NCBI GenBank assembly: GCA_903642215.1 | Contig: CAHJWG010000003.1 | Location: forward strand, 62,001-126,000 | DNA: 64,000 bases | DNA from: Sphingobacteriaceae bacterium | Lineage (GTDB): Bacteria; Bacteroidota; Bacteroidia; Sphingobacteriales; Sphingobacteriaceae | Direction of reading: 5' to 3' | Shown here: positions 1 through 64,000 of the stretch, piece after piece | How the letters are laid out: each line of letters begins with the position of its first letter | How positions within the stretch are numbered: the stretch's first letter is position 1 | The notes under the pieces: generated by a model | Database searches by the model: none | Seen by the model: only the letters and a program-made list of their open reading frames with translations | Told to the model about the DNA's origin: nothing | Position numbers and translations under genes: made by a program

Positions 1-316
1 TATTATTAGAGACTTTCTTGATGTTCGCGACGTTGTTAAAGCGTATTATTTACTCCTGCATAAAGGAGAAAAAGGCCAAGTGTATAATGTTTGCAGTGGT
101 TTTGGAACTTCATTGCAAACGGTTGTTAAAATAATGACCGAAATATTAGGTATGAATGTGAATATCAAGATAGATGAATCCCTTATTAGACCAAGTGACA
201 ATAGCATCATTGTAGGTAACAATGATAAATTAAAAAAAGCATGTGATTGGGAAACCGAGTACAGCTTGGAAGATAGTATAAGAGATGTGGTGAATTATTG
301 GAGTAATGTTTTATAA
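1..316 (+). CDS. GDP-6-deoxy-mannose reductase-like SDR, 3' part
   Basis: Only the C-terminal ~105 residues are present; the frame is open to the left edge from base 2. The stretch IRDFLDVRDVVKAYYLLL followed by VYNVCSG is typical of extended short-chain dehydrogenases that act on GDP-6-deoxy-4-keto-mannose (Rmd family), where it follows the substrate-binding part. Such enzymes make GDP-D-rhamnose, or talose in related enzymes, from the product of Gmd, whose gene lies at the right end of this cluster. Family membership is well supported. The exact product sugar is inference because the NAD-binding and catalytic part is outside the window. Confidence 0.8.
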   Translation, partial: IIRDFLDVRDVVKAYYLLLHKGEKGQVYNVCSGFGTSLQTVVKIMTEILGMNVNIKIDESLIRPSDNSIIVGNNDKLKKACDWETEYSLEDSIRDVVNYWSNVL

Positions 317-351
317 TAAATATTTATTAAAATAACCATTTTAAAATTACT

Positions 352-1458
352 ATGAAGTTATTATATGACCACCAAATCTTTGTAGCTCAAAAATTTGGTG
401 GTATTAGTCGGTATTTTAATGAGCTAATGCAGGCAGACTATCCAAATTTTAGTTTTGATAAAATAGATCCCGATCTATTTATTACTAAAAATAATTCTGT
501 GAATAAAGAAGACCTGATTTCGCGGGGCTTGAGATATGTAAAGAAGAAAACCAGTATATCTAAAACAGATGAACAGCATATAGCATTGCCACAAGAAGCC
601 TTAAGCGTTTTATCTGGTAATGATTTTGATTTGTTTCATCCAACCTACTATGATCCCTACTTTCTTAAAATATCTGATAAGCCTTTTGTGTTAACGGTTT
701 ATGACATGATACATGAAATTTACAAAGAGTATTTTCCAGTTAATGACATAACAAGCCACAACAAAAAATTATTATGCGAAAAGGCAAATCATATAATAGC
801 TATATCGGAAAGAACTAAAGAAGATTTAATTTCAATCTTCAGAGTTCCAGAGGAAAAAATTACAACCATTCTTCTTGCATCTAATTTTGATAAGGCAGTA
901 CCAAAAAAGCCTGAGACTATAGGTGAAGTGGAAAATTTTATACTTTTTGTTGGTAGTAGAGGACTGTATAAAAATTTTTACTTTCCTATTATAGCATTAT
1001 CAAAAATACTAAGAAATGATAAGACGATTAATGTACTGTGCTCGGGAGTTCCATTTACAGTTGACGAATTACATTTTTTTAAAGATTATCAGATAGATAA
1101 ACAAATGCACCATGTTTACTTAATTGGAGATGATGAGTTAGCTTGGGCTTATAGTAATGCGTTATTCTTCATATTTCCTTCTTTATATGAAGGCTTTGGT
1201 TTTCCAATTTTAGAAGCATTTGCATGTAATTGTCCTGTTATATCAAGTACAGGAGGATCATTGCCAGAAGTTGCAGGAAATGCAGCATTATATTTTGACC
1301 CAAAAAGTTATCAGGAGATTAGTGATGCTGCAAACAGTATTTTATACAATTCTGATTTAAGGTCATCTTTAATTAACAGTGGACAAAAACAGTTGAAACT
1401 TTTTACTTGGGAAAAATGCCGACAACAAACCTTCAACATTTATAAAAAATTAGCATAA
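352..1458 (+). CDS. GT4 family glycosyltransferase
   Basis: A 368-residue GT-B retaining glycosyltransferase (GT4, RfaB/WbnH-like). The N-terminus has the FGGISRYFNEL signature of this subgroup, in which the glycines contact the acceptor side. The C-terminal nucleotide-sugar domain carries the E-x7-E motif in YEGFGFPILEAF (about residues 280-290), followed by GGSLPEVAGNAALYFDP. It probably adds a hexose, often mannose in relatives, to a lipid-linked glycan at the cytoplasmic membrane. ATG start 35 bp after the preceding reductase gene. Family is certain; donor and acceptor are unknown. Confidence 0.9.
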   Translation: MKLLYDHQIFVAQKFGGISRYFNELMQADYPNFSFDKIDPDLFITKNNSVNKEDLISRGLRYVKKKTSISKTDEQHIALPQEALSVLSGNDFDLFHPTYYDPYFLKISDKPFVLTVYDMIHEIYKEYFPVNDITSHNKKLLCEKANHIIAISERTKEDLISIFRVPEEKITTILLASNFDKAVPKKPETIGEVENFILFVGSRGLYKNFYFPIIALSKILRNDKTINVLCSGVPFTVDELHFFKDYQIDKQMHHVYLIGDDELAWAYSNALFFIFPSLYEGFGFPILEAFACNCPVISSTGGSLPEVAGNAALYFDPKSYQEISDAANSILYNSDLRSSLINSGQKQLKLFTWEKCRQQTFNIYKKLA

Positions 1459-1664
1459 CAATTAAATAGAAGTTTTCTTAACTGTTATTTGTAAAATTTC
1501 TTTTTATACGTTAAAATACGGGTTACAGTATTTTTGTTTTTGTATAATGTAATCTTAATTTAACTTTCTACAAATAGAAAGAGCATTATATTTACACACG
1601 GCTCAAAAAATTCCTAACGACTAATTTAAGTAACTCAATTCTGTTTTTTATGTTATTTGTTTAA

Positions 1665-2459
1665 ATGAATTTATCTATCATCACAATCAATTACAATAAT
1701 GCACTTGCTTTAGAAAAAACTATAAGATCAGTTATAAAACAAATTGATAAGAGTTTCGAATACATAATAGTAGATGGTGGTTCTACTGATGCAAGTAATT
1801 ATATAATTTCAAAATATGCTGAGAAAGTTAGTTATTGGGTAAGTGAAAAAGACAATGGAATATATGATGCAATTAATAAAGGAATTATTAAAGCCTCAGG
1901 AGAGTATCTGATGTTTTTAAATAGTGGAGATTGCCTCAGTGATGATAATATAACAAGCTTGTCTATGGAATATATCACTAAATACCCTGAAACAGATATT
2001 TTTTATGGTGATATTTTGGGGCTTATAAATCACTCTAAAAGTACTTGGCTACATCAACATCCTGTTGAGCTAACTTTAAGTTTTTTAAAAAATCAAAATA
2101 TCAATCATCAAGCTTCATTTACTAAATCAACTATCTTTAAAGAATTTGGCCTTTATCCTGAAAATTACAAACTAGCAGGAGACCACTGGCTGTTTTTAAA
2201 ATGTTTTATTGCAGGTAAAATGTTCAGACATATCAATTACCCTCTTGTTGTTTTTGACTATGGTGGTGTCAGTACTTCAAATCGAGCTTTATATCAAAAT
2301 GAAATGAAGGCAATGTGGAAAAACTTAGTCCCAATATATGTCCAAGAGTTAATAAGTGAACTAGATAGCTATAGAACTATATCACAAAAGAAGTTGTATA
2401 AAATTGCATTTAGATTAGATATTACATTAAAAAAATTGAAAAATTTATTCTATTTATAA
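1665..2459 (+). CDS. GT2 family glycosyltransferase (WfgS/WcaE-like)
   Basis: A 264-residue GT-A enzyme. It opens with LSIITINYNN and has VDGGSTD for nucleotide binding, then SEKDNGIYDAINKGI and MFLNSGD as the metal-binding DxD equivalent. This SEKDxGIYDAxNKG signature is typical of the WfgS/WcaE subgroup of GT2 in O-antigen and colanic-acid loci. It follows a 206-bp gap in which I see no gene, and is 6 bp from the next GT2 gene. Family secure, sugar unknown. Confidence 0.88.
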   Translation: MNLSIITINYNNALALEKTIRSVIKQIDKSFEYIIVDGGSTDASNYIISKYAEKVSYWVSEKDNGIYDAINKGIIKASGEYLMFLNSGDCLSDDNITSLSMEYITKYPETDIFYGDILGLINHSKSTWLHQHPVELTLSFLKNQNINHQASFTKSTIFKEFGLYPENYKLAGDHWLFLKCFIAGKMFRHINYPLVVFDYGGVSTSNRALYQNEMKAMWKNLVPIYVQELISELDSYRTISQKKLYKIAFRLDITLKKLKNLFYL

Positions 2460-2465
2460 TATAAA

Positions 2466-3293
2466 ATGTCTCCTGTAATTTCAGTTATAATTCCTTGTTA
2501 CAATTCTGGTAATTATCTACTCGAAGCAATAGAAAGTGTGAAAATAGTTTCAAAGATTTATCCATATGAAATTATTATAACAGATGATGGATCATCTGAT
2601 CAAAATACTATTAATATTCTAAGCAAGTTATCTAAATCTAGTGAATATCTGATTTTACATCAAGAAAATAAAGGACCAGCAAGCGCAAGAAACACAGCGG
2701 TAAAAAGATCAAATGGAGAATTTTTAATATTTCTAGATAGTGATAATAAAATAAAAAAATCCTATGTAGAGAAGGCAATAGAGATATTAAATAATGATGC
2801 TGAAGTTGGTGTTGTGTATGCCAACCCTTCCTTTTTTGGTGTGTCAGACGAAAAGCGCTTTTTCTCGGCTCAACCTTTTAGTATTTATACTTTACTTGTA
2901 AGCAATTATATTGATATGTGCAGTGTAATCAGAAAAAAGGTTTGGGAAAGTGTAGAAGGATTTGATGAAGAAAGGATATTAATTGGACACGAAGATTGGG
3001 AGTTTTGGATTAGAATTGCACAATTAGGATGGAAATTTTTCCATTTAAATGAAGAACTTTATTACTACAGAGTTATGCCTGGTTCTTTAATCACCTCTAC
3101 AAATGAAGGTAATGCAGATATATACAAAAAGAAATTGAAATACATTTACGAGAAACATTTTGATTTGTTTATAAAATTGTATGCAGAATTGAGTGAAGAG
3201 TCTATTTATTATAAGCAAGACAAAAATAATCCTACTCGTTCTTTTTTTAAATATTTAAAAAATAAATATTTAAAAAAGAGCCGGAAAGATTAA
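2466..3293 (+). CDS. GT2 family glycosyltransferase
   Basis: A 275-residue GT-A glycosyltransferase. VISVIIPCYNSG at the N-terminus, TDDGSSD at about residue 40 and FLDSDNK as the DxD metal site near residue 90 define the fold. HEDWEFWIRIAQLG near residue 178 supplies the ED catalytic-base region of GT2 enzymes. A lysine-rich C-terminal tail may contact the membrane. Its last codons lie in an A/T-only inverted repeat (about 3243-3277). It probably acts on the lipid-linked repeat unit. Confidence 0.88.
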   Translation: MSPVISVIIPCYNSGNYLLEAIESVKIVSKIYPYEIIITDDGSSDQNTINILSKLSKSSEYLILHQENKGPASARNTAVKRSNGEFLIFLDSDNKIKKSYVEKAIEILNNDAEVGVVYANPSFFGVSDEKRFFSAQPFSIYTLLVSNYIDMCSVIRKKVWESVEGFDEERILIGHEDWEFWIRIAQLGWKFFHLNEELYYYRVMPGSLITSTNEGNADIYKKKLKYIYEKHFDLFIKLYAELSEESIYYKQDKNNPTRSFFKYLKNKYLKKSRKD

Positions 3294-3343
3294 CTTACAA
3301 TTTTTAATAGTGACAAAAACTATGCTGATAACAATTTAAAATA

Positions 3344-4219
3344 ATGGTTTCAATTATTATTTCATCTTACCAGCCAAATTACTTAGAAAAATTAAAGCGT
3401 AATATTTTAGAAACTATAGGTGTTCCATTTGAAATATTAGCTATAGAAAATAAAGGAATGATGAGTATATGCAGTGCTTATAATTTGGGAGCTACAAAAG
3501 CAAACTTTCCATATTTATGCTTTATGCATGAAGACATTTCTTTTAAAACTATTAATTGGTCTAAACCGCTGATTAATAAATTTGAAACGGATATATCTAC
3601 AGGAGTTATAGGAATTGCTGGTGGCAGATATAAAAGTATTTCGCCGAGTATATGGCTAAGCGGAGTGGTGGAATTGGATCGGATTAACATTATTCAGCAC
3701 TCTAAAAGTAAAAAAAATGAGTATGTAAATTATTTGCCTAATAAATTTGAAGAAGTAGTATGTTTAGATGGTGTTTTTTTGTTTACTAAAAAAAGCATCT
3801 GGGCAGAAAATAAATTTGATGAGCTTACTTTTACTAACTTTCATTGTTACGACCTTGATTTTTCTTTCCAGGTTGGACTTACCAAAACAGTACTGGTTAC
3901 CAATACTGTTTTATTAGAACATTTTTCTATGGGTTCTTATGATAAGAGCTGGATTGACGAAACAATAATTTTTCATGATAAATGGAAAGATTTGTTACCA
4001 AAAGGTAAGGTGAATTATAAAATACAAAGTAAGATTGAATGGAATAATAGAATTACTTTTTTACTTAGAATGGCACAATTTAAATTCTCGTTAACTCAGT
4101 TTTTTGCTGTTGGTTTTGGATATGGATTTAAAAACTTTTTTTCAATTCGAAAAGCTTTAACAATAACCAAGTTGATTATTTCTGCGTATGCCAAAACAAA
4201 TATATGGAAACGGAAATAG
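3344..4219 (+). CDS. StrF-like GT2-fold glycosyltransferase
   Basis: 291 residues. The N-terminal part (VSIIISSYQPN, then FEILAIENKGMMSICSAYNLGATKA and FPYLCFMHEDI) matches the StrF-like GT2-fold domain (PF13712 type), where HxD replaces the usual DxD metal motif. FHCYDLDFSFQVG contains the later acidic residues. The C-terminus has a hydrophobic amphipathic stretch. The following glycosyltransferase gene starts inside its 3' end (16-bp overlap), implying translational coupling. Donor unknown. Confidence 0.75.
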   Translation: MVSIIISSYQPNYLEKLKRNILETIGVPFEILAIENKGMMSICSAYNLGATKANFPYLCFMHEDISFKTINWSKPLINKFETDISTGVIGIAGGRYKSISPSIWLSGVVELDRINIIQHSKSKKNEYVNYLPNKFEEVVCLDGVFLFTKKSIWAENKFDELTFTNFHCYDLDFSFQVGLTKTVLVTNTVLLEHFSMGSYDKSWIDETIIFHDKWKDLLPKGKVNYKIQSKIEWNNRITFLLRMAQFKFSLTQFFAVGFGYGFKNFFSIRKALTITKLIISAYAKTNIWKRK

Positions 4220-5184
4220 CTCCATATGTATCTGTAATCATCCCCAACTACAATCATGCACCTTTTCTAAAAAAGCGTATAGAATCGGTTTTAACTCAAA
4301 CTTACCAAAACTTTGAGTTAATTATATTAGATGATTGTTCTACAGATAATAGCAAAGATATTATCAATGAATATAAGAATCATTCAAAAGTTAGTCATAC
4401 TGTTTTTAATGAACAAAATTCTGGAAGTCCGTTTTTACAGTGGCAAAAAGGTTTTGTATTAGCCAAATATGATTACCTGTGGATTGCTGAAAGTGACGAT
4501 TATGCCGATGTTAGATTTTTAGAAGTTCTATTACCTTATTTAATCGAAAATGAAAAAATAGGCGTAGCTTTTGTAGATTCCAATACTGTAGATGCCCAAG
4601 ATGTAGTTCATTTAGACTTTTATAAAAATTTTAGAAACGAGCGTTTTAAAACAGATAAATGGAATTATGATTATACAAGAACAGGTATAAATGAACTGAA
4701 AGAAAACCTGTTTTTTGAATGTACAATAAACAACACTAGTGCAATGATTTTTAAAAAAGGTTTGCTACAGTACGTAAACTTTGATTATCTCAAAAACTTT
4801 AAATATTGCGGCGATTGGTTTTTTTTCATTTCAATAGTAATACATTGTGATATTGCTTATAAAAGAGATGCTTTAAACTTTTTTCAGCAAGGCACAGACA
4901 ATTTTAAGAAAGGCACGAGGTCTACTATCAATTATTTTAAAGAGCGGTTTATGGCTCGCTATTATTTTTGGCAACGTTTAAAACCTTCTTTTCCAAAACA
5001 AGGAAAAAAACAACTATATCAGGATTTAGGCATTGAAATGCGCATCCAATTAAACGAAATGATTAAACTCAAGAGTAGTTTTTTGGATACTATTCGGTCT
5101 TTTGCTTTTATATTCAGTATTAATAAAAGTTTATTTGTTAGGCAATTTTACAATGCGGCAAGAGCTTATTTATGGAAAAACTAA
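4204..5184 (+). CDS. GT2 family glycosyltransferase
   Basis: A 326-residue GT-A enzyme with VSVIIPNYNHAPFLKKRI, LDDCSTDNSKDII and AESDDYAD as the metal-binding acidic cluster. CGDWFFFISI near residue 200 is the GDW acceptor-side motif. It is clearly paralogous to the product of 15734-16738: the N-terminal third and the FLQW(Q/E)KG segment are nearly the same. It overlaps the gene before it by 16 bp and the gene after it by 13 bp, so the three are probably co-translated. Confidence 0.88.
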   Translation: METEIAPYVSVIIPNYNHAPFLKKRIESVLTQTYQNFELIILDDCSTDNSKDIINEYKNHSKVSHTVFNEQNSGSPFLQWQKGFVLAKYDYLWIAESDDYADVRFLEVLLPYLIENEKIGVAFVDSNTVDAQDVVHLDFYKNFRNERFKTDKWNYDYTRTGINELKENLFFECTINNTSAMIFKKGLLQYVNFDYLKNFKYCGDWFFFISIVIHCDIAYKRDALNFFQQGTDNFKKGTRSTINYFKERFMARYYFWQRLKPSFPKQGKKQLYQDLGIEMRIQLNEMIKLKSSFLDTIRSFAFIFSINKSLFVRQFYNAARAYLWKN

Positions 5185-6332
5185 AAATACTGCTTGTAGC
5201 AGATGGTGTACTAACGAACATATCAGGTGTTTTAAAAGTGCATTATGAGCTAAAAGAAGAATACGAAAAGCAAGGACATGAAGTAGATGTCTTAGATTAT
5301 TCTATAGTTTATCCCAAAGGCAGAACCGCTTTTAGAAAAATATTTGGGGTTTTACCAACTGTTAAATTTTGGAATTATCTTAAAAGCAATGCTTACAAAT
5401 ATGATGTGATTGATGCAAATATTTGGTATATTGTTTACCCCAAGGAATCTTTCAACTTTAAAGGCTTGTTGCTGGCAAGGTCTCACGGAATGCAACCAGT
5501 TTACCAATTAGCTGAAAATATTAAAAGCTTTAAAGAAACGCTTACAAAAGAATATTCAAACATTAAATTTAAAACAAGACTGGGTAACATTTACCGGTCT
5601 TTACAAAAAGAAGTTGGGCTTAAGGAGTTTTATGCTTCTGTCAAATATGCCGACATTATTCATTGCTTAAATACAGAAGAGTATAGATACTTACTTAATT
5701 ACGGAATCTCTAAGAAAAAGTTGGCACTTATACCGAATGGATTAGATGACAATATTATAAATGCTTTTAATAAAGAGCCGATAAATGAAAAAGTGAATTC
5801 GTTATCTTTTGTTGGCTCTTGGACTCTAAGAAAAGGGATAAAAGATTTTGATCATATTATAACTCTAATTCGCAAACGAATTAATATTAAAGATTTCTAT
5901 TTATTGGGCGGATATTATGGTGAGGAACACGTTAAAAAAGATTTTGATAAAAAGAATCAAAATCTTTTGAAAATTGTACCATCCTTTAGACCGGAAGAAC
6001 TTTCTAAATATTTAAAAACCTGCAAAGTAGGTCTTTTTCCAAGTTATGTTGAAGGTTTTGGATTAGCTGTTGTGGAGCAGTTAGCATGTGGCATTCCAGT
6101 TGTGGCTTATAAAGTACCGGGTCCAACAGACATATTAAACAATTTGGACGCATCTTTACTAATTGAACCCGGTAATAGAGAGGCTTTTGCCAAAAAAGTA
6201 ATCGAAATTTTAGAACTTAACGATATAGAATATGCTGATTTGTCTGAAAGATGTAAGCAAGAGTCCAGGAAGTATCTATTAAGTGATATCAGCAAACGTT
6301 TTTTAAAATTGTACCGAACCAAACTAAATTAA
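5172..6332 (+). CDS. GT4 family glycosyltransferase
   Basis: A 386-residue GT-B retaining glycosyltransferase. An N-terminal acceptor domain (ILLVADGVLTNISGVLKVHYEL) is followed by LIPNGLDD and SFVGSWTLRKGIKDF at the domain junction and VEGFGLAVVEQL with the E-x7-E pair (about residues 294-302). VPGPTDIL follows, as in donor-site loops. Its start lies 13 bp inside the preceding GT2 gene. It probably extends the lipid-linked oligosaccharide. Family secure, sugar unknown. Confidence 0.88.
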   Translation: MEKLKILLVADGVLTNISGVLKVHYELKEEYEKQGHEVDVLDYSIVYPKGRTAFRKIFGVLPTVKFWNYLKSNAYKYDVIDANIWYIVYPKESFNFKGLLLARSHGMQPVYQLAENIKSFKETLTKEYSNIKFKTRLGNIYRSLQKEVGLKEFYASVKYADIIHCLNTEEYRYLLNYGISKKKLALIPNGLDDNIINAFNKEPINEKVNSLSFVGSWTLRKGIKDFDHIITLIRKRINIKDFYLLGGYYGEEHVKKDFDKKNQNLLKIVPSFRPEELSKYLKTCKVGLFPSYVEGFGLAVVEQLACGIPVVAYKVPGPTDILNNLDASLLIEPGNREAFAKKVIEILELNDIEYADLSERCKQESRKYLLSDISKRFLKLYRTKLN

Positions 6333-6481
6333 GGGTTTCTATTATATTTATGACAGTTTGTTTTATAATCAAAATAAGGGATTTAGAAAGGTAAAGTCAC
6401 TTTAATATTAATTTAAAATGATAGCTACCGAGTCCATAAATTTAATTTGATGTCAATATTCATTAACATATTATTCTGCAC

Positions 6482-7411
6482 ATGATTACTTTATCAATAG
6501 GAATTCCTGCTTATGAACGCCCAGATTTATTAAAAAGGGTATTGAATTCCATAATAACGCAGGTTGAAATTGATCAATTTAACATCGAAATATTGATTGG
6601 TGACGATTCTAAAAAGAATAATTACAATCATCTAACTGAAATTAAGAAGATACTGCCTGATAACATAACTTTAGATTATCTGCACCACGAAATATCAAAA
6701 GGTCAAAATGAAAATGTAGCCTCCCTGATTGGAAGAGCGAAAGGTGATTTCTTTTGCCTGATGCACGATGATGATTATTTTTTAGAGGGTACAATAAAAA
6801 CGCTTATCAACGAAGCAAAAAAAAATCCTTATTGTATAATTTTTGGCAAACAGTTAGTGTTGGTTAAAGAATTTGATTACGAACGATCAAAAAAAGGCAA
6901 TGCTGATTACCAAAGGAGTGCGGAATTTGCAGGAAAACAAAAAAATAGTGTTGTAATGGCAATGCTTCAACAATGTCCTAATGATGGTTTTATTCTTGAA
7001 ACTTCTTTTGCCAAAAAGTTGGGTTATAGATCTCCTAAATTAAGTGGTACTGCTTGCGATTTTGATTTTGCCTTACGTGCAGCTGTTGTAGAAAAACTAA
7101 ATTTTATTTACTTAGACCAATATACAACGGTGTACTCTGTTTTGGAAAATTCTGTGACGAATAGTTTTAATAACGATGCAACGGAAAAAATGTTAAAAAT
7201 ATTGTGCGAATTTGAAACAGACAAAGCTCACCCAGAAGTTTTTCATGAAATCATGAAAGCACATCTTTCTATGGTTATAAGCTATTACATCTCCATGCAG
7301 AACTATAATGAGGCAAGAAAACGTTTACTATCTTTTAAAAATTTCAGTAACTATTTATGGTACAAACCTGCAACTTACTTACAATTTTTAAAAATACTTT
7401 TTACTAAGTAA
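6482..7411 (+). CDS. GT2 family glycosyltransferase (RfbV-like)
   Basis: 309 residues with the GT2 fold. LSIGIPAYERPDLLKRVLNSI resembles abequosyltransferase-type (RfbV) GT2 enzymes. GDDSKK provides the first nucleotide-binding acids and LMHDDDYF the DxD metal site near residue 97. GTACDFDFALR is the acceptor-side acidic segment. It is preceded by a 149-bp AT-rich gap without a recognisable gene. Family assignment firm; the RfbV comparison is only by N-terminal pattern. Confidence 0.85.
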   Translation: MITLSIGIPAYERPDLLKRVLNSIITQVEIDQFNIEILIGDDSKKNNYNHLTEIKKILPDNITLDYLHHEISKGQNENVASLIGRAKGDFFCLMHDDDYFLEGTIKTLINEAKKNPYCIIFGKQLVLVKEFDYERSKKGNADYQRSAEFAGKQKNSVVMAMLQQCPNDGFILETSFAKKLGYRSPKLSGTACDFDFALRAAVVEKLNFIYLDQYTTVYSVLENSVTNSFNNDATEKMLKILCEFETDKAHPEVFHEIMKAHLSMVISYYISMQNYNEARKRLLSFKNFSNYLWYKPATYLQFLKILFTK

Positions 7412-7527
7412 ATTTATTTGAAACACGTGCGAAAATTTACTCAAAACAAGAAATATTAATAGTCCGAATAACGTATACATGAAAAGTTGTTTTGCAATTA
7501 AAAAAGATCAATTTAAGGAATAATATA

Positions 7528-8052
7528 ATGCTGTACGACTTTAATTTATATATCTGTAATTTCTTTGTAGCGTTTATTCCCTTTCATTTTGTACGATTGT
7601 GGTATTATAAACATGTAATGAAATTTAAAATAGGTAAAGGTAGCTCGATCCATTTAGGTTGTCAGTTCACTTCAGTGACGGAATTTCATTTGGGTGAAAA
7701 CAGTACGATAAACCAAAATTGTCGCATGGATAACCGAGGTGTAATCAAAATAGGTAATAATGTTTCCATTTCTCCCTGTGTTAATTTGATAACAGCAGAT
7801 CATGATATTCATGCTATTGATTTGCAAGGCAGACAAAAAGAAATCGTGATTAAAGATTATGTTTTTATTGGTTCTGATGCTATGATTTTACCAGGGGTTA
7901 CAATGGAAGAAGGATCTGTATTGGGCGCAAAATCTTTACTTACAAAATCTACTGTTGCATTTGGTATATATACCGGGCTTCCTGCAAAATTTCGTGCAAA
8001 TCGGCGTACTGATCTAAATTATCAAACTTCTTATATAAGGTGGTTTCATTAG
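7528..8052 (+). CDS. Hexapeptide-repeat O-acyltransferase
   Basis: A 174-residue left-handed beta-helix acyltransferase. Hexapeptide repeats are visible in LGENSTINQNCRMDNRG, IGNNVSISPCVNLIT, IKDYVFIGSDAMILPG and EEGSVLGAKSLLT. The likely catalytic His is in ADHDIH. It probably O-acetylates a sugar of the polymer with acetyl-CoA, as in the WcaB/WcaF and maltose acetyltransferase families. I chose the ATG at 7528, preceded by AAGGAAT; an in-frame TTG at 7492 would add 12 residues. Confidence 0.85.
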   Translation: MLYDFNLYICNFFVAFIPFHFVRLWYYKHVMKFKIGKGSSIHLGCQFTSVTEFHLGENSTINQNCRMDNRGVIKIGNNVSISPCVNLITADHDIHAIDLQGRQKEIVIKDYVFIGSDAMILPGVTMEEGSVLGAKSLLTKSTVAFGIYTGLPAKFRANRRTDLNYQTSYIRWFH

Positions 8053-8095
8053 TATTAATAGTATTAAAACCACCAACAACAAATCAATTCAGTTT

Positions 8096-9100
8096 ATGCA
8101 ACCTTTAGTTTCAGTCATAATTCCTTTATACAATGCTGAAAATTTTATATCAAAAACCATTGATTCTGTACTGGAACAGACCTATAATAATATTGAAATA
8201 ATAATAGTAGATGATGGCTCAAAAGATTTATCATTTGAAAAAGTAAAAGAGTACAAAAACCCTTCTATTATTTTAGTACAGCAAACAAACAAAGGTGCAA
8301 GTGCTGCCCGGAATCATGGTTTAAAATTAGCTAAAGGAGAATTTATACAATATTTAGATGCAGATGATATTCTTGACCGCAAAAAAATAGAATGTCAAAT
8401 TAATACATTAAAAAGTAATTCAGAATTAGAATTAATAGGATGCAAATGGAGATATTTTAAAGATGATATAAGTAGAAGCTTTAAAACAATGCCTTTTGAT
8501 TTTTCTGAAAACACTTACTTTAATAAAATTAGATGGTTGATGGACCGCCCATATATGATACCACATACATGGTTAGTTTCTAAAAAATTGATTCAATTAG
8601 CAGGTCCTTGGGACGAACATTTGACACTTAATGATGATGGAGAATACTTTTATAGAGTAATAGCGGCATCAAATGGCGTAGTAATGGTCGGTGGAGAGGC
8701 GTTGGCTTATTACAGAGCTGGAAACCCTAATAGTTTATCTACAAGTAGAACTAAAGCTTCGATGATATCCTGGTTAAAGTCTATTAAGTCATATAAAAAA
8801 ATAATGTTTTCAATTGCTGGAAATAAAGCTAACGAAGCTGTTGATAAAGCTTTTTTTGAAGTAGGTTATCATTGTTCAAATTTATTTCCTGACCTGGCCG
8901 AATCGGCAAAATTAGAAATGTATAATTCCTCAGTCGTATATGATCTTTTTGACAGTATAGTTTTTTTAAATATATCTAAATTAATAGGAATAGGCAAGGC
9001 AAAAGAAATTAGAGACTTATTAACTTACATCCGTAACACCAAATTAGTCAACTATATGTTTTTCCATGTTAAAAAGCTTATTGGGCGAGAGAACTATTAA
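8096..9100 (+). CDS. GT2 family glycosyltransferase
   Basis: 334-residue GT-A glycosyltransferase. VSVIIPLYNAENFISKTIDSVLEQTY, VDDGSKD, GASAARNHGLKLAKGEF and LDADDIL are the classic GT2 motifs in order over the first 100 residues. LNDDGEYFYRV near residue 180 provides the acceptor-side acids. The C-terminal third is unassigned. It is followed by an AT-rich hairpin before the ABC transporter gene. Confidence 0.88.
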   Translation: MQPLVSVIIPLYNAENFISKTIDSVLEQTYNNIEIIIVDDGSKDLSFEKVKEYKNPSIILVQQTNKGASAARNHGLKLAKGEFIQYLDADDILDRKKIECQINTLKSNSELELIGCKWRYFKDDISRSFKTMPFDFSENTYFNKIRWLMDRPYMIPHTWLVSKKLIQLAGPWDEHLTLNDDGEYFYRVIAASNGVVMVGGEALAYYRAGNPNSLSTSRTKASMISWLKSIKSYKKIMFSIAGNKANEAVDKAFFEVGYHCSNLFPDLAESAKLEMYNSSVVYDLFDSIVFLNISKLIGIGKAKEIRDLLTYIRNTKLVNYMFFHVKKLIGRENY

Positions 9101-9109
9101 AGTTTATTG

Positions 9110-9145
9110 AAGAATTAAATACTTTATAGAGTAAATTTAATTCTT
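9110..9145 (+). repeat. AT-rich perfect inverted repeat before Wzt
   Basis: Arms AAGAATTAAAT (9110-9120) and ATTTAATTCTT (9135-9145) are perfectly complementary around a 14-nt loop. It lies between the stop of the GT2 gene and 13 bp before the ATG of the ABC ATPase. It could act as an RNA stability or translation-control hairpin, or as a binding site. There is no T-run, so a factor-independent terminator is unlikely. Confidence 0.5.
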
Positions 9146-9158
9146 TAAATACTAACCC

Positions 9159-10424
9159 ATGCCAACAGCCATTCAAGTAAAAAATCTTTCTAAAGCTTAT
9201 CAATTAGGGCAATTTGGTACAGGTACTATTTCAAGGGATTTGGAACGCTGGATTGCCCGGCTTCGTGGAAAAGAGGATCCATATTTAAAAATTGGTGAAA
9301 CGAACGATCGCACTAGTAAAGGAACAAGTGATATTGTATGGAGTTTAAAAGACTTAAATTTCTCTATTGAACAAGGTGATGCTGTTGGCATTATCGGCCG
9401 CAACGGTGCAGGTAAAAGCACTTTACTAAAGTTATTAAGCAGGGTTACTGCCCCTACTACAGGTAATATCAAAGTAAAAGGTCGGATTGCAAGTCTGCTG
9501 GAAGTGGGTACAGGCTTTCATCCGGAGTTGAGCGGACGTGAAAACATCTTTTTAAATGGCGCAATTTTAGGAATGCGCAAAAGAGAAATCACCAAAAAAT
9601 TTGATGAAATTGTTGATTTTGCCGGCATAGAGCGGTATGTTGATACACCGGTGAAACGTTATTCATCAGGCATGTATGTTCGTTTAGCTTTTGCTGTCGC
9701 AGCGCATTTGGAATCAGAAATTTTAATTGTTGATGAAGTTTTAGCAGTTGGCGATGCCGAATTTCAAAAAAAATGCTTGGGCAAAATGGGAGAAGTTAGC
9801 CAGGGAGAAGGTAGAACAGTTCTGTTTGTGAGCCATAATATGGCTTCTGTAAAACAGCTTTGTAAAAACGGAATTGTATTGGATAAAGGAAGTATCGGTT
9901 TGATTGGATCGGTAGAAAACGCCATACATTATTACAAAGAACAGGGAATTGTTAAAGAGAAAAAGACTTTAAAGGAATTGATTAAAGTGAAGCATTCGGC
10001 TTTAACAATTGATCATATTTTAATTAATCATCATACGGATGCTTCTATAGAAATAGCCGCTGAAGAAAATAGTTTGGAAATTGAGATCAATGGTTTTGCT
10101 GCTGAATCGTTGCAATTTAACATTGAACTGAAGATATTTACTTTAGAAGGCGTATTGGTATCGTTTTACAGTCCGGCCCATTTATATGCAGAGATATTGA
10201 CCATTGCAAAAGGTACCTTTACTTTTAAAGATCATTTACATATTCCTTCCAACTTTGTAAATGGTGAATATTATATGAATATTGAACTCGATTATCCGAA
10301 TATGGAAAGATATCTTACCATTGATGGAATTTCATTGGTTAAACATGGCCGGCTTACTGCAACCGGTAAAGATTTAACTTATAATGAATATGGTTTTTTT
10401 CTGATCAGCCGGAATGGAAAGTAA
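9159..10424 (+). CDS. Wzt-type ABC transporter ATPase for polysaccharide export
   Basis: 421 residues. The nucleotide-binding domain has Walker A GRNGAGKS (about residue 85), the ABC signature YSSGMYVRLAFAVA, Walker B ILIVDEVLAVGD and the switch His in FVSHNMASVKQL. The long insertion before Walker A and the GTGFHPELSGRENIFLNG segment mark the TagH/Wzt (teichoic acid/O-antigen) subfamily. Residues ~260-421 form a beta-rich C-terminal domain like the glycan-binding Wzt-C domain. Its permease partner (Wzm/TagG) is not in this window. The start of the next gene overlaps its end by 11 bp. Confidence 0.92.
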   Translation: MPTAIQVKNLSKAYQLGQFGTGTISRDLERWIARLRGKEDPYLKIGETNDRTSKGTSDIVWSLKDLNFSIEQGDAVGIIGRNGAGKSTLLKLLSRVTAPTTGNIKVKGRIASLLEVGTGFHPELSGRENIFLNGAILGMRKREITKKFDEIVDFAGIERYVDTPVKRYSSGMYVRLAFAVAAHLESEILIVDEVLAVGDAEFQKKCLGKMGEVSQGEGRTVLFVSHNMASVKQLCKNGIVLDKGSIGLIGSVENAIHYYKEQGIVKEKKTLKELIKVKHSALTIDHILINHHTDASIEIAAEENSLEIEINGFAAESLQFNIELKIFTLEGVLVSFYSPAHLYAEILTIAKGTFTFKDHLHIPSNFVNGEYYMNIELDYPNMERYLTIDGISLVKHGRLTATGKDLTYNEYGFFLISRNGK

Positions 10425-11352
10425 AGATTGGATTAAAAATTATAACAGGTTAAACAATTCCTTTCAAAAAACTTTAGTATTTAGAGTTGGCATACAAGCC
10501 GGACTATTCTCTGAAATTAACCACATGTTTCTTGCAATCTTGTATTGCTTAAAACATAATATCAAATTTGTATTATCTTCCGCAAATAGTAACTTTTCCT
10601 ATGAAAAAGGTTGGGTTGATTATTTCCTTCCTTTTTGCGAAGAAAGTGATTCCAAGTTACATCTTAAATATAATGCAAGAAGTTATCAGGTTAAGCCAAC
10701 TATTCCTAATATCATCAAAACAAAATTAGTTAGAAAATTATTAGGCGTTGATTTTTTAACACAAGATGTTTGGAATTTTATAAGAGATGCTAAATTCCAT
10801 AGTGAAACTTTTAATTTTCCGGAATTGGATATTTCCGGAAATTTAGTAAGTGCTTTGCAAATAGTTGTAAATCATATCTGGAATTTTCAACCAATAATAC
10901 AACGGGAAATAGATAACCGGATAAACACTCTAAACCTTCCTGCAAATTATATTGGCGTACATTTAAGAAGTGGTGATAAAGTATCAGAAGCCAAAATATC
11001 ATCAGCAAATACATATATCAATTACATAAAAAATGTAACTGAGTTAAAAGAGTTATTTGTGTTAACAGATGATTATAAAAATATCAAAGATATAAAACAA
11101 TCCTCTCCGGAATACAATACTTATACTTTTTGTGAGGAAAATGAGCAAGGCTTCAGCGAAGGTGCTTATAACAAGTTAAATAAAGAAGATAAGAAAAAGA
11201 TTACCTTAAAGCTGTTAATAGATACAGAAGTTTTGTACAAGTCTACAATTTTTGTAGGTACTTTCAGTTCCAATGTTGGTTTGTTTATTGGGATGAGAAG
11301 GAATGCTAATCTTTGGTACGGAATTGATGCTAACGAATGGCGGATGTGGTAA
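10414..11352 (+). CDS. GT23-like fucosyltransferase-fold protein
   Basis: 312 residues. YIGVHLRSGDKVSEA near residue 185 matches the HxRxGDKxxE GDP-fucose-binding motif of NodZ/FUT8-like (GT23) and related fucosyltransferases. VGTFSSNVGLFIGMRR near the C-terminus matches their conserved TFSSxxxxxA/G stretch. The N-terminus (FRVGIQAGLFSEINHMFLAILYCL) fits the start of this fold. GDP-fucose would come from gmd/fcl at the right end of the cluster. It overlaps the ABC ATPase gene by 11 bp. The specificity is inference; similarity judged from motifs only. Confidence 0.65.
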   Translation: MESKDWIKNYNRLNNSFQKTLVFRVGIQAGLFSEINHMFLAILYCLKHNIKFVLSSANSNFSYEKGWVDYFLPFCEESDSKLHLKYNARSYQVKPTIPNIIKTKLVRKLLGVDFLTQDVWNFIRDAKFHSETFNFPELDISGNLVSALQIVVNHIWNFQPIIQREIDNRINTLNLPANYIGVHLRSGDKVSEAKISSANTYINYIKNVTELKELFVLTDDYKNIKDIKQSSPEYNTYTFCEENEQGFSEGAYNKLNKEDKKKITLKLLIDTEVLYKSTIFVGTFSSNVGLFIGMRRNANLWYGIDANEWRMW

Positions 11353-11366
11353 TTAATTTGATAGTC

Positions 11367-11379
11367 ATGCTTCTTTTAT
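11367..11379 (-). repeat. Dispersed element TAAAAGAAGYA, copy
   Basis: ATGCTTCTTTTAT on the + strand, so ATAAAAGAAGCAT on the - strand. It lies in the 77-bp gap between the GT23-like and exostosin-family genes. See the findings for the whole family. Confidence 0.7.
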
Positions 11380-11432
11380 ACCTAAAAAATCATTATAAGT
11401 CTCAAATAAACTTATTGATCTTTTGCTGATTG

Positions 11433-12476
11433 ATGTTTAAACTTTATACAGGATCAGGTTATTCGGCAAAGTATGAAACAAATGAAATCATATTTCCATT
11501 GTCGCAAAATTCCTTAATTGTTGAACAACCGGAGCGGGCAGATTTTTTTGTTTTTCCGATTAATTATGAAAAACTCTACGGCTATAAAGAGCAGGATTAC
11601 AAACATTACAAGTACGAGCCGGAAGAAATTGAAACTTTAAAAACTACCCTTTCTTCCATAATAACTATGGCAAAAAACAACAATAAAAAAGTTATCATTT
11701 TTTATTATTTTGATCCAATTGAAAAAATTAGGATCGACAATGCTGTTGTTTTTCGTACCTCTTTATTAAATCATACAAAAGCTCTAAATGAATTTGCCAT
11801 GCCAGCTTATACAAAAGATTTAAAAAAACGAAAGGAAGTTGTTGATGAAAAATTGTGGTTAAAAAAAACTACTATTCCAACAATCGGATTTCGCGGACAA
11901 GCGGCACCCGTAAAACTTCCCACAAAATTGGCTATAAAAAGGCAGCTAAACGAAGCATTTAAACAAATGGGAATTGGTAAACAGTTTGATTTGCATTACA
12001 ACTTTGGTTATTTAGCGAGACGAGATGCAATGGTATCATGTTTAAATAACAAAAAGATTACCACAGATTTTACACTTACAACTTTAGAGCAAAGCTGGGA
12101 TCCGGTAAATAGTAAACTACCTTTTGTAAGTAATATATTTAATAACCAGTACAATCTCTGTGTAAGCGGACATGGTAATTACTCATTTAGATTATATGAA
12201 GTTTTAAGTGCAGGCCGGATCCCAATATTTATAAATACAGATTGTGTTTTACCTTTTGAAGAATTTATTGATTGGAAAAAACACGTAGTTTGGATAGAAG
12301 AAAAAGATGCAAACAGGGCAGATGAGTACGTTTTGGATTTTCATCAGTCTATCCATCCTGATGACTTTTTACAATTACAGAAAGATAACCGTGCGTTTTG
12401 GGAAAAACATTTAAGTAAAGAAGGTTTTTTTAAAAGTTTACATCAATACTTCCCAATTATAAAAGAACTGAAATAA
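11433..12476 (+). CDS. Exostosin-family (GT47) glycosyltransferase
   Basis: 347 residues. The C-terminal half has the exostosin (PF03016) core: NYSFRLYEVLSAGRIPIFINTDCVLPFEEFIDWKKHVVWIEE over about residues 245-290. This corresponds to the SxRxxExLxxGxIPVxxxxxxxLPF pattern that holds the nucleotide-sugar site. PTIGFRGQA precedes it. Exostosin-fold enzymes are common in large bacterial glycan loci. Start: TTG at 11430 is directly followed by ATG at 11433, which I prefer. Substrate unknown. Confidence 0.85.
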   Translation: MFKLYTGSGYSAKYETNEIIFPLSQNSLIVEQPERADFFVFPINYEKLYGYKEQDYKHYKYEPEEIETLKTTLSSIITMAKNNNKKVIIFYYFDPIEKIRIDNAVVFRTSLLNHTKALNEFAMPAYTKDLKKRKEVVDEKLWLKKTTIPTIGFRGQAAPVKLPTKLAIKRQLNEAFKQMGIGKQFDLHYNFGYLARRDAMVSCLNNKKITTDFTLTTLEQSWDPVNSKLPFVSNIFNNQYNLCVSGHGNYSFRLYEVLSAGRIPIFINTDCVLPFEEFIDWKKHVVWIEEKDANRADEYVLDFHQSIHPDDFLQLQKDNRAFWEKHLSKEGFFKSLHQYFPIIKELK

Positions 12477-12491
12477 GGTATTTTTTTTGCC

Positions 12492-12503
12492 ATAAAGAAG
12501 TAC
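12492..12503 (+). repeat. Dispersed element, degenerate copy
   Basis: ATAAAGAAGTAC, one A shorter than the consensus, in the 62-bp gap before the next GT2 gene. Assignment rests on position and near match only. Confidence 0.4.
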
Positions 12504-12538
12504 TTCCATCATCAATTTAACTAAACAAATTTTTGCTT

Positions 12539-13492
12539 ATGCAGAAAAAATTGCTAACTATCGGGATTCCAACCTATAATCGGGCAAATTATTTAGATCG
12601 GTGTTTAAACTCAATTATTTCGCAATTAGACGGAATAGAACAAAACATAGAATTGATCATTGCAAACAATGCTTCAACCGATCATACAAAAGAAATTATT
12701 ACCAGATACTCCGACAAAGCAAAAATAAGTTACTTTGAAAATAAAGTTAATTTAGGCCCTGATTCTACAAGTTCCTTGTGCTTTAGTAAAGCTACCGGAA
12801 AATACGTTTGGATTTTAGGTGATGATGAATTTTTGATAGACGGAAGTCTTAAAATTATTCTAAACCTTCTTGAAAATAAAAACTATGGCGATGTTTATTT
12901 GCACTGTATTCCGTTTCATAAAGAAGAAGAATTAAATCAAAATTCCGTATCTAATGTGCAGATTACTACCTTTAAAAATCCTTTAGAATTTATTGAAAAG
13001 ATACATTATTACGTTACATTTATTAGTGGAAATATTATTAATAAATCACTTCTTCCGGCTGATTTTACTTATCAAAAATATATGAATACAAATATCGTCC
13101 AGGTTTATTGGACGATAAAAGCAGTGTTTGCAGCAGCTGAAAATATTCTTGTTGAAACACCATTAATTGCAGCAAAACAAAATAACTCCGGAGGTTATCA
13201 GTTCGTTACAACTTTTGCTAAAAATTATAACTTCATCTTGAAATCCTTAATAAAGGAAAATTACAATAAAAAAATATTAGATATTACAAATGTTAACTTG
13301 ATTAAAAGTTATTTCCCCGCAAATATTATCAAGCTGTTATACTATGAAAATAGGTTTGATACAGAGAAACATTTTTCTGTACTATTAAATACTTTCTGGA
13401 AGTACAAAAGTTTTTGGGTTGAACTTTTTCCAATTTATTCGAAATATTGGATGAAAAAGATAATTGGTAAAAAAATAGTAAAACATTCATAA
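12539..13492 (+). CDS. GT2 family glycosyltransferase
   Basis: 317 residues, GT-A fold. LTIGIPTYNRANYLDRCLNSI, ANNASTDHTKEII and WILGDDEFLIDG (the DxD position, about residue 95) are typical of the Wzy-locus GT2 enzymes related to CpsI/WbbD. The middle and C-terminal regions are poorly conserved, as usual for acceptor domains. The in-frame TTG at 12533 would add two residues; the ATG at 12539 is preferred. Confidence 0.87.
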   Translation: MQKKLLTIGIPTYNRANYLDRCLNSIISQLDGIEQNIELIIANNASTDHTKEIITRYSDKAKISYFENKVNLGPDSTSSLCFSKATGKYVWILGDDEFLIDGSLKIILNLLENKNYGDVYLHCIPFHKEEELNQNSVSNVQITTFKNPLEFIEKIHYYVTFISGNIINKSLLPADFTYQKYMNTNIVQVYWTIKAVFAAAENILVETPLIAAKQNNSGGYQFVTTFAKNYNFILKSLIKENYNKKILDITNVNLIKSYFPANIIKLLYYENRFDTEKHFSVLLNTFWKYKSFWVELFPIYSKYWMKKIIGKKIVKHS

Positions 13493-13499
13493 TATTCCA

Positions 13500-14714
13500 T
13501 TGAAAATTTTATTGTTTGGAGATGCTCCTATGGCTTTAAATGAAGGAGGAATTAATCAAACCTTGTATAACCTATTTTCATTTATAAAGCCGGAAGATTT
13601 TTTGGGAATTACAGAAGTTGACCAAAAAAGCCTTTTAAAAATTGGTTCGACAGAACCTTACACGAACAGGTACAAAAGTTATAAACTTAACCGGATCAAT
13701 ATTCCGTTAAACAGGTTTACGAAACTTATATACCCAATAATTCAAAAGATAAACTTTTTTATTTTTCTCAAGAACAGTTATCAAAAGTTAAGAAATGAAA
13801 TCAGGCTTTTTGCGCCGGATATAATTATTTCCTGTTCAAATACTGCTTCCGGTATTTTAATGCATGATAAACTATTAAATATTAAAGAACTTAACTGCCC
13901 AATCATACCCTATTTTATGGATGATTGGATGTATAAAATTAAGCAGGATAATACAGGTAAACTTGTAGATAAAATCATTAAAAATACCTTACAAAAAAAC
14001 AAATATTGGATGATGATTAGTAAAGAACTAAAAGAAATTTTAGAAGAACGCTATGAGGCAAATCCGTCAAAAGTATTGTATATCAGAAACCCTGTAGATT
14101 TATCAGATGCACCTGTTAATAATATTTATCATAAAAATAATCCTTTTACAATTGCTTATGCAGGTGCATTATGGCCAATGCACTTTGATAGTTTTTACGC
14201 TTTTGCAAAAGCGGTAAAGCTTGTTAATAATAACCAAAATATACAATTAATTCTTTATACCCAAGAAAGCCAATGGAACTGGCGGAAAAATCAATTGGAA
14301 CCGCTTGGAGTTGTTTACAAAGGTCATTTGCCTTATAATCAAATACATCAAAAGCTAAACCAGGCAGATGCTTTGTTAATTACTGCTTCTTTTAACGAGG
14401 AAAATTATACGCATTCTAAAGCCTCTTTACAAACCAAGATTACAGATTATTGTAAATCTAAAAGGTTGATTATTAGTTGTGCTCCCTCCTACGCTGCTAA
14501 TAACAGCTTTTTAAAAGAGAACAATTGCGGGGTATGTATAGAAACAAATGATGAACATGAAATTGCAAACCAACTATCAGAAATTATAGCAAACATAGAA
14601 ACTTATCAAAAGTATGTAAGTAATGCCTGGAATATTTTACATTATTTTTCTAAAGAAATAGTCCATCAAAAAATAAAAGATTTTCTTTCATTAAGCATCC
14701 AGCAAGTTACTTAA
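13500..14714 (+). CDS. GT4-like glycosyltransferase without E-x7-E
   Basis: 404 residues, GT-B type. The N-terminus ILLFGDAPMALNEGGINQTLYNL is a glycine-rich acceptor loop. IRNPVDLSDAP and FTIAYAGALWPMH mark the linker and second Rossmann domain. At the donor site the usual E-x7-E is missing; instead SFNEENYTHSKASLQTKITDYCKSKRLIIS occupies this place (reader should treat this as the WcaI-like variant). TTG start 8 bp after the preceding stop; no upstream ATG is in frame close by. Sugar unknown. Confidence 0.8.
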   Translation: MKILLFGDAPMALNEGGINQTLYNLFSFIKPEDFLGITEVDQKSLLKIGSTEPYTNRYKSYKLNRINIPLNRFTKLIYPIIQKINFFIFLKNSYQKLRNEIRLFAPDIIISCSNTASGILMHDKLLNIKELNCPIIPYFMDDWMYKIKQDNTGKLVDKIIKNTLQKNKYWMMISKELKEILEERYEANPSKVLYIRNPVDLSDAPVNNIYHKNNPFTIAYAGALWPMHFDSFYAFAKAVKLVNNNQNIQLILYTQESQWNWRKNQLEPLGVVYKGHLPYNQIHQKLNQADALLITASFNEENYTHSKASLQTKITDYCKSKRLIISCAPSYAANNSFLKENNCGVCIETNDEHEIANQLSEIIANIETYQKYVSNAWNILHYFSKEIVHQKIKDFLSLSIQQVT

Positions 14715-14754
14715 TTAACCATTCTTACTTTATATATTTAATCAAAATTTATAA

Positions 14755-15660
14755 TTGATCGTTACAAGATTAATCAGTGGTTTAGGAAATCAGTTGTTAC
14801 AATATGCAATCGGCCGGCAATTATCTATTATAAAAGAAGTTCCTTTAAAATTAGATACTTCATTTTTTACAGATCAAAACCTGCGAAGTTATAAACTTGA
14901 TCATTTTAATATTGATGCACAAGTTGCAATTGAATCTGATATTAATCCTTTTAAAAAAGAAATTAAGCGATACCAGGATTTACATCAGCAAACCTCTATA
15001 TCAGCTAAAGTATATAGAAAACTGGAACCTGTTTTCTTCCCAAAGCATACAAAAAATTATTTTAAAGAATCAACTTGGTGGATTTTAGAACCAAACATTT
15101 TTAAAACGCCAAAAGATGTGTACATAGATGGTTACTGGCAGCATTATAAATATTTTGAAAATATGCCGGCTCAAATTTTTAAAGAATTAACTTTTAAAGA
15201 ACCTTTAAATGGTGAAGCAGAAAACTGGCAATCAAGAATTAAAAATGATCCGTTTTCCGTTGCTGTTCACATTCGCCGCGGAGATTACGTTACAGATTCT
15301 GGTGCCAATTATTTGATGGGTGTTTTACCTTTAACATATTATCAAAAAGCAATTAATTATATGGAGCAGAAAGTATTAAGTCCAACTTTTTACTTTTTTT
15401 CTGATGATTTGGATTGGGTAAAACAACATGTTAAAACTAATTCGCTAAATTATTATGTTTATAATAATCCTGATTATATTGATTTGAAATTAATGCAAAA
15501 TTGCAGTCATAATATAATTGCAAATAGTACTTTTAGCTGGTGGGGTGCAGTTTTAAATAGTAATCCTCATAAAGTTATTATTGCTCCTGATAAATGGTCG
15601 GCAATAGAAGATGTTAACAGAAACATTCATCTACAATTTCCTACTTGGATAAAATTGTAA
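14755..15660 (+). CDS. Alpha-1,2-fucosyltransferase (GT11)
   Basis: 301 residues, the usual GT11 length. The N-terminal SGLGNQLLQYAIGRQL and the central VAVHIRRGDYV (HxRRxD GDP-fucose motif, about residue 170) are diagnostic, as is the C-terminal STFSWWGAVLNSNPHKVIIAPDKW. It transfers L-fucose from GDP-fucose to a galactose or similar residue; GDP-fucose comes from gmd/fcl at 33339-35444. TTG start at 14755, since MIVTRLISGLGNQ begins exactly where GT11 proteins begin. Neighbouring genes are glycosyltransferases of the same unit. Confidence 0.93.
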   Translation: MIVTRLISGLGNQLLQYAIGRQLSIIKEVPLKLDTSFFTDQNLRSYKLDHFNIDAQVAIESDINPFKKEIKRYQDLHQQTSISAKVYRKLEPVFFPKHTKNYFKESTWWILEPNIFKTPKDVYIDGYWQHYKYFENMPAQIFKELTFKEPLNGEAENWQSRIKNDPFSVAVHIRRGDYVTDSGANYLMGVLPLTYYQKAINYMEQKVLSPTFYFFSDDLDWVKQHVKTNSLNYYVYNNPDYIDLKLMQNCSHNIIANSTFSWWGAVLNSNPHKVIIAPDKWSAIEDVNRNIHLQFPTWIKL

Positions 15661-15680
15661 CAGAACTTGAGTTTTTTATT

Positions 15681-15695
15681 GGTAAAAGAAGCATC
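15681..15695 (+). repeat. Dispersed element TAAAAGAAGYA, copy
   Basis: GGTAAAAGAAGCATC in the 73-bp gap between the GT11 gene and the following GT2 gene. Confidence 0.7.
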
Positions 15696-15733
15696 ATCAC
15701 AAGTAAATATAAATTGTATCTTGATTTCTTATA

Positions 15734-16738
15734 ATGGTTAATTTAGTTTCTGTTATTATCCCAAACTATAACCACGAAAAGTATTTAAACCAACGGATAG
15801 ATTCCATACTGAACCAGACTTATCAAAATTTTGAAATTATTATTTTAGATGATTGTTCTACAGATAACAGTAAAACTATAATTGAACAATATAGAAAAAA
15901 TTCCAAAGTTGAACAAATTGTTTATAATGCAAATAACTCTGGAAGTACATTTTTACAATGGGAAAAAGGCATTACATTAGCAAAGGGAGATTACATTTGG
16001 ATAGCCGAAAGTGATGATTTTTCGGATAATACTTTTTTAGAATCTTTAGTAAGTATTGCAAATAAAGATTCTAATGTTGGATTACTTTTTTGTGGTTCAA
16101 ATAAGGTTGATGAAAGAGGTATAAATATAGGTGAACTTGTACAAGATGTTTTTGATAACCAAAATGGTTATTATTTAAACAACGGATTTGAGGAATGCAG
16201 AAATGCTTTTTTTTTTCATCCGATCATTCCAAATGCTAGTGCTGTAATTTTTAAAAAAGAAAATTTTTATAAAGTAAATACTTCTTTTAAAGGATATAAA
16301 ATTTGTGGCGACTGGCAATTTTGGATTGACATCTGTTTTGATAATTACATAGTGTATTTACCAAAAAATTTAAATTATTTCAGACAATCCAACACTTCTG
16401 TTAGCCGTTCCAACCATCATAGAAAAGATACTTACAAAATTTTTTTGTTGGAAAAATTGAAAATTGGATTATATGCTTATCATAAAGTTGGAAAAAGAAT
16501 TTCCTTAAAGCAAAAAATAAAATACATAGATATATACTTGTTTAGTGTGTTATTAGAAGTATCCAGAAAACGAATTTCGCTTACTTTAAAGGAAATAAAA
16601 TTTATAACAAAATCGTTATTGTACTTGTCTCCCGCTTTTACACTTGTATTATTTAAATCTTCATTAAATGTTAGTTTGTTTGGATTTAAAAAAGTAATCA
16701 GAACGATTCAGGGAAAAACTATGATAAAAACAGTATGA
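15734..16738 (+). CDS. GT2 family glycosyltransferase, paralogue of 4204-5184
   Basis: 334 residues. VSVIIPNYNHEKYLNQRIDSI, LDDCSTDNSKTII, NNSGSTFLQWEKGI and AESDDFSD match the product of 4204-5184 block by block, and CGDWQFWIDI matches its GDW motif. The two genes probably arose by duplication within the cluster. The stop codon overlaps the next ATG (ATGA at 16735), and the last codons lie inside a copy of the dispersed element (GATAAAAACAGTAT, 16723-16736). Confidence 0.88.
   Translation: MVNLVSVIIPNYNHEKYLNQRIDSILNQTYQNFEIIILDDCSTDNSKTIIEQYRKNSKVEQIVYNANNSGSTFLQWEKGITLAKGDYIWIAESDDFSDNTFLESLVSIANKDSNVGLLFCGSNKVDERGINIGELVQDVFDNQNGYYLNNGFEECRNAFFFHPIIPNASAVIFKKENFYKVNTSFKGYKICGDWQFWIDICFDNYIVYLPKNLNYFRQSNTSVSRSNHHRKDTYKIFLLEKLKIGLYAYHKVGKRISLKQKIKYIDIYLFSVLLEVSRKRISLTLKEIKFITKSLLYLSPAFTLVLFKSSLNVSLFGFKKVIRTIQGKTMIKTV
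16723..16736 (+). repeat. Dispersed element, TAAAAACAGTA class, at gene junction
   Basis: GATAAAAACAGTAT spans the last codons of the GT2 gene and the ATG of the next gene. One of several copies of this class that coincide with a start codon. Confidence 0.6.
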
Positions 16739-17838
16739 ATGTTTTTTTAGTTTGTACAGGTTTAGGTCACATTAATCGTGGTTATGAATCTTTCACCAGA
16801 GAATGTTTTGATGCTTTAAAAGATGCTAAAGAATTTAAGCTTTACTTGATAAAAGGTGGTGGTAAAAGCATTAATAATGAAATTACATTACCCAATCTTC
16901 CCCGCATAAAAAAAACAGCAAATTTTTTAGCAAAGTGTTTTTCTACTGAAGCTTATACAATAGAACAGTTTACATTTTGCTTATCATTGCTTCCATTAAT
17001 TCTTTTTAAAAAGCCTGCTGTAATTTACTATAGTGATTTTAAATTAGGTACTTACTTGTGGCATATAAGAAAATTATTAAACCTAAGATACAAATTGCTT
17101 TTTTCTAACGGAGCACCAAATGGGCCACCTTTTAAAACAGAAGACCATGTGCAGCAACTGTCACCTGTTTATTTAGAACAAGCTATAAAACAAGGTGCAT
17201 CAGCAGAGATGCAAACATTGTTACCTTATGGTTTTGACATAAATATTGAGGAACGGCTTACAAGTTTAAATAAGAAAAATATCATTAGAGAACGTTTAGG
17301 ATTTTCTAATACTCAAAAAATAATACTTTCTATTGGAGCGGTAAATATGCATCATAAAAGAATGGATTACATTATTAATGAAACTGCCAAACTTGGATCA
17401 AACTATTACTTGATTATATTAGGGCAATTTGAAGTAGAAACGGAACAATTGATGTCTTTAGCCAAAAATAAATTATCAGGAAGGTGTACAATTGCTAATG
17501 TTTCCTTTAATCAGGTAAAAGATTATTATATTGCAGCAGATATATTTGTGTTAGCTTCTTTAAATGAAGGTTTTGGCCGGGTATTAATCGAAGCTTTAAG
17601 TTATGGTTTACCTTGTATCGTTCATGATTATATCAATGCCAGACAGGTTTTAGGTATACACGGGGTATATTTAAATATGCAAAAAGAAAATGAGTTAGCA
17701 CAATATTTAGATATAGAAAATCCACAATTGAATCATTTAAATTTAATACAAGATGTCTATAAATATTATTCTTGGGACAGTTTAAAAGATCATTATATAG
17801 AAATGATTGAAAAACTATCATCACAAATTTTTAAATAA
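16735..17838 (+). CDS. GT4 family glycosyltransferase
   Basis: 367 residues, GT-B fold. The N-terminal loop is GLGHINRGYESF; LPYGFDINIEERL and ILSIGAVNMHHKRMDYII mark the junction to the donor domain, and LNEGFGRVLIEALSYGLPCIVHD carries the E-x7-E pair (about residues 278-286). Translation is probably coupled to the upstream GT2 gene by the ATGA overlap. Family certain, sugar unknown. Confidence 0.88.
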   Translation: MNVFLVCTGLGHINRGYESFTRECFDALKDAKEFKLYLIKGGGKSINNEITLPNLPRIKKTANFLAKCFSTEAYTIEQFTFCLSLLPLILFKKPAVIYYSDFKLGTYLWHIRKLLNLRYKLLFSNGAPNGPPFKTEDHVQQLSPVYLEQAIKQGASAEMQTLLPYGFDINIEERLTSLNKKNIIRERLGFSNTQKIILSIGAVNMHHKRMDYIINETAKLGSNYYLIILGQFEVETEQLMSLAKNKLSGRCTIANVSFNQVKDYYIAADIFVLASLNEGFGRVLIEALSYGLPCIVHDYINARQVLGIHGVYLNMQKENELAQYLDIENPQLNHLNLIQDVYKYYSWDSLKDHYIEMIEKLSSQIFK

Positions 17839-17886
17839 CTAAACATTTATAGAATAAGAATATTAAAACAAAATAATGCTTTTAAA

Positions 17887-18759
17887 ATGAAAATCGCTTA
17901 CATTATACTTGTTCACAAAAACCCAAAGCAAGTTGCCAGATTGATAAATAAATTAAACACGGAAAATACTGTTTTTTCAATACATGTTGACTATAATGCA
18001 AATATAGAAGATTTCAAAAAAGAAATTTTATCTAAGAATCCTGACAATATTAGTTTTTTGGAAAAAAGATTTAAGCCAAAATGGGGAGGATTTAATACAA
18101 TTAAAGCAGCAGTTGAACTTATTAATTCTGTTTTAATATATCATCCTAAAAGCATAGTATATATTAGTGGACAAGATTATCCTATCATGAACAATATAAG
18201 TATTGAGAAATATTTAAAAAAATATGAAGGAATAGCACTAATAGAGTACGAACCTGAAAATCACGATCTCAAAAAAGTTAACAATATAAACCGTTATTAT
18301 TTTGCTGACTATTTCAATTATAACAAAAAAGGCTTATTTAATCCAAAAGAAATTCCATTTTTAGCAAGAATACTAACTAAACTACTTCCTAAAAGAATAT
18401 TTTTGAAAGGAGTTAAACCTTTTGTAGGACGACAATGGTTCATTTTACCTTTTGATATTGCCGAATTTATTGTTAAAGAATACAATAAAAACAAAACATT
18501 AAAAGATTTTTATAAATATACTATCCATTCTGCTGAAATGTATTTTCAAACACTATTACTTAATTCAAAGTATGCTAATCGTGTTGCAAATTTACGAACT
18601 GTTTTTGCCGACTATAATGCCCCTAACCCCATAATTTGGAAAGCAGAAGACATAGATATTTTAAAATCTCAAGACAAACCTTTCGCGAGGAAATTTGATA
18701 GTAAAGTTGATAGTAAAATACTTGATCTAATTGATATAGAAATTTTAGATAAAGAGTAA
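17887..18759 (+). CDS. GT14 core-2/I-branching-type glycosyltransferase
   Basis: 290 residues. IAYIILVHKNPKQVARLINKL, FSIHVDYN, KPKWGGFNTIKAAVELI, YISGQDYPI and FVGRQWFILP are in the order seen in the Branch family (PF02485, GT14). Eukaryotic members are beta-1,6-GlcNAc or xylosyl transferases; bacterial members occur in polysaccharide loci with unknown donors. HSAEMYFQTLL provides the probable catalytic Glu. It is followed by a perfect AT-only palindrome. Confidence 0.88.
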   Translation: MKIAYIILVHKNPKQVARLINKLNTENTVFSIHVDYNANIEDFKKEILSKNPDNISFLEKRFKPKWGGFNTIKAAVELINSVLIYHPKSIVYISGQDYPIMNNISIEKYLKKYEGIALIEYEPENHDLKKVNNINRYYFADYFNYNKKGLFNPKEIPFLARILTKLLPKRIFLKGVKPFVGRQWFILPFDIAEFIVKEYNKNKTLKDFYKYTIHSAEMYFQTLLLNSKYANRVANLRTVFADYNAPNPIIWKAEDIDILKSQDKPFARKFDSKVDSKILDLIDIEILDKE

Positions 18760-18760
18760 A

Positions 18761-18785
18761 AATTATTATTTTTAAAATAATAATT
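18761..18785 (+). repeat. 25-nt perfect AT-only palindrome
   Basis: AATTATTATTTT (18761-18772), one central T, then AAAATAATAATT (18774-18785). It starts two bases after the stop codon of the GT14 gene and ends 24 bp before the next ATG. It could protect or process the transcript, or cause weak termination. Confidence 0.5.
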
Positions 18786-18809
18786 AGGTAATCAGGATAG
18801 TAAATAATA

Positions 18810-19646
18810 ATGTTTTCTATAATTATTCCAACTTGTAATCGTAATGCTTTATTGAAGCAATGTTTAGATTTGTTAAGTTCAAATAGTCAAGTTATAAGTT
18901 CAGACCAGTATGAAGTTATTGTTACAGATGACAGCAAACAACATCAGGCAAAAAAATTAATAGCAGAAAGTTATAATTGGGTAAAATGGATTGCCGGGCC
19001 TCAAATCGGGCCGGCAGCCAACCGGAATTATGGTGCTAAAAATGCAAATGGAGATTGGTTAGTTTTTATAGATGATGATTGCTTGCCGAATAAAGATTTA
19101 ATTAGAAATTATCAGAAAGCAATTACAAAGCACAAATCAGTATTAGTTTTTGAAGGATGTATTAAAGCGGATAGGAAACAACAAGATTTAGCAGAGGAAT
19201 CCCCGGTTAATGAAACTGGCGGTTATTTATGGTCGTGTAATTTTATGATTAGCAAAAGTCTCTTCTTAAATGATTTGAACGGTTTTGATGAAAACTTTCC
19301 ATATGCAGCAATGGAAGACGTTGACTTGGATTATAGGATTAACCAAATCAACATTAAAAAAACCTTTGTAAAAGAAGCATTTGTGATCCATCCATGGAGA
19401 CAACAAAAAAACATGCGGGACATTACTTTAAAAAGATTTAAATCAACTTTGTACTTTTTAAAAAAACATCCGGAGCGTAAAAAAGATATAAATTGTAAGT
19501 ATTATTTAGTTGCATTTTACAATTCATTCTTCAAAAACACTTTAATAAACGCTGCTAAATATAAATTTAAAGGGTTTTTTAGAAAAATCATTTATGATAT
19601 GCTACAGTTATATTTTTCTTTATATATATTAACACATAAAAATTAA
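18810..19646 (+). CDS. GT2 family glycosyltransferase
   Basis: 278 residues. FSIIIPTCNRNALLKQCLDLL, VTDDSKQ, GPAANRNYGAKNANGDWLVFIDDDCLPN and AMEDVDLDYRI are the GT2 motifs in the form seen in the mycofactocin/rhamnosyl-type subgroup (WcaA-like). The DDD at about residue 90 is the metal site and ED near residue 170 includes the probable base. It is followed by a 133-bp AT-rich gap. Confidence 0.87.
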   Translation: MFSIIIPTCNRNALLKQCLDLLSSNSQVISSDQYEVIVTDDSKQHQAKKLIAESYNWVKWIAGPQIGPAANRNYGAKNANGDWLVFIDDDCLPNKDLIRNYQKAITKHKSVLVFEGCIKADRKQQDLAEESPVNETGGYLWSCNFMISKSLFLNDLNGFDENFPYAAMEDVDLDYRINQINIKKTFVKEAFVIHPWRQQKNMRDITLKRFKSTLYFLKKHPERKKDINCKYYLVAFYNSFFKNTLINAAKYKFKGFFRKIIYDMLQLYFSLYILTHKN

Positions 19647-19779
19647 TTCTTATTTAAAATTTTAAAACTATACGCATTCGTTTATGCAATTTGTACCAGC
19701 TTTAAATCAATTAGTAATAACTTTTCAAAAGTGCTTACGTTAGAATTAGCTAAATTAGATAAACATCATTTTAATATTT

Positions 19780-21042
19780 GTGCAAAATTTTTTTTCAAGC
19801 TCTAATAAATTCTTTAGAAACAAGTATCTAAAATTTGGTATTAATAATTTCCAGCAGTTTAAATCTTTGATGATAAAAGGTATTAATTCATACCTGTTTA
19901 ATCCGCTTAATATAAAATCAAAATATTTAGGCGGCCCAAAATCTGCATTGTTATCATTTGAAGAAATTGATGCTTATATCGGAAAGAAAAAAGAACTTGG
20001 ATTGCCTTATTTCTCCTGGAAATTTTTTGATCAAGAAATAAAAATTAAAGATCCTGTATTTACAATTGGCACACCTGTACCAGGTGCAGAAGTTTCAGCA
20101 TACAAAACAAAAACAACTGAACATGCATACTCAATGCCGAATATTCGGATTTATAGTAAATTTTTCTTTTCCCTAACAGAAGATAATTATTTGTTAGCTC
20201 CTGTTTCTAATTACTACGGTGATGATAGAAAATCTCATCCGGCTTTCAGTACAATGTTTCTTCCAAAATGCAAAAAATTAAAAGGAATTTCTCTTATCGT
20301 AAGAGGCGGTGCATATTGGCATAAAATGCAAGATGGAATTCCAATTTTATACTTGGCTGATTTGGCTGGATTCGATTTTAAAAAAATAGATCATTTTATT
20401 ATTCAGGATCAAATAATAGATAATAATAGTATTTTTACAAGAGTAGGGATTCCTCTTGAAAAGCAAGTAAGACTTTATGACGAAAAAGATTGTTATGAAT
20501 GTGAAAGATTGATATTTGCCTCTTGGTATGACCGGAAAGGTGATTGGTACAAGGATTATTTGTTAAAAGTTATTCAACCAAAAAGAATTAATAAGGATTT
20601 TCCGAAAAGAATATATTTAAGCAGATCCAGAGTTAATACGAGGAAAGTTTTAAACGAAGATGCAGTAGTTGAATTGTTAAAGTTGTATGGATTTAAATGC
20701 TTGCACAACGAGGATTTTTCAATTGACGAGCAGATAAACATATTTCAACAAGCTACACATATTATTTCTTGCCATGGTTCACAATTAACGAATATTATAT
20801 TTTGTAAACCGGGTACAAAGATTTGTGAGATTAGACATATTACACATAATATCCATTATAGAAAGGCTTTTCATGATTTATCAAATGGATTTAACTTAGA
20901 TTATTATTTATTATATACAGATCGGGGAGAGAAATTTTATGATGAAAATAATAATATTATTGAAACAGATACACACATGTATATAGATCTTAACGATATG
21001 AGATTGATGTTGAATAAAATGGAATTAGAAGAATTAAGATAA
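19780..21042 (+). CDS. GT61 family glycosyltransferase
   Basis: 420 residues. The C-terminal half has the DUF563/GT61 pattern: KRIYLSRSRVNTRKVLNEDAVVELLKLYGF, FSIDEQINIFQQATHIISCHGSQLTNIIFCKPGTKICEI. The HGSQLTN motif is the family hallmark. Plant and bacterial GT61 enzymes transfer xylose, arabinose or GlcNAc. The GTG start at 19780 gives the full frame; no ATG lies close to it. The next gene starts directly after its stop with no spacer. Substrate unknown. Confidence 0.85.
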   Translation: MQNFFSSSNKFFRNKYLKFGINNFQQFKSLMIKGINSYLFNPLNIKSKYLGGPKSALLSFEEIDAYIGKKKELGLPYFSWKFFDQEIKIKDPVFTIGTPVPGAEVSAYKTKTTEHAYSMPNIRIYSKFFFSLTEDNYLLAPVSNYYGDDRKSHPAFSTMFLPKCKKLKGISLIVRGGAYWHKMQDGIPILYLADLAGFDFKKIDHFIIQDQIIDNNSIFTRVGIPLEKQVRLYDEKDCYECERLIFASWYDRKGDWYKDYLLKVIQPKRINKDFPKRIYLSRSRVNTRKVLNEDAVVELLKLYGFKCLHNEDFSIDEQINIFQQATHIISCHGSQLTNIIFCKPGTKICEIRHITHNIHYRKAFHDLSNGFNLDYYLLYTDRGEKFYDENNNIIETDTHMYIDLNDMRLMLNKMELEELR

Positions 21043-23208
21043 ATGCTGCAGCCGTTAGTTTCCGTTATCATTCCAACTTATAATTATAATAATTATATTA
21101 TCGAAGCTATTAATAGTGTTCTGTCTCAAACTTATCCTAAAGAGAAAATCGAAATAATTGTAGTTGACGATGGTTCGACAGATGATACTTCTGAGGTTTT
21201 AAAAGATTTGATCGACAAAAATATAATCCAATATTATTATCAGGAAAACAAAGGAAAAGCCAATGCTACTTTTAATGCTATAAAAAGATGTACCGGAAAA
21301 TATGTTTTTAACCTGGATGCTGATGATTATTTTTTGCAAACTAAAATAGCTGAGTATGTAAAAGTATTTGAAAAAGACGATACAATTGTACATGTTGGAA
21401 CAGCTGCAAAAGTATTATATCAATATAATAACACATTCATAACTGAAAAGTTACCAAAAGATATATTAGGAAAACCTTTGTATGGTAACTGGCTTTTACA
21501 ACGTTTTTATAGTAGTAATATGTTTTTTGGCGGAGGAACTACTTATGCTGCAAGAGCATCAATACTTAAAACAATCAATATCCCGAATACTGTTGATATG
21601 TATATTGATGAATTTCTTTTATTAGCAATCTTACCATTAGGAAAAAGCTTTTTTTTGGATGAACCTTTATCTGTTTGGCGGAAGCATAAAGATAATTTCT
21701 CTGTTTTTACAGAACAAAAAGAAAATCAAATTATAAAAGACAGAAGGCTGTTGCAATCGTCGGCTGCTGTTTTAAAATATCTTACTGAAAATAACTTTGA
21801 TAAAACACTGATTACGATCTATAGTTTGCAGGATGCTACCAGGCAAATTGCTTTTAAAGAATCGACAAACAACAAAAAGATAACAGATATACTTGAGTAC
21901 GCTTTTAAAGTTTTTTTCAAAATAAAACCTGGTTTAAGGTTAATTAATAAATATAATGTTGTTAACCGGCTAGTGCCTTTAACTATATTAAAATTAGTAA
22001 AAAAGTCTTACCAGCAAACCAGTATAACTTTTAATGCCGACAGCAAACAAAATACACTGGAACCAATAGTTAATGAACACACAACTTCTTTTGATGGAAA
22101 TAAAACTATTTATATTGTAACACCTAATTATCCTCCTGATATCTGCGGAATTGGAGATTATACAAGTTTTTTATCTAAAAACTTAATGGATACAGGTATT
22201 GATGTACATATTATCACTTTTTCTAAAGATGTTATAGAAACAGAAAGGATACATGTAATTAAAAAAGGATATGAAAAAAGTATTGTTTCCTGGTTACAAC
22301 ATCTAAAACCGCCAAAACAAGTTAACACTATTATTTTTCAATACGAAGCTTATTCGTTTAGCAAAATTGGTATTCCTTTATATTTAATCTACATTTCTTT
22401 GATGCTAAGGATTAAAGGTTATAAAATTTCGGTAATGTTTCATGAGGTAGCAACCAGGTTATATATTTCAAGTCCTAAAAAAATTATAGTTAGTCTTTTG
22501 CAACTTACTGTTGCTTATTTTATAACTGCTTTATCTTCTGCACGAACAACCTCTACTACATTTAATGCTAAACAATTAAGGCCTTTTCATTTTATATTTT
22601 TACCAATTCCAAGTAATTTTACAAGAAATAAAAGTATTAATCAAAACATTAATGATTTACCAGCTATTGGTTGCTTCGCCAATCGGGTTGATGCCTTTTT
22701 TGCAGCAGTTGTAGATCAAATTTTAGAAAATAATTTAGGCCTAGTATATTTAATAGGTAAACAAAGCAAGGCCAATAATGATGTTTGGACAAAGCATAAC
22801 TTTTATAATAAACCAAATTTAATTATAACCGGCACTTTATCTCCTACCGGTATGGAAGAATGCTTTAATAACCTCAACTTGTTTATACACATGGAGAGAA
22901 TTGACGCACAAGGAAGAGGCGGCGCATCTTTAAAAAATGGAAGTTTGGCAGCAGCTTTAAATTGGGGTTTACCTGTAATTACATCAAAAGGTGATATGAC
23001 AGATGAAAATGCATTGCAAAATAAAGTAAATATTTTATTTGTAAATAACCCATATCAAGTAGAAGATTGGGTAAATGCTGTAAAGTATTTAAATAACCGT
23101 GAGGATTTAAAAAAATCAATACAAAAAAATGTAGTTCAATTTTATGAGCACAATTTGAGCTGGCATACAATTACTCAAAAATATTTAGCTATTTTGAGTA
23201 ATAATTAA
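21043..23208 (+). CDS. GT2-GT4 fusion glycosyltransferase
   Basis: 721 residues, two enzymes in one chain. Residues 1-~260 are GT2: VSVIIPTYNYNNYIIEAINSVLSQTY, VDDGSTDDTSEV, NLDADDYFLQ. Residues ~350-721 are GT-B: YIVTPNYPPDICGIGDYTSFLSKNL at the acceptor loop and GGASLKNGSLAAALNWGLPVIT at the donor loop. The second half lacks the E-x7-E motif, although ERIDAQGRGGAS aligns near it. The frame is continuous, so this is a real fusion and not a missed stop. Two successive sugar additions by one protein are likely but unproven. Confidence 0.85.
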   Translation: MLQPLVSVIIPTYNYNNYIIEAINSVLSQTYPKEKIEIIVVDDGSTDDTSEVLKDLIDKNIIQYYYQENKGKANATFNAIKRCTGKYVFNLDADDYFLQTKIAEYVKVFEKDDTIVHVGTAAKVLYQYNNTFITEKLPKDILGKPLYGNWLLQRFYSSNMFFGGGTTYAARASILKTINIPNTVDMYIDEFLLLAILPLGKSFFLDEPLSVWRKHKDNFSVFTEQKENQIIKDRRLLQSSAAVLKYLTENNFDKTLITIYSLQDATRQIAFKESTNNKKITDILEYAFKVFFKIKPGLRLINKYNVVNRLVPLTILKLVKKSYQQTSITFNADSKQNTLEPIVNEHTTSFDGNKTIYIVTPNYPPDICGIGDYTSFLSKNLMDTGIDVHIITFSKDVIETERIHVIKKGYEKSIVSWLQHLKPPKQVNTIIFQYEAYSFSKIGIPLYLIYISLMLRIKGYKISVMFHEVATRLYISSPKKIIVSLLQLTVAYFITALSSARTTSTTFNAKQLRPFHFIFLPIPSNFTRNKSINQNINDLPAIGCFANRVDAFFAAVVDQILENNLGLVYLIGKQSKANNDVWTKHNFYNKPNLIITGTLSPTGMEECFNNLNLFIHMERIDAQGRGGASLKNGSLAAALNWGLPVITSKGDMTDENALQNKVNILFVNNPYQVEDWVNAVKYLNNREDLKKSIQKNVVQFYEHNLSWHTITQKYLAILSNN

Positions 23209-23233
23209 ACTATCTTGACTAATAAAAAAGCAG

Positions 23234-23248
23234 GGTAAAAGAAGCATT
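23234..23248 (+). repeat. Dispersed element TAAAAGAAGYA, copy
   Basis: GGTAAAAGAAGCATT in the 83-bp gap between the fusion glycosyltransferase and the following GT4 gene. Confidence 0.7.
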
Positions 23249-23291
23249 TGTACTAACTTAATCCTGTTTAACCTTTTCCTATATATTTGAT

Positions 23292-24356
23292 TTGAAAATA
23301 CTATTTTTATCACATAACTTTTATCCTTTTATTGGTGGTATTGAGGCAAATTCTGATATTTTATCACGTGCTTTTTATAAAGCCGGTCATGATGTCCGGG
23401 TTTTAACTTGGACAATGTATTCCAGAGAAAACATTTTTCCTTTCCAAATTATTAGAAATCCTTCGACTATACAATTACTTAAAGAGCATAAATGGGCAGA
23501 CTTGGTATTCGAAAATAATCCATGTTTACGCTTAGCGTGGCCAAACCTAATTTTTAACCATACTTCTATTGTTGCTCTAAATACCTGGGTTTCTCGTATT
23601 GACGAAGAAACTGGTGTTCATGGAAAAATTGGTTTGCAAGACCGGTTGAAATTTTTATGGTTCAAACGTGCAGCTAAAGTAATAGCAGTAAGTGATGCGA
23701 TTAGAAAGCATAGTTTTCCACCGGCTATTGTAATCGGCAATCCGTATCAATCAGCAGTTTTTAAAATTATCCCGGGTATTGTTAAAAATGAAGGCTTTGT
23801 TTTTTTGGGTAGATTGGTATCCAATAAAGGTGTAGACGAAGCTATAAAAGCAATTCAGAAATTGATTTTACTGGATAAAAAAGAAAAGTTTTTAACTTTC
23901 AAGCCAACTTTAACAATCATAGGAGATGGTCCGGAGAGATTTAAATTGGAAAAGCTTACTGCCGATCTTAAAATAACAGAATATGTCCATTTTAACGGTT
24001 CGCTTAGAGGTAACGATATTGCCGTTTGTTTAAATAAACATCGATATATACTAGTTCCGTCTTTATGGGAAGAACCTTTTGGCAACGTTGTTTTAGAAGG
24101 AATGGCTTGCGGTTGCTTACCTATTGTTTCTGATGGCGGGGGTTTACCGGATGCGATTGGGAATGCAGGTATTAGTTTTAAACGTGGCGATACTGAGGCA
24201 ATGGTTTTGTGTATTAAAAGATTGTTAGAACAGCCTGAATTAGAACAACAGCTTCGGGATGCGGCAAAAAATCATCTTACTAAACACTATCCCAATATAG
24301 TTTCACAGCGTTACCTGGACGTGATTGAAAAAGCAGTAAAATTAGCTATAAAATAA
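23292..24356 (+). CDS. GT4 family glycosyltransferase
   Basis: 354 residues, GT-B. ILFLSHNFYPFIGGIEANSDILSRAF is the acceptor-side glycine loop, VIGNPYQ and FVFLGRLVSNKGVDEAI mark the junction, and WEEPFGNVVLEGMACGCLPIVSDGGGLPDAIG carries the E-x7-E pair and a donor loop. The length is normal for GT4. TTG start at 23292, matching where GT4 proteins normally begin. The next gene is 4 bp downstream. Confidence 0.9.
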   Translation: MKILFLSHNFYPFIGGIEANSDILSRAFYKAGHDVRVLTWTMYSRENIFPFQIIRNPSTIQLLKEHKWADLVFENNPCLRLAWPNLIFNHTSIVALNTWVSRIDEETGVHGKIGLQDRLKFLWFKRAAKVIAVSDAIRKHSFPPAIVIGNPYQSAVFKIIPGIVKNEGFVFLGRLVSNKGVDEAIKAIQKLILLDKKEKFLTFKPTLTIIGDGPERFKLEKLTADLKITEYVHFNGSLRGNDIAVCLNKHRYILVPSLWEEPFGNVVLEGMACGCLPIVSDGGGLPDAIGNAGISFKRGDTEAMVLCIKRLLEQPELEQQLRDAAKNHLTKHYPNIVSQRYLDVIEKAVKLAIK

Positions 24357-24360
24357 ATTA

Positions 24361-25602
24361 ATGAAAGTAGTTATTTCGCACCCAACCGGTAATGAATCTT
24401 TTCGTGGTGCTGCAATTGGCCTTCAAAAAGCCGGAATGCTTGCCGGTTTCAGGACTACCGTAGCTACCTTCCCAGGTAATATATTTGATAAATTAAGCAG
24501 TTTTGGCCCTTTCGCCGAATTTGGAAGAAGAAATTATGATCCGGCATTAGCAACTTATTCACAAGCCTGGCCATGGTACGAACTGGCAAGGTTTGCCGCC
24601 ACAAAAGCAGGGCTTAAAAATTTGATTAAACACGAAACCGGAATTTTTAGTGTAGATAGGGTTTACAGGAACTTAGATAAAAGGGTAGCTAAAAGTTTAA
24701 AACAAATGGCTACTAACGGAACCAATGCGGTATATGCTTATGAAGACGGAGCTTTGTTTTCTTTTCGGGAAGCAAAAAAACTGCAACTGAAACGTTTCTA
24801 TGATCTGCCAATTGGTTATTGGCGTACGGCAAAACGTCTTTTGGAAGTAGAATGCGAACGCTGGCCGGAATGGTCTCCAACATTGATAGGTATGGAAGAT
24901 TCTGAAGAAAAATTAGCACGGAAAGATGAGGAGCTTCTTTTAGCCGACAAGATCTTTGTTGCCAGCCAATTTACATCAAATACATTAAAAGATTATCCCG
25001 GTAAATTGGCACCAATTGAAGTAATACCTTACGCCTTTCCGCCTGTTGCCAGTTCACGTAATTACACTTCAATTTTAAATTCTAAACCAATAAAATTACT
25101 TTTTGTAGGAGGATTATCGCAAAGAAAAGGTATTGCTGATCTGTTTGCAGTAGTTGAAAAGCTTAAAAACCATGTTGAATTAACAGTTGTCGGAAAAAAA
25201 ATAGCTGATCAATGTCCCGCTTTGGATGCAGCACTGGCAAAACACCGTTGGATTCCAAGTTTACCTCATTTTAAGGTTTTGGAACTGATGCGAGAACATG
25301 ACGTACTAGTTTTTCCTTCCCTGTTTGAAGGTTTTGGGTTGGTAATTACAGAAGCAATGTCGCAAGGTACACCAGTTATTACTACAGACCGCACCGCCGG
25401 TCCGGATTTAATCAAACATGGAGAGAACGGATGGTTGGTTGAAGCAGGCTCAACAAATGCTCTACAGGTTGCTGTTGAAGAACTTTTACATCAACCTAAT
25501 ATAGTTGCAGAAGTAGGGCGCGAAGCAATGAAAACTGCTAAAAAACGGACTTGGGATATATATCAGCAGGAATTGGTTAGGGCAATAAATAAAACATATT
25601 AA
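24361..25602 (+). CDS. GT4 family glycosyltransferase
   Basis: 413 residues, GT-B. ISHPTGNESFRGAAIGLQKAGML forms the acceptor loop; a long insert (residues ~60-200) includes YAYEDGALFSFREAKKL. PIKLLFVGGLSQRKGIADLF and FEGFGLVITEAMSQGTPVITTDRTAGPDLI (E-x7-E) define the donor domain. This subgroup is frequent in Bacteroidota and cyanobacterial polysaccharide loci. Base composition is somewhat richer in GC than in the genes to the left. Confidence 0.9.
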   Translation: MKVVISHPTGNESFRGAAIGLQKAGMLAGFRTTVATFPGNIFDKLSSFGPFAEFGRRNYDPALATYSQAWPWYELARFAATKAGLKNLIKHETGIFSVDRVYRNLDKRVAKSLKQMATNGTNAVYAYEDGALFSFREAKKLQLKRFYDLPIGYWRTAKRLLEVECERWPEWSPTLIGMEDSEEKLARKDEELLLADKIFVASQFTSNTLKDYPGKLAPIEVIPYAFPPVASSRNYTSILNSKPIKLLFVGGLSQRKGIADLFAVVEKLKNHVELTVVGKKIADQCPALDAALAKHRWIPSLPHFKVLELMREHDVLVFPSLFEGFGLVITEAMSQGTPVITTDRTAGPDLIKHGENGWLVEAGSTNALQVAVEELLHQPNIVAEVGREAMKTAKKRTWDIYQQELVRAINKTY

Positions 25603-25639
25603 ATATAAGAGCTTATTTAAATTATTAACGGGAATACTA

Positions 25640-25652
25640 ATACTTCTTTTAT
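25640..25652 (-). repeat. Dispersed element, left copy of an everted pair
   Basis: ATACTTCTTTTAT on the + strand. It lies 58 bp from the oppositely oriented copy at 25711-25724, in the 206-bp gap before the Wzy-like gene. Confidence 0.65.
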
Positions 25653-25710
25653 GACTAAAAATTTGTGTTAATTTTTCTTCCTTCAGCATTAGGTTTTTGG
25701 ATTTTTAGAA

Positions 25711-25724
25711 GATAAAAGAAGTAC
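25711..25724 (+). repeat. Dispersed element, right copy of an everted pair
   Basis: GATAAAAGAAGTAC, 84 bp before the ATG of the Wzy/ligase-like gene. It is followed by an AT-rich tract with no other recognised feature. Confidence 0.65.
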
Positions 25725-25808
25725 ATAAAGAATATTGAATCAAGTTTAAATATTCTTTAAGAATGATTAAAATCATAAATTTAAGTATGAATATAAAAAT
25801 TAGATTAA

Positions 25809-27182
25809 ATGGTAAATATTGATATTAATCCGGCTTTAGTTCTTGAAAAGCAGTATACAGTAGTAAAAAAGAAATCCGCTGATCCTAATCATGGGCTTAA
25901 ACAGGGCATTTGGGTTTATTTTCTGTTACTAATTTTTGAAGGTGCTTTAAGAAAATGGATTTTACCCGGTTTAGCAACTCCTTTACTAATTATCCGCGAC
26001 CCGGTTGCTGTTTGGTTGATTATCAAATGTTGGCAAAGAGGGCTTTTACCTTCTTCAATATATTTAAAAGCAATGGCTTTAATTGGAGTGATTAGTATTT
26101 TCACAGCAGTTTTTTTAGGACACGGAAATTTGTTAGTTGCCTTGTACGGCGTAAGACCTTTTTTAATTCATTTTCCACTTGTATTTGTAATTGGTAGAAT
26201 CTTTAATAGAGATGATGTAATTAGGATTGGAAAAGCTACGTTATGGATGACGATACCAATGACAATATTGATTGGTATGCAATTTTATAGCCCACAATCT
26301 GCCTGGGTAAATCGGGGTGTTGGTGGAGATATGGCCGGGGCCGGGTATATTGGTGCGCAGGGCTTTTTTAGGCCGCCTGCTACTTTTTCTTTTACAACAG
26401 GCACTACTGCTTTTTATAGTTTTGCTGCTTGCTATATATTTTACTTCTTATTCAATATTAAACAAGTCAATAAACTTCTACTTGTTGCTGCTACAATAAG
26501 CCTTTTTGCCGCTGTACCTTTTTCTATAAGCCGAAGTTTGCTTTATCAAATTGCCGTTACATTTATCTTTGTTTTATTAGCAGCATTTAGAAAACCGGAA
26601 AATATTGGTAAAATCCTAATTGCAATTGCTGGAGCTACAGTAGTAATTATGATTCTTGGCCAAATTAGTTTTCTAAGCAAACCAATAGAAGCATTTACAG
26701 AACGGTTCACTACTGCCGGAAAAAACGAAGGCGGAATGATAAAAGGTACTTTGGGTAACCGGTTTACTGCCGGTTTAACACTTGCATTTACCGAGGCTGC
26801 AGATAAACCTTATTTTGGCTTTGGAGTGGGTATGGGTACAAAGGTGGGAAGTATGCTACTATCTGGAAGAACTACAGTCTATTTAATTGCTGAAGATGAA
26901 TGGCCAAGATTAATTGGAGAAATGGGGGCATTAATGGGTATGATTGTCATATTTTTACGCGTGGGATTAACAATTAAAATTTCATTAGCTTGTTACAAAA
27001 GATTGGCAGCAAATGATTTATTGCCTTGGGTACTATTAAGTTATGGTTTGTTAACATTATTAGAGATAGGCTGGTCACAACCTACTTATTTAGGTTTTTA
27101 CGTAATGATAGGCGGACTCATGTTTGCTTCATTAAATCCCAGAGAATCAAAAAATCAGTTAGAGAGTAGCTACAAACACTAG
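25809..27182 (+). CDS. Wzy/O-antigen ligase-like membrane protein
   Basis: 457 residues with about ten to twelve hydrophobic segments and a soluble N-terminal tail of ~30 residues. The largest non-membrane stretch (about residues 290-370) has FGFGVGMGTKVGSMLLSG and EDEWPRLIGEMGALMG, as in the periplasmic loop of O-antigen polymerases and ligases (Wzy_C/WaaL superfamily), where an Arg or Glu is catalytic. In this cluster a polymerase (Wzy) role is most likely. Sequence alone cannot separate Wzy from WaaL. It is preceded by a gap containing two copies of the dispersed element. Confidence 0.8.
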   Translation: MVNIDINPALVLEKQYTVVKKKSADPNHGLKQGIWVYFLLLIFEGALRKWILPGLATPLLIIRDPVAVWLIIKCWQRGLLPSSIYLKAMALIGVISIFTAVFLGHGNLLVALYGVRPFLIHFPLVFVIGRIFNRDDVIRIGKATLWMTIPMTILIGMQFYSPQSAWVNRGVGGDMAGAGYIGAQGFFRPPATFSFTTGTTAFYSFAACYIFYFLFNIKQVNKLLLVAATISLFAAVPFSISRSLLYQIAVTFIFVLLAAFRKPENIGKILIAIAGATVVIMILGQISFLSKPIEAFTERFTTAGKNEGGMIKGTLGNRFTAGLTLAFTEAADKPYFGFGVGMGTKVGSMLLSGRTTVYLIAEDEWPRLIGEMGALMGMIVIFLRVGLTIKISLACYKRLAANDLLPWVLLSYGLLTLLEIGWSQPTYLGFYVMIGGLMFASLNPRESKNQLESSYKH

Positions 27183-27236
27183 GAAGTATGCTTTATAAAT
27201 CATTGAAAAACTATTTTTGACTATATAAAGTTTACT

Positions 27237-28406
27237 TTGAACCTCACCTTCTTCACTCATCCAAATTTCCTTGGCCATCAAAGTATGCCACGTTTTGCTA
27301 AAATGCTGGCAGATGGAATGCAAAAGCGAGGGCATGTGGTAGAAATATGGTCTCCTAAACCAAAATTTTATAACTTGCCTTTTCCCAAATTCTTCAAAAA
27401 GTGGCTGGGTTATATTGATCAGTACATCGTTTTTCCGGTACAAATAAAACAACATTTAAAATCTGCGAAACAAGATATCTTATTTGTTTTTACGGATCAT
27501 GCGCTTGGGCCCTGGTTACCTGTTGTTGCTGGTTTGCCAAATGTTGTTCATTGTCATGATTTTCTTGCCCAGCAATCTGCACTTAATTTGATTTCGGAAA
27601 ATCCAACTTCTTGGACTGGCAAGCAATATCAGGCCTATATCCGCAGAGGTTATTCTAAAGGAAAAAATTTTATCTCTGTTTCAATTAAGACACAGCAGGA
27701 TTTACATACGTTTATTGATCCATCACAGGTAAAATCATACGTTGTTTATAATGGCCTTAACCAGTTTTTTGAAGTAAAGGATGCAGTAGTTGCCCGAAAC
27801 AAGATTAGTAACAAAACCGGAATCGATTTAAAAAACGGTTATTTACTACATATCGGCGGCAATCAATGGTATAAAAATCGGTTAGCAGTAGTTGAAATAT
27901 ATGATGCCTGGCGGGATTTAACTGAGCTTTCCATCCCACTTCTGTTAATTGGCGAAAAACCTGATGAAAAACTAAACATCCGAATTAACCAATCCAAATA
28001 CAAATCTGCTATTTATAGTTTTAATAATGTTGAAGATGACTTAATTAACGATGCCTATTCCGGTGCAACTGCGTTTCTTTTTCCTTCGCTAGCCGAAGGT
28101 TTTGGTTGGCCGATTGCCGAAGCAATGGCTTGTGGTTGCCCGGTTATTACAACCGGGGAAGCACCAATGACAGAAGTTGCAGGCGATGCAGGTTTTTTAA
28201 TTCCGAAGCAGCCGAACACTCCTGTAGAAGTTAAACCTTGGGCGGCAAATGCGGCAAAAATAGTTGAAGAAATTGTGTTCTTTTCATCTGAAAAACGTTC
28301 CAATGTAATTAGTGCCGGAGTTGAAAATGCAAAGCGTTTTAATGTTGATCATGCTTTAGATCAAATTGAAAAAATTTATGAAAGCATCCTTCAAAATCAA
28401 AAATAA
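27237..28406 (+). CDS. GT4 family glycosyltransferase
   Basis: 389 residues, GT-B. LTFFTHPNFLGHQSMPRFAKMLADGM at the N-terminus, VVYNGLNQFF at the hinge, GYLLHIGGNQWYKNRLAVVEIY opening the donor domain, and AEGFGWPIAEAMACGCPVITTGEAPMTEVAG with E-x7-E. Similar to WbyK-type mannosyltransferases in layout. TTG start at 27237. The next gene begins 3 bp after the stop. Confidence 0.9.
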   Translation: MNLTFFTHPNFLGHQSMPRFAKMLADGMQKRGHVVEIWSPKPKFYNLPFPKFFKKWLGYIDQYIVFPVQIKQHLKSAKQDILFVFTDHALGPWLPVVAGLPNVVHCHDFLAQQSALNLISENPTSWTGKQYQAYIRRGYSKGKNFISVSIKTQQDLHTFIDPSQVKSYVVYNGLNQFFEVKDAVVARNKISNKTGIDLKNGYLLHIGGNQWYKNRLAVVEIYDAWRDLTELSIPLLLIGEKPDEKLNIRINQSKYKSAIYSFNNVEDDLINDAYSGATAFLFPSLAEGFGWPIAEAMACGCPVITTGEAPMTEVAGDAGFLIPKQPNTPVEVKPWAANAAKIVEEIVFFSSEKRSNVISAGVENAKRFNVDHALDQIEKIYESILQNQK

Positions 28407-28409
28407 ACA

Positions 28410-29633
28410 TTGAAAATACTACATGTTACAGCCAGTATGGACCCCAAATTAGGAGGCGTTTGTCAGGCTTTGAAAACAACGGTTAATGGTTTGAATGCTT
28501 ATCCGGATGTGCAGAATGAAATTGTAAGTTTTGATGATCCCGATGCTTCTTTTATCAACACAAATTTATATCAAATTCATGCTTTAGGATCCGGAAAAGG
28601 TCCTTGGTTTCAAAACTCGAACTATGTTCCCTGGCTGCTTCAAAATTTATTTAAATACGATGCTGTAGTTTTACACGGGTTATGGAATTATCAGGGTTTT
28701 GGGTTAATAAAAGTATTAAGAAAGCTAAAAAGTAAATCTGCCAATAACAATAATGCTTCGTTTAACACTAAATTTTTCGTGATGCCTCACGGAATGTTAG
28801 ACCCGTATTTTCAAAAAGCAGCCGGCAGAAAATTGAAGGCTGTTCGTAATTGGATTTACTGGAAACTCATTGAACGTAAAGTAGTTAACCTGGCTGATGG
28901 GTTATTGTTTACTTGTGAAGCTGAACTGCAGCTGGCCCGAAAAACATTTTCACCTTATCATCCGAATAAAGAATTAGTTGTTGGTTTGGGTGTGGAGGAA
29001 CCTCCGGCTTTTACAGTTGCGATGCGTGATGCTTTTGTAAAAAAATGCCCTAAACTGCATGGCCAGCCTTATCTCCTGTTTATTAGCCGAATACATGAAA
29101 AAAAAGGAGTTGATTTATTGATAACTGCTTACATCAAAGCTGGCGAACCGAAGATTCAATCGACTAATGCTTCTTTTATCGATGAAAAACTTGTAGTGGC
29201 CGGGCCGGGTATAGAAACCGCTTATGGCCAAAAAATTAAAATTTTAGCATCTCGAATAAAAGAAACAGAAAAAGCTGTTTTTTTCCCGGAGATGCTTACC
29301 GGCGACGCAAAATGGGGAGCGTTTTATGGATGCGAAGCGTTTATTCTACCAAGCCATCAGGAAAATTTTGGTATCGCCGTAGTTGAAGCTTTAGCCTGTG
29401 GTATACCGGTTTTAATCTCCGATCAAGTTAATATCTGGTCAGAAATAGCTGCTTCTAACGCAGGTATAATTGCAGCAGATACAGCGGCAGGAACTTCAAA
29501 GTTATTGGATCACTGGAATAAATTATCCACAGAACAAAAAAATGAAATGAGAAGAAATGCCCGTAACTGCTACGAAAAATACTTTGCAGTAAGCCCTGCT
29601 GCAAATAATTTCCTGAAAGCAATTACCGGATAA
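28410..29633 (+). CDS. GT4 family glycosyltransferase
   Basis: 407 residues. ILHVTASMDPKLGGVCQALKTTVNGL is the N-terminal acceptor loop; PYLLFISRIHEKKGVDLLITAY opens the donor domain; SHQENFGIAVVEALACGIPVLISDQVNIWSEI contains E-x7-E. MPHGMLDPYFQKAAGRKLKAVRNW is typical of WbpY/WcaC-like enzymes. TTG start. It contains two in-frame copies of the dispersed 11-mer (28542 and 29166), each encoding Ala-Ser-Phe-Ile. Confidence 0.9.
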   Translation: MKILHVTASMDPKLGGVCQALKTTVNGLNAYPDVQNEIVSFDDPDASFINTNLYQIHALGSGKGPWFQNSNYVPWLLQNLFKYDAVVLHGLWNYQGFGLIKVLRKLKSKSANNNNASFNTKFFVMPHGMLDPYFQKAAGRKLKAVRNWIYWKLIERKVVNLADGLLFTCEAELQLARKTFSPYHPNKELVVGLGVEEPPAFTVAMRDAFVKKCPKLHGQPYLLFISRIHEKKGVDLLITAYIKAGEPKIQSTNASFIDEKLVVAGPGIETAYGQKIKILASRIKETEKAVFFPEMLTGDAKWGAFYGCEAFILPSHQENFGIAVVEALACGIPVLISDQVNIWSEIAASNAGIIAADTAAGTSKLLDHWNKLSTEQKNEMRRNARNCYEKYFAVSPAANNFLKAITG

Positions 29634-29798
29634 AACGGTAAACTAAATTTAGGATTGTTTATAAAATCATTAAATATTAAGCTTATAATTGCTATTTTTA
29701 CGCAGATATAGGCTTTTTTTATGCCTGATTAATAATATGATTTAAAATAATTCATCAAAAATTTGTAATACTTTAGCTTTCTTTTTAAAAAAATACGT

Positions 29799-29811
29799 GT
29801 AAAAGAAGCAC
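29799..29811 (+). repeat. Dispersed element TAAAAGAAGYA, copy
   Basis: GTAAAAGAAGCAC ends 11 bp before the ATG of the acetyltransferase gene, in a 189-bp AT-rich gap that holds no other clear feature. Confidence 0.65.
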
Positions 29812-29822
29812 CAAAAATATTG

Positions 29823-30371
29823 ATGCAAACAGATTTATCATCATTTACAATTGGTAATTATAGTGCAGGGCCAAAATGGAAAGTTTTTGTATGGCACTTT
29901 ATTAACTACTTTGTTTTCTATAGTGCTATCCCTTGGCCGTATTCTGTAAAAAGAGCTTTACTAAAATTATTTGGAGCACAAATTGGCGAGGGTTTAATTA
30001 TAAAAACAAAGGTTAGGATTAAAAATCCGTGGAAATTGCAAATCGGGCATCACTGCTGGATCGGCGAATCTGTTTGGATTGATAATCTGGAGGATGTAAA
30101 AATTGGTAATCATGTTTGCTTATCGCAGGGCGCAATGCTGCTAACCGGAAATCATGATTATACTGTAAGCGATTTTCCTTACAGATTAGGAAAAATAATT
30201 TTAGAGGATGGTGTTTGGATTGGTGCAAAATCAGTTGTTTGTCCGGGCATTGTTTGTAAATCTCATTCCATTTTAACAGTTAATTCCGTAGCAACTAAAG
30301 AATTACAAGAATGGACTATATATGCAGGTAATCCCGCGGTAAGCGTCCGTAAACGTAAATCTGTGGGTTAG
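29823..30371 (+). CDS. WcaF-type colanic-acid-like acetyltransferase
   Basis: 182 residues, left-handed beta-helix acyltransferase. The N-terminal SFTIGNYSAGPKWKVFVWHFIN with SAIPWPYSVKRALLKLFGA is the WcaF signature; hexapeptide repeats follow (IGHHCWIGESVWID, IGNHVCLSQGAML, LEDGVWIGAKSVVCPG). GNHDYT has the catalytic His. Acetyl-CoA is the likely donor and a sugar of the lipid-linked unit the acceptor. TTG at 29820 directly precedes the ATG at 29823, which I use. The WcaI and WcaJ homologues follow. Confidence 0.9.
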   Translation: MQTDLSSFTIGNYSAGPKWKVFVWHFINYFVFYSAIPWPYSVKRALLKLFGAQIGEGLIIKTKVRIKNPWKLQIGHHCWIGESVWIDNLEDVKIGNHVCLSQGAMLLTGNHDYTVSDFPYRLGKIILEDGVWIGAKSVVCPGIVCKSHSILTVNSVATKELQEWTIYAGNPAVSVRKRKSVG

Positions 30372-30385
30372 TTTAAAGTTGTTTA

Positions 30386-31642
30386 ATGACACAGAAAAGA
30401 ATTTTATTGATCGGAGGAAATTTTTATCCCGAACTCACCGGAATAGGAAAATACAACGGTGAAATGATTGAATGGCTCGCTGAGCATGGAAACGATTGTA
30501 CAGTTATTACCACTTACCCCTATTACCCGGATTGGAATATTAAGGAACCGTATCTAAAAAAGGCGCATTGGTTTAGTAAAGAATATAAAACTACAAATTC
30601 AATTCCTGCCAACGCCGTCAAAATATACCGATGTCCGCATTTTGTTCCGGAAAATCCATCCGGACTTACACGTATTTTGTCAGACATTTCTTTTTGTATT
30701 TCATGTGTAGTAATGGTATTTTATTTGCTGTTTAAAAAAAAATATGATTACATAATCACTGTTTCTCCGCCTTTTTTAACCGGAATTTTAGCAGTAATTT
30801 ATAAAAAAATTAAAGGCGGAAAGTTTTTTTATCACGTACAAGACCTACAAATTGATGCTGCTGCAGATTTGCAAATGATAAAATCTCGTATGTTGATCAA
30901 ATTACTTTTCAGGATCGAAAAGGTTATCATGAAACAGGCAGATATGATCAGCAGTATTTCGGAAGGAATGATTGAACGGATAAAGCAGAAATCAGGTAAA
31001 AATAAAGTAAGTTTTTTCCCAAACTGGGTTGATACAAAATTATATTATCCTCTACCGGAAAAAGGTGCCTTAAAAGAAGTATTCGGATTTAAAAGAGAGG
31101 ATAGTATTATTTTATACTCCGGGGCAATCGGTGAAAAACAAGGATTGGAAGCCATATTAAATACTGCAAAATCTTTAAAAGCTAATCCTGATCTAAAGTT
31201 TATAATCTGCGGATCCGGGCCTTACAAAAAAAAGTTAGAAAATTTAAAGGAATCGCTGCAATTACAAAACGTGTTTTTTTTACCGCTGCAACCTGCAGAA
31301 AAATTAAACATGTTTTTAAATATGGCTGATGTCCATTTAGTTATTCAAAAAACAAACGCAAGTGATTTGGTCATGCCGTCAAAACTTACCGCCATATTAG
31401 CTGTCGGCGGTCTTGCAGTTATAACAGCACCTCCTTTATCAAGCTTGTTCAGAATTGTTAGCACACATAACATGGGCATACTTGCAGAACCGGAAAATCA
31501 AAACGCGCTAACAAATGCCATAAAAAATGCTCTAAATCATGTAGATGGAACTATTAACAACAATGCGAGAAATTATGCAAAAAACCATCTTTCAATTGAT
31601 GAAGTGCTAAAGAAATATGTACAGGATATGGATTTTGTATAA
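30386..31642 (+). CDS. WcaI-type glycosyltransferase
   Basis: 418 residues. RILLIGGNFYPELTGIGKYNGEMIEWLAEHG and YYPDWNI are the WcaI signature of colanic-acid-like loci; FYHVQDLQIDAAADL and FFPNWVDTKLYYPL follow. The donor loop is NASDLVMPSKLTAILAVGG, the WcaI form without E-x7-E. WcaI relatives usually add an early sugar (fucose or glucose) to the undecaprenyl-linked intermediate. It lies between WcaF- and WcaJ-like genes, as in other Bacteroidota. Confidence 0.88.
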   Translation: MTQKRILLIGGNFYPELTGIGKYNGEMIEWLAEHGNDCTVITTYPYYPDWNIKEPYLKKAHWFSKEYKTTNSIPANAVKIYRCPHFVPENPSGLTRILSDISFCISCVVMVFYLLFKKKYDYIITVSPPFLTGILAVIYKKIKGGKFFYHVQDLQIDAAADLQMIKSRMLIKLLFRIEKVIMKQADMISSISEGMIERIKQKSGKNKVSFFPNWVDTKLYYPLPEKGALKEVFGFKREDSIILYSGAIGEKQGLEAILNTAKSLKANPDLKFIICGSGPYKKKLENLKESLQLQNVFFLPLQPAEKLNMFLNMADVHLVIQKTNASDLVMPSKLTAILAVGGLAVITAPPLSSLFRIVSTHNMGILAEPENQNALTNAIKNALNHVDGTINNNARNYAKNHLSIDEVLKKYVQDMDFV

Positions 31643-31679
31643 TCCATGAATTTACAGCATTTAGTTATGATTTTACAGC

Positions 31680-31693
31680 ATAAAAACAGTAGT
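31680..31693 (+). repeat. Dispersed element, TAAAAACAGTA class
   Basis: ATAAAAACAGTAGT in the 154-bp gap before the phosphoglycosyltransferase gene. Confidence 0.55.
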
Positions 31694-31770
31694 AACTATA
31701 ACAACATACTTTTAAATTAACAAGTACATCTATCAATTACAACATCAATAATTTAACAACATCAATCAAA

Positions 31771-31787
31771 TACCTTAATTTAAGGTA
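31771..31787 (+). promoter_or_regulatory. 17-nt perfect palindrome upstream of WcaJ-type gene
   Basis: TACCTTAA, central T, TTAAGGTA. It ends 9 bp before the ATG at 31797, so it would cover the ribosome-binding region of the messenger or serve as an operator for a dimeric regulator. Only the symmetry is seen; function is inferred. Confidence 0.45.
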
Positions 31788-31796
31788 ATTGCCAAT

Positions 31797-33194
31797 ATGG
31801 AAAACCGTTATATATTTTTTTTAATTGTTTTACTCTTTCTGGGCGATTTAATAGCTATTAATTGTTCTTTTATGATTGCTTATTTCTGGGATAGCCAGAA
31901 TAATGCAATTATACAATCCTCCCATTATAATCTTGATTTATTAATTTTTAATGCAACCTGGATAGCTTCTGCTATTTTTATGCAGTTATATCATCGGGAA
32001 ACGGCGCAGCGCACAGAATTTGTATTTCAAAAAACCTGGAGAACTGTTGTTTTACACGCATTAACTTTTAATGTTGTTATTTTATTAACCAATTATGCTT
32101 CCTATTCAAAAAGCTTTCTGATTTACATTTTCATATTCGAGATATGTGCATTTGTAATCAGCCGGTTTGTGATTACTGCTTTTGAACAATATCATATCAA
32201 AAGGGTAAGATACAAGAAAAAAATTGCCATCGTTGGATATAACGAAACAGCAAAACGTTTGGCAGATTACTTTTTGAAAAACCAGATGGCATATAATTTT
32301 ACCGGTTTTTTTGATCATACGACAGACAGTTATATTGATAAAACCAACCAGGAAATTATACGCCCGATTGATAGTTTGATGGATTATGCTGTAGAAAATG
32401 AAGTTGCAGAAGTTTATTCGACTTTATTTCCGGAGGATTATCAAAATTTAAACGAACTGGTATCAGTTGCAGAACAAAATTGTGTTCGCTTTAAATTCAT
32501 CCCTGATGTAACCAAAATTATAAATTCTGATTATGCAATCAATACTTATTTTGATGAAATACCGGTTTTAAGCACCCGTTCAGAACCATTAGAACACATT
32601 ACTTACCGGATTGCCAAACGTGCTTTTGATATGTTTTACAGCTTATGCGTTGTTGTTTTCATACTTTCCTGGCTAATACCAATTCTGGCTGTAATTATTA
32701 AAATGCAGTCGAGAGGACCGGTATTTTTTATGCAGTTACGTTCCGGGAAAGATAATAAGCCTTTTTGGTGTTACAAGTTCCGGAGTATGACTATGAATGA
32801 AAACAGCGAACATATCCAGGCAACAAAAGGAGATTCAAGGGTAACGCAAATCGGTGCCTTTATGCGCAAAACAAGTATTGACGAACTACCGCAGTTTTTT
32901 AACGTATTAATTGGGAACATGAGCATTGTTGGCCCGCGCCCGCATATGGTTAAGCATACAGAAGAGTATAAAGCAATTGTGCACCAGTATATGGTTAGGC
33001 AATTGTTAAAGCCCGGAATTACAGGCTGGGCACAAGTTAACGGGTACCGCGGAGAAACAAAAGATCATAAACAAATGGTAAAGCGCGTAGAACACGACAT
33101 TTGGTATATTGAAAACTGGTCTTTAATGCTGGATATTAAAATTATATTTTTAACCGTAATTAATACAGCAAAAGGTGAGGAAAATGCTTATTAG
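31797..33194 (+). CDS. wcaJ: Undecaprenyl-phosphate glucose phosphotransferase, WcaJ type
   Basis: 465 residues. Four N-terminal membrane helices (about residues 5-130), a CoA-binding-like domain (KKIAIVGYNETAKRLADYF), another membrane segment near residue 275, then the catalytic sugar-transferase domain with YKFRSMTMNENSE, TSIDELPQFFNVLIG and MSIVGPRPHM. It transfers a hexose-1-phosphate, usually glucose-1-P, from UDP-sugar to undecaprenyl phosphate and so starts the repeat unit at the inner membrane. The length and domain order match WcaJ (polyisoprenyl-phosphate hexose-1-P transferase). A palindrome lies just upstream. Confidence 0.92.
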   Translation: MENRYIFFLIVLLFLGDLIAINCSFMIAYFWDSQNNAIIQSSHYNLDLLIFNATWIASAIFMQLYHRETAQRTEFVFQKTWRTVVLHALTFNVVILLTNYASYSKSFLIYIFIFEICAFVISRFVITAFEQYHIKRVRYKKKIAIVGYNETAKRLADYFLKNQMAYNFTGFFDHTTDSYIDKTNQEIIRPIDSLMDYAVENEVAEVYSTLFPEDYQNLNELVSVAEQNCVRFKFIPDVTKIINSDYAINTYFDEIPVLSTRSEPLEHITYRIAKRAFDMFYSLCVVVFILSWLIPILAVIIKMQSRGPVFFMQLRSGKDNKPFWCYKFRSMTMNENSEHIQATKGDSRVTQIGAFMRKTSIDELPQFFNVLIGNMSIVGPRPHMVKHTEEYKAIVHQYMVRQLLKPGITGWAQVNGYRGETKDHKQMVKRVEHDIWYIENWSLMLDIKIIFLTVINTAKGEENAY

Positions 33195-33338
33195 TTTTTC
33201 CTTTTTTAAATAAATTTAATATTTTTATTTTGATCATATCAGTAAAACAATACTCAAAATATAATAATTGATTAATCATTTAACAAAATACAACTCAAAA
33301 ATTTTCTCAGTTTAAATTAAATTTCAACACAAATAAAT

Positions 33339-34454
33339 ATGAAAAAGAAAGCCTTGGTTACAGGGATTACTGGTCAGGATGGAGCCTATCTTGCAGAATT
33401 ATTATTATCCAAAGATTACGAAGTTCATGGTATCAAACGCAGGAGTTCTTCGTTTAATACTGATCGTATAGATCACTTGTATCAGGATCCGCATGAAGCG
33501 AATGTCAGCTTTTTTATGCACTACGGAGACTTATCAGATTCTACCAATCTGATCCGCATCATACAGCAAATACAACCGGATGAAATTTACAATCTCGGTG
33601 CCATGTCTCATGTTAAAGTAAGTTTTGATACACCGGAATACACTGCAAATGCAGACGGTATTGGTACTTTAAGAATTTTAGAAGCCGTTCGTTTATTAGG
33701 TTTAACTAAAAAAACCAAAATATATCAGGCTTCAACTTCAGAGTTGTATGGTTTGGTTCAGGCTGTACCGCAATCAGAAACAACACCTTTTTATCCGCGT
33801 TCGCCTTATGCCGTAGCAAAATTGTATGCTTACTGGATTACCGTAAATTATCGCGAAGCTTATGATATGTTTGCCTGTAACGGCATCCTGTTTAACCACG
33901 AAAGCCCATTACGCGGGGAAACCTTTGTAACGCGCAAAATCACCCGCGGTGCATCTAAAATAGCTTTAGGTTTACAAAAAAAATTATATTTGGGTAACTT
34001 GGATGCCCGCAGAGATTGGGGACATGCGAAAGATTATGTAGAAGCCATGTGGCTGATTTTACAACAGGAAAAACCTGAAGATTTTGTGATTGCGACAGGC
34101 ATTACTACTCCGGTTCGGGATTTTGTAAAAATGGCTTTTAAAGAAGCTGGCATCGAAGTTGAATTTAAAGGAGAAGGTGTTAACGAAAAAGGTTACGTAG
34201 TTTCTTGCAGCAACCCGGAGTTTCAGGTGGAGATAGGAAAAGAAGTTGTTGCGGTTGATCCGGCTTACTTCCGCCCTACTGAAGTTGAATTATTGATTGG
34301 CGATCCAACAAAATCGATTACTAAATTAGGCTGGAAAATTAAATACGATTTGCCAATGCTGGTTCAGGATATGATGAGTGCTGATTTAAAGCTTTTCAAA
34401 AAGGAAAAAGCATTAAAAGAATTGGGCTATACCATCAAAAATCAATACGAATAG
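33339..34454 (+). CDS. gmd: GDP-mannose 4,6-dehydratase
   Basis: 371 residues, standard length. NAD-binding [15 protein letters not shown], then [23 protein letters not shown], and YxxxK in [37 protein letters not shown] and [15 protein letters not shown] are diagnostic of Gmd. It converts GDP-D-mannose to GDP-4-keto-6-deoxy-D-mannose in the cytoplasm. Fcl next to it makes GDP-L-fucose from that, and the truncated reductase at the left edge may make a second GDP-6-deoxyhexose. A 144-bp AT-rich leader precedes it. Confidence 0.97.
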
Positions 34455-34487
34455 AACAATTATCCACTTCTACTTAAATTTATTATA

Positions 34488-35444
34488 TTGGAAAAAAGTG
34501 CCAAAATATATGTAGCCGGCCATAGAGGGATGGTTGGTTCGGCTATCGTTAGGAAACTTGTAGCAGAAGGTTACAATAATATTATCACACGTTCTTCCAA
34601 AGAACTGGATTTGAGAAACCAAGATGCGGTTACCGGGTTTTTTGCAGCAGAAAAACCTGATTATGTGTTTTTGGCAGCAGCAAAAGTTGGCGGAATTGTT
34701 GCCAACAACACTTATCGGGCAGATTTTATCTACGAAAACTTAGCTATCCAAAACAACATCATCCATAATTCTTATGTAAACGAAGTTAAAAAACTGATGT
34801 TTTTAGGTTCAAGCTGTATCTATCCGAAAATGGCTCCGCAGCCTTTAAAAGAAGAATACTTGCTAACAGGTTTACTGGAAGAAACCAACGAACCTTATGC
34901 AATTGCAAAAATTGCCGGCATTAAAATGTGCGACGCTTACCGAGCGCAATACGGCTGTAATTTTATTTCGGTGATGCCAACCAACCTGTATGGTTACAAC
35001 GATAATTATCATCCGCAAAATTCGCATGTGCTGCCGGCCATGATCCGCAGATTTTATGAGGCAAAAGAAGCAAAGAAAGATGAAGTTGTAATTTGGGGAA
35101 CAGGTTCGCCAAAAAGAGAGTTTTTATTTGCAGATGATTTAGCTGAAGCCTGCTTCTTTTTAATGGAAAATTATAACGAACCGGCACCGATTAATGTTGG
35201 CATCGGTACAGATGTTACCATTAAAGAATTGGCTTATTTAGTTAAAGATATCATTGGTTTTGAGGGTGAAATCAGCTTCGACACTACAAAACCTGACGGA
35301 ACGCCGCGTAAATTAATGGATGTAGAAAAACTGCATTCGTTTGGATGGAAACATACAGTTGAACTCCCGGAAGGTATAAAATTAGCTTTTCAGGATTTTC
35401 TTTCCAAAGAAGAAGAAATAAAAAAAGATAAAGCAGTGGCTTAA
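34488..35444 (+). CDS. fcl: GDP-L-fucose synthase
   Basis: 318 residues, the normal size. [14 protein letters not shown] binds NADPH; SSCIYP and YAIAKIAG supply Ser-Tyr-Lys catalysis; [19 protein letters not shown] is typical of Fcl (WcaG). It performs 3,5-epimerisation and 4-reduction to give GDP-L-fucose, used by the GT11 and GT23-like enzymes in this cluster. TTG start 33 bp after gmd, chosen because the Rossmann glycines fall at the expected distance. It is the last + strand gene of the polysaccharide cluster. Confidence 0.96.
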
Positions 35445-35490
35445 TTTTTAAGTTATACTGTTTTTATCACCTGTTTATTGGGGAGAAGCG

Positions 35491-36084
35491 TTAAGGTTTT
35501 TCTTGCAGTAATTTAGAAATCCTACTCGCCTCTTCCGGCGTATTAATATTGATTAAAGCACCAGGATTTGGTGCTTTAATTATTTCAGCACTATTCTCAA
35601 TCAAAAAAATCCTTAAAGAAATTTGCTTTTTCCCGTTGGAAATATTTAATAACGGATAACTTGCAGGTTCCCAAATTGCTGCTAAAGGTTCCGGAAGATT
35701 TGTTGAACCTTCAAAAACGGTAGCAACAGCATCGGGATTTCTGTTTTTATTAAGATATTGTAAAGTTTGTAAATCCAAAAGCGGCATATCGCAGGCAATA
35801 ACCAGCCAGGCACAATCCGGTTTTTGACGGAAAGCTGTTAAAATAGCTTCGTAAGGCCCGCCGCGATCAAATAAATCCGGAATAAAGGAATACGCAGGAT
35901 CAATCGTATGAACTTGCGCCGCGCTACAGGAAATAAATACTTCACTGCACAAATTTTTCAATAAATCTGCCAAATAATATTGCTGCGCTTTGCCATGCCA
36001 GTTTATGCCAGCTTTATCTCTTCCCATACGTAAACTTTTTCCGCCGGCCAAAACCAAACCGTTTAATACAGGATTATTCATCAT
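35491..36084 (-). CDS. mobA: Molybdenum cofactor guanylyltransferase
   Basis: 197 residues. LAGGKSLRMGRDKA is the nucleotidyltransferase signature (LAGGxSxRMGxDK); LVIACDMPLLD has the metal-binding Asp and ALININTPEEA the C-terminal NTPE motif. It links GMP to molybdopterin in the cytoplasm to give the bis-MGD cofactor. Convergent with fcl, separated by 46 bp. Two Met codons (36084, 36081) are equally possible starts. A fused pair of dispersed elements lies just upstream. Confidence 0.9.
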   Translation of the reverse strand: MMNNPVLNGLVLAGGKSLRMGRDKAGINWHGKAQQYYLADLLKNLCSEVFISCSAAQVHTIDPAYSFIPDLFDRGGPYEAILTAFRQKPDCAWLVIACDMPLLDLQTLQYLNKNRNPDAVATVFEGSTNLPEPLAAIWEPASYPLLNISNGKKQISLRIFLIENSAEIIKAPNPGALININTPEEASRISKLLQEKP

Positions 36085-36093
36085 TTTTATGTT

Positions 36094-36118
36094 GATAAAA
36101 ACAGTATACTTCTTTTAG
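36094..36118. repeat. Fused pair of dispersed elements
   Basis: GATAAAAACAGTAT (36094-36107) and ATACTTCTTTTAG (36106-36118) share their AT, giving a head-to-head compound of the two classes. TAAAAACAGTTA, a third partial copy, follows at 36123 and runs into the stop codon of the EamA gene. Confidence 0.6.
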
Positions 36119-36131
36119 CATCTAAAAACAG

Positions 36132-37016
36132 TTAACCGGCTTCTGCGATTTCCTGTTTTTGTGATTGCTGGTTTTGAACTAACAATTGCCCGGCAATTAC
36201 CAATGCCGTTCCAATAAAAGTGTAAATCGTAATCGGTTCGTGCAAAAGAAAATAAGCGTAAACGAAACCAAAAATCGGACATAAAAACAGCCAAACCGAA
36301 GCACGAACGGTATCAATTTTAACTAAATACAGCCACAAATTTACTGCAGCAATAGAAACCGGAACCACCAGCCAGGCAACCGAAAACCAGAAACGCTGAT
36401 CAAAACGGTTATCACCCGAGTGATAAAAAAACAGAGTAACCGGCATCAAAAATAATCCGCCCAAAGCAATTTGCCAGGCATTTATGGTTAACCGCTCCAA
36501 AGTCCAATCAATATTTGAATAATAAACCGTTGCAACGGAATAAGAAAACATGCTTACGGCAAGAATAAGCAAGCCCGGAACGGTGGCAAAACTCCTAACC
36601 AGCAGCGGGTAAGTAGCAATTGCAACGCCAGCCAAGCCTAAAAATAAACTGATAATTTCCTTTTGTTTCAAAGCTCTTTTTAACCAGAAAGCAGAAACAA
36701 CGCTAATAAGCAGCGGCCCGATTGCAACCGATAAACTGCCTATTCCTGCCGAAACCTGTTTCATTGCCAGCACATAGCAACCCAAATACAAGGTGATATT
36801 TAGGAAACCGTAAATCATTAACGGTTTCCATTCGTGCTTTAAAGGCAACCTGTTTCTGCGGATCAAATGTGTGTAAACCAGCATCAATACTGCTGCAATA
36901 GAAAACCGTGTAAGCGCGATGGTAAAAGGTTGTGCAGACATCAACCCAAACTTTGTTGCTGCGGAAGCGGATGCCCATAAAGCTGCAAATATCAATCCGG
37001 TAGAAACGTTTTTCAA
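36132..37016 (-). CDS. EamA/DMT-family inner membrane transporter
   Basis: 294 residues with ten predicted hydrophobic helices arranged as two EamA repeats (about residues 5-135 and 150-285). GLIFAALWASASAATKFGLM and PLLISVVSAFWLKRAL are typical for drug/metabolite-type permeases; HEPITIYTFIGTALVIAGQLLV closes the second repeat. Family members export amino acids or other small metabolites; the substrate here is not evident. A perfect inverted repeat lies right at its start. Confidence 0.88.
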   Translation of the reverse strand: MKNVSTGLIFAALWASASAATKFGLMSAQPFTIALTRFSIAAVLMLVYTHLIRRNRLPLKHEWKPLMIYGFLNITLYLGCYVLAMKQVSAGIGSLSVAIGPLLISVVSAFWLKRALKQKEIISLFLGLAGVAIATYPLLVRSFATVPGLLILAVSMFSYSVATVYYSNIDWTLERLTINAWQIALGGLFLMPVTLFFYHSGDNRFDQRFWFSVAWLVVPVSIAAVNLWLYLVKIDTVRASVWLFLCPIFGFVYAYFLLHEPITIYTFIGTALVIAGQLLVQNQQSQKQEIAEAG

Positions 37017-37018
37017 AA

Positions 37019-37041
37019 TGCTGATCAGTTATTGATCAGCA
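37019..37041 (-). promoter_or_regulatory. Inverted repeat at the EamA gene start
   Basis: TGCTGATCA (37019-37027) and TGATCAGCA (37033-37041) form 9-bp perfect arms with a 5-nt spacer. It lies two bases upstream of the ATG at 37016 and could be an operator or an RNA hairpin that controls ribosome access. Only the symmetry is seen. Confidence 0.45.
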
Positions 37042-37076
37042 AAGTTGCGTTAATAAAATTGATCTCCGGGGAAATA

Positions 37077-37271
37077 TTACCAAATCAAATCTTTTACAAC
37101 TTCGCAGGTAACCTGAAACAAAGTTTTTTGATTAAACAAACCGGTAATTTCCGAATTAACATCCGGCAACTGCAAATGCAAAACAGGCATGTAAAAGTAA
37201 GTGGCCGTAATCAAAAAAATTGGTGCTAAAAGAAGTATGAACGGATTTGTGTTTAGGATTAATTTTTTCAT
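37077..37271 (-). CDS. Small membrane-anchored protein, unknown
   Basis: 64 residues: KKL start, a hydrophobic helix (about residues 10-28, FILLLAPIFLITATYFYMP), then a polar tail ending VTCEVVKDLIW. I do not recognise a family. Support comes from the positive-inside N-terminus, the fit between two genes of the same strand, and the absence of any other feature there. A copy of the dispersed element (37227-37238) lies inside its frame, encoding part of the helix, which weakens confidence. Confidence 0.45.
   Translation of the reverse strand: MKKLILNTNPFILLLAPIFLITATYFYMPVLHLQLPDVNSEITGLFNQKTLFQVTCEVVKDLIW
37227..37238 (+). repeat. Dispersed element TAAAAGAAGYA, copy
   Basis: TAAAAGAAGTAT on the + strand, within the frame of the 64-aa hypothetical protein. 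Confidence 0.6.
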
Positions 37272-37311
37272 ATTGTTTATAGTAAAGTCTGATTTTGCGA
37301 AAATTGGCCTT

Positions 37312-38031
37312 TTACTTGTTCATCAGCTTTAAAAATCTTCCGCTGAAAGTAACTGTGGCACTATCCGCAATGGTAAAATTTCTTTTAGCAATAACAGAAT
37401 TTTCAATTTCTAAATGATTTTTACCGGGTACGTTAATGGTTGCATTATCGATTTGGTTACTTAAAGAAATAATCAGTTTTGCATTATCAGACGACTTATC
37501 GCCTACCAAGGCCCGTAAATCGGCAATCTTGTTTCTTTCTAAAAACAGGTCAACGCCTTTACTTATTTTCAAGGATAATTTCTCCAAAGTGAAACCTGAT
37601 ACAGTTGTTGTACCTTTGGAATGAATTAGATTTTGGCCAGATTTACCAAGATAAGGAGCTGTAGTTACGCTATCCAAAGAAGGACAAATTATAGTGATGC
37701 TATTATCGTAAGCACTAACGCGGGTTGATTGCTTGTTATCTACGTTGATTATCAAAGCGTTTCCCTTGCGCGAAATATTGAAACGGTCTTTCCAAACACT
37801 TTTTACCCAGATACCGGGTTCATTTCCTTTTTCAACCTGAATGGAAATAAGGTTGGCAGCGCGGTTATCAATATTGTTGAAACCATTAAAAGCGGTTGTT
37901 TTCTCGAAACCATAAAACCTGCTTTTATAAGTGCCTTTTTTATATTCTGCCCGCAAAGCCAAATCGTAAGTAATCAAAGAAATGATGACGATTAAAGCAG
38001 CCGTAAAAAATAATTTATTACTTGTTTTCAT
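37312..38031 (-). CDS. GIN-domain (DUF2807-like) exported protein
   Basis: About 239 residues from the ATG at 38031. N-terminal signal anchor (KLFFTAALIVIISLITYDLAL), then a beta-rich domain resembling the head-GIN/DUF2807 putative adhesin fold, with repeated short beta-turns such as GFTLEKLSLKISKGVDLFLE and QIDNATINVPGKNHLEIENSVI. Such genes often follow GntR-ABC operons in Bacteroidota, as here. A longer frame begins upstream, but it would overlap the GntR gene; the start just after the dispersed element at 38032 is preferred. Role unknown, probably envelope stress or surface. Confidence 0.7.
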   Translation of the reverse strand: MKTSNKLFFTAALIVIISLITYDLALRAEYKKGTYKSRFYGFEKTTAFNGFNNIDNRAANLISIQVEKGNEPGIWVKSVWKDRFNISRKGNALIINVDNKQSTRVSAYDNSITIICPSLDSVTTAPYLGKSGQNLIHSKGTTTVSGFTLEKLSLKISKGVDLFLERNKIADLRALVGDKSSDNAKLIISLSNQIDNATINVPGKNHLEIENSVIAKRNFTIADSATVTFSGRFLKLMNK

Positions 38032-38045
38032 GATACTGTTTTTAT
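38032..38045 (-). repeat. Dispersed element, TAAAAACAGTA class, abutting a start codon
   Basis: ATAAAAACAGTATC on the - strand, directly followed by the ATG of the GIN-domain gene and overlapping the stop of the GntR gene. Confidence 0.65.
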
Positions 38046-38416
38046 GCCTGATAATTTTGTGTTCTAAATGCTTCGTAACGTTTTTCAATTTCTTCTAAAC
38101 TGATGTCTAACAGGAAGATATTTTTGAAAAATTCCGGCAGTTCCTGTTGTAAAAAACGCTCTTTACGGTAACTTTTCACTTTATTTTTGGCATCAGCATT
38201 TACAAAATAACCAATGCCACGCTTATTAAAAATCACTTCCTGGTTTTGCAGGAAATCATAAGTCCGTGCAACCGTATTCGGGTTTACCTGTAACTCTACC
38301 GCCAAATCCCGTACCGACGGAATTTTTTGTTCGGCCTGCCATTTATCCAATGTTATATTTTCGCTTACATAAGCTGCAATTTGCATATATATAGGCTCGT
38401 TATCTCTAAAATCCAT
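38042..38416 (-). CDS. GntR-family regulator, YtrA type
   Basis: 124 residues, the short YtrA form without a metabolite-binding domain. N-terminal winged helix: PIYMQIAAYVSENI, KIPSVRDLAVELQVNPNTVARTYDFLQNQEVIFNKRGIGYFV. The C-terminus is a ~45-residue dimerisation helix pair. YtrA-type regulators repress the ABC operon in which they lie; the gene is third, 2 bp after the permease. The likely operator is the inverted repeat at 40032-40057. Confidence 0.92.
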   Translation of the reverse strand: MDFRDNEPIYMQIAAYVSENITLDKWQAEQKIPSVRDLAVELQVNPNTVARTYDFLQNQEVIFNKRGIGYFVNADAKNKVKSYRKERFLQQELPEFFKNIFLLDISLEEIEKRYEAFRTQNYQA

Positions 38417-38418
38417 AA

Positions 38419-39198
38419 TTAAACTTCCTTTTCTTTAAGCCTGAAATAGGCACTAATCCATAATAACACTACAACAATTACGATGACGATACCGATTGTT
38501 TGCTTCTGAATTTCCGGCGGAAAAATTTCCCAATATGCTTTTCCATCGGTAATTTCCAGCGGACTAAAAATTGTTATGCCTACAATTGTCTTGTCAATCA
38601 TCGAACTTATTATTGGCCTGTTGATCAATCCCAACAAAAAAATACCGATAAAAAAAGCAAAGCCTGATTTGATGAAATGTAGCTTCTCGAAATAAATAGC
38701 ACCGAATAAAATAATAGCATGTAATACCGGGTAGAGTACAAAGGCGATATAAGCCATCCGGTCTTTATCAAATAAATCCAGTAAAACGTTTTCGCGGCCG
38801 GGCACATTATGGCCAAAACTAATTACGATGGTTGCAATTAAATAAAACAGGCCAACGTACAGCAATTGATAGATGAGGAAGGAATACAGCCAGCTCACCA
38901 GGTACTTTTCAAAATGCGATGCGGGCAGGGTTAACGCCGGGATTGCTTTCTTTTTATCACCTAAATCAGCAAAAACCAAACTGGTAAAAATGCAGCCTGC
39001 CAACAATAAAAAAATGATAAAAAAGGCTTCCTGTGCACCTAATAATAAATGGCCGTTGTTTGCGAAAGAAGCAATGCCCATAAATAAAATCAGGAGGCCG
39101 GCCAAAACGCCGACTGACATAAAATACGTTTTGTAGTTTTCCAGCGTATGCTTTTTAAACAATGCAGCAAACCGGCCGGAGTTAAATGTTTGGTTCAT
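38419..39198 (-). CDS. ABC transporter permease-like membrane protein
   Basis: 259 residues with six hydrophobic helices (for example YFMSVGVLAGLLILFMGIASF and FFIIFLLLAGCIFTSLVFADL). The extended motif FADLGDKKKAIPALTLPASHFEKYLVSWLYSF is typical of permeases paired with YtrA-type ATPases in Bacteroidota. It would form the membrane part of the exporter encoded just upstream. Substrate unknown; relatives are induced by cell-wall-active antibiotics. Confidence 0.82.
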   Translation of the reverse strand: MNQTFNSGRFAALFKKHTLENYKTYFMSVGVLAGLLILFMGIASFANNGHLLLGAQEAFFIIFLLLAGCIFTSLVFADLGDKKKAIPALTLPASHFEKYLVSWLYSFLIYQLLYVGLFYLIATIVISFGHNVPGRENVLLDLFDKDRMAYIAFVLYPVLHAIILFGAIYFEKLHFIKSGFAFFIGIFLLGLINRPIISSMIDKTIVGITIFSPLEITDGKAYWEIFPPEIQKQTIGIVIVIVVVLLWISAYFRLKEKEV

Positions 39199-39203
39199 GA
39201 TAC

Positions 39204-40028
39204 TTATTTTAAAATTTCGGTAATAGTTTGATCATTGTTGATAATGGCATTAAAAAGCAGTTCCATATCTACTTTGCTGTAGCTGCCATCCGTGTTTCTG
39301 GTGATGGTATTCATTCCGCGAACGCTATCCTCCGCATATAAAACATCCGTTCCGGCTGTGGATGTGGTACTAAATTTTAAGCGTTCCGAAATTTCATCCA
39401 GGCTTTTATTCAACACAATTTGCTGATTATGAACCACTAATATGCTATCAATCAAGTTGTCCAGATCACGAACCTGATGCGTGGAAATTATAATGCAACG
39501 ATTTTCTGTCAAGGCGGAAGCGATGATTTTACGGAACTGGCTTTTAGAAGGAATATCCAAACCATTTGTCGGCTCGTCCATAATCAGCAGCGAAGTATTG
39601 GTAGAAAGCCCGAAAGCAATCATCACCTTTTTTTGCTGACCGAACGAAAGTCTATTTAACAAACTATCATTCGGCACATCAAATTCGGCCAGCATTTGGT
39701 CAAACTGCTTTTCATCAAAACCAGGATAAAAATGGCCTGTACTTTTTACAAACTGTTTTGCTGTTAACGCCGGCATATAAACCTCTTCCGGGATAAAAAA
39801 TAAATCCTGCAAAAAAGCCGGCAAACGCTTGGCCGCATTAAAACCGTTTACTTCGCAAATCCCTTTCTGCGGAAAAACCAAACCGGCAATATTTTTTAAT
39901 AAAGTTGATTTGCCGGCACCATTTTTACCCAGCAAACCATAAATGTGCCCTTCCTGCATTTGCAGGTTCAGGTTTTGGAACAATTTTTTCTTGCTGTAAC
40001 CAAAAGTTAAGTTAGAAATCTTTATCAT
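39204..40028 (-). CDS. ABC transporter ATPase
   Basis: About 274 residues from the ATG at 40028, the start where ABC proteins of this class begin (MIKISNLTFGYSKK). Walker A GKNGAGKST, Q-loop region FFIPEEVYMP, signature LSFGQQKKV, Walker B LLIMDEPTNGLD and the H-switch in STHQVRDLDNL are all present. The C-terminal domain is small. It is first in the operon with the permease, GntR and GIN genes, and has an inverted-repeat operator just upstream. Confidence 0.93.
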   Translation of the reverse strand: MIKISNLTFGYSKKKLFQNLNLQMQEGHIYGLLGKNGAGKSTLLKNIAGLVFPQKGICEVNGFNAAKRLPAFLQDLFFIPEEVYMPALTAKQFVKSTGHFYPGFDEKQFDQMLAEFDVPNDSLLNRLSFGQQKKVMIAFGLSTNTSLLIMDEPTNGLDIPSKSQFRKIIASALTENRCIIISTHQVRDLDNLIDSILVVHNQQIVLNKSLDEISERLKFSTTSTAGTDVLYAEDSVRGMNTITRNTDGSYSKVDMELLFNAIINNDQTITEILK

Positions 40029-40031
40029 ATT

Positions 40032-40057
40032 TAGTGTATTAGATAAATAGTACACTA
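40032..40057 (-). promoter_or_regulatory. Probable YtrA-type operator
   Basis: TAGTGTA (40032-40038) and TACACTA (40051-40057) form perfect 7-bp arms around 12 nt of A/T-rich sequence. It ends 3 bp upstream of the ATG of the ABC ATPase gene. YtrA-family GntR proteins bind such dyads over their own operon promoter, and a GntR gene lies in this operon. The binding itself is inferred. Confidence 0.65.
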
Positions 40058-40116
40058 CAAATGTAAATATGATTTTTAGATTTCCTAATTATTTCTGAAA
40101 ATATTTTTTTAATAAA

Positions 40117-40149
40117 AAAGTCCTGCTCCTTTTTGGGAAGCAGGACTTT
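40117..40149 (-). terminator. Rho-independent terminator of the GH20 gene
   Basis: AAAGTCCTGCT and AGCAGGACTTT pair around a short loop. Read on the - strand the stem is followed by a T-run (from the A-run 40114-40119). It lies 75 bp past the GH20 stop and before the ABC operon. Confidence 0.8.
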
Positions 40150-40168
40150 GTGTTAATGAATTTATATC

Positions 40169-40183
40169 GATAAAAGAAGTATC
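40169..40183 (+). repeat. Dispersed element, full consensus copy
   Basis: GATAAAAGAAGTATC between the GH20 stop and its terminator. A partial copy, ATAAAACAG, follows at 40185. Confidence 0.75.
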
Positions 40184-40222
40184 AATAAAACAGATGATAC
40201 AACTTTTATCAGTATAAAAATT

Positions 40223-42154
40223 TTATTTTTTCTGCGGAAGCCTTGCAGTTAAATCAGCAATCGGGATACTCATCATCCGGCCGATAGGTTGCTTGCCGCG
40301 ATAAGTAATCATCTTAATTTGCGCGGCTTCTTTCGGTACAACTAAAGGCTGTGTGTATTTTGGATAAAACCTGTCTGGGAAAGAATTATCGAAACTGTAA
40401 TATATATCTAACGGTTTAATTTCTGTAGATAAAGCAATCGTCATGGTGCTGTCTCTCCTGGAAACATTCACAATCGGATCGTACATGCTGGGTGCATAAT
40501 TAATTTCAGCTTCTTCCAATCGGGGGAATTGATTTTCTACCCTTTCGGCAAAATTAGTCCAATTTTTTGTTGCTTTTGGCGACCAAAGCGATTCTGCGAT
40601 GGCAAATCCTCGCGGCCAGGTCATGTATTCGGCACGGCGCATGTTGTAAACCTGTTCTGTCCATAAATTTGCCTGTCCGCCTTTAATTAATTTTGCATCT
40701 ACGCTATCCGGAACAGGTTCAAACGTATAAGTTTTGTCTAATCGAAGCGTAGCATAAACTTTTGATTCAATAGAAGGATCGCCCTGCATATAATCAATGT
40801 AAGCAAAATCTGTCGGACTCATCACCACTTCATGTCCCATTTTTGCCGCCTGGATGCCGCCCTTCATTCCGCGCCAGCTCATTACAGCAGCATTCGGTGC
40901 CAGGCCGCCTTGCAGGATCTCGTCCCAGCCCATAAACTTTTTCCCTTTAGATTCCACAATTTTTTCTACCCGCTTCTCAAAATAGCTTTGCACTTCCTCC
41001 ATATCTTTCAAATTTTCCTTTTGCATCAAAGCTTTAACGGCATCACTTTTCGCCCAAAAATTCTTCGGGCATTCGTCTCCGCCTAAATGGATGTATTCAA
41101 AAGGAAAAAGCTGTGCCAGTTCGGTAATTATCTTGTCCATAAACTCGTACACCTTTTCGTTTGCCGGGCATAAAGTATTATCAATCAAAGCAATAGGCGG
41201 CTGACCGTGCGACCAATCCATAATTACTTCTCCGGAACGAACTTTATATTGATCGGCACCCGGCGTGCAGGATAACTCCGGATAAGAAGCAATTGCTGCC
41301 AAACTGTGGCCGGGAACATCAATCTCCGGCAAAATATTTACAAAACGTTCTTTGGCATATTTTACCAATTCTTTAATATCTTCCTGTGTATAAAAACCAC
41401 CATAATTGCGCGGTTCATCAGCAGCCGGCGCAGCAAAAGTGCCGAAATAACCAACTCTTTTTGCATTGTATGCGCCAACTTCTGTTAAACGCGGCAGACT
41501 TTTAATTTCGATGCGCCAACCTTCATCATCGGCCAAATGCAAGTGCAGCAAATTGTATTTATACCGAACCATCGCATCAATATATTGCTTTACTTCGGGA
41601 ACAGTAAAAAAATGACGGGAAACATCGAACATCAATCCGCGCCAGCCAAAACGCGGATAATCTGTAACTTGTACGCATGGAACCGACCATTTTACATTTT
41701 TAACAGCCGTTTTGCTTTCAATTTCTTTTGGCAGCAATTGCATCAGCGTTTGCACGCCGTAAAATAAACCGGCAACTTGATTGGCTTTAACTACAACGCC
41801 TTTTGTAGTAACAGACAGCTGATAACCTTCTTTTCCGAGAGAAGGATTTTCTGCTTTGTTCAGCACTAATTTTATAGTGCTAAAAGAAGCATTGCTTTTT
41901 ATCGAAACCGGTTTGCCGGTAGAAACAGCAATTTTATTTTTAAGATAATCGGTAACCGGAATCATTTCCGAAGAAGTACCCGCATTTATAATTACGGTTG
42001 CCGGCAACGTAAACTGACCCACACTTTTTACCAGGCTTACCGGTTGCGGAATGATGGAAATCGGCTTTGTAGTTTGACTAAATGTTGCTGCTGAAAACAG
42101 GCAGCCAAAGAGTAATCCGGAGAGTTTTAACATATGCTGAAAAATATGCTGCAT
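40223..42154 (-). CDS. GH20 beta-N-acetylhexosaminidase
   Basis: About 643 residues from the ATG at 42154. An N-terminal signal (LLFGCLFSAATFSQ) may be lipoprotein-type. A GH20b-like N-terminal domain (residues ~35-165) is followed by the TIM barrel: RFGWRGLMFDVSRHFFTVPEVKQYID, LHLHLADDEGWRIEI, LPEIDVPGHSLAAI, and HLGGDECPK, in which the Asp-Glu pair is catalytic. It removes terminal GlcNAc/GalNAc in the periplasm or at the surface. The start after the dispersed element at 42156 is preferred over 42175. Downstream of the two peptidase genes. Confidence 0.95.
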   Translation of the reverse strand: MQHIFQHMLKLSGLLFGCLFSAATFSQTTKPISIIPQPVSLVKSVGQFTLPATVIINAGTSSEMIPVTDYLKNKIAVSTGKPVSIKSNASFSTIKLVLNKAENPSLGKEGYQLSVTTKGVVVKANQVAGLFYGVQTLMQLLPKEIESKTAVKNVKWSVPCVQVTDYPRFGWRGLMFDVSRHFFTVPEVKQYIDAMVRYKYNLLHLHLADDEGWRIEIKSLPRLTEVGAYNAKRVGYFGTFAAPAADEPRNYGGFYTQEDIKELVKYAKERFVNILPEIDVPGHSLAAIASYPELSCTPGADQYKVRSGEVIMDWSHGQPPIALIDNTLCPANEKVYEFMDKIITELAQLFPFEYIHLGGDECPKNFWAKSDAVKALMQKENLKDMEEVQSYFEKRVEKIVESKGKKFMGWDEILQGGLAPNAAVMSWRGMKGGIQAAKMGHEVVMSPTDFAYIDYMQGDPSIESKVYATLRLDKTYTFEPVPDSVDAKLIKGGQANLWTEQVYNMRRAEYMTWPRGFAIAESLWSPKATKNWTNFAERVENQFPRLEEAEINYAPSMYDPIVNVSRRDSTMTIALSTEIKPLDIYYSFDNSFPDRFYPKYTQPLVVPKEAAQIKMITYRGKQPIGRMMSIPIADLTARLPQKK

Positions 42155-42155
42155 A

Positions 42156-42168
42156 ATACTGTTTTTAT
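42156..42168 (-). repeat. Dispersed element, TAAAAACAGTA class, one base before an ATG
   Basis: ATAAAAACAGTAT on the - strand, one base upstream of the GH20 start codon. Confidence 0.65.
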
Positions 42169-42214
42169 ATGACAAAATAAATAAAGCTGCTAAAAACAGT
42201 TTGATAATATTGAT

Positions 42215-42229
42215 GATGCTTCTTTTATC
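42215..42229 (-). repeat. Dispersed element, full consensus copy
   Basis: GATGCTTCTTTTATC on the + strand, between the terminator of the M14 gene and the GH20 gene. A further partial TAAAAACAGT sits at 42191. Confidence 0.7.
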
Positions 42230-42265
42230 GGCTAAAAATTTAGGTTAAAACATGGATTTTATAAA

Positions 42266-42299
42266 AAAAGTTCCTGTAAAATAGTTTACAGGAACTTTT
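42266..42299 (-). terminator. Rho-independent terminator of the second M14 gene
   Basis: Perfect 15-bp arms AAAAGTTCCTGTAAA (42266-42280) and TTTACAGGAACTTTT (42285-42299), with a 4-nt loop and T-rich sequence on the - strand exit side. It begins 37 bp past the stop codon. Confidence 0.85.
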
Positions 42300-42336
42300 G
42301 ATTATTAATTATTTAGTGAAGATAACTGCTGTTTTA

Positions 42337-45147
42337 TCAATCAGTTTTGGCAGCCGGTGCAGCAGTTGCAGAACCGGAATACAACTGGTTAAAAAGCAGT
42401 TTAAACGTTCCGTGAGATTGCCCGCGGAAAACTATTTCCGGCCCGAAAGCATAAAGTTTTCCGGCTCCAACCGATGCCACAAAACCGGTAACGCCGTCCT
42501 TTAAATACGCTTGCCCCCAGGCCCAGCCACTGCGCAGCGGTTTATCGTTCGGGAACCAGATCAAAGGTTTTACGCCCTTTTCGGCTGCGTTTGCATCTAA
42601 TTTAAAAACCGGACTGTTATCAAAATCGATATCGGCTTCCGCCGTCATTCCCCAATCTGCCGGTTCCTGCGGATCAGCCTGCACACGTAAAACACTTCCC
42701 GGAATGTAATATTTTGTGCCGGACAATGGCCGTACTTCTCCGTTATTGTTCTTCTCCACCAACATATTATGAACAGGCAGGCCAAGATGATAAGCCAGAT
42801 TGGTGCTTGTGCCGATGGTTACCACAGAACCGCCTGCTTCCAAAAATGCTTTTAACTGCGGGATTGATTTTTCGGGCGTAATACTGCCCAGCATCTTATG
42901 AAATTCTACAGGTATTTCTTCCGGTTTTGGCGCACGGTCTGCATATAAACTTCTGTCCCTGGCCTCGCCGCCGACAGGAGGAATTGCCCTGGTTACAAAT
43001 AAAATCAGATCATATTTGCTTTTGAGGTTGCCGGCATCAATCTCCTGCGAATAAATCCTTTCGTAAGGAAAATGGTATTGTTCTAAAACCCAGCGTGTCC
43101 AGCCGGAAGGGATCGAGCCGCCGTAAGTATCCCAAAGTGCGATGCGCATGGCAGAAACTTTAACGGCATCGGCCGGGCGCGCACTAATGCCGGTTACTTT
43201 AATGCCCAGCTCCGCAGCAGATTTTTCTAATTGTGCTTTTGCTTTTTCGCCGGCAGGCACAAAAAATGTACCCGTTTCCGGCATATTGGCAACTCCTTTC
43301 GGCAAGCGGTAAACTGTTACACCGGCTTTCAATAAATCATTTACGGCGATAAAAGAATTGTTAACCTGAGCACTCAGCAAATATCCTGCACCCGCATTGG
43401 AAGCAATCATTTGTTTTGGCGGAGATTGAACTTCGCCGTAAGGGATTTTTTGAAAAGGGCCGTTGAAACCATCCAGCACACGGTCAAATTTTAAGCCCAT
43501 CTGGAAAGCCAAAGTCCAGCCGGCAGAATCGTACGGGCGGATCGGCGGGCCGCCGGGATACAAAAAATCATTCGGATGATCCTGCGGCTCGAACATATCC
43601 AGCACGTGCGGCCGGAAAGCCTGATCAGTTTTAACCACGTAAGAACCTGCGGGATATTTTTTCCCGGCAACCGAGAAATCAGCAGTCGCCTTTTCTACCC
43701 GGATCCCGGCTTTGATCAACGTATTGATAAATTTAACAGCCGTTGGAAAATCAGGCTGATCAGCCGGTAAAATATAACCGCGCGCATCACGCAGTTCCTG
43801 ATTTTTTAAAACAGCATCATAATACTTCATCGGGATTTCGCTTCCTCTGGTCATCCAACCCATCGGATCGCCGACTGCGGCCGTACTGTTTTTATCGGTA
43901 CTTTTCTGGTCGTTCCGGTAAGCTGCGGTAATGGCATCGGCACGTTTTGGCGAAAGTGTCCAGTAATCTTTACTGCCGCGTTCGATAGAATTTTTGCCCA
44001 TTCGATAAATATTAAACAGCACCTCGTCGCGCTGACGGGCAGCATAATCCAGCACCGCATAGTTCAGGGAAACCGAATAGTCGATAGATTGCTTAAAGTG
44101 CCAAACATCCTGCGGTAAAACCGGATTCGGCGTAGCACCGTTCGGGATTAAACGCGCCGGAACAACCGGAATTTTCTCTGGAGTCGGACTGCCGATAATC
44201 TCCGTCAGTAAACCGATCATGTTGTGAAACTGCGTGGTGGTACGCAGGCCGCCGTTGTACCAGGTAGAAAAGCTGGAACCGGTTAAACGGGTATAGCCCG
44301 GCTTATTCTCCACATTCAATCTGCTGTACATCGCCGCGCCAAGCGCATCGATACCGGTAATCATCAGCGGATCAAAAACGTAATTAAAAGGATCGCGGTA
44401 CGGCGGGCCGGCCAGCACAGAACCTTCCGGGCCGCGCTGGTGGTGGTTGTACATAATCTGCGGAAACCACTCTACAAAAAGCTGCCGGTTCAAATTACTG
44501 CTTTCCTTCGTATTCATCATATAAAAATCGCGGTTGTTATCATGCCCGATGTATTTTTCATACAGCCTCGGGATATTCATATTACGCTTTTTAAGATCGC
44601 TTTCCTGCATGTACCAATCGGAAACCAGCTCCTGCCCGTCCGGGTTGGCGTGCGTTAGCAATACGATCACGTTATCCAGAATGCGCATCGTTTCCGGGTC
44701 TTTACGGCTTACCAGATCATATATCGTTTCAATCAGCTGGTGCGGACTAACTACTTCTGTAGCATGGATTCCGCCGTCAATCCAAACCACCGCTTTGCCT
44801 TTTGCGGCCAGTGCCAACGCCTGCTGATCGGTTAAACCTTCGGCACGGGCCAGTTTTTGGGAGATTTCTTTGTATTGATTCAGGTTTTTAATGTTTTCGG
44901 GAGAAGAAACAATCATCATATACTGGTGCCGGCCTTCCTCCGTTAAACCGATATCAACTAATTTAGTGCGGTTAGATGCCGCGGCAACTTTTTTAAAATA
45001 AGCTTCCGTTTGCGTGTAGTTGGCCAGCTGGTAATCATCGCCGATGTTAAAACCAAAATGTGCTTTTGGCGAAGGCACTGTTTGTGCCCGAACAGCAATG
45101 CCGAGCAGCAACAGGCTCAGCATTGCGAACGTTAATTTTATCTTCAT
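42337..45147 (-). CDS. M14-family zinc carboxypeptidase, second tandem copy
   Basis: 936 residues. Signal peptide (MKIKLTFAMLSLLLLGIAVRA). M14 domain about residues 40-400: GGIHATE (His128/Glu131, the HxxE zinc pair), THANPDGQEL, and YNHHQRGPEGSVLAGPPYRDPF with the third zinc His. The C-terminal half holds a flavodoxin/amidotransferase-like stretch (VTIGTSTNLAYHLGLPV). Closely similar along its length to the product of 45423-48194. Such periplasmic M14 proteins hydrolyse peptides taken up by SusC/D systems. The catalytic Glu of M14 was not located with certainty by eye. Confidence 0.88.
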   Translation of the reverse strand: MKIKLTFAMLSLLLLGIAVRAQTVPSPKAHFGFNIGDDYQLANYTQTEAYFKKVAAASNRTKLVDIGLTEEGRHQYMMIVSSPENIKNLNQYKEISQKLARAEGLTDQQALALAAKGKAVVWIDGGIHATEVVSPHQLIETIYDLVSRKDPETMRILDNVIVLLTHANPDGQELVSDWYMQESDLKKRNMNIPRLYEKYIGHDNNRDFYMMNTKESSNLNRQLFVEWFPQIMYNHHQRGPEGSVLAGPPYRDPFNYVFDPLMITGIDALGAAMYSRLNVENKPGYTRLTGSSFSTWYNGGLRTTTQFHNMIGLLTEIIGSPTPEKIPVVPARLIPNGATPNPVLPQDVWHFKQSIDYSVSLNYAVLDYAARQRDEVLFNIYRMGKNSIERGSKDYWTLSPKRADAITAAYRNDQKSTDKNSTAAVGDPMGWMTRGSEIPMKYYDAVLKNQELRDARGYILPADQPDFPTAVKFINTLIKAGIRVEKATADFSVAGKKYPAGSYVVKTDQAFRPHVLDMFEPQDHPNDFLYPGGPPIRPYDSAGWTLAFQMGLKFDRVLDGFNGPFQKIPYGEVQSPPKQMIASNAGAGYLLSAQVNNSFIAVNDLLKAGVTVYRLPKGVANMPETGTFFVPAGEKAKAQLEKSAAELGIKVTGISARPADAVKVSAMRIALWDTYGGSIPSGWTRWVLEQYHFPYERIYSQEIDAGNLKSKYDLILFVTRAIPPVGGEARDRSLYADRAPKPEEIPVEFHKMLGSITPEKSIPQLKAFLEAGGSVVTIGTSTNLAYHLGLPVHNMLVEKNNNGEVRPLSGTKYYIPGSVLRVQADPQEPADWGMTAEADIDFDNSPVFKLDANAAEKGVKPLIWFPNDKPLRSGWAWGQAYLKDGVTGFVASVGAGKLYAFGPEIVFRGQSHGTFKLLFNQLYSGSATAAPAAKTD

Positions 45148-45158
45148 AAAAACAGTAT
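45146..45158 (+). repeat. Dispersed element, TAAAAACAGTA class, overlapping a start codon
   Basis: ATAAAAACAGTAT; its first two bases are part of the ATG of the second M14 gene (- strand). Confidence 0.6.
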
Positions 45159-45198
45159 TAAGTTAAACATTAATTCATTTGTTATTAAAATGAAGAGA

Positions 45199-45312
45199 CA
45201 CACCCTAACCCCTCTCGATAGGAGAAATCGCTTCCAGACCTTTCTAAATCTATAAAAGCAAATTAGAAAGGTAGCAAACTATGCTTCCCCCTTTTGAAGG
45301 GGGTTAGGGGGA
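45199..45312. repeat. GC-rich Bacteroidota intergenic repeat
   Basis: CCCTAACCCCTC near the left and GGGGGTTAGGGGG near the right are inverted, with an inner hairpin ACCTTTCTAA / TTAGAAAGGT. This matches the CCCTAACCCC-type intergenic repeats common in this phylum. It carries no coding frame. Confidence 0.75.
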
Positions 45313-45340
45313 TGATCTTTTTTTAGACTGAAAATGTATC

Positions 45341-45414
45341 GATAAAAGAAGTATCAGAGCCTCACCCCCAACCCTCTCCAAAGGAGAGGGAGCAACGGCG
45401 ATACTTCTTTTATC
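45341..45414. repeat. 74-bp unit with perfect 15-bp terminal inverted repeats
   Basis: GATAAAAGAAGTATC (45341-45355) and GATACTTCTTTTATC (45400-45414) are exact reverse complements. Between them is a GC-rich stem CCCTCTCC-AAA-GGAGAGGG (about 45373-45391). The layout resembles a miniature inverted-repeat element or REP-like unit built on the dispersed motif. Nothing encodes a protein here. Confidence 0.7.
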
Positions 45415-45422
45415 ACCCTAAA

Positions 45423-48194
45423 TTACTTAGTCATATACAACTGATTAAACAGCAGCCGGAACGTATTTTGCGCCTGCGCCCTGAAAGTAATTTCCGGCCC
45501 GAAAGCATACAATTTACCCGAACCAACTTTCGCCACAAAAGCTGCCGTACCGTCTTTCAAATATTTTTGCCCCCAGGCCCAGCCGCTGTCCAACGGTTTA
45601 TCGGTTGCAAACCAGGCCAACCGTTTTACGCCTTTTGCTTCGGCATCCGCATCTAATTTAAAAACCGGGCTACGGTCAAAATCAACATCCGTTTCGGGCT
45701 GCATCCCATAATTGGCCGGTTCGGAAGTATCAAAATTAGCTTTCAACAAACTGCCGGGAATGTAATATTTGGTTCCGGGAAGTGGCCGTTCTTTACCGTT
45801 CGGGCCTGTTTCGGTTAGATAACTATGCACCGGCAAACCTAAGTGATAAGCTAAATTGGTACTTGTGCCGATAGTAACTACCGTTCCGCCGGCTTCCATA
45901 AATTTTTTAATTTGAGGGATGGATTTCTCCGCAGTAATCCTGCCCAGCCACGGCCGGTATTCGGCAGGAATAGAATCCGCCTTCGGCTGGCGTACCGGTC
46001 CGCCTTCGCCAACCGGAGCTTCTCCCCTTCCGATAGCCGGGATGGCACCGGTAACAAAAACCAGCACATCGTATTTCTGGTTCAAATTACCGGCATCAAT
46101 TTCCTGCGGATAAACCTGCGTATAAGCATAATGATACTGCTCCATCAACCAGCGCACCCAACCGGAAGGCATCGATCCGCCGTAATTATTCCACAAACCA
46201 ATCCGCACGGATGAAATTTTGACTGCTCCGGCCGGCATTGCAGCAATATCCGAAACTTTCAATCCAAAATCGGATGCTTCTTTTACCAGTACATTTTGGG
46301 CTTGGGTTGAAGCAGGAACGAAAAATGTGCCGGCAGCCATTTGCGCCGAAATTTTTGTTAAACGATAAACCTGAACGCCCGCCTTTAACAAATCATTTAC
46401 GGCAACAAAAGAATTATTGATCGAAGGGCTCAGCAAATAACCGCCTTTAGCCGTAGTCAGGTTTTGTTTTGGGGGAGATTGTATGGCACCGTAAGCTACT
46501 TTCTGGAACGGGCCGGTAAATCCATTCATAATCCGGTCAAACTTTACGCCCATTTGGAAAGCTAAAGTCCAGCCGGCAGAATCATACGGACGAATCGGCG
46601 GGCCGCCTTCGTATTGGAAATCATTCGGATGGTCCTGCGGTTCAAACATATCCATCACATGCGGCCGGAAAGCCTGATCGTTCTTCACAATATAAGAACC
46701 GGCCGGATATTTTTTCCCGGCAACGGTAAAATCAGCCGTCGCTTTTTGAACTTGAATGCCCGAATAAAGCAGTGCATTGATAAATTTTATCGCCGTAGGG
46801 AAATCAGTTTGATCAGCCGGAATAATGTAACCGCGGGCATCACGGTTAACCGGATTTTTTAGAACCTGCGTATAATATTTATTCGGGATCGTATCTTCCC
46901 GGCCAAAAGAAAACTCGCCGGAAGCATTCCGGCTGCTGTCTTTTTTAGCTGCTTTTTTATCCCTGGTATAAGCTGTTTTGATGGAATCAATGTATTTCGG
47001 ATAGAAAGTCCAGTGGTCTTCATCACCTCGCCCGATAGCATTTTTGCCCATTTTGTAAATATTATAAAGTAATATCGTACGGTAACGGGCGGCATAATCC
47101 AGCACGGCATAATTTAAGGAAACCGAATAATCAATGGATTGCCGGAAATGCCATACCTGCGGCACCACCGGATTTGGCGTAGCACCGTTCGGGATCAACC
47201 GATCAGGCACTAAAGCAACCGTTTCCGGTGTGGGGCCGCCGATAATCTCCGTTAGCAAACCAACCATATTGTGGAAATAAGGCGTTGTGCGCAAACCGCC
47301 GTTCCACCAGGTAGAAAACTGTGAACCTGCACGTTGCGTGTAACCGGGTTTATTTTCTGCATTCAGCCGATTGTTCATTGCCGCGCCAACGGCATCAATA
47401 CTGGTTACAATCAGCGGATCATAAACATAATTAAAAGGATCGCGGTACGGCGGGCCGGCCAAAACAGAACCGGCAGGGCCGCGCTGATGGTGGTTGTACA
47501 TAATCTGCGGGATCCATTCCACAAACAATTGCTTGCTGATGTTCTGGCTTTCCTTCATGTTCATCATAAAAAAATCTCGGTTATTGTCATGGCCGATATA
47601 TTTCTGCCATAAACGGGGCACATCCATTTTGCGTTTTTTCGGATCAGCTTCCCGCATGTACCAGTTGGAAACCAGTTCCTGCCCGTCGGGGTTGCAATGG
47701 GTAAGCAAGATCACGTCGTTTTTCAAAATATTCAGCGTTTCCTCATCGTTTCGGGTAATCAGCTGGTACATCGTTTCGATCAGCTGATGCGTACCCACAA
47801 CTTCGGATGCGTGCAGTCCGCCATCAATCCAAATCACAGATTTTCCTTCGGCAGCAAGCGTTTTTGCCTGCATATCATTCAATCCATCCGCGTGGGCCAG
47901 CTTTTGGGAAATTTCTTTATATCGACCCAGTTTTTTAATATTTTCCGGCGAAGAAACAATCATCATATACTGGTGCCGGCCTTCTTCCGTCATCCCGATA
48001 TCGACTAATTTAGTGCGCGGGGAAGCAGACAGTTTTTTAAAGTAAGCTTCCGTTTGCGTGTAATTGGCCAGCTTGTAATCATCGCCGATATTAAACCCAA
48101 AATGCTCTTTGGGCGAAGGGATTTTTTGTGCCTGAGTTACCAAAACGGAAAAAATCAGCGGTAAAAAAAGCATGCGGTAAAATTTACTAATCAT
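45423..48194 (-). CDS. M14-family zinc carboxypeptidase, first tandem copy
   Basis: 923 residues. Signal peptide (RMLFLPLIFSVLVTQAQ). The M14 motifs GGLHASE (zinc HxxE), THCNPDGQEL and YNHHQRGPAGSVLAGPPYRDPF lie at the same spacing as in the paralogue downstream. C-terminal region VTIGTSTNLAYHLGLPV is also shared. The copies differ throughout, so the duplication is not recent. Located directly after the SusE-like gene in the presumed ECF/SusCD operon, consistent with periplasmic peptide breakdown. Confidence 0.88.
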   Translation of the reverse strand: MISKFYRMLFLPLIFSVLVTQAQKIPSPKEHFGFNIGDDYKLANYTQTEAYFKKLSASPRTKLVDIGMTEEGRHQYMMIVSSPENIKKLGRYKEISQKLAHADGLNDMQAKTLAAEGKSVIWIDGGLHASEVVGTHQLIETMYQLITRNDEETLNILKNDVILLTHCNPDGQELVSNWYMREADPKKRKMDVPRLWQKYIGHDNNRDFFMMNMKESQNISKQLFVEWIPQIMYNHHQRGPAGSVLAGPPYRDPFNYVYDPLIVTSIDAVGAAMNNRLNAENKPGYTQRAGSQFSTWWNGGLRTTPYFHNMVGLLTEIIGGPTPETVALVPDRLIPNGATPNPVVPQVWHFRQSIDYSVSLNYAVLDYAARYRTILLYNIYKMGKNAIGRGDEDHWTFYPKYIDSIKTAYTRDKKAAKKDSSRNASGEFSFGREDTIPNKYYTQVLKNPVNRDARGYIIPADQTDFPTAIKFINALLYSGIQVQKATADFTVAGKKYPAGSYIVKNDQAFRPHVMDMFEPQDHPNDFQYEGGPPIRPYDSAGWTLAFQMGVKFDRIMNGFTGPFQKVAYGAIQSPPKQNLTTAKGGYLLSPSINNSFVAVNDLLKAGVQVYRLTKISAQMAAGTFFVPASTQAQNVLVKEASDFGLKVSDIAAMPAGAVKISSVRIGLWNNYGGSMPSGWVRWLMEQYHYAYTQVYPQEIDAGNLNQKYDVLVFVTGAIPAIGRGEAPVGEGGPVRQPKADSIPAEYRPWLGRITAEKSIPQIKKFMEAGGTVVTIGTSTNLAYHLGLPVHSYLTETGPNGKERPLPGTKYYIPGSLLKANFDTSEPANYGMQPETDVDFDRSPVFKLDADAEAKGVKRLAWFATDKPLDSGWAWGQKYLKDGTAAFVAKVGSGKLYAFGPEITFRAQAQNTFRLLFNQLYMTK

Positions 48195-48266
48195 TATTAT
48201 TGGTTTTATTGTTCTTGGTTAGTTTTTGTTTTTTGAAGGAGTATTTAATATTTACTTCCGAAAGCA

Positions 48267-48280
48267 ATACTGTTTTTATC
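48267..48280 (-). repeat. Dispersed element, TAAAAACAGTA class
   Basis: ATACTGTTTTTATC on the + strand, 73 bp upstream of the first M14 gene. Confidence 0.6.
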
Positions 48281-48326
48281 AGTGTTTTTTTAGTGTTGAT
48301 TATAATAGATTTCTTTTGGATAAGAG

Positions 48327-48357
48327 AATTTTGCCGGTAAAAATAGCATTGGTTTTT
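48327..48357 (+). repeat. 31-nt extended element, copy A
   Basis: Contains GGTAAAAATAGCATT (48336-48350). The 31 bases equal 57857-57887 except for two adjacent positions (AT instead of GA) in the element core. It ends just before the stop codon of the SusE-like gene. Confidence 0.65.
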
Positions 48358-48364
48358 TTAATGA

Positions 48365-48985
48365 TTACTGACTTTTAAACCGCACGCCTGTCCGACAATC
48401 GCCTGGTTCTCCGCGGGATTCATCGCAAACATTGTTAAAAAAAGTTACGATCCGGCGGCCGTCGGTCAAATTCAAAATAAACTTGAACAAAAAATAATCA
48501 TTCACCGCGGCAGAACTTAAAGCCACACCGTTTAAGGTAGCCAATTGTGCAGCAGTATAGGTATAAGTTTTGGGGAAAGTGGTTACCGTTTCCAGCAGTT
48601 TATCGTTCGTTCCGACAATGCTCGGAAGCGGAAACTGTGCAATATTCGGGTACTGGTTTCCGGGAGAAGAAATGACAATCGGGTAAGCCGGCACGCTGGA
48701 TTCTGCTTTGTTAAAACTCGTATAAACTTCTATCGAGCTAACCGTTGCCAGGCCGAAACCCTGCCAGTTCAGTGTAAAAGAAAACTGTTCGTTGGCGAGG
48801 TTGGCATCCTTCAAATTAAAAAAAGTAACTTTACCGGTTTGCCGCGTTGGCAGGGCAGTTTTTGTAGTATCGATGGTAACAATCGGGGCGGCGGTATAAG
48901 TGTAATCTTCCCATTCGTAATGCACTTTTTTACAGGCACTTAAACCGAGTAAAATTACAGCTATGGCCAGTAGGAAATTTTTCAT
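48365..48985 (-). CDS. SusE/F-like outer-membrane lipoprotein, unknown ligand
   Basis: 206 residues from the ATG at 48985. Lipoprotein signal with lipobox LSAC (Cys about residue 18) followed by KK, then a beta-rich domain with no motif I recognise. Its place directly after susD, lipid anchor and size fit the variable third surface lipoprotein (SusE/F role) of a SusC/D system. A longer frame exists but starts in the dispersed element at 49005; the lipoprotein start is preferred. Confidence 0.72.
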   Translation of the reverse strand: MKNFLLAIAVILLGLSACKKVHYEWEDYTYTAAPIVTIDTTKTALPTRQTGKVTFFNLKDANLANEQFSFTLNWQGFGLATVSSIEVYTSFNKAESSVPAYPIVISSPGNQYPNIAQFPLPSIVGTNDKLLETVTTFPKTYTYTAAQLATLNGVALSSAAVNDYFLFKFILNLTDGRRIVTFFNNVCDESRGEPGDCRTGVRFKSQ

Positions 48986-49004
48986 GAAATCGTTTTTTTG
49001 TGGT

Positions 49005-49019
49005 GATACTTCTTTTATC
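49005..49019 (-). repeat. Dispersed element, full consensus copy
   Basis: GATACTTCTTTTATC on the + strand, in the 42-bp gap between the susD-like gene and the lipoprotein gene, inside the presumed operon. Confidence 0.7.
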
Positions 49020-49027
49020 GGCATAAA

Positions 49028-50626
49028 TTATTTGTTCCAGAAAACCGGCGTAATTTGCTGCGCCACCTGGATCGAACTTGAATTTGCAACTAAAGTAGTA
49101 TTGGCAGAAAGTTCCGTTTGCGAATAATACAGCCGCTTTGGAAACCCGTTCAGCGGCGATAAAAGCGTGCGCAAAACCGGCAGGTTTGTGCGGCGGTAAT
49201 CGTTGTACGCTTCCATGCCGTTGCCGTAATCTGCAATGTACTTTTGCGACATCACCAGGTTTAATTTCCCACCAGCATTGGCTGCATCGTACTGTACCAG
49301 CAAGCGGTTTACAAAACCGGTAATCGCCGTTGCAGATAAAGCCACGCCGCCGTTTGCCGCCGCATAAGTGCTTACGCTATTGAGGTTTGCCGTAACGCCG
49401 TCGCTGAAACTTTGCCGGGCATCATCGCCGGTTGCCAGCGTTAATGCTGCTTCTGCACGGGTAAATTTAACCATCGCATAAGTAATTAAAGGCATTACGC
49501 CGGCACCGGTTCCATCAGTTACGGCCACTACTTTTAAGGTACTTGTTGCGCCGGTATTGATTAAATAAAGATTTGCTGCGGTGAGGCTATTTATCGGCGC
49601 ATTATCGTACAAACCTCCTGCTGGATAAATGCCGAAAGTTGATCTTCTGGATTGATCTGCCGGGGCAGCCGTTCCGTCACCCGGATTACGGCCGTAATAA
49701 CCGTTGCTATTGGTCGAATTATTTAAACCGGCCGTCGCATTTTGCCGGTAAATAAAGTAACGCAAACGCGGGTCGTCGCCATTCAGCAATAAATCCATCC
49801 ACGACTGGCTTTGGTAAAAAGTTTTCCCGGCCTGGTAATCCGCCCGGTGCCAGGGATGGCGGTTATTCGGGTTTTGAGAAGAGCCGAACTTAAATGTAAA
49901 ATCAAGCGTGTTACTACTGATTAAAGTTGCCGGACTGGCAATCAAGGCTTTAATTGCTGTTACAGATCTTGCAGGATCAACCAAACGAATCTGGTTATAC
50001 AATTTCAGCTTTAACGAATTAGCCATTGCCACCCAGGAAGTTTTTGTTCCGCCATAAAAAACATCGGCCGTAGCCGGCACTAATGTCGTGGTGTTTACTT
50101 TTGCGGCATCGGCAATTCCGGCATCCAGCAAAATCAATAACTTATCGTAAATGGCGGCACCTTTTTCTAACGGCGGACTGGTATTTACCTGTCCTTGTTC
50201 GGCATCGCTATACGGAATATCGCCCCACATATCCACCATCAAACTGTATAAATACACTTTTTCAAACTTGGCAATGGCCACGTAACCCCAGCTTTGCTGC
50301 GCAGTGCCGGTGGCGATGATGGATTCCAGATCGTTCAAAGTTTGGCTGTAAAAACCGTCCCAGGAATTATTATAATCCGTTCCCGATTGCTGGTAACGGC
50401 TTTGGTTAGTCGAAAAAACTGCTTGCTGCATAATGGTGGACGTGCCGCTGTTCAATTGGTACATATTACCTACCATCGAGATTTGGGTAGATGGCAGCAA
50501 TAGGTTCAATTGCGCCGATGTCGGGTTGTTGGGGTCGGCATTGATATCCACAAATTTTTTGCAGGAACTAACCGATAACAGCAGAACCGTTAGCAACAGG
50601 ATGCTTCTTTTATAGGTATATTTCAT
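49028..50626 (-). CDS. SusD/RagB-family surface lipoprotein
   Basis: 532 residues from the ATG at 50626. Signal peptide and lipobox in LLLSVSSCKKFVDINADPNNPTSA, the usual opening of SusD-like group 2 (PF12771) proteins. YGGTKTSWVAMANSLKLKLYNQIRLV and YIADYGNGMEAYNDYRRTNLP are characteristic. It forms the lid of the SusC transporter in the outer membrane and binds the ligand. 32 bp downstream of susC. The peptidase-rich context suggests peptides or glycopeptides rather than plain polysaccharide. Confidence 0.9.
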   Translation of the reverse strand: MKYTYKRSILLLTVLLLSVSSCKKFVDINADPNNPTSAQLNLLLPSTQISMVGNMYQLNSGTSTIMQQAVFSTNQSRYQQSGTDYNNSWDGFYSQTLNDLESIIATGTAQQSWGYVAIAKFEKVYLYSLMVDMWGDIPYSDAEQGQVNTSPPLEKGAAIYDKLLILLDAGIADAAKVNTTTLVPATADVFYGGTKTSWVAMANSLKLKLYNQIRLVDPARSVTAIKALIASPATLISSNTLDFTFKFGSSQNPNNRHPWHRADYQAGKTFYQSQSWMDLLLNGDDPRLRYFIYRQNATAGLNNSTNSNGYYGRNPGDGTAAPADQSRRSTFGIYPAGGLYDNAPINSLTAANLYLINTGATSTLKVVAVTDGTGAGVMPLITYAMVKFTRAEAALTLATGDDARQSFSDGVTANLNSVSTYAAANGGVALSATAITGFVNRLLVQYDAANAGGKLNLVMSQKYIADYGNGMEAYNDYRRTNLPVLRTLLSPLNGFPKRLYYSQTELSANTTLVANSSSIQVAQQITPVFWNK

Positions 50627-50658
50627 GAGGATGTTTGAGTTGAGGGTTGATTCCATTT

Positions 50659-53600
50659 TTAAAAGCTGAATCTGAGGTTAAAACCAAATCTTTTGGTGGT
50701 AGGCACGGCCAGGTTATCATAACCTTGCGAATTGCCAACGCCCAAAGAGCTAACTTCCGGATCAAAATTGGTATATTTCGGGAAGTTGGGCGCGTAATAA
50801 AACAAGTTCCTTCCGCTGATAGAAATTAAAGCCGAACCGAACGGCGTGCCTTTTAAAAAGCTTTTCGGCAAGGAGTAAGCCAAAGAAACTTCGCGTAAAC
50901 GGTAAACCGTGGCATCAAAAATAGAACCTTCATCTACGCCGCCCGGCCCGAGGCCGTTATTAAAAAAGTAATCTTCGTAAGAAATAGCCACGTTATTTGG
51001 GATGGTTTTTCCGTTGACATCCAACAAAGGTTTTAAGGTAGAAGCATTGCCCAGAACACCCGGCGAAACAATCTGGAATTCCCTGTTTTCGGTATCTTTA
51101 GTTACACCGCGTGAAAGCATTTGCCCGACTGTATTTGAGTAAAGCTTACCACCTTTTTTCCAATCAAACAAAGCACTCAGCGTAAAATTTTTATAGGTAA
51201 AAGTATTGGTGAGGCCCAAAATAAAATCCGGATTCGGGTTGCCAATTGCTTTTAATGCACCGGAAACAAGTGGTTTGCCGGTGTTCGGGTCGATCAAAAT
51301 GTCACCTGCATCGTCTCTTGCATAAGCGGTTCCGTAAATTAAACCGTAAGGCTGACCAACAATGTGCACGCTGCTGGTACCGTTTGCGCCGCCGTAAACA
51401 AACTGCGTGTATCCACCCAAATCATTGATGATGTTGCGGTTGCGCGTAAAAACGGTAGAAATATCCCAGTTAAAACCTTTGGGGTTTCGGAAAGGTGATA
51501 AACTTAAAGCAACTTCAATCCCTTTATTAGTTGCTTTCCCCAGGTTCAAAATCTGCGTGGTAAAACCTGATGATGGTGCCGCCGTTACCTCAAAAATCTG
51601 CGACGTACTTTTTTTACTGTAGTAAGTAAAATCGATGCCGATACGGTTATCAAAAAACTGCAACTCCGAACCTAATTCAAGCTCCGTAATAAACTCCGGT
51701 TTTAAATTGGCGTTCGTCAGCAGATTAGATAAAGTAACCGAATTATAAGTTCCGGCGGAAGAAGTAAACGGCGCACCGACAGAACCCGTGCCGGAATTTG
51801 CGCCCAATGGCGAATTAATCAAATAAAATTCTGCCGTTTGATAAGGTGTTGCCTCATTACCAACACGTGTATAACCGCCGCGTATCTTACCAAAATTTAA
51901 AATATTGTCCGGGATTTTTAAGGCTTTGGTGAAGATGAACGAACCGTTCGCACCGCCGTAAATATAACTCCGGTTATTTGGCGGCAAAGTTGACGATACA
52001 TCGTTACGGCCAACGATGTTTAACGAAGCGTAGTTTTTATAATCAAAAGTTATATCGGTAAAAAAAGCATAGAAACGTTGCTCCAGCAAATTGCGGTTGT
52101 TAGCAAGCTGAATCGGCGTAACCGAACTGGTATTGGTAATCGTGTTTAAATCAGCAACAATAATCCCATCACCATAAAAAGCTGTACGGTTAGTCATGCG
52201 CTGATTGATGTTATTACCCACAATCCAGCGCAAAGTCAGATCACTGGTCAATGCTTTGTTTGCCGTTACTAAAAAGGTATTGTCCAACTCCTGGCGGTAA
52301 ATATTATCGTTAGTAATACTTCCATTTGGATAAGAAGACGAACCTTTTCCACGTACATTTACCCGCCGATCTGTATAAGCATTAAAACCGGCCGTATTCT
52401 GGATATTTAACCAGGGCAGTGGATCAAAACCCAAAACTAAATTGCCGTAATAACGATCAACATTGCTGGTAGAAACGCTGTGTTTTACCGCCCAGTACGG
52501 GTTATCTACGCCGGTATAATCGTACACATTTGTGCCATCCAACGGATTTTCATAAGGATAATGGGTTAAATCGTAACTGGTTGGCGTGTACAACAAGGTT
52601 GACATGATGGAACCGGTTGTACCGCCAATCGGTGGCGTTTTTTGATCAGTTACCACGTAATTGATCGAGCCGCTCACGTAAAATTTATTCTCCAGTTTGA
52701 TGTTTCCGCCAACGGTGATGGATGTCCGGTTGATCTCATTATTCGGCACTACGCCGGTATTGTTCGTTCTGGAGAAACCTGCGGTGAAATTTCCTTTTTC
52801 ACTTCCGGATGAAATCGACAAAGCATTTTCATACACATGGCCGGTTCGGAAAAAGTTTTTTGCGTTTTGTTCTGCGTATGATTGATAGGGAACCTGGATC
52901 GGCGTAACACCATCCGCCTGATAAAACTGCGGAAAAACAGCCGAACTAAAAGTCCGCGTTAACTGCACCGGAATGGTTGCCCGCGTTGGCAAAAGGCTTT
53001 GTACGCCCTGATAAGGTTGCCCCCAGGAAGCGTAAACGCCTTGCCGCGTATCGTTGTTGGTGCCTTGTCCGTATTTGGTTTGATAATCCGGCAAGCCGGA
53101 AACGTTTTCAATCGCATAGGAAGTGCTGTACGTAATTTCCGTACCTTTCCGGCTTTGTTTTTTACCGGATTTTGTAGTGATGATAACCGCGCCGTTTGCT
53201 GCCCGGGATCCGTATAAAGCCGCCGCGGCCGCACCCTTCAGCACCGTCATGCTTTGGATATTGTTCGGATCCAGATCAAAAGCGCGGTTGGTAACGCCCG
53301 AAGCACCAACGCTTGTAGCACCAACGTTTGTAAAGCTGGAATTATCAAACGGAACACCATCAACCACAAAAAGCGGCTGGTTATTGCCATTTAAAGAGGA
53401 ATTTCCGCGGATGGTAATATTCGTTCCGCCGCCTGCCACACCGCCGGATGATTGGATATTTACGCCGGCAACTTTCCCGGTTAATGCCCGCAACGGATCA
53501 GGTTCGGATTTTTGCGCCAATTTATCGGCACTAACTGTGGTAACCGAATAACCTAAAGATGATTTTTCACGCTTGATACCGGCCGCCGTAACTACAACTT

Positions 53601-54267
53601 CGTTCAGCGTTTTTGAGCTTTCGGCCAATTGTATGTTGATCACATTTTGATTACCCACAGCCACTTCCTGCGTTTCAAAACTGATGTAAGTAAAAACCAG
53701 CGTGGCACTTCCCGGAACAGAAATTTTATATTTTCCGTCCATATCGGTAACCGTGCCTTTGTTGGTACCTTTAATAATCACGCTTACGCCCGGTAAACCG
53801 GCATTATCCAGTTTAGAAGTTACTTTTCCGGTGATGGTGCGTTCCTGGTTATCGGCCAAAATATTTTCTCCCGAAAAAACAGCGGTAAAAGAAGCATCAG
53901 CAATTTTCTTCAGGATGATGTATCCGCTTTGTTCATTTGCAATGTAATTTACTTGTAAATCAACCAGTAATTTATTCAGGATTACGCTTAATTTTTCCTG
54001 ATCGGCCTGTATGCTTACCTGATGATTCAACGGAATTACGCTGGAACTGTAAACAAATTTTATATCGGTTTTAGTCTGAATTTGACCTAATGCTTCTTTT
54101 AGCGATACATTTTTAAGGTTGATTGAAATCCTTTTGTTTAAAATATCTTGCGCAAAATCCGGGCTGGCATAAGCTATGCCCGAAAGCATAATTACGGTAA
54201 TAAATTGTAAAACTGAGGAGCGCATGAGCCTGATTAAAAGAGTATTTTTTTCATTGCTTTTTTGCAT
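50659..54267 (-). CDS. SusC/RagA-family TonB-dependent transporter with STN domain
   Basis: 1202 residues from the ATG at 54267. Signal anchor (FITVIMLSGIAYA), STN secretin/TonB domain (about residues 45-125, SINLKNVSLKEALGQIQTKT), CarboxypepD-reg domain (GKVTSKLDNAGLPGVSVIIKGTNKGTVT), plug (DPLRALTGKVAGVNI, NITIRGNSSL, PLFVVDGVPFDN), then the ~22-strand barrel ending in GFNLRFSF. The STN domain means it signals through FecR to the ECF sigma factor encoded upstream. The start at 54267 gives a normal signal; the frame continues to 54342. Confidence 0.95.
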   Translation of the reverse strand: MQKSNEKNTLLIRLMRSSVLQFITVIMLSGIAYASPDFAQDILNKRISINLKNVSLKEALGQIQTKTDIKFVYSSSVIPLNHQVSIQADQEKLSVILNKLLVDLQVNYIANEQSGYIILKKIADASFTAVFSGENILADNQERTITGKVTSKLDNAGLPGVSVIIKGTNKGTVTDMDGKYKISVPGSATLVFTYISFETQEVAVGNQNVINIQLAESSKTLNEVVVTAAGIKREKSSLGYSVTTVSADKLAQKSEPDPLRALTGKVAGVNIQSSGGVAGGGTNITIRGNSSLNGNNQPLFVVDGVPFDNSSFTNVGATSVGASGVTNRAFDLDPNNIQSMTVLKGAAAAALYGSRAANGAVIITTKSGKKQSRKGTEITYSTSYAIENVSGLPDYQTKYGQGTNNDTRQGVYASWGQPYQGVQSLLPTRATIPVQLTRTFSSAVFPQFYQADGVTPIQVPYQSYAEQNAKNFFRTGHVYENALSISSGSEKGNFTAGFSRTNNTGVVPNNEINRTSITVGGNIKLENKFYVSGSINYVVTDQKTPPIGGTTGSIMSTLLYTPTSYDLTHYPYENPLDGTNVYDYTGVDNPYWAVKHSVSTSNVDRYYGNLVLGFDPLPWLNIQNTAGFNAYTDRRVNVRGKGSSSYPNGSITNDNIYRQELDNTFLVTANKALTSDLTLRWIVGNNINQRMTNRTAFYGDGIIVADLNTITNTSSVTPIQLANNRNLLEQRFYAFFTDITFDYKNYASLNIVGRNDVSSTLPPNNRSYIYGGANGSFIFTKALKIPDNILNFGKIRGGYTRVGNEATPYQTAEFYLINSPLGANSGTGSVGAPFTSSAGTYNSVTLSNLLTNANLKPEFITELELGSELQFFDNRIGIDFTYYSKKSTSQIFEVTAAPSSGFTTQILNLGKATNKGIEVALSLSPFRNPKGFNWDISTVFTRNRNIINDLGGYTQFVYGGANGTSSVHIVGQPYGLIYGTAYARDDAGDILIDPNTGKPLVSGALKAIGNPNPDFILGLTNTFTYKNFTLSALFDWKKGGKLYSNTVGQMLSRGVTKDTENREFQIVSPGVLGNASTLKPLLDVNGKTIPNNVAISYEDYFFNNGLGPGGVDEGSIFDATVYRLREVSLAYSLPKSFLKGTPFGSALISISGRNLFYYAPNFPKYTNFDPEVSSLGVGNSQGYDNLAVPTTKRFGFNLRFSF

Positions 54268-54360
54268 AGAATTTTTAGATTTTGTAGATTTTTTAAGTCG
54301 AATGAGATAAGTAGATTCCTTAACCAACAGTTTGTTTATCAAACATTTATGGAGTTTTTA

Positions 54361-54392
54361 AAAGCAGGAGTATTGAAGCCACTCCTGCTTTT
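54361..54392 (-). terminator. Hairpin terminator/attenuator between fecR and susC
   Basis: AAAGCAGGAGT (54361-54371) and ACTCCTGCTTTT (54381-54392) form a strong stem, followed by a T-rich tract on the - strand. It separates the FecR gene from susC, so susC probably has its own promoter and basal fecR transcripts stop here. Confidence 0.7.
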
Positions 54393-54454
54393 TACAAAGT
54401 GAGTTTTAGTTTATTCATAGGCGGTTTTAAGTAGTTAAATTGCTGTATATTAGT

Positions 54455-55432
54455 TTAATTCGAGTTGTGTTTGCTGATAAAAACTTGCTGATTACTGATG
54501 CTATAATTAAGGTTTAAGGTACCGCAAATCATATCCAGCGAGTTTGTTAAAGATTGATCTGTCAGGTCTGCCGTAATCAGGTTTTTACTTAATTCCGGGT
54601 TTTTTAAAAAGATGCTGACTTCAAACTTTTTTTCTATCCGCCGGATAATTTCTGCCAAACCGGCATCATCAAAAAGCATATTGTAATCTGTACCGTTTGT
54701 TAAATCTGTAACCTGGAACTTTGGCTTTGCTTCTTTTACCAGTATTTTTTTGCGTTCAAAAAAAATCGCTTTTTGATAAGGCAGCAAATTAACTGCAGCT
54801 GGGTTTTTAGAGCTTAAAAAAACATGTCCGGTTAAAACAGTTACTTCAACTTTATCATTTAAATGTTTGATGTTGAAACTCGTACCCAAAACACGTGTAG
54901 TTAATGCGCCGCTATGGATAATAAAAGGATGAGCCGCATCTTTAGCAACTTCAAATAAAGCTTCCCCTTGCAGTTCAACTACGCGAAACTGACCTTTAAA
55001 CTTTACCGGGAAACTGAGTTTGCTATTCCCTTTCAGCCAAACAATTGTACCGTCAGCAAGGATACTTTTTGTAATCCGGCCCTGGATATTTACGACAGAA
55101 ATAGATTGCCCGATATTAAAAAGCTCTTTTAACTGTGTACGAAAACTAAATATTAAAACACTGATTACAGCTATACAGGAAGCAATTTTTAGAAACGGTT
55201 TTAACCAGGTAGTTTTTGCCGTTTCTGCCGGCTTTTTTAAACACTTTTCCTGATTAAATAACTGATATTTTATATTGGCTTTAATGGCAACTTGTTCTTT
55301 TTCGGAAAGCTGATCAAAAACCTGATCTTCGGCTAAATGGTTCAGCCAGTATTCTACTTTTTGTTTTTCTCCCGAATTTAACTGATCTTTTAAATACTGA
55401 TCAATTAATTTATCAAAATCGCTTTCTTTCAT
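54455..55432 (-). CDS. FecR-family anti-sigma factor
   Basis: 325 residues. Cytoplasmic anti-sigma helix bundle (residues 1-80, LIDQYLKDQLNSGEKQKVEYWL), a single membrane helix (about residues 95-112, SCIAVISVLIFSF), and a periplasmic FecR domain with GTIVWLKGNSKLSFP and FEVAKDAAHPFIIHSGALTTRVLGTSFNI, ending with a DUF4974-like C-terminal domain. It holds the ECF sigma factor at the membrane until the SusC signalling domain triggers release. 101 bp after the sigma gene. Confidence 0.93.
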   Translation of the reverse strand: MKESDFDKLIDQYLKDQLNSGEKQKVEYWLNHLAEDQVFDQLSEKEQVAIKANIKYQLFNQEKCLKKPAETAKTTWLKPFLKIASCIAVISVLIFSFRTQLKELFNIGQSISVVNIQGRITKSILADGTIVWLKGNSKLSFPVKFKGQFRVVELQGEALFEVAKDAAHPFIIHSGALTTRVLGTSFNIKHLNDKVEVTVLTGHVFLSSKNPAAVNLLPYQKAIFFERKKILVKEAKPKFQVTDLTNGTDYNMLFDDAGLAEIIRRIEKKFEVSIFLKNPELSKNLITADLTDQSLTNSLDMICGTLNLNYSISNQQVFISKHNSN

Positions 55433-55533
55433 TCATATCTACTACAAATTTGCAGCAATCTATATGTATGTCAATTTACAACTGCTATACACCTATCTAA
55501 AATAAAAAAAACTTCAAAAAAAGATAGAATAAT

Positions 55534-56169
55534 TCAAACCAAAACCTCATTTAAGAATAAAAAAGCTTTAAAAATATATTGAAAAGATAAAAAAGGTACA
55601 AATATTAATAACAAATAATCTTCTAAAGATAATTTTAACTGTTTTAATGCTTTACTTAACTGATTTTCAACAGTTTTATGGGATAAACTAAGCAAATCTG
55701 AAATTTTTTTTATAGAATAATGTTCATTACGGCTCATTCTGAAGATTTGCTGACATTTTTCGGGAAGTTTTGATACTTCGGATTCAATTCTTTGCTTTAA
55801 ATCAGAAAAGTAAATACTTTCTTCATTAGAGTTATCAATCAAATTATTTTCAAACGCCGAAAAAGTATCTACAAAAGCAGCACGAACTTTTTTTGAGCGG
55901 ATATAATTTAAGGTTTGAAATTTAACAGCCGTAAAAAGATAGGATTGCAGGGAATGTGTAATTTGCAAATGCCGGCTTTTATGCCATAAAGAAAAAAATG
56001 TTTCCTGGATTATTTCCTCGCAAACTTCTTCATCACGAATAATATTATAAGCGTACCGATAAAGGCTTTTCCAATATTGGTCATAAATCTGTTCAAAAGC
56101 TGTTTTGCTTCCTTGTTTTAAATCAAGAAAAAGAGTTTTCCCGTTATCTACAGATTCGTTTTTGATAAT
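55534..56169 (-). CDS. ECF sigma factor with non-canonical start
   Basis: About 211 residues if the start is ATT at 56169. Region 2: GSKTAFEQIYDQYWKSLYRYAYNII, DEEVCEEIIQETFFSLW, then LQSYLFTAVKFQTLNYIRSK. Region 4: SEVSKLPEKCQQIFRMSRNEHYSIKKISDLLSLSHKTVENQLSKAL. The full region 2 is in frame upstream to 56199, followed by a stop at 56200-56202, yet no ATG, GTG or TTG codon lies between that stop and region 2. The ATT fits the expected N-terminal length (as infC uses ATT/ATC). A frameshift or sequencing error is the alternative. It directs the SusCD locus. Confidence 0.85.
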   Translation of the reverse strand: MIKNESVDNGKTLFLDLKQGSKTAFEQIYDQYWKSLYRYAYNIIRDEEVCEEIIQETFFSLWHKSRHLQITHSLQSYLFTAVKFQTLNYIRSKKVRAAFVDTFSAFENNLIDNSNEESIYFSDLKQRIESEVSKLPEKCQQIFRMSRNEHYSIKKISDLLSLSHKTVENQLSKALKQLKLSLEDYLLLIFVPFLSFQYIFKAFLFLNEVLV

Positions 56170-56203
56170 TTCGTTTGCTTTATCGTAATTACCGGTAAAT
56201 TAA

Positions 56204-56237
56204 CAAAATTATCTTTCAGAATAAATTTTAAGACAAA
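56204..56237 (-). promoter_or_regulatory. Bacteroidota-type promoter of the ECF sigma gene
   Basis: On the - strand TTTG (56234-56237) and TAATTTTG (56204-56211, an exact TAnnTTTG) are separated by 22 nt, slightly longer than the usual ~19-20. The predicted transcription start lies at about 56197, leaving a leader of under 30 nt before the ATT codon. Confidence 0.55.
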
Positions 56238-56318
56238 GGAAAATTTAATTACTGTTTAATTTTTAAGTAATTTCAAATTATCCTACCTAAAAATTATAGA
56301 ATTGATATAATTTGATAC

Positions 56319-57764
56319 TCAGGTAGCCTGGCCGTAATGGATAAGTTCGCGGGCCATCCCCTTAAAAATAAAAATATGAAAAGGGAACATGGCCGCCCAG
56401 TACAACCTTCCCCACAAACCATTTGGCCGGAAAGTGGCAACCTGGCTGATAAATTTTTCACCGTGCCATTCTACAATTTTAAATTCAAGCCAAGCTTCGC
56501 CGGGCAACTTCATTTCCGCATAAAGCAGCAACCGTTTGTTTACTTTATCAGCTAAAATTACCCGCCAGAAATCAATGGCATCGCCCGGCGAAATATTATT
56601 GTTACTGGTACGGCCGCGCCTTGAACCAACGCCGCCGACCATTTTATCCAAAAAACCTCTTAAATTCCAAATCCAGTCCCAATAATACCAGCCGCGGTTT
56701 CCGCCGATTGACCAGATATTATTTAACACTTCTTCCGTTTTTCGTCGAAAAGGTATTTTTACTTTGTATTCTTTCGTACCATTTTGCGGAACCTTGATTT
56801 GATCCATAAATGCAGGATTGAGATAACCTGTATTTAAAGCATCTTTCCAGCTGGAAACAATCGAATTTTGTTCAATTTTTTCAAATGCCAAAAGGAGCGC
56901 GTCTTCATAACTTACGCATTGGTGCGGTATCAAAATATTAATTTCCTGATCCCGGCATATCGTTTCGTTTTTCATACTGTTAACCAAACTTTGTGCGAGC
57001 GGATAACTGATCGAAGTAACAAAGTAAAGCCAGTAGGACGATATTTTAGGCGAGAGAAAAGGCAGCGTAATCATGTAGCGGTTTAAGTTTCTAACCTTTG
57101 CATAAACCAGCATCATTTCCTTGAAAGTAAGGATATCCGGGCCGCCGATATCAAACGTTTTGTTAAATGTTGCTTCGTTTAGCAGCACATTTTCCAGGTA
57201 AAAAAGTACATCACGGATGGCAATCGGCTGGCAGCGCGTGTTAACCCAGCGCGGAACCGTCATCAAGGGTAATTTCTCGGTCAAATCCCGGATGATTTCA
57301 AAAGAAGCACTCCCCGATCCGATAATAATTGCGGCCCTTAAAACAGTTAAAGCGGCACTTCCTTCCCGCAAAATATCTTCCACATTCCGGCGCGATTTTA
57401 AATGTTCAGACAGGTTATCATCGTTTGTAATACCGCTTAAATAAATGATTTGTTTACAGGAGGTTTTGTTAATCTGACCGATAAAATGATGTGCGGATTC
57501 GGCTTCCAGATTAGAAAAATCATTAGACTGCGCCATGGAATGCACCAAGTAAAAAGCTGCTTCAATATCCGCAGGGAAACTTTCGATGCTTTTTTCGAGC
57601 AGTAAATCGCCGGTTATCAAGGTAACGCGGTTACTAAAATCACTGTTTTCCCGAAACCTGCGCTTATCCCTAACCAGGCAAACCACCTCATGGCCGTTAT
57701 CAAGTAAAACCGGGATCAGCCTTGTCCCGATATATCCGTTAGCACCGGCAATTAATACTTTCAT
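56319..57764 (-). CDS. SDR-family NAD(P)-binding protein with DUF2867
   Basis: 481 residues. N-terminal NmrA/SDR-type Rossmann domain (VLIAGANGYIGTRLIPVLL; YLVHSMAQSNDF; LSGITNDDNLSEHLKSRRNVEDIL; LRAAIIIGSGSASFEII). The C-terminal third (GWYYWDWIWNLRGFLDKMVGG, GDAIDFWRVI, EAWLEFKIVE) is the DUF2867 domain, with a final hydrophobic stretch LYWAAMFPFHIFIF. The two-domain layout is a known conserved family; the activity is unknown. No obvious operon partner. Confidence 0.88.
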   Translation of the reverse strand: MKVLIAGANGYIGTRLIPVLLDNGHEVVCLVRDKRRFRENSDFSNRVTLITGDLLLEKSIESFPADIEAAFYLVHSMAQSNDFSNLEAESAHHFIGQINKTSCKQIIYLSGITNDDNLSEHLKSRRNVEDILREGSAALTVLRAAIIIGSGSASFEIIRDLTEKLPLMTVPRWVNTRCQPIAIRDVLFYLENVLLNEATFNKTFDIGGPDILTFKEMMLVYAKVRNLNRYMITLPFLSPKISSYWLYFVTSISYPLAQSLVNSMKNETICRDQEINILIPHQCVSYEDALLLAFEKIEQNSIVSSWKDALNTGYLNPAFMDQIKVPQNGTKEYKVKIPFRRKTEEVLNNIWSIGGNRGWYYWDWIWNLRGFLDKMVGGVGSRRGRTSNNNISPGDAIDFWRVILADKVNKRLLLYAEMKLPGEAWLEFKIVEWHGEKFISQVATFRPNGLWGRLYWAAMFPFHIFIFKGMARELIHYGQAT

Positions 57765-57856
57765 AATAGCTGCAACAAGCTAAGTGCAAAGGTGTTCTGT
57801 TTAATCCTCTATAACGTAATTCCTTTATTATTAGATGATCAGCCGGTTGTTTAAAA

Positions 57857-57887
57857 AATTTTGCCGGTAAAAGAAGCATTGGTTTTT
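57857..57887 (+). repeat. 31-nt extended element, copy B
   Basis: Contains GGTAAAAGAAGCATT (57866-57880). Same as 48327-48357 except for two adjacent bases. Forms the left end of a 253-bp inverted-repeat unit with 58104-58118. Confidence 0.7.
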
Positions 57888-57899
57888 GATCCGAATAAC

Positions 57900-57929
57900 A
57901 AAGCAGGACTAATTGCTTAATCCTGCTTT
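57900..57929. terminator. Bidirectional hairpin
   Basis: AAAGCAGGA (57900-57908) pairs with TCCTGCTTT (57921-57929). It is a short intrinsic-terminator-like stem without a long U-tract. Confidence 0.5.
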
Positions 57930-57998
57930 ACGTTTATTTTATGTTCCCTTTTGGGGAGAAGCAAATTGTTCGATCCATCATTCTTTTTCGCGGATTTT

Positions 57999-58034
57999 AA
58001 AAAGGAGGCGGTTTTAGTTCCCGCACTCCTTTTT
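57999..58034 (-). terminator. Terminator-like hairpin after the 129-aa gene
   Basis: AAAAAGGAG/CTCCTTTTT with inner GCGG/CCGC. Read on the - strand the stem ends in a T-rich tract, 80 bp past the stop of the 129-aa gene. Confidence 0.65.
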
Positions 58035-58103
58035 GGGAATCACTGCAAAAATTAACACTTTCTGGTTCTTATCTATTAGCTATTGGTTTTGTTGTTAAAA
58101 GCT

Positions 58104-58118
58104 GATGCTTCTTTTACC
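58104..58118 (-). repeat. Dispersed element containing a stop codon
   Basis: GATGCTTCTTTTACC on the + strand; on the - strand GGTAAAAGAAGCATC, whose TAA is the stop codon of the 129-aa gene. Exact inverted partner (14 bases) of 57866-57879. Confidence 0.7.
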
Positions 58119-58503
58119 GCACAATATTTAGCGTTCTTTTCGGGCGGGGTTGTGCTGCCGGTGCAGTATATTGTTCTGTTGTTTTCAAGTCCAATTCTTC
58201 TTCCGGTTTTTCAACATGCAGCTGGTAATAAGCCTTTCCTTTTGCGGTGAGCGATGCGGAAATGCGCAGATATTTGGTGTCTTTGGCGCGTTTTGCTTTC
58301 ATAAACAAATCCACATCTCCGTGTAAATCGATCAATCCTTTAAAGTATAATTCGTTTACAATTACTGATTTATACCGATTGAAGAAAAACGTAATACTCA
58401 GGATTAAATAAGGGCTTAAAATATCGGTATTGCGTAACGGAACCGGATTGTTTACAATCAACTTTAGGATTTTATTGCGCAGCGGAACTTGGTTAAAAAA
58501 CAT
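58114..58503 (-). CDS. Unknown 129-residue protein
   Basis: I do not recognise a family. The N-terminal two thirds are mixed helix and strand (ILKLIVNNPVPLRNTDIL, FFFNRYKSVIVNELYFKGLIDL), with a basic segment KAKRAKDTKYLRISASLTAKGKAYY that could be a winged-helix wing. The C-terminus is Pro/Gln/Arg-rich. Codon use resembles its neighbours, and a terminator-like hairpin follows. Its TAA stop is part of a dispersed element. Confidence 0.55.
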   Translation of the reverse strand: MFFNQVPLRNKILKLIVNNPVPLRNTDILSPYLILSITFFFNRYKSVIVNELYFKGLIDLHGDVDLFMKAKRAKDTKYLRISASLTAKGKAYYQLHVEKPEEELDLKTTEQYTAPAAQPRPKRTLNIVR

Positions 58504-58571
58504 GGCTTTATCTGGTAATGTGGTTTTAAAAATAGGTTGGTTTTATTCTGTTTTAGTTAGAAGTTACTGCC

Positions 58572-59153
58572 TTACAGCTTGACGTAGATAAGTTTTGCGG
58601 TGTTAACGGTTTTGGCCTCATCGGGTTCGGCGGGTGTAAACCAAGCGTTAAAGGCTATGATGTCGGTTTGTTGCAGCAGCTGGTTCATCACCCCGGCGGC
58701 ATCGGCAGCAGAAGCGTAGGATTTTTGGTAGATGAACGTGCGGGTGATGCATTTTTTAACAAACACCCGGCCTGCAATCACCGTGTCCTTGCTGCTGCGT
58801 AGCACGATGTTGTTCAGGTTATCGTCTACCCAATTGGTTGCGTTTACGCCGTATTTGGTCAAAGAATGGTAATCGTAGGCGGCGAGCTGTGTCCCGGTAA
58901 AATCTTCTTTTAAGTGTACCGCCCAGGAGCCGCCCAGTTTGGCCGAGTCCAAAATCAGCGTAACGTCTTCGTTGTAAACCATGTTCAGTACGTTCGCAGC
59001 AGTAGATACCTTTACCACCTGGTCAGTGGTGCGGATGTTCAGGGCGGCGTAGTTTTCGCCAACCGGCACTGAAGCGGACGTGCCCTGGTTTTTGTCTTTT
59101 TTACAGCTGGCCAGGGTTACCAGGGTTAGGGCGAAGAGTAATACTTTTTTCAT
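58572..59153 (-). CDS. Unknown lipoprotein
   Basis: 193 residues from the ATG at 59153. Clear lipoprotein signal KKVLLFALTLVTLASCKKDK (lipobox LASC, Cys 17). The mature part is probably beta-rich; I see no known domain. Base composition is visibly richer in GC than the adjacent genes, which could mean later acquisition. A longer frame begins at 59225 but would mask the signal peptide. 68 bp upstream of the 129-aa gene, possibly one transcript. Confidence 0.75.
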   Translation of the reverse strand: MKKVLLFALTLVTLASCKKDKNQGTSASVPVGENYAALNIRTTDQVVKVSTAANVLNMVYNEDVTLILDSAKLGGSWAVHLKEDFTGTQLAAYDYHSLTKYGVNATNWVDDNLNNIVLRSSKDTVIAGRVFVKKCITRTFIYQKSYASAADAAGVMNQLLQQTDIIAFNAWFTPAEPDEAKTVNTAKLIYVKL

Positions 59154-59369
59154 GATAAGTTTTTTTAAAGTTTTTTTAATTTTTGATTGATTCCGCAGAG
59201 GTATAGCCAATAAGAATGCCAGCAAGCAAGGAGCAGCAAATCAAAAGCTGCCGGATGCTGTTTTTAACAGGCAAAAAACAAGTAAGAAAAAAGCGGTTAT
59301 TTCGCAGGAAGAAAAGGCCGGTAAAAGCAGCGATAAAAGATTAAGGCTGCCGGCAATAAAGCAAACGTG

Positions 59370-59489
59370 ATGATCAAATTTGTTTCCGCAGAAGAAATAC
59401 TGCCCATCCGCAACCAGGTGCTGCGCAACGGAAAATTATCCCTAAACGAATGCCGATTTCCGTCTGACGGAAACTGTGATCAATTTTAA
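59370..59489 (+). pseudogene. Truncated GNAT acetyltransferase start
   Basis: 39 codons: MIKFVSAEEILPIRNQVLRN followed by GKLSLNECRFPSDG, then NCDQF and a stop. The first ~33 residues look like the beginning of GNAT-family acetyltransferases of Bacteroidota (xxRFVSAEExxPLRxxVLR...FPxD), but the acetyl-CoA-binding core is missing. The homology ends exactly at a 17-nt palindrome (59457-59473). Best read as a deletion remnant; recognition is from pattern only. Confidence 0.55.
59457..59473. repeat. 17-nt perfect palindrome at the GNAT break
   Basis: TTTCCGTC, central T, GACGGAAA. It lies where the GNAT-like reading ends. Confidence 0.5.
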
Positions 59490-59530
59490 TTGTGGAATTT
59501 TGGGGAATCCTGACACGGAAAATTCCACAA
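59490..59530. repeat. 12-bp inverted repeat
   Basis: TTGTGGAATTTT (59490-59501) and AAAATTCCACAA (59519-59530), perfect arms, 17-nt loop. It begins directly after the stop codon of the GNAT remnant and could be its old terminator or an operator before the TPR gene. Confidence 0.5.
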
Positions 59531-59563
59531 AAAGAAATAATCCACAGAAAAAGTAAAATAAAG

Positions 59564-59595
59564 TTTGAATCATAGCTAATAAACTAATAGATTAG
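59564..59595 (+). promoter_or_regulatory. Probable promoter with overlapping dyad
   Basis: TTTG (59564-59567), 20-nt spacer, TAGATTAG (59588-59595; seven of eight of TAnnTTTG). ACTAAT-AG-ATTAGT (59583-59596) is a short dyad over the -7 box and may be an operator. The TPR gene starts 18 bp downstream. Confidence 0.45.
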
Positions 59596-59613
59596 TTAAA
59601 ATGATTTATACTT

Positions 59614-60756
59614 ATGAAAATCCTGGCCCTTGTTCTGCTTTTTTCGTTAACCGGCCTTTCCTTTGGTGCCAAAGCGCAGCAGAATAATTTAAATGATGCA
59701 CTTTTGATCGATTTGTACCAGAACCAGCGTTTTGCAGAAGCCGCGGCATATCTCAAAAACAATTATCTGGAACCGATTATCGATGTAAAAATTTTATCCC
59801 GTTTTGCTTATGCAAACCGGATGGCCGGGAAACTGCCGGAAGCAGAAAGCTATTATTTACGGATTTACAACCAAGATTCTACCAATATTGCAGTTTTACT
59901 AAACCTGGCCGGCATCCAAATCAAAAGAGAAAATGATGCTAAAGCTTTGTTTTATTATGAAAAAGCTGCGCGGATTGATACCGGCAATTTTTCTGTTTAT
60001 AAACAAATGGGCCGTTTGTATCTGGAAAAATCAGATACTTCGGCTGCCTTAAAAAACCTGCAAAAAGCAAATCTGATCCAACCGGAAGAAGCAGATGTTG
60101 CTTCTGATTTGAGTTTTTTGCTGGTGATCATGAAAAAATTTAAACCGGCAGAAGCCGTGTTAGGCCGCGCGCTGGCGGCAGATTCGTCGAACCTGCTTTT
60201 ATTACGCAGTTTGGCCAAACTGGAATACACCAATGATCAGTTTAAAGAAGCAATTAAAACCTGCGAAAAAATAAAATTGCTTGGTAACGCTTCGGGCGAT
60301 GTGCAAAGTATGCTGGCTACCGCCTATTACATGATTAAAATTTACGATTGCGCCATTGAAAACTTTACCGCTTTAATTTCTCAAACAGAACGTACTTATT
60401 ATTTAACAGCAATGAGTTACAAGGCTTTAAGGAAATACAAACAAGCGGCAGATTACTTTGATAAAACTTTAGGCGAAGCAATTTCGCCTTACACCAACGT
60501 TTATTACAATGAAAAAGGTGATGCATCTTTTAAAACCGGGCAATTTGAAGTTGCTGCGGAAGCTTACGAAAAAGAACAGTTTTTTAAAGAAAAAGACCTG
60601 ATTTATTATACGCTGGCCACTTTGTATGATAGAGATTTGAACGATAAAAAAACTGCGGTAAAGTATTACAAGAAATATCTGCAGACAAAACCATCCGTAA
60701 AACAGCAAACTTATATCAGCTATTCGCAAAGCAGGATCAGCGAATTAAGTAAATGA
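59614..60756 (+). CDS. Exported TPR-repeat protein
   Basis: 380 residues. Signal peptide ILALVLLFSLTGLSFGAKAQ, cleaved after the AQ. At least six TPR-like helix pairs follow (for example NIAVLLNLAGIQIKRENDAKALFYYEKAARID; NFSVYKQMGRLYLEKSDTSAALKNLQKANLI). TPRs bind partner proteins; the location is probably periplasmic. The ligand is unknown. It is monocistronic on the + strand between - strand genes. Confidence 0.88.
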   Translation: MKILALVLLFSLTGLSFGAKAQQNNLNDALLIDLYQNQRFAEAAAYLKNNYLEPIIDVKILSRFAYANRMAGKLPEAESYYLRIYNQDSTNIAVLLNLAGIQIKRENDAKALFYYEKAARIDTGNFSVYKQMGRLYLEKSDTSAALKNLQKANLIQPEEADVASDLSFLLVIMKKFKPAEAVLGRALAADSSNLLLLRSLAKLEYTNDQFKEAIKTCEKIKLLGNASGDVQSMLATAYYMIKIYDCAIENFTALISQTERTYYLTAMSYKALRKYKQAADYFDKTLGEAISPYTNVYYNEKGDASFKTGQFEVAAEAYEKEQFFKEKDLIYYTLATLYDRDLNDKKTAVKYYKKYLQTKPSVKQQTYISYSQSRISELSK

Positions 60757-60829
60757 GAGCCTGTTTAAAAACAGTTTTTGACTAACTTTTATATTCCTAT
60801 TTTGCTTTAACCGAATACTACAAAGTTTT

Positions 60830-60883
60830 TTGGCTAAAGCCAACCACTGCAATTTCATTTTATCCGTTGGCTGAAGCCAACGG
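60830..60883. repeat. GGCTAAAGCC-type Bacteroidota intergenic repeat
   Basis: TTGGCTAAAGCCAA (60830-60843) and CCGTTGGCTGAAGCCAACGG (60864-60883) are two related palindromes separated by 20 nt, after the TPR gene. This GGCTNAAGCC form recurs between genes in this phylum. Confidence 0.65.
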
Positions 60884-60925
60884 CAATAATTAAACTAATA
60901 TATCTTTAAAACCGAGTTTTTAGGT

Positions 60926-60940
60926 GATAAAAGAAGCATG
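60926..60940 (+). repeat. Dispersed element, full consensus copy
   Basis: GATAAAAGAAGCATG between the palindromic repeat and the shared terminator, in the convergent gap. Confidence 0.75.
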
Positions 60941-60954
60941 AATTTGTAAGAACC

Positions 60955-60990
60955 AAAAACGCCATCCTTGTCGACAAGAATGGCGTTTTT
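60955..60990. terminator. Bidirectional terminator
   Basis: AAAAACGCCAT and ATGGCGTTTTT pair, with inner CTTG/CAAG. A/T tails on both sides serve the convergent TPR and luciferase-like genes. Confidence 0.85.
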
Positions 60991-61011
60991 AGTTAAATTT
61001 TATCTCAACAA

Positions 61012-62040
61012 TTATTGAAACTCGTGCTGAGGGACTTCCTTTAAAGCTTCCGCAAAAATTTCATAAGAATGCAGCCTTGCCTGATGATCAAAAATATGTG
61101 AAGTTACCATTACTTCGTTTACCTGTGTTTTTTCAACAAAAGCCTGCATCTCGTGATTAATTTTTTCCGGGCCGCCGGTAAACATATAAGTCAGCATTTG
61201 CTGCACAGCTTCTTTTTCATAAATGTTCCAGTGCTCATCCATATTTTCAACCGGTGCCTGCAATTGTTTCCGTTTTCCGGTGATGATCCCGATAAATAAT
61301 TGCTGTAAAGAAGTAGCTAACCGCTTTGCTTCGGCATCTGTATCAGCCGCAACAACATTTACACAAGCCATTACATAAGGCGTTTTTAAATGTGCCGATG
61401 GCTGGAAGTTTTTCCGGTAGATGCTGATGGCTTCTAAAAAATAAGGTGGTGCAAAGTGGCTGGCGAAAGCATAAGGCAAACCCATCGCTGCTGCTAACCT
61501 TGCACTATCCGTACTCGAACCTAAAATCCAGATCGGTATATCCAAACCTTCTCCCGGCATAGCGCGAACGTTAGACAAGCTGTTATCTTCTGAAAGATAA
61601 TTTTGTAATTTTTGCACATCCTGCGGAAAATGATGTGCGGCGTTAAAGTTTTCTCCGCGGATTGCCATCGCCGTTAACTGGTCAGAACCCGGTGCCCTGC
61701 CCAAACCCAAATCAATCCGGTTCGGATACAAAGATGCCAGCGTTCCGAACTGCTCGGCAACAACTAAAGGCGAATGGTTTGGCAGCATAATTCCGCCGGA
61801 ACCTACCCGGATTGAAGTTGTGCCGTTGGCAATGTAACCGATTAAAATCGGCGGCGCAGAACTGGCCACACTAATCATATTATGATGTTCGGCAAACCAG
61901 TAACGCGTGTAACCGAGCTTTTCGGCAAACCTGGCTAAATCCAGGCTTTGCTTAAAGGTATCTGCCGCCGTTTGCCCTTCTCTAACGGATGCAAGATCTA
62001 AAACAGAATATTTTATAGTTGATAATGTATGTTGTGCCAT
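61012..62040 (-). CDS. Luciferase-like flavin-dependent monooxygenase
   Basis: 342 residues from the ATG at 62040. LLM-class TIM barrel: LSTIKYSVLDLASVREGQ, LDLARFAEKLGYTRYWFAEHHNM, SSAPPILIGYIANGTTSIRVGSGGIMLPNHSPLVVAEQFG, RIDLGLGRAPGSD. This is the YhbW/MsnO8-like subgroup, which uses FMNH2 and oxygen on unknown organic substrates; true light emission is not implied. A longer frame to 62100 runs through a dispersed element (62070-62084) and is rejected. Confidence 0.92.
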   Translation of the reverse strand: MAQHTLSTIKYSVLDLASVREGQTAADTFKQSLDLARFAEKLGYTRYWFAEHHNMISVASSAPPILIGYIANGTTSIRVGSGGIMLPNHSPLVVAEQFGTLASLYPNRIDLGLGRAPGSDQLTAMAIRGENFNAAHHFPQDVQKLQNYLSEDNSLSNVRAMPGEGLDIPIWILGSSTDSARLAAAMGLPYAFASHFAPPYFLEAISIYRKNFQPSAHLKTPYVMACVNVVAADTDAEAKRLATSLQQLFIGIITGKRKQLQAPVENMDEHWNIYEKEAVQQMLTYMFTGGPEKINHEMQAFVEKTQVNEVMVTSHIFDHQARLHSYEIFAEALKEVPQHEFQ

Positions 62041-62069
62041 CTTGATTTTGATTTTAACAGGAAAACACC

Positions 62070-62084
62070 GGTAAAAGAAGCATC
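62070..62084 (+). repeat. Dispersed element, full consensus copy
   Basis: GGTAAAAGAAGCATC, 30 bp upstream of the monooxygenase start (- strand gene). Confidence 0.7.
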
Positions 62085-62210
62085 CCTGATTACTAATCAA
62101 ATTTAAAGTTTATCCGGCTTAATCATCCTCACACCAACGATAAATGACGCAGCATCTACACAGTGAAACCAGCTTATATAAATTTGGACTGAGGCGAAAC
62201 CTGCTGATTT

Positions 62211-63131
62211 TTACTCCATAAAAGTAGTATGATGGATGGTTTCCGGCTGTACCATTACAAAGCGTACCAATTTGAATTCCTGCTTTACGTTTTCCCGGAT
62301 ACGGTCTATCGCTTCGTTAATAACCTGCGTATTAAGGTTTTCTTCAAAAGCAACAATCAGCATTAAAATCACTTCTTCCGGAGCCTGATAAGTGGATAGA
62401 ATGTGCATTACCTTGGTTACAGTTTCATCTTTTTCAACCAGTTTACTTATTTTAACTTTGGTTTCGCGGGTTAGGCCCTCGCCCATCAGCAAACTCCGGC
62501 TTTCCCTCGCTAAGATAGAAGAAACGGCAATCAAAAGTAAACCAACCAGCACAGAAGCGATGCCATCTAAAACCGGAAGGTGATATTTATAATTAAAAAA
62601 AGTGCAGATCAGCACGATAAATAACCCGATTACGGCGGCACTATCCTCAAACAAAACCAGGAAACTGGAAGGATCTTTACTTTTTACCACGGCCTGCCAC
62701 CAGGTTTGGTTACCTCTGGATTTATTAAATTCTTTAGCTGCAATAATGAAAGAAGTACCTTCAAAGGTAATTGATAAACCGATTACGATATAAATTAACG
62801 TTGGGCTTGCCAGCGGTTCCGGTTTGATGATGTGCACAATCCCCTGGTAAATGGAAACGCCTCCGCCTAAACCAAAAATCAGGATAGAAACAATAAAAGA
62901 CCAGAAATAAAGCTCTTTACCGTAGCCGAACGGATGATAAACATCGGGTTCTTTTTTGCTTTGATGCAGGCCTAAAAGCAAAAGCAGTTCGTTCACGGTA
63001 TCAACCAGCGAATGGATACCTTCGGCTAACATGGCAGCACTGTTGCTGATTGCGCCTGCTATAAATTTGGTAACCGCAATAAGCAGGTTTGCTGCTAATG
63101 CGCTGTAAATAGTTTTGTTGGATGCTGCCAT
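62211..63131 (-). CDS. Cation diffusion facilitator transporter
   Basis: 306 residues. Six hydrophobic helices; SNSAAMLAEGIHSLVDTVNELLLLLGL has the HxxxD metal site in TM2 and LVLFEDSAAVIGLFIVLICTFF the FEDS pair in TM5. A soluble C-terminal domain (about residues 215-290) would sense metal. It exports divalent ions (Zn, Fe, Mn or Co) by proton antiport in the inner membrane. The last codons overlap a variant of the dispersed element (ATAAAAGTAGTAT, 62218-62230). Confidence 0.93.
   Translation of the reverse strand: MAASNKTIYSALAANLLIAVTKFIAGAISNSAAMLAEGIHSLVDTVNELLLLLGLHQSKKEPDVYHPFGYGKELYFWSFIVSILIFGLGGGVSIYQGIVHIIKPEPLASPTLIYIVIGLSITFEGTSFIIAAKEFNKSRGNQTWWQAVVKSKDPSSFLVLFEDSAAVIGLFIVLICTFFNYKYHLPVLDGIASVLVGLLLIAVSSILARESRSLLMGEGLTRETKVKISKLVEKDETVTKVMHILSTYQAPEEVILMLIVAFEENLNTQVINEAIDRIRENVKQEFKLVRFVMVQPETIHHTTFME
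62218..62230 (+). repeat. Dispersed element, GT variant
   Basis: ATAAAAGTAGTAT, with GT at the variable pair, inside the 3' end of the CDF gene. Confidence 0.4.
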
Positions 63132-63177
63132 AAATAACTTACTACTAAGCCAAGGCAGCGTTTGTTTGATAAAAAAT

Positions 63178-63204
63178 GATTACCCGAAGCAAAACCGGGT
63201 AATC
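63178..63204 (-). terminator. Hairpin after the 48-aa gene
   Basis: GATTACCCG (63178-63186) and CGGGTAATC (63196-63204), followed by a T-rich tract (63172-63177) on the - strand. It lies between the 48-aa gene and the CDF transporter gene. Confidence 0.7.
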
Positions 63205-63234
63205 CGAATACCAAATATCTTACTCAAAAAAACG

Positions 63235-63249
63235 GATACTGTTTTTACC
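63235..63249 (-). repeat. Dispersed element, TAAAAACAGTA class, containing a stop codon
   Basis: GATACTGTTTTTACC on the + strand. On the - strand the TAA within it is the stop codon of the 48-aa protein. Confidence 0.65.
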
Positions 63250-63391
63250 CTTCTTTTCTTTGCATATACATTTTCATTGTTTTTTTGGATTGCTTCCGCA
63301 AATCTTCCAGCGGCATATCTGTAGACATCGAAATGTGGATATCGTTAAACAGCAGGAACGGATAAATAAAAATCATTGATAAGTGTTTCAT
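63245..63391 (-). CDS. 48-residue unknown small protein
   Basis: Starts KHLSMIFIYPFLLFNDIHIS (a short hydrophobic stretch), then a polar, basic helix rich in Lys and Met (LEDLRKQSKKTMKMYMQRKEG). ATG at 63391, TAA inside a dispersed element, and a terminator hairpin 40 bp on make a real short gene plausible. I do not know the family. It may be a membrane-associated micropeptide or a coding shadow; moderate confidence. Confidence 0.5.
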   Translation of the reverse strand: MKHLSMIFIYPFLLFNDIHISMSTDMPLEDLRKQSKKTMKMYMQRKEG

Positions 63392-63574
63392 GATCGTTTT
63401 TTAAAATTAAAATCAGCAATTAGGTGGAATAACCGCTTTTACGTATGCGCTTTTAAAAAGTTAGTTCAACTTTTATTATGCAGCATCAGCTTCGTTTACT
63501 ACTATAATTATCATATTTATAACTTTTAAAGCTGCTTTGGCTTGATTACAATTTGTATTTTTAAATTGATTTGA

Positions 63575-64000
63575 ATGGAATTGAACATGACTGCCGAACA
63601 AACCCGCCTATCAGACAACTACAGTAAAAAAACGAACTGGTTAAAATGGGGGCCGTATTTATCCGAACGGCAATGGGGAACCGTTCGGGAAGATTACAGC
63701 GAAAACGGCGATGCCTGGAATTATATTACACACGATATGGCCCGCAGCAAAGCGTATCGCTGGGGCGAAGAAGGTATCGGCGGTTTTAGCGATGAGAAGC
63801 AACTGCTTTGTTTAGGGCTTGGTTTATGGAACGGAAAAGATGCAATTTTAAAAGAACGGCTTTTCGGCTTAACCAATGGCGAGGGCAACCACGGCGAAGA
63901 TGTAAAAGAACTTTATTATTATCTGGACAGCACGCCAACGCACAGCTACATGAAAATGCTGTACAAATACGTGCAGGATGCTTATCCGTACGAATTGCTG
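63575..64000 (+). CDS. GH63-like (MGH1) glucosidase, 5' part
   Basis: The first ~142 residues; the frame runs off the right edge. [69 protein letters not shown]-type segments and [18 protein letters not shown] are typical of the bacterial GH63-like glucosidases (mannosyl-oligosaccharide glucosidase superfamily). They hydrolyse alpha-glucosides. The start may be 63575 or the ATG at 63587. Function beyond the fold is uncertain because most of the protein is missing. Confidence 0.85.

Follow-up and report, generated by a model that had tools for sequence, protein, structure and literature searches.

The intergenic region studied here lies between two tandem paralogous ORFs for M14 zinc carboxypeptidases, both on the minus strand of the window (the whole stretch of DNA that was analysed, 64,000 nucleotides long), one at positions 45423-48194 and the other, downstream, at 42337-45147. 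A 74-bp unit at 45341-45414 begins 8 bp beyond the first ORF's stop codon and sits upstream of the second. The initial annotation saw in it perfect 15-bp inverted repeats 44 nt apart, and this holds exactly: the left arm, GATAAAAGAAGTATC, occupies 45341-45355 on the plus strand and the right arm, its exact reverse complement as read on the plus strand, 45400-45414 on the minus strand, with 100% complementarity between them. Both arms are cores of the dispersed motif described below, with motif scores of 25.2 (left) and 27.8 (right) against a threshold of 11. Each is accompanied by an A/T tract, recognized in the sequence and in logos, which for the left copy lies at 45330-45336 (plus strand, motif positions -11 to -5) and for the right copy at 45419-45425 (minus strand, taaatta on the plus strand). 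Folded as DNA, the 74-bp stretch has a z-score of -7.3, with none of the shuffles equally stable.

The loop of the unit holds a 35-nt GC-rich, REP-like repeat, AGCCTCACCCCCAACCCTCTCCAAAGGAGAGGGAG (45358-45392), which is dispersed elsewhere and absent from the orthologous pair in the sister genome G002. The same intergenic region contains a GC-rich inverted repeat of a second dispersed family, CCCCCTTTTGAAGGGGGTTAGGGGG (45287-45311), lying outside the motif. A further copy of the motif, the AC variant CATAAAAACAGTATT (45145-45159, plus strand), overlaps the start codon of the 42337-45147 carboxypeptidase gene, and G002 has retained the counterpart. The whole 74-bp arrangement recurs as a near-copy at 495794-495867 of contig C1. 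Taken with the analyses below, the unit amounts to a single inverted pair of a USS-like word specific to one clade, made longer by a GC-rich repeat that is unrelated to it.

The word and its phylogenetic range

That the arms belong to a dispersed element, as first proposed from the sequence of the window, was borne out by counting. The 15-mer matches the window 20 times with up to 2 mismatches, where 0.19 matches are expected, and the 3.84-Mb genome 510 times with up to 1 mismatch, compared with 1 for a reversed control. A logo of 270 copies, followed by an iterated weight matrix, extended the motif to about 26 bp: an A/T tract (-11 to -5), then NRYY, then GRTAAAA[GA/AC]AGYATY, the 15-mer being the core. 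Its information totals about 21 bits, with little outside positions -13 to +16. The dinucleotide at core positions 8-9 is mostly GA (443 sites) or AC (232), less often AA (42), and every other dinucleotide occurs at most 19 times. The A/T tract lies about one helical turn from the core and is a property of single sites.

Our site statistics rest on the window and on contig C1 (1.11 Mb, 29% of the assembly), which carries 1,522 sites (802 plus, 720 minus), or 1.37 per kb, with a false-positive share of about 5% as judged from the reversed control. Densities are 1.40 per kb in genome G001 and 1.58 per kb in contig L120 of Mucilaginibacter arboris; G001 is itself M. arboris or nearly so, being 100% identical to it over a 3-kb stretch. 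A density of about 1 copy per kb, far above chance, is as expected of an uptake sequence.

In the three genomes of one genus-level clade, which includes M. arboris, the exact degenerate 15-mer numbers 436, 635, and 666 copies; the reversed control for the 436 copies gave 0. Outside this clade, searches of 301 family genomes in 25 genera, of relatives, and of 395 genomes of the phylum returned 0-2 copies per genome, and matches in viral contigs came one per stretch, as by chance. Only the three genomes of the clade carry the motif, which is absent from about 690 other Bacteroidota. A k-mer enrichment search for a second such word found none in about 20 other genera of the family at up to 60 kb each (about 15 of them with at least 20 kb, an amount at which a weak dialect could escape), nor in about 70 named Bacteroidota contigs. 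Separately, a palindrome, GCTTTCGCGAAAGC, occurs in 8-10 copies in 12-22 kb of Nonlabens antarcticus (L194) and Dokdonia (L183) and is a different kind of dispersed word, and a word of Limnovirga soli (L139), CTTGCGTCGCA, is present 8 times in 22 kb.

Distribution, origin, and conservation of the sites

Although ORFs make up 89.5% of C1, they hold 65% of the sites, and intergenic density is fourfold higher. Outside the island described next, the sites are spread over 10-kb bins more evenly than a Poisson process would spread them (dispersion index 0.57). Orientation is close to 1:1 on either side of the GC-skew change of C1 (415/386 and 387/334), and site orientation showed no correlation with GC skew (rho 0.22, p = 0.27). 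Occurrence in both orientations, regular spacing, and lack of a replication-strand bias are as expected for uptake sequences.

The sites are nearly missing from a 68-kb island (G000 C1:50-118 kb, loci L034-L037), which has 6 where 98.8 are expected and which by inspection encodes the type I restriction-modification proteins HsdR/S/M, a serine recombinase, tyrosine integrases, and a MobF-like relaxase. Uptake sequences are likewise expected to be depleted in recently acquired mobile DNA, of which this one island is our example, and scarcity of motif sites could serve to map mobile islands in these genomes. Two further stretches are poor in sites: C1:1087000-1111389, where a polysaccharide export/glycosyltransferase cluster precedes ORFs resembling, by eye, Cas1 and a Cas9-type protein, and positions 1-8000 of the window, which have 2 sites versus about 9-11 expected and may be recently acquired DNA.

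To trace the origin of sites, reciprocal-best orthologues from motif-less genera were aligned, the same gap test as that used for the USS of Haemophilus (PMC1626085). For 46 of 54 ORF-internal sites the alignment to other genera is ungapped, and a motif of comparable score is nearly always missing in the outgroup. Against this, gaps at sites relative to the closest outgroup (6 of 39) exceed the control (4.7%) somewhat. The ungapped pattern is that of an uptake sequence arising by point substitution and not by insertion, and it fails to support the suggestion in the initial annotation that single copies are solo ends of a larger unit, since ORF-internal copies align without gaps to relatives that lack the element.

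Once present, the sites are retained. In the comparison with M. arboris, codons whose amino acid is conserved have a third-position identity of 0.90 inside the core and of 0.63 outside it (p = 2e-40), and at fourfold sites the figures are 0.88 and 0.51. M. arboris retains 48 of the 51 strong sites while just 21 are identical, and the changes at the same place in the core include five from AC to GA and one from GA to AC. In the comEC region, where DNA identity is 76%, 14 of 20 alignable sites are common to the sister species. Such maintenance across sister species is again expected of uptake sequences. Together, the conservation beyond background, the AC/GA swaps, and the shared sites of the comEC region show that the sites are selected or driven rather than passively inherited.

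Inverted pairs and the GC-rich insert

Neighboring sites 16-40 bp apart are inverted in 77 cases and direct in 9. Divergent (-+) pairs peak at core spacings of 17 bp (27 cases) and 31 bp (11 cases). By inspection, the two cores share one A/T tract at 31 bp, and at a spacing of 17 bp the expected place of one core's tract is taken by the TTTTA of the other; these spacings suggest that the tract matters. Convergent (+-) pairs lie tail-to-tail, between convergent genes, in 21 cases and head-to-head in 1, an enrichment of close inverted copies at gene ends such as uptake sequences show. When pairs were sought as exact GATAAAAGAAGYATC on both sides of a 15-45 nt loop, the pair in the window was the only one in the genome, but the full motif model yielded 17 others in C1 alone (+-, core starts 50-70 bp apart), among them the near-copy at C1:495794-495867.

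At the orthologous spot in G002, right after the same stop codon, stands GGTAAAAGAAGCATG-GGCGAAATGCT-GATGCTTCTTTTATC, a pair with an 11-nt loop; the inverted pair is therefore conserved. The GC-rich stem that the initial annotation had seen between the arms is real, but it belongs to a separate repeat of about 35 nt that the G002 pair lacks. In this genome the additional loop sequence matches AGCCTCACCCCCAACCCTCTCCAAAGGAGAGGGAG, which is found elsewhere too. Because this repeat is dispersed, we infer an insertion here and not a loss in G002, so that the GC stem would be a later addition in this lineage. Four of the six copies that we read with their flanks in BLAST matches sit in loops of motif pairs, with differing spacers, so the repeat has probably entered such loops more than once. 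The 35-nt insert may itself be a mobile or REP-like repeat.

The RNA hairpins predicted from the pairs are stable (z of -4.6 in this genome and -6.1 in G002), but no clear U-run follows the stems in either genome's version, so that a role as terminator is plausible on the strength of these foldings.

A candidate uptake signal and its alternatives

The motif is probably a DNA-uptake signal of the USS/DUS kind whose inverted pairs have been co-opted as 3'-end hairpins, because all testable genomic criteria match those of USS and DUS: density, strand symmetry, evenness, origin by substitution, an A/T segment one helical turn from the core, restriction to one clade, depletion in the island, and inverted pairs at gene ends. 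Under the mechanism that we propose, a receptor of the competence machinery would prefer the ~26-bp word on incoming DNA, and DNA bearing the word would be taken up and recombined more often, such that copies would accumulate through point mutation and transformation-biased conversion. This accumulation would run evenly along both strands of the vertically inherited genome and leave freshly acquired islands empty, and the core would be read in two interchangeable forms, its positions 8-9 being either GA or AC. Where inverted copies chance to be near one another, they would form hairpins, and those behind stop codons would be kept, probably as terminators or as structures at transcript 3' ends, and in this lineage a 35-nt GC-rich REP-like insertion would have enlarged the loop of the 74-bp unit. 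The uptake preference, the receptor, and the terminator role are all inferred.

Published USS and DUS occur at near 1 per kb without orientation bias (PMC1626085). Our motif shares with the USS of Pasteurellaceae (Haemophilus influenzae) this density and unbiased orientation, a genic share of 65% (the same figure as for USS within H. influenzae genes) combined with higher intergenic density, regular spacing, close inverted pairs, an A/T segment about one turn away, and an origin by substitution (PMC1626085). Unlike the Pasteurellaceae USS, it is unrelated in sequence, belongs to a different phylum, has a longer and more degenerate core (15 bp, in the forms GA or AC), and is a putative uptake signal. 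With the DUS dialects of Neisseriaceae it has in common a high copy number, a clade-specific word, depletion in conjugative islands, DUS-poor ICEs being known in Neisseria (PMC7371117), and two variants in one genome, as in Simonsiella muelleri (PMC3630211, PMC7371117). In contrast to DUS, to which it bears no sequence relation, it has an A/T flank, none being reported for DUS (PMC1626085), and while Neisseria reads DUS with the pilin ComP, we have at most a candidate receptor. The terminators formed by USS and DUS consist of close inverted copies behind genes, mostly tail-to-tail and rarely head-to-head (PMC1852404); the pairs described here are arranged likewise, but their stems are A/T-rich, no consistent U-run follows them, and one loop contains an inserted GC-rich repeat.

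Within the same phylum, the own DNA of Riemerella columbina far outcompetes foreign DNA in transformation, implying some signal, but what the authors of that study gave were simple A/T-rich k-mers of unproven role (PMC7965970). Among the genomes searched here, our motif is confined to its own clade. The literature that we searched identified no uptake word in Bacteroidota and contained no report of a competent Mucilaginibacter; per the same literature, uptake words are established just in Neisseriaceae and Pasteurellaceae. A strong candidate from Bacteroidota would represent an independent origin, and comparison could then test why bacteria mark their own DNA. R. columbina prefers its own DNA by no known signal (PMC7965970). 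The motif offers a direct substrate for uptake assays and a handle on a receptor, and the 74-bp unit is an important pointer to a likely uptake-signal system in Bacteroidota.

As expected of a host of uptake sequences, the genome has competence genes, namely intact comEC (Pfam Competence, E 2.5e-56) and intact dprA. Both genes are near-universal, so their presence says little. Directly upstream of comEC, all three species of the clade have a conserved 681-aa ORF (L219:12384-14429, minus strand; L120:7949-9997). By eye, its N-terminus is helix-hairpin-helix-like and the remainder outer-membrane-barrel-like, but no Pfam family or solved chain matched it, and an AlphaFold model from three sequences was uninterpretable (pLDDT 31). 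From its position and these features, the product is possibly the DNA receptor. Transformation of Riemerella, one of the transformable Bacteroidota, requires ComEC, DprA, ComF, and an HHH protein, and a pilus homologue was not found there (PMC8459023). We put forward, tentatively and as a possibility below even odds, that self-DNA recognition evolved in Bacteroidota independently of Neisseria and Pasteurellaceae, with a two-form word and A/T tract that may be read by a non-pilin outer-membrane receptor encoded upstream of comEC.

Any sequence-specific DNA-binding protein with selected sites throughout a genome could leave some of the traces on which the uptake reading relies. An intracellular organiser or segregator of the chromosome (nucleoid-associated, or SMC/ParB/MatP-like) might bind the motif and be selected for even spacing, which would suit the low dispersion index, the use of both orientations, and the placing of the A/T tract at one turn's distance from the core, as at the sites of a DNA-bending protein. 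Known organiser and segregation systems, however, have tens to a few hundred sites and macrodomain patterns, whereas our motif runs to ~1,500 sites per Mb evenly over 1.11 Mb, and the island depletion, the two interchangeable cores, and the surplus of inverted pairs where genes converge fit uptake sequences better. We thus consider an organiser rather unlikely. The two-site binding arrangement that the initial annotation offered as its second option is nearer the truth than its mobile-unit reading.

It is very unlikely that the motif exists for the sake of RNA hairpins or terminators, single copies being by-products. The inverted excess at 16-40 bp, the tail-to-tail enrichment of +- pairs, and the stable hairpins predicted here and in G002 would follow from such a role, but most sites are unpaired, 65% are within ORFs in either orientation, the A/T tract belongs to single sites, and the stems lack a consistent U-run. 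A polar recombination or translocation signal like Chi or KOPS, suggested by the great abundance of the motif, also in coding DNA, is scarcely credible, as both of these signals are far shorter and show strand bias, and the near 1:1 orientation in both skew halves contradicts such polarity.

Equally improbable is the MITE- or REP-type mobile unit of the initial annotation, 74 bp long with 15-bp terminal inverted repeats and leaving single copies as solo ends. The perfect ends of the unit, the second near-identical arrangement at C1:495794, and the presence of one Y1-transposase ORF in the genome speak for it. Nearly all copies are single, however, far outnumbering pairs, and share no flanks beyond the A/T tract; the sites arose by substitution, not as insertions with ends; the spacers between motif and GC repeat vary among copies; and the sister genome has the pair but not the GC repeat. 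The gap analysis, the unshared flanks, and the sister locus together contradict a MITE or REP origin for the motif. The RAYT-like transposase that might have served the unit fares no better, for the sole Y1_Tnp ORF is surrounded by other repeats. This single Y1/RAYT-type ORF (L228, G000:C6:95721-95939) has GGGATTTGTAATCCC-like flanking repeats, which belong to a different REP family from that of the 74-bp unit.
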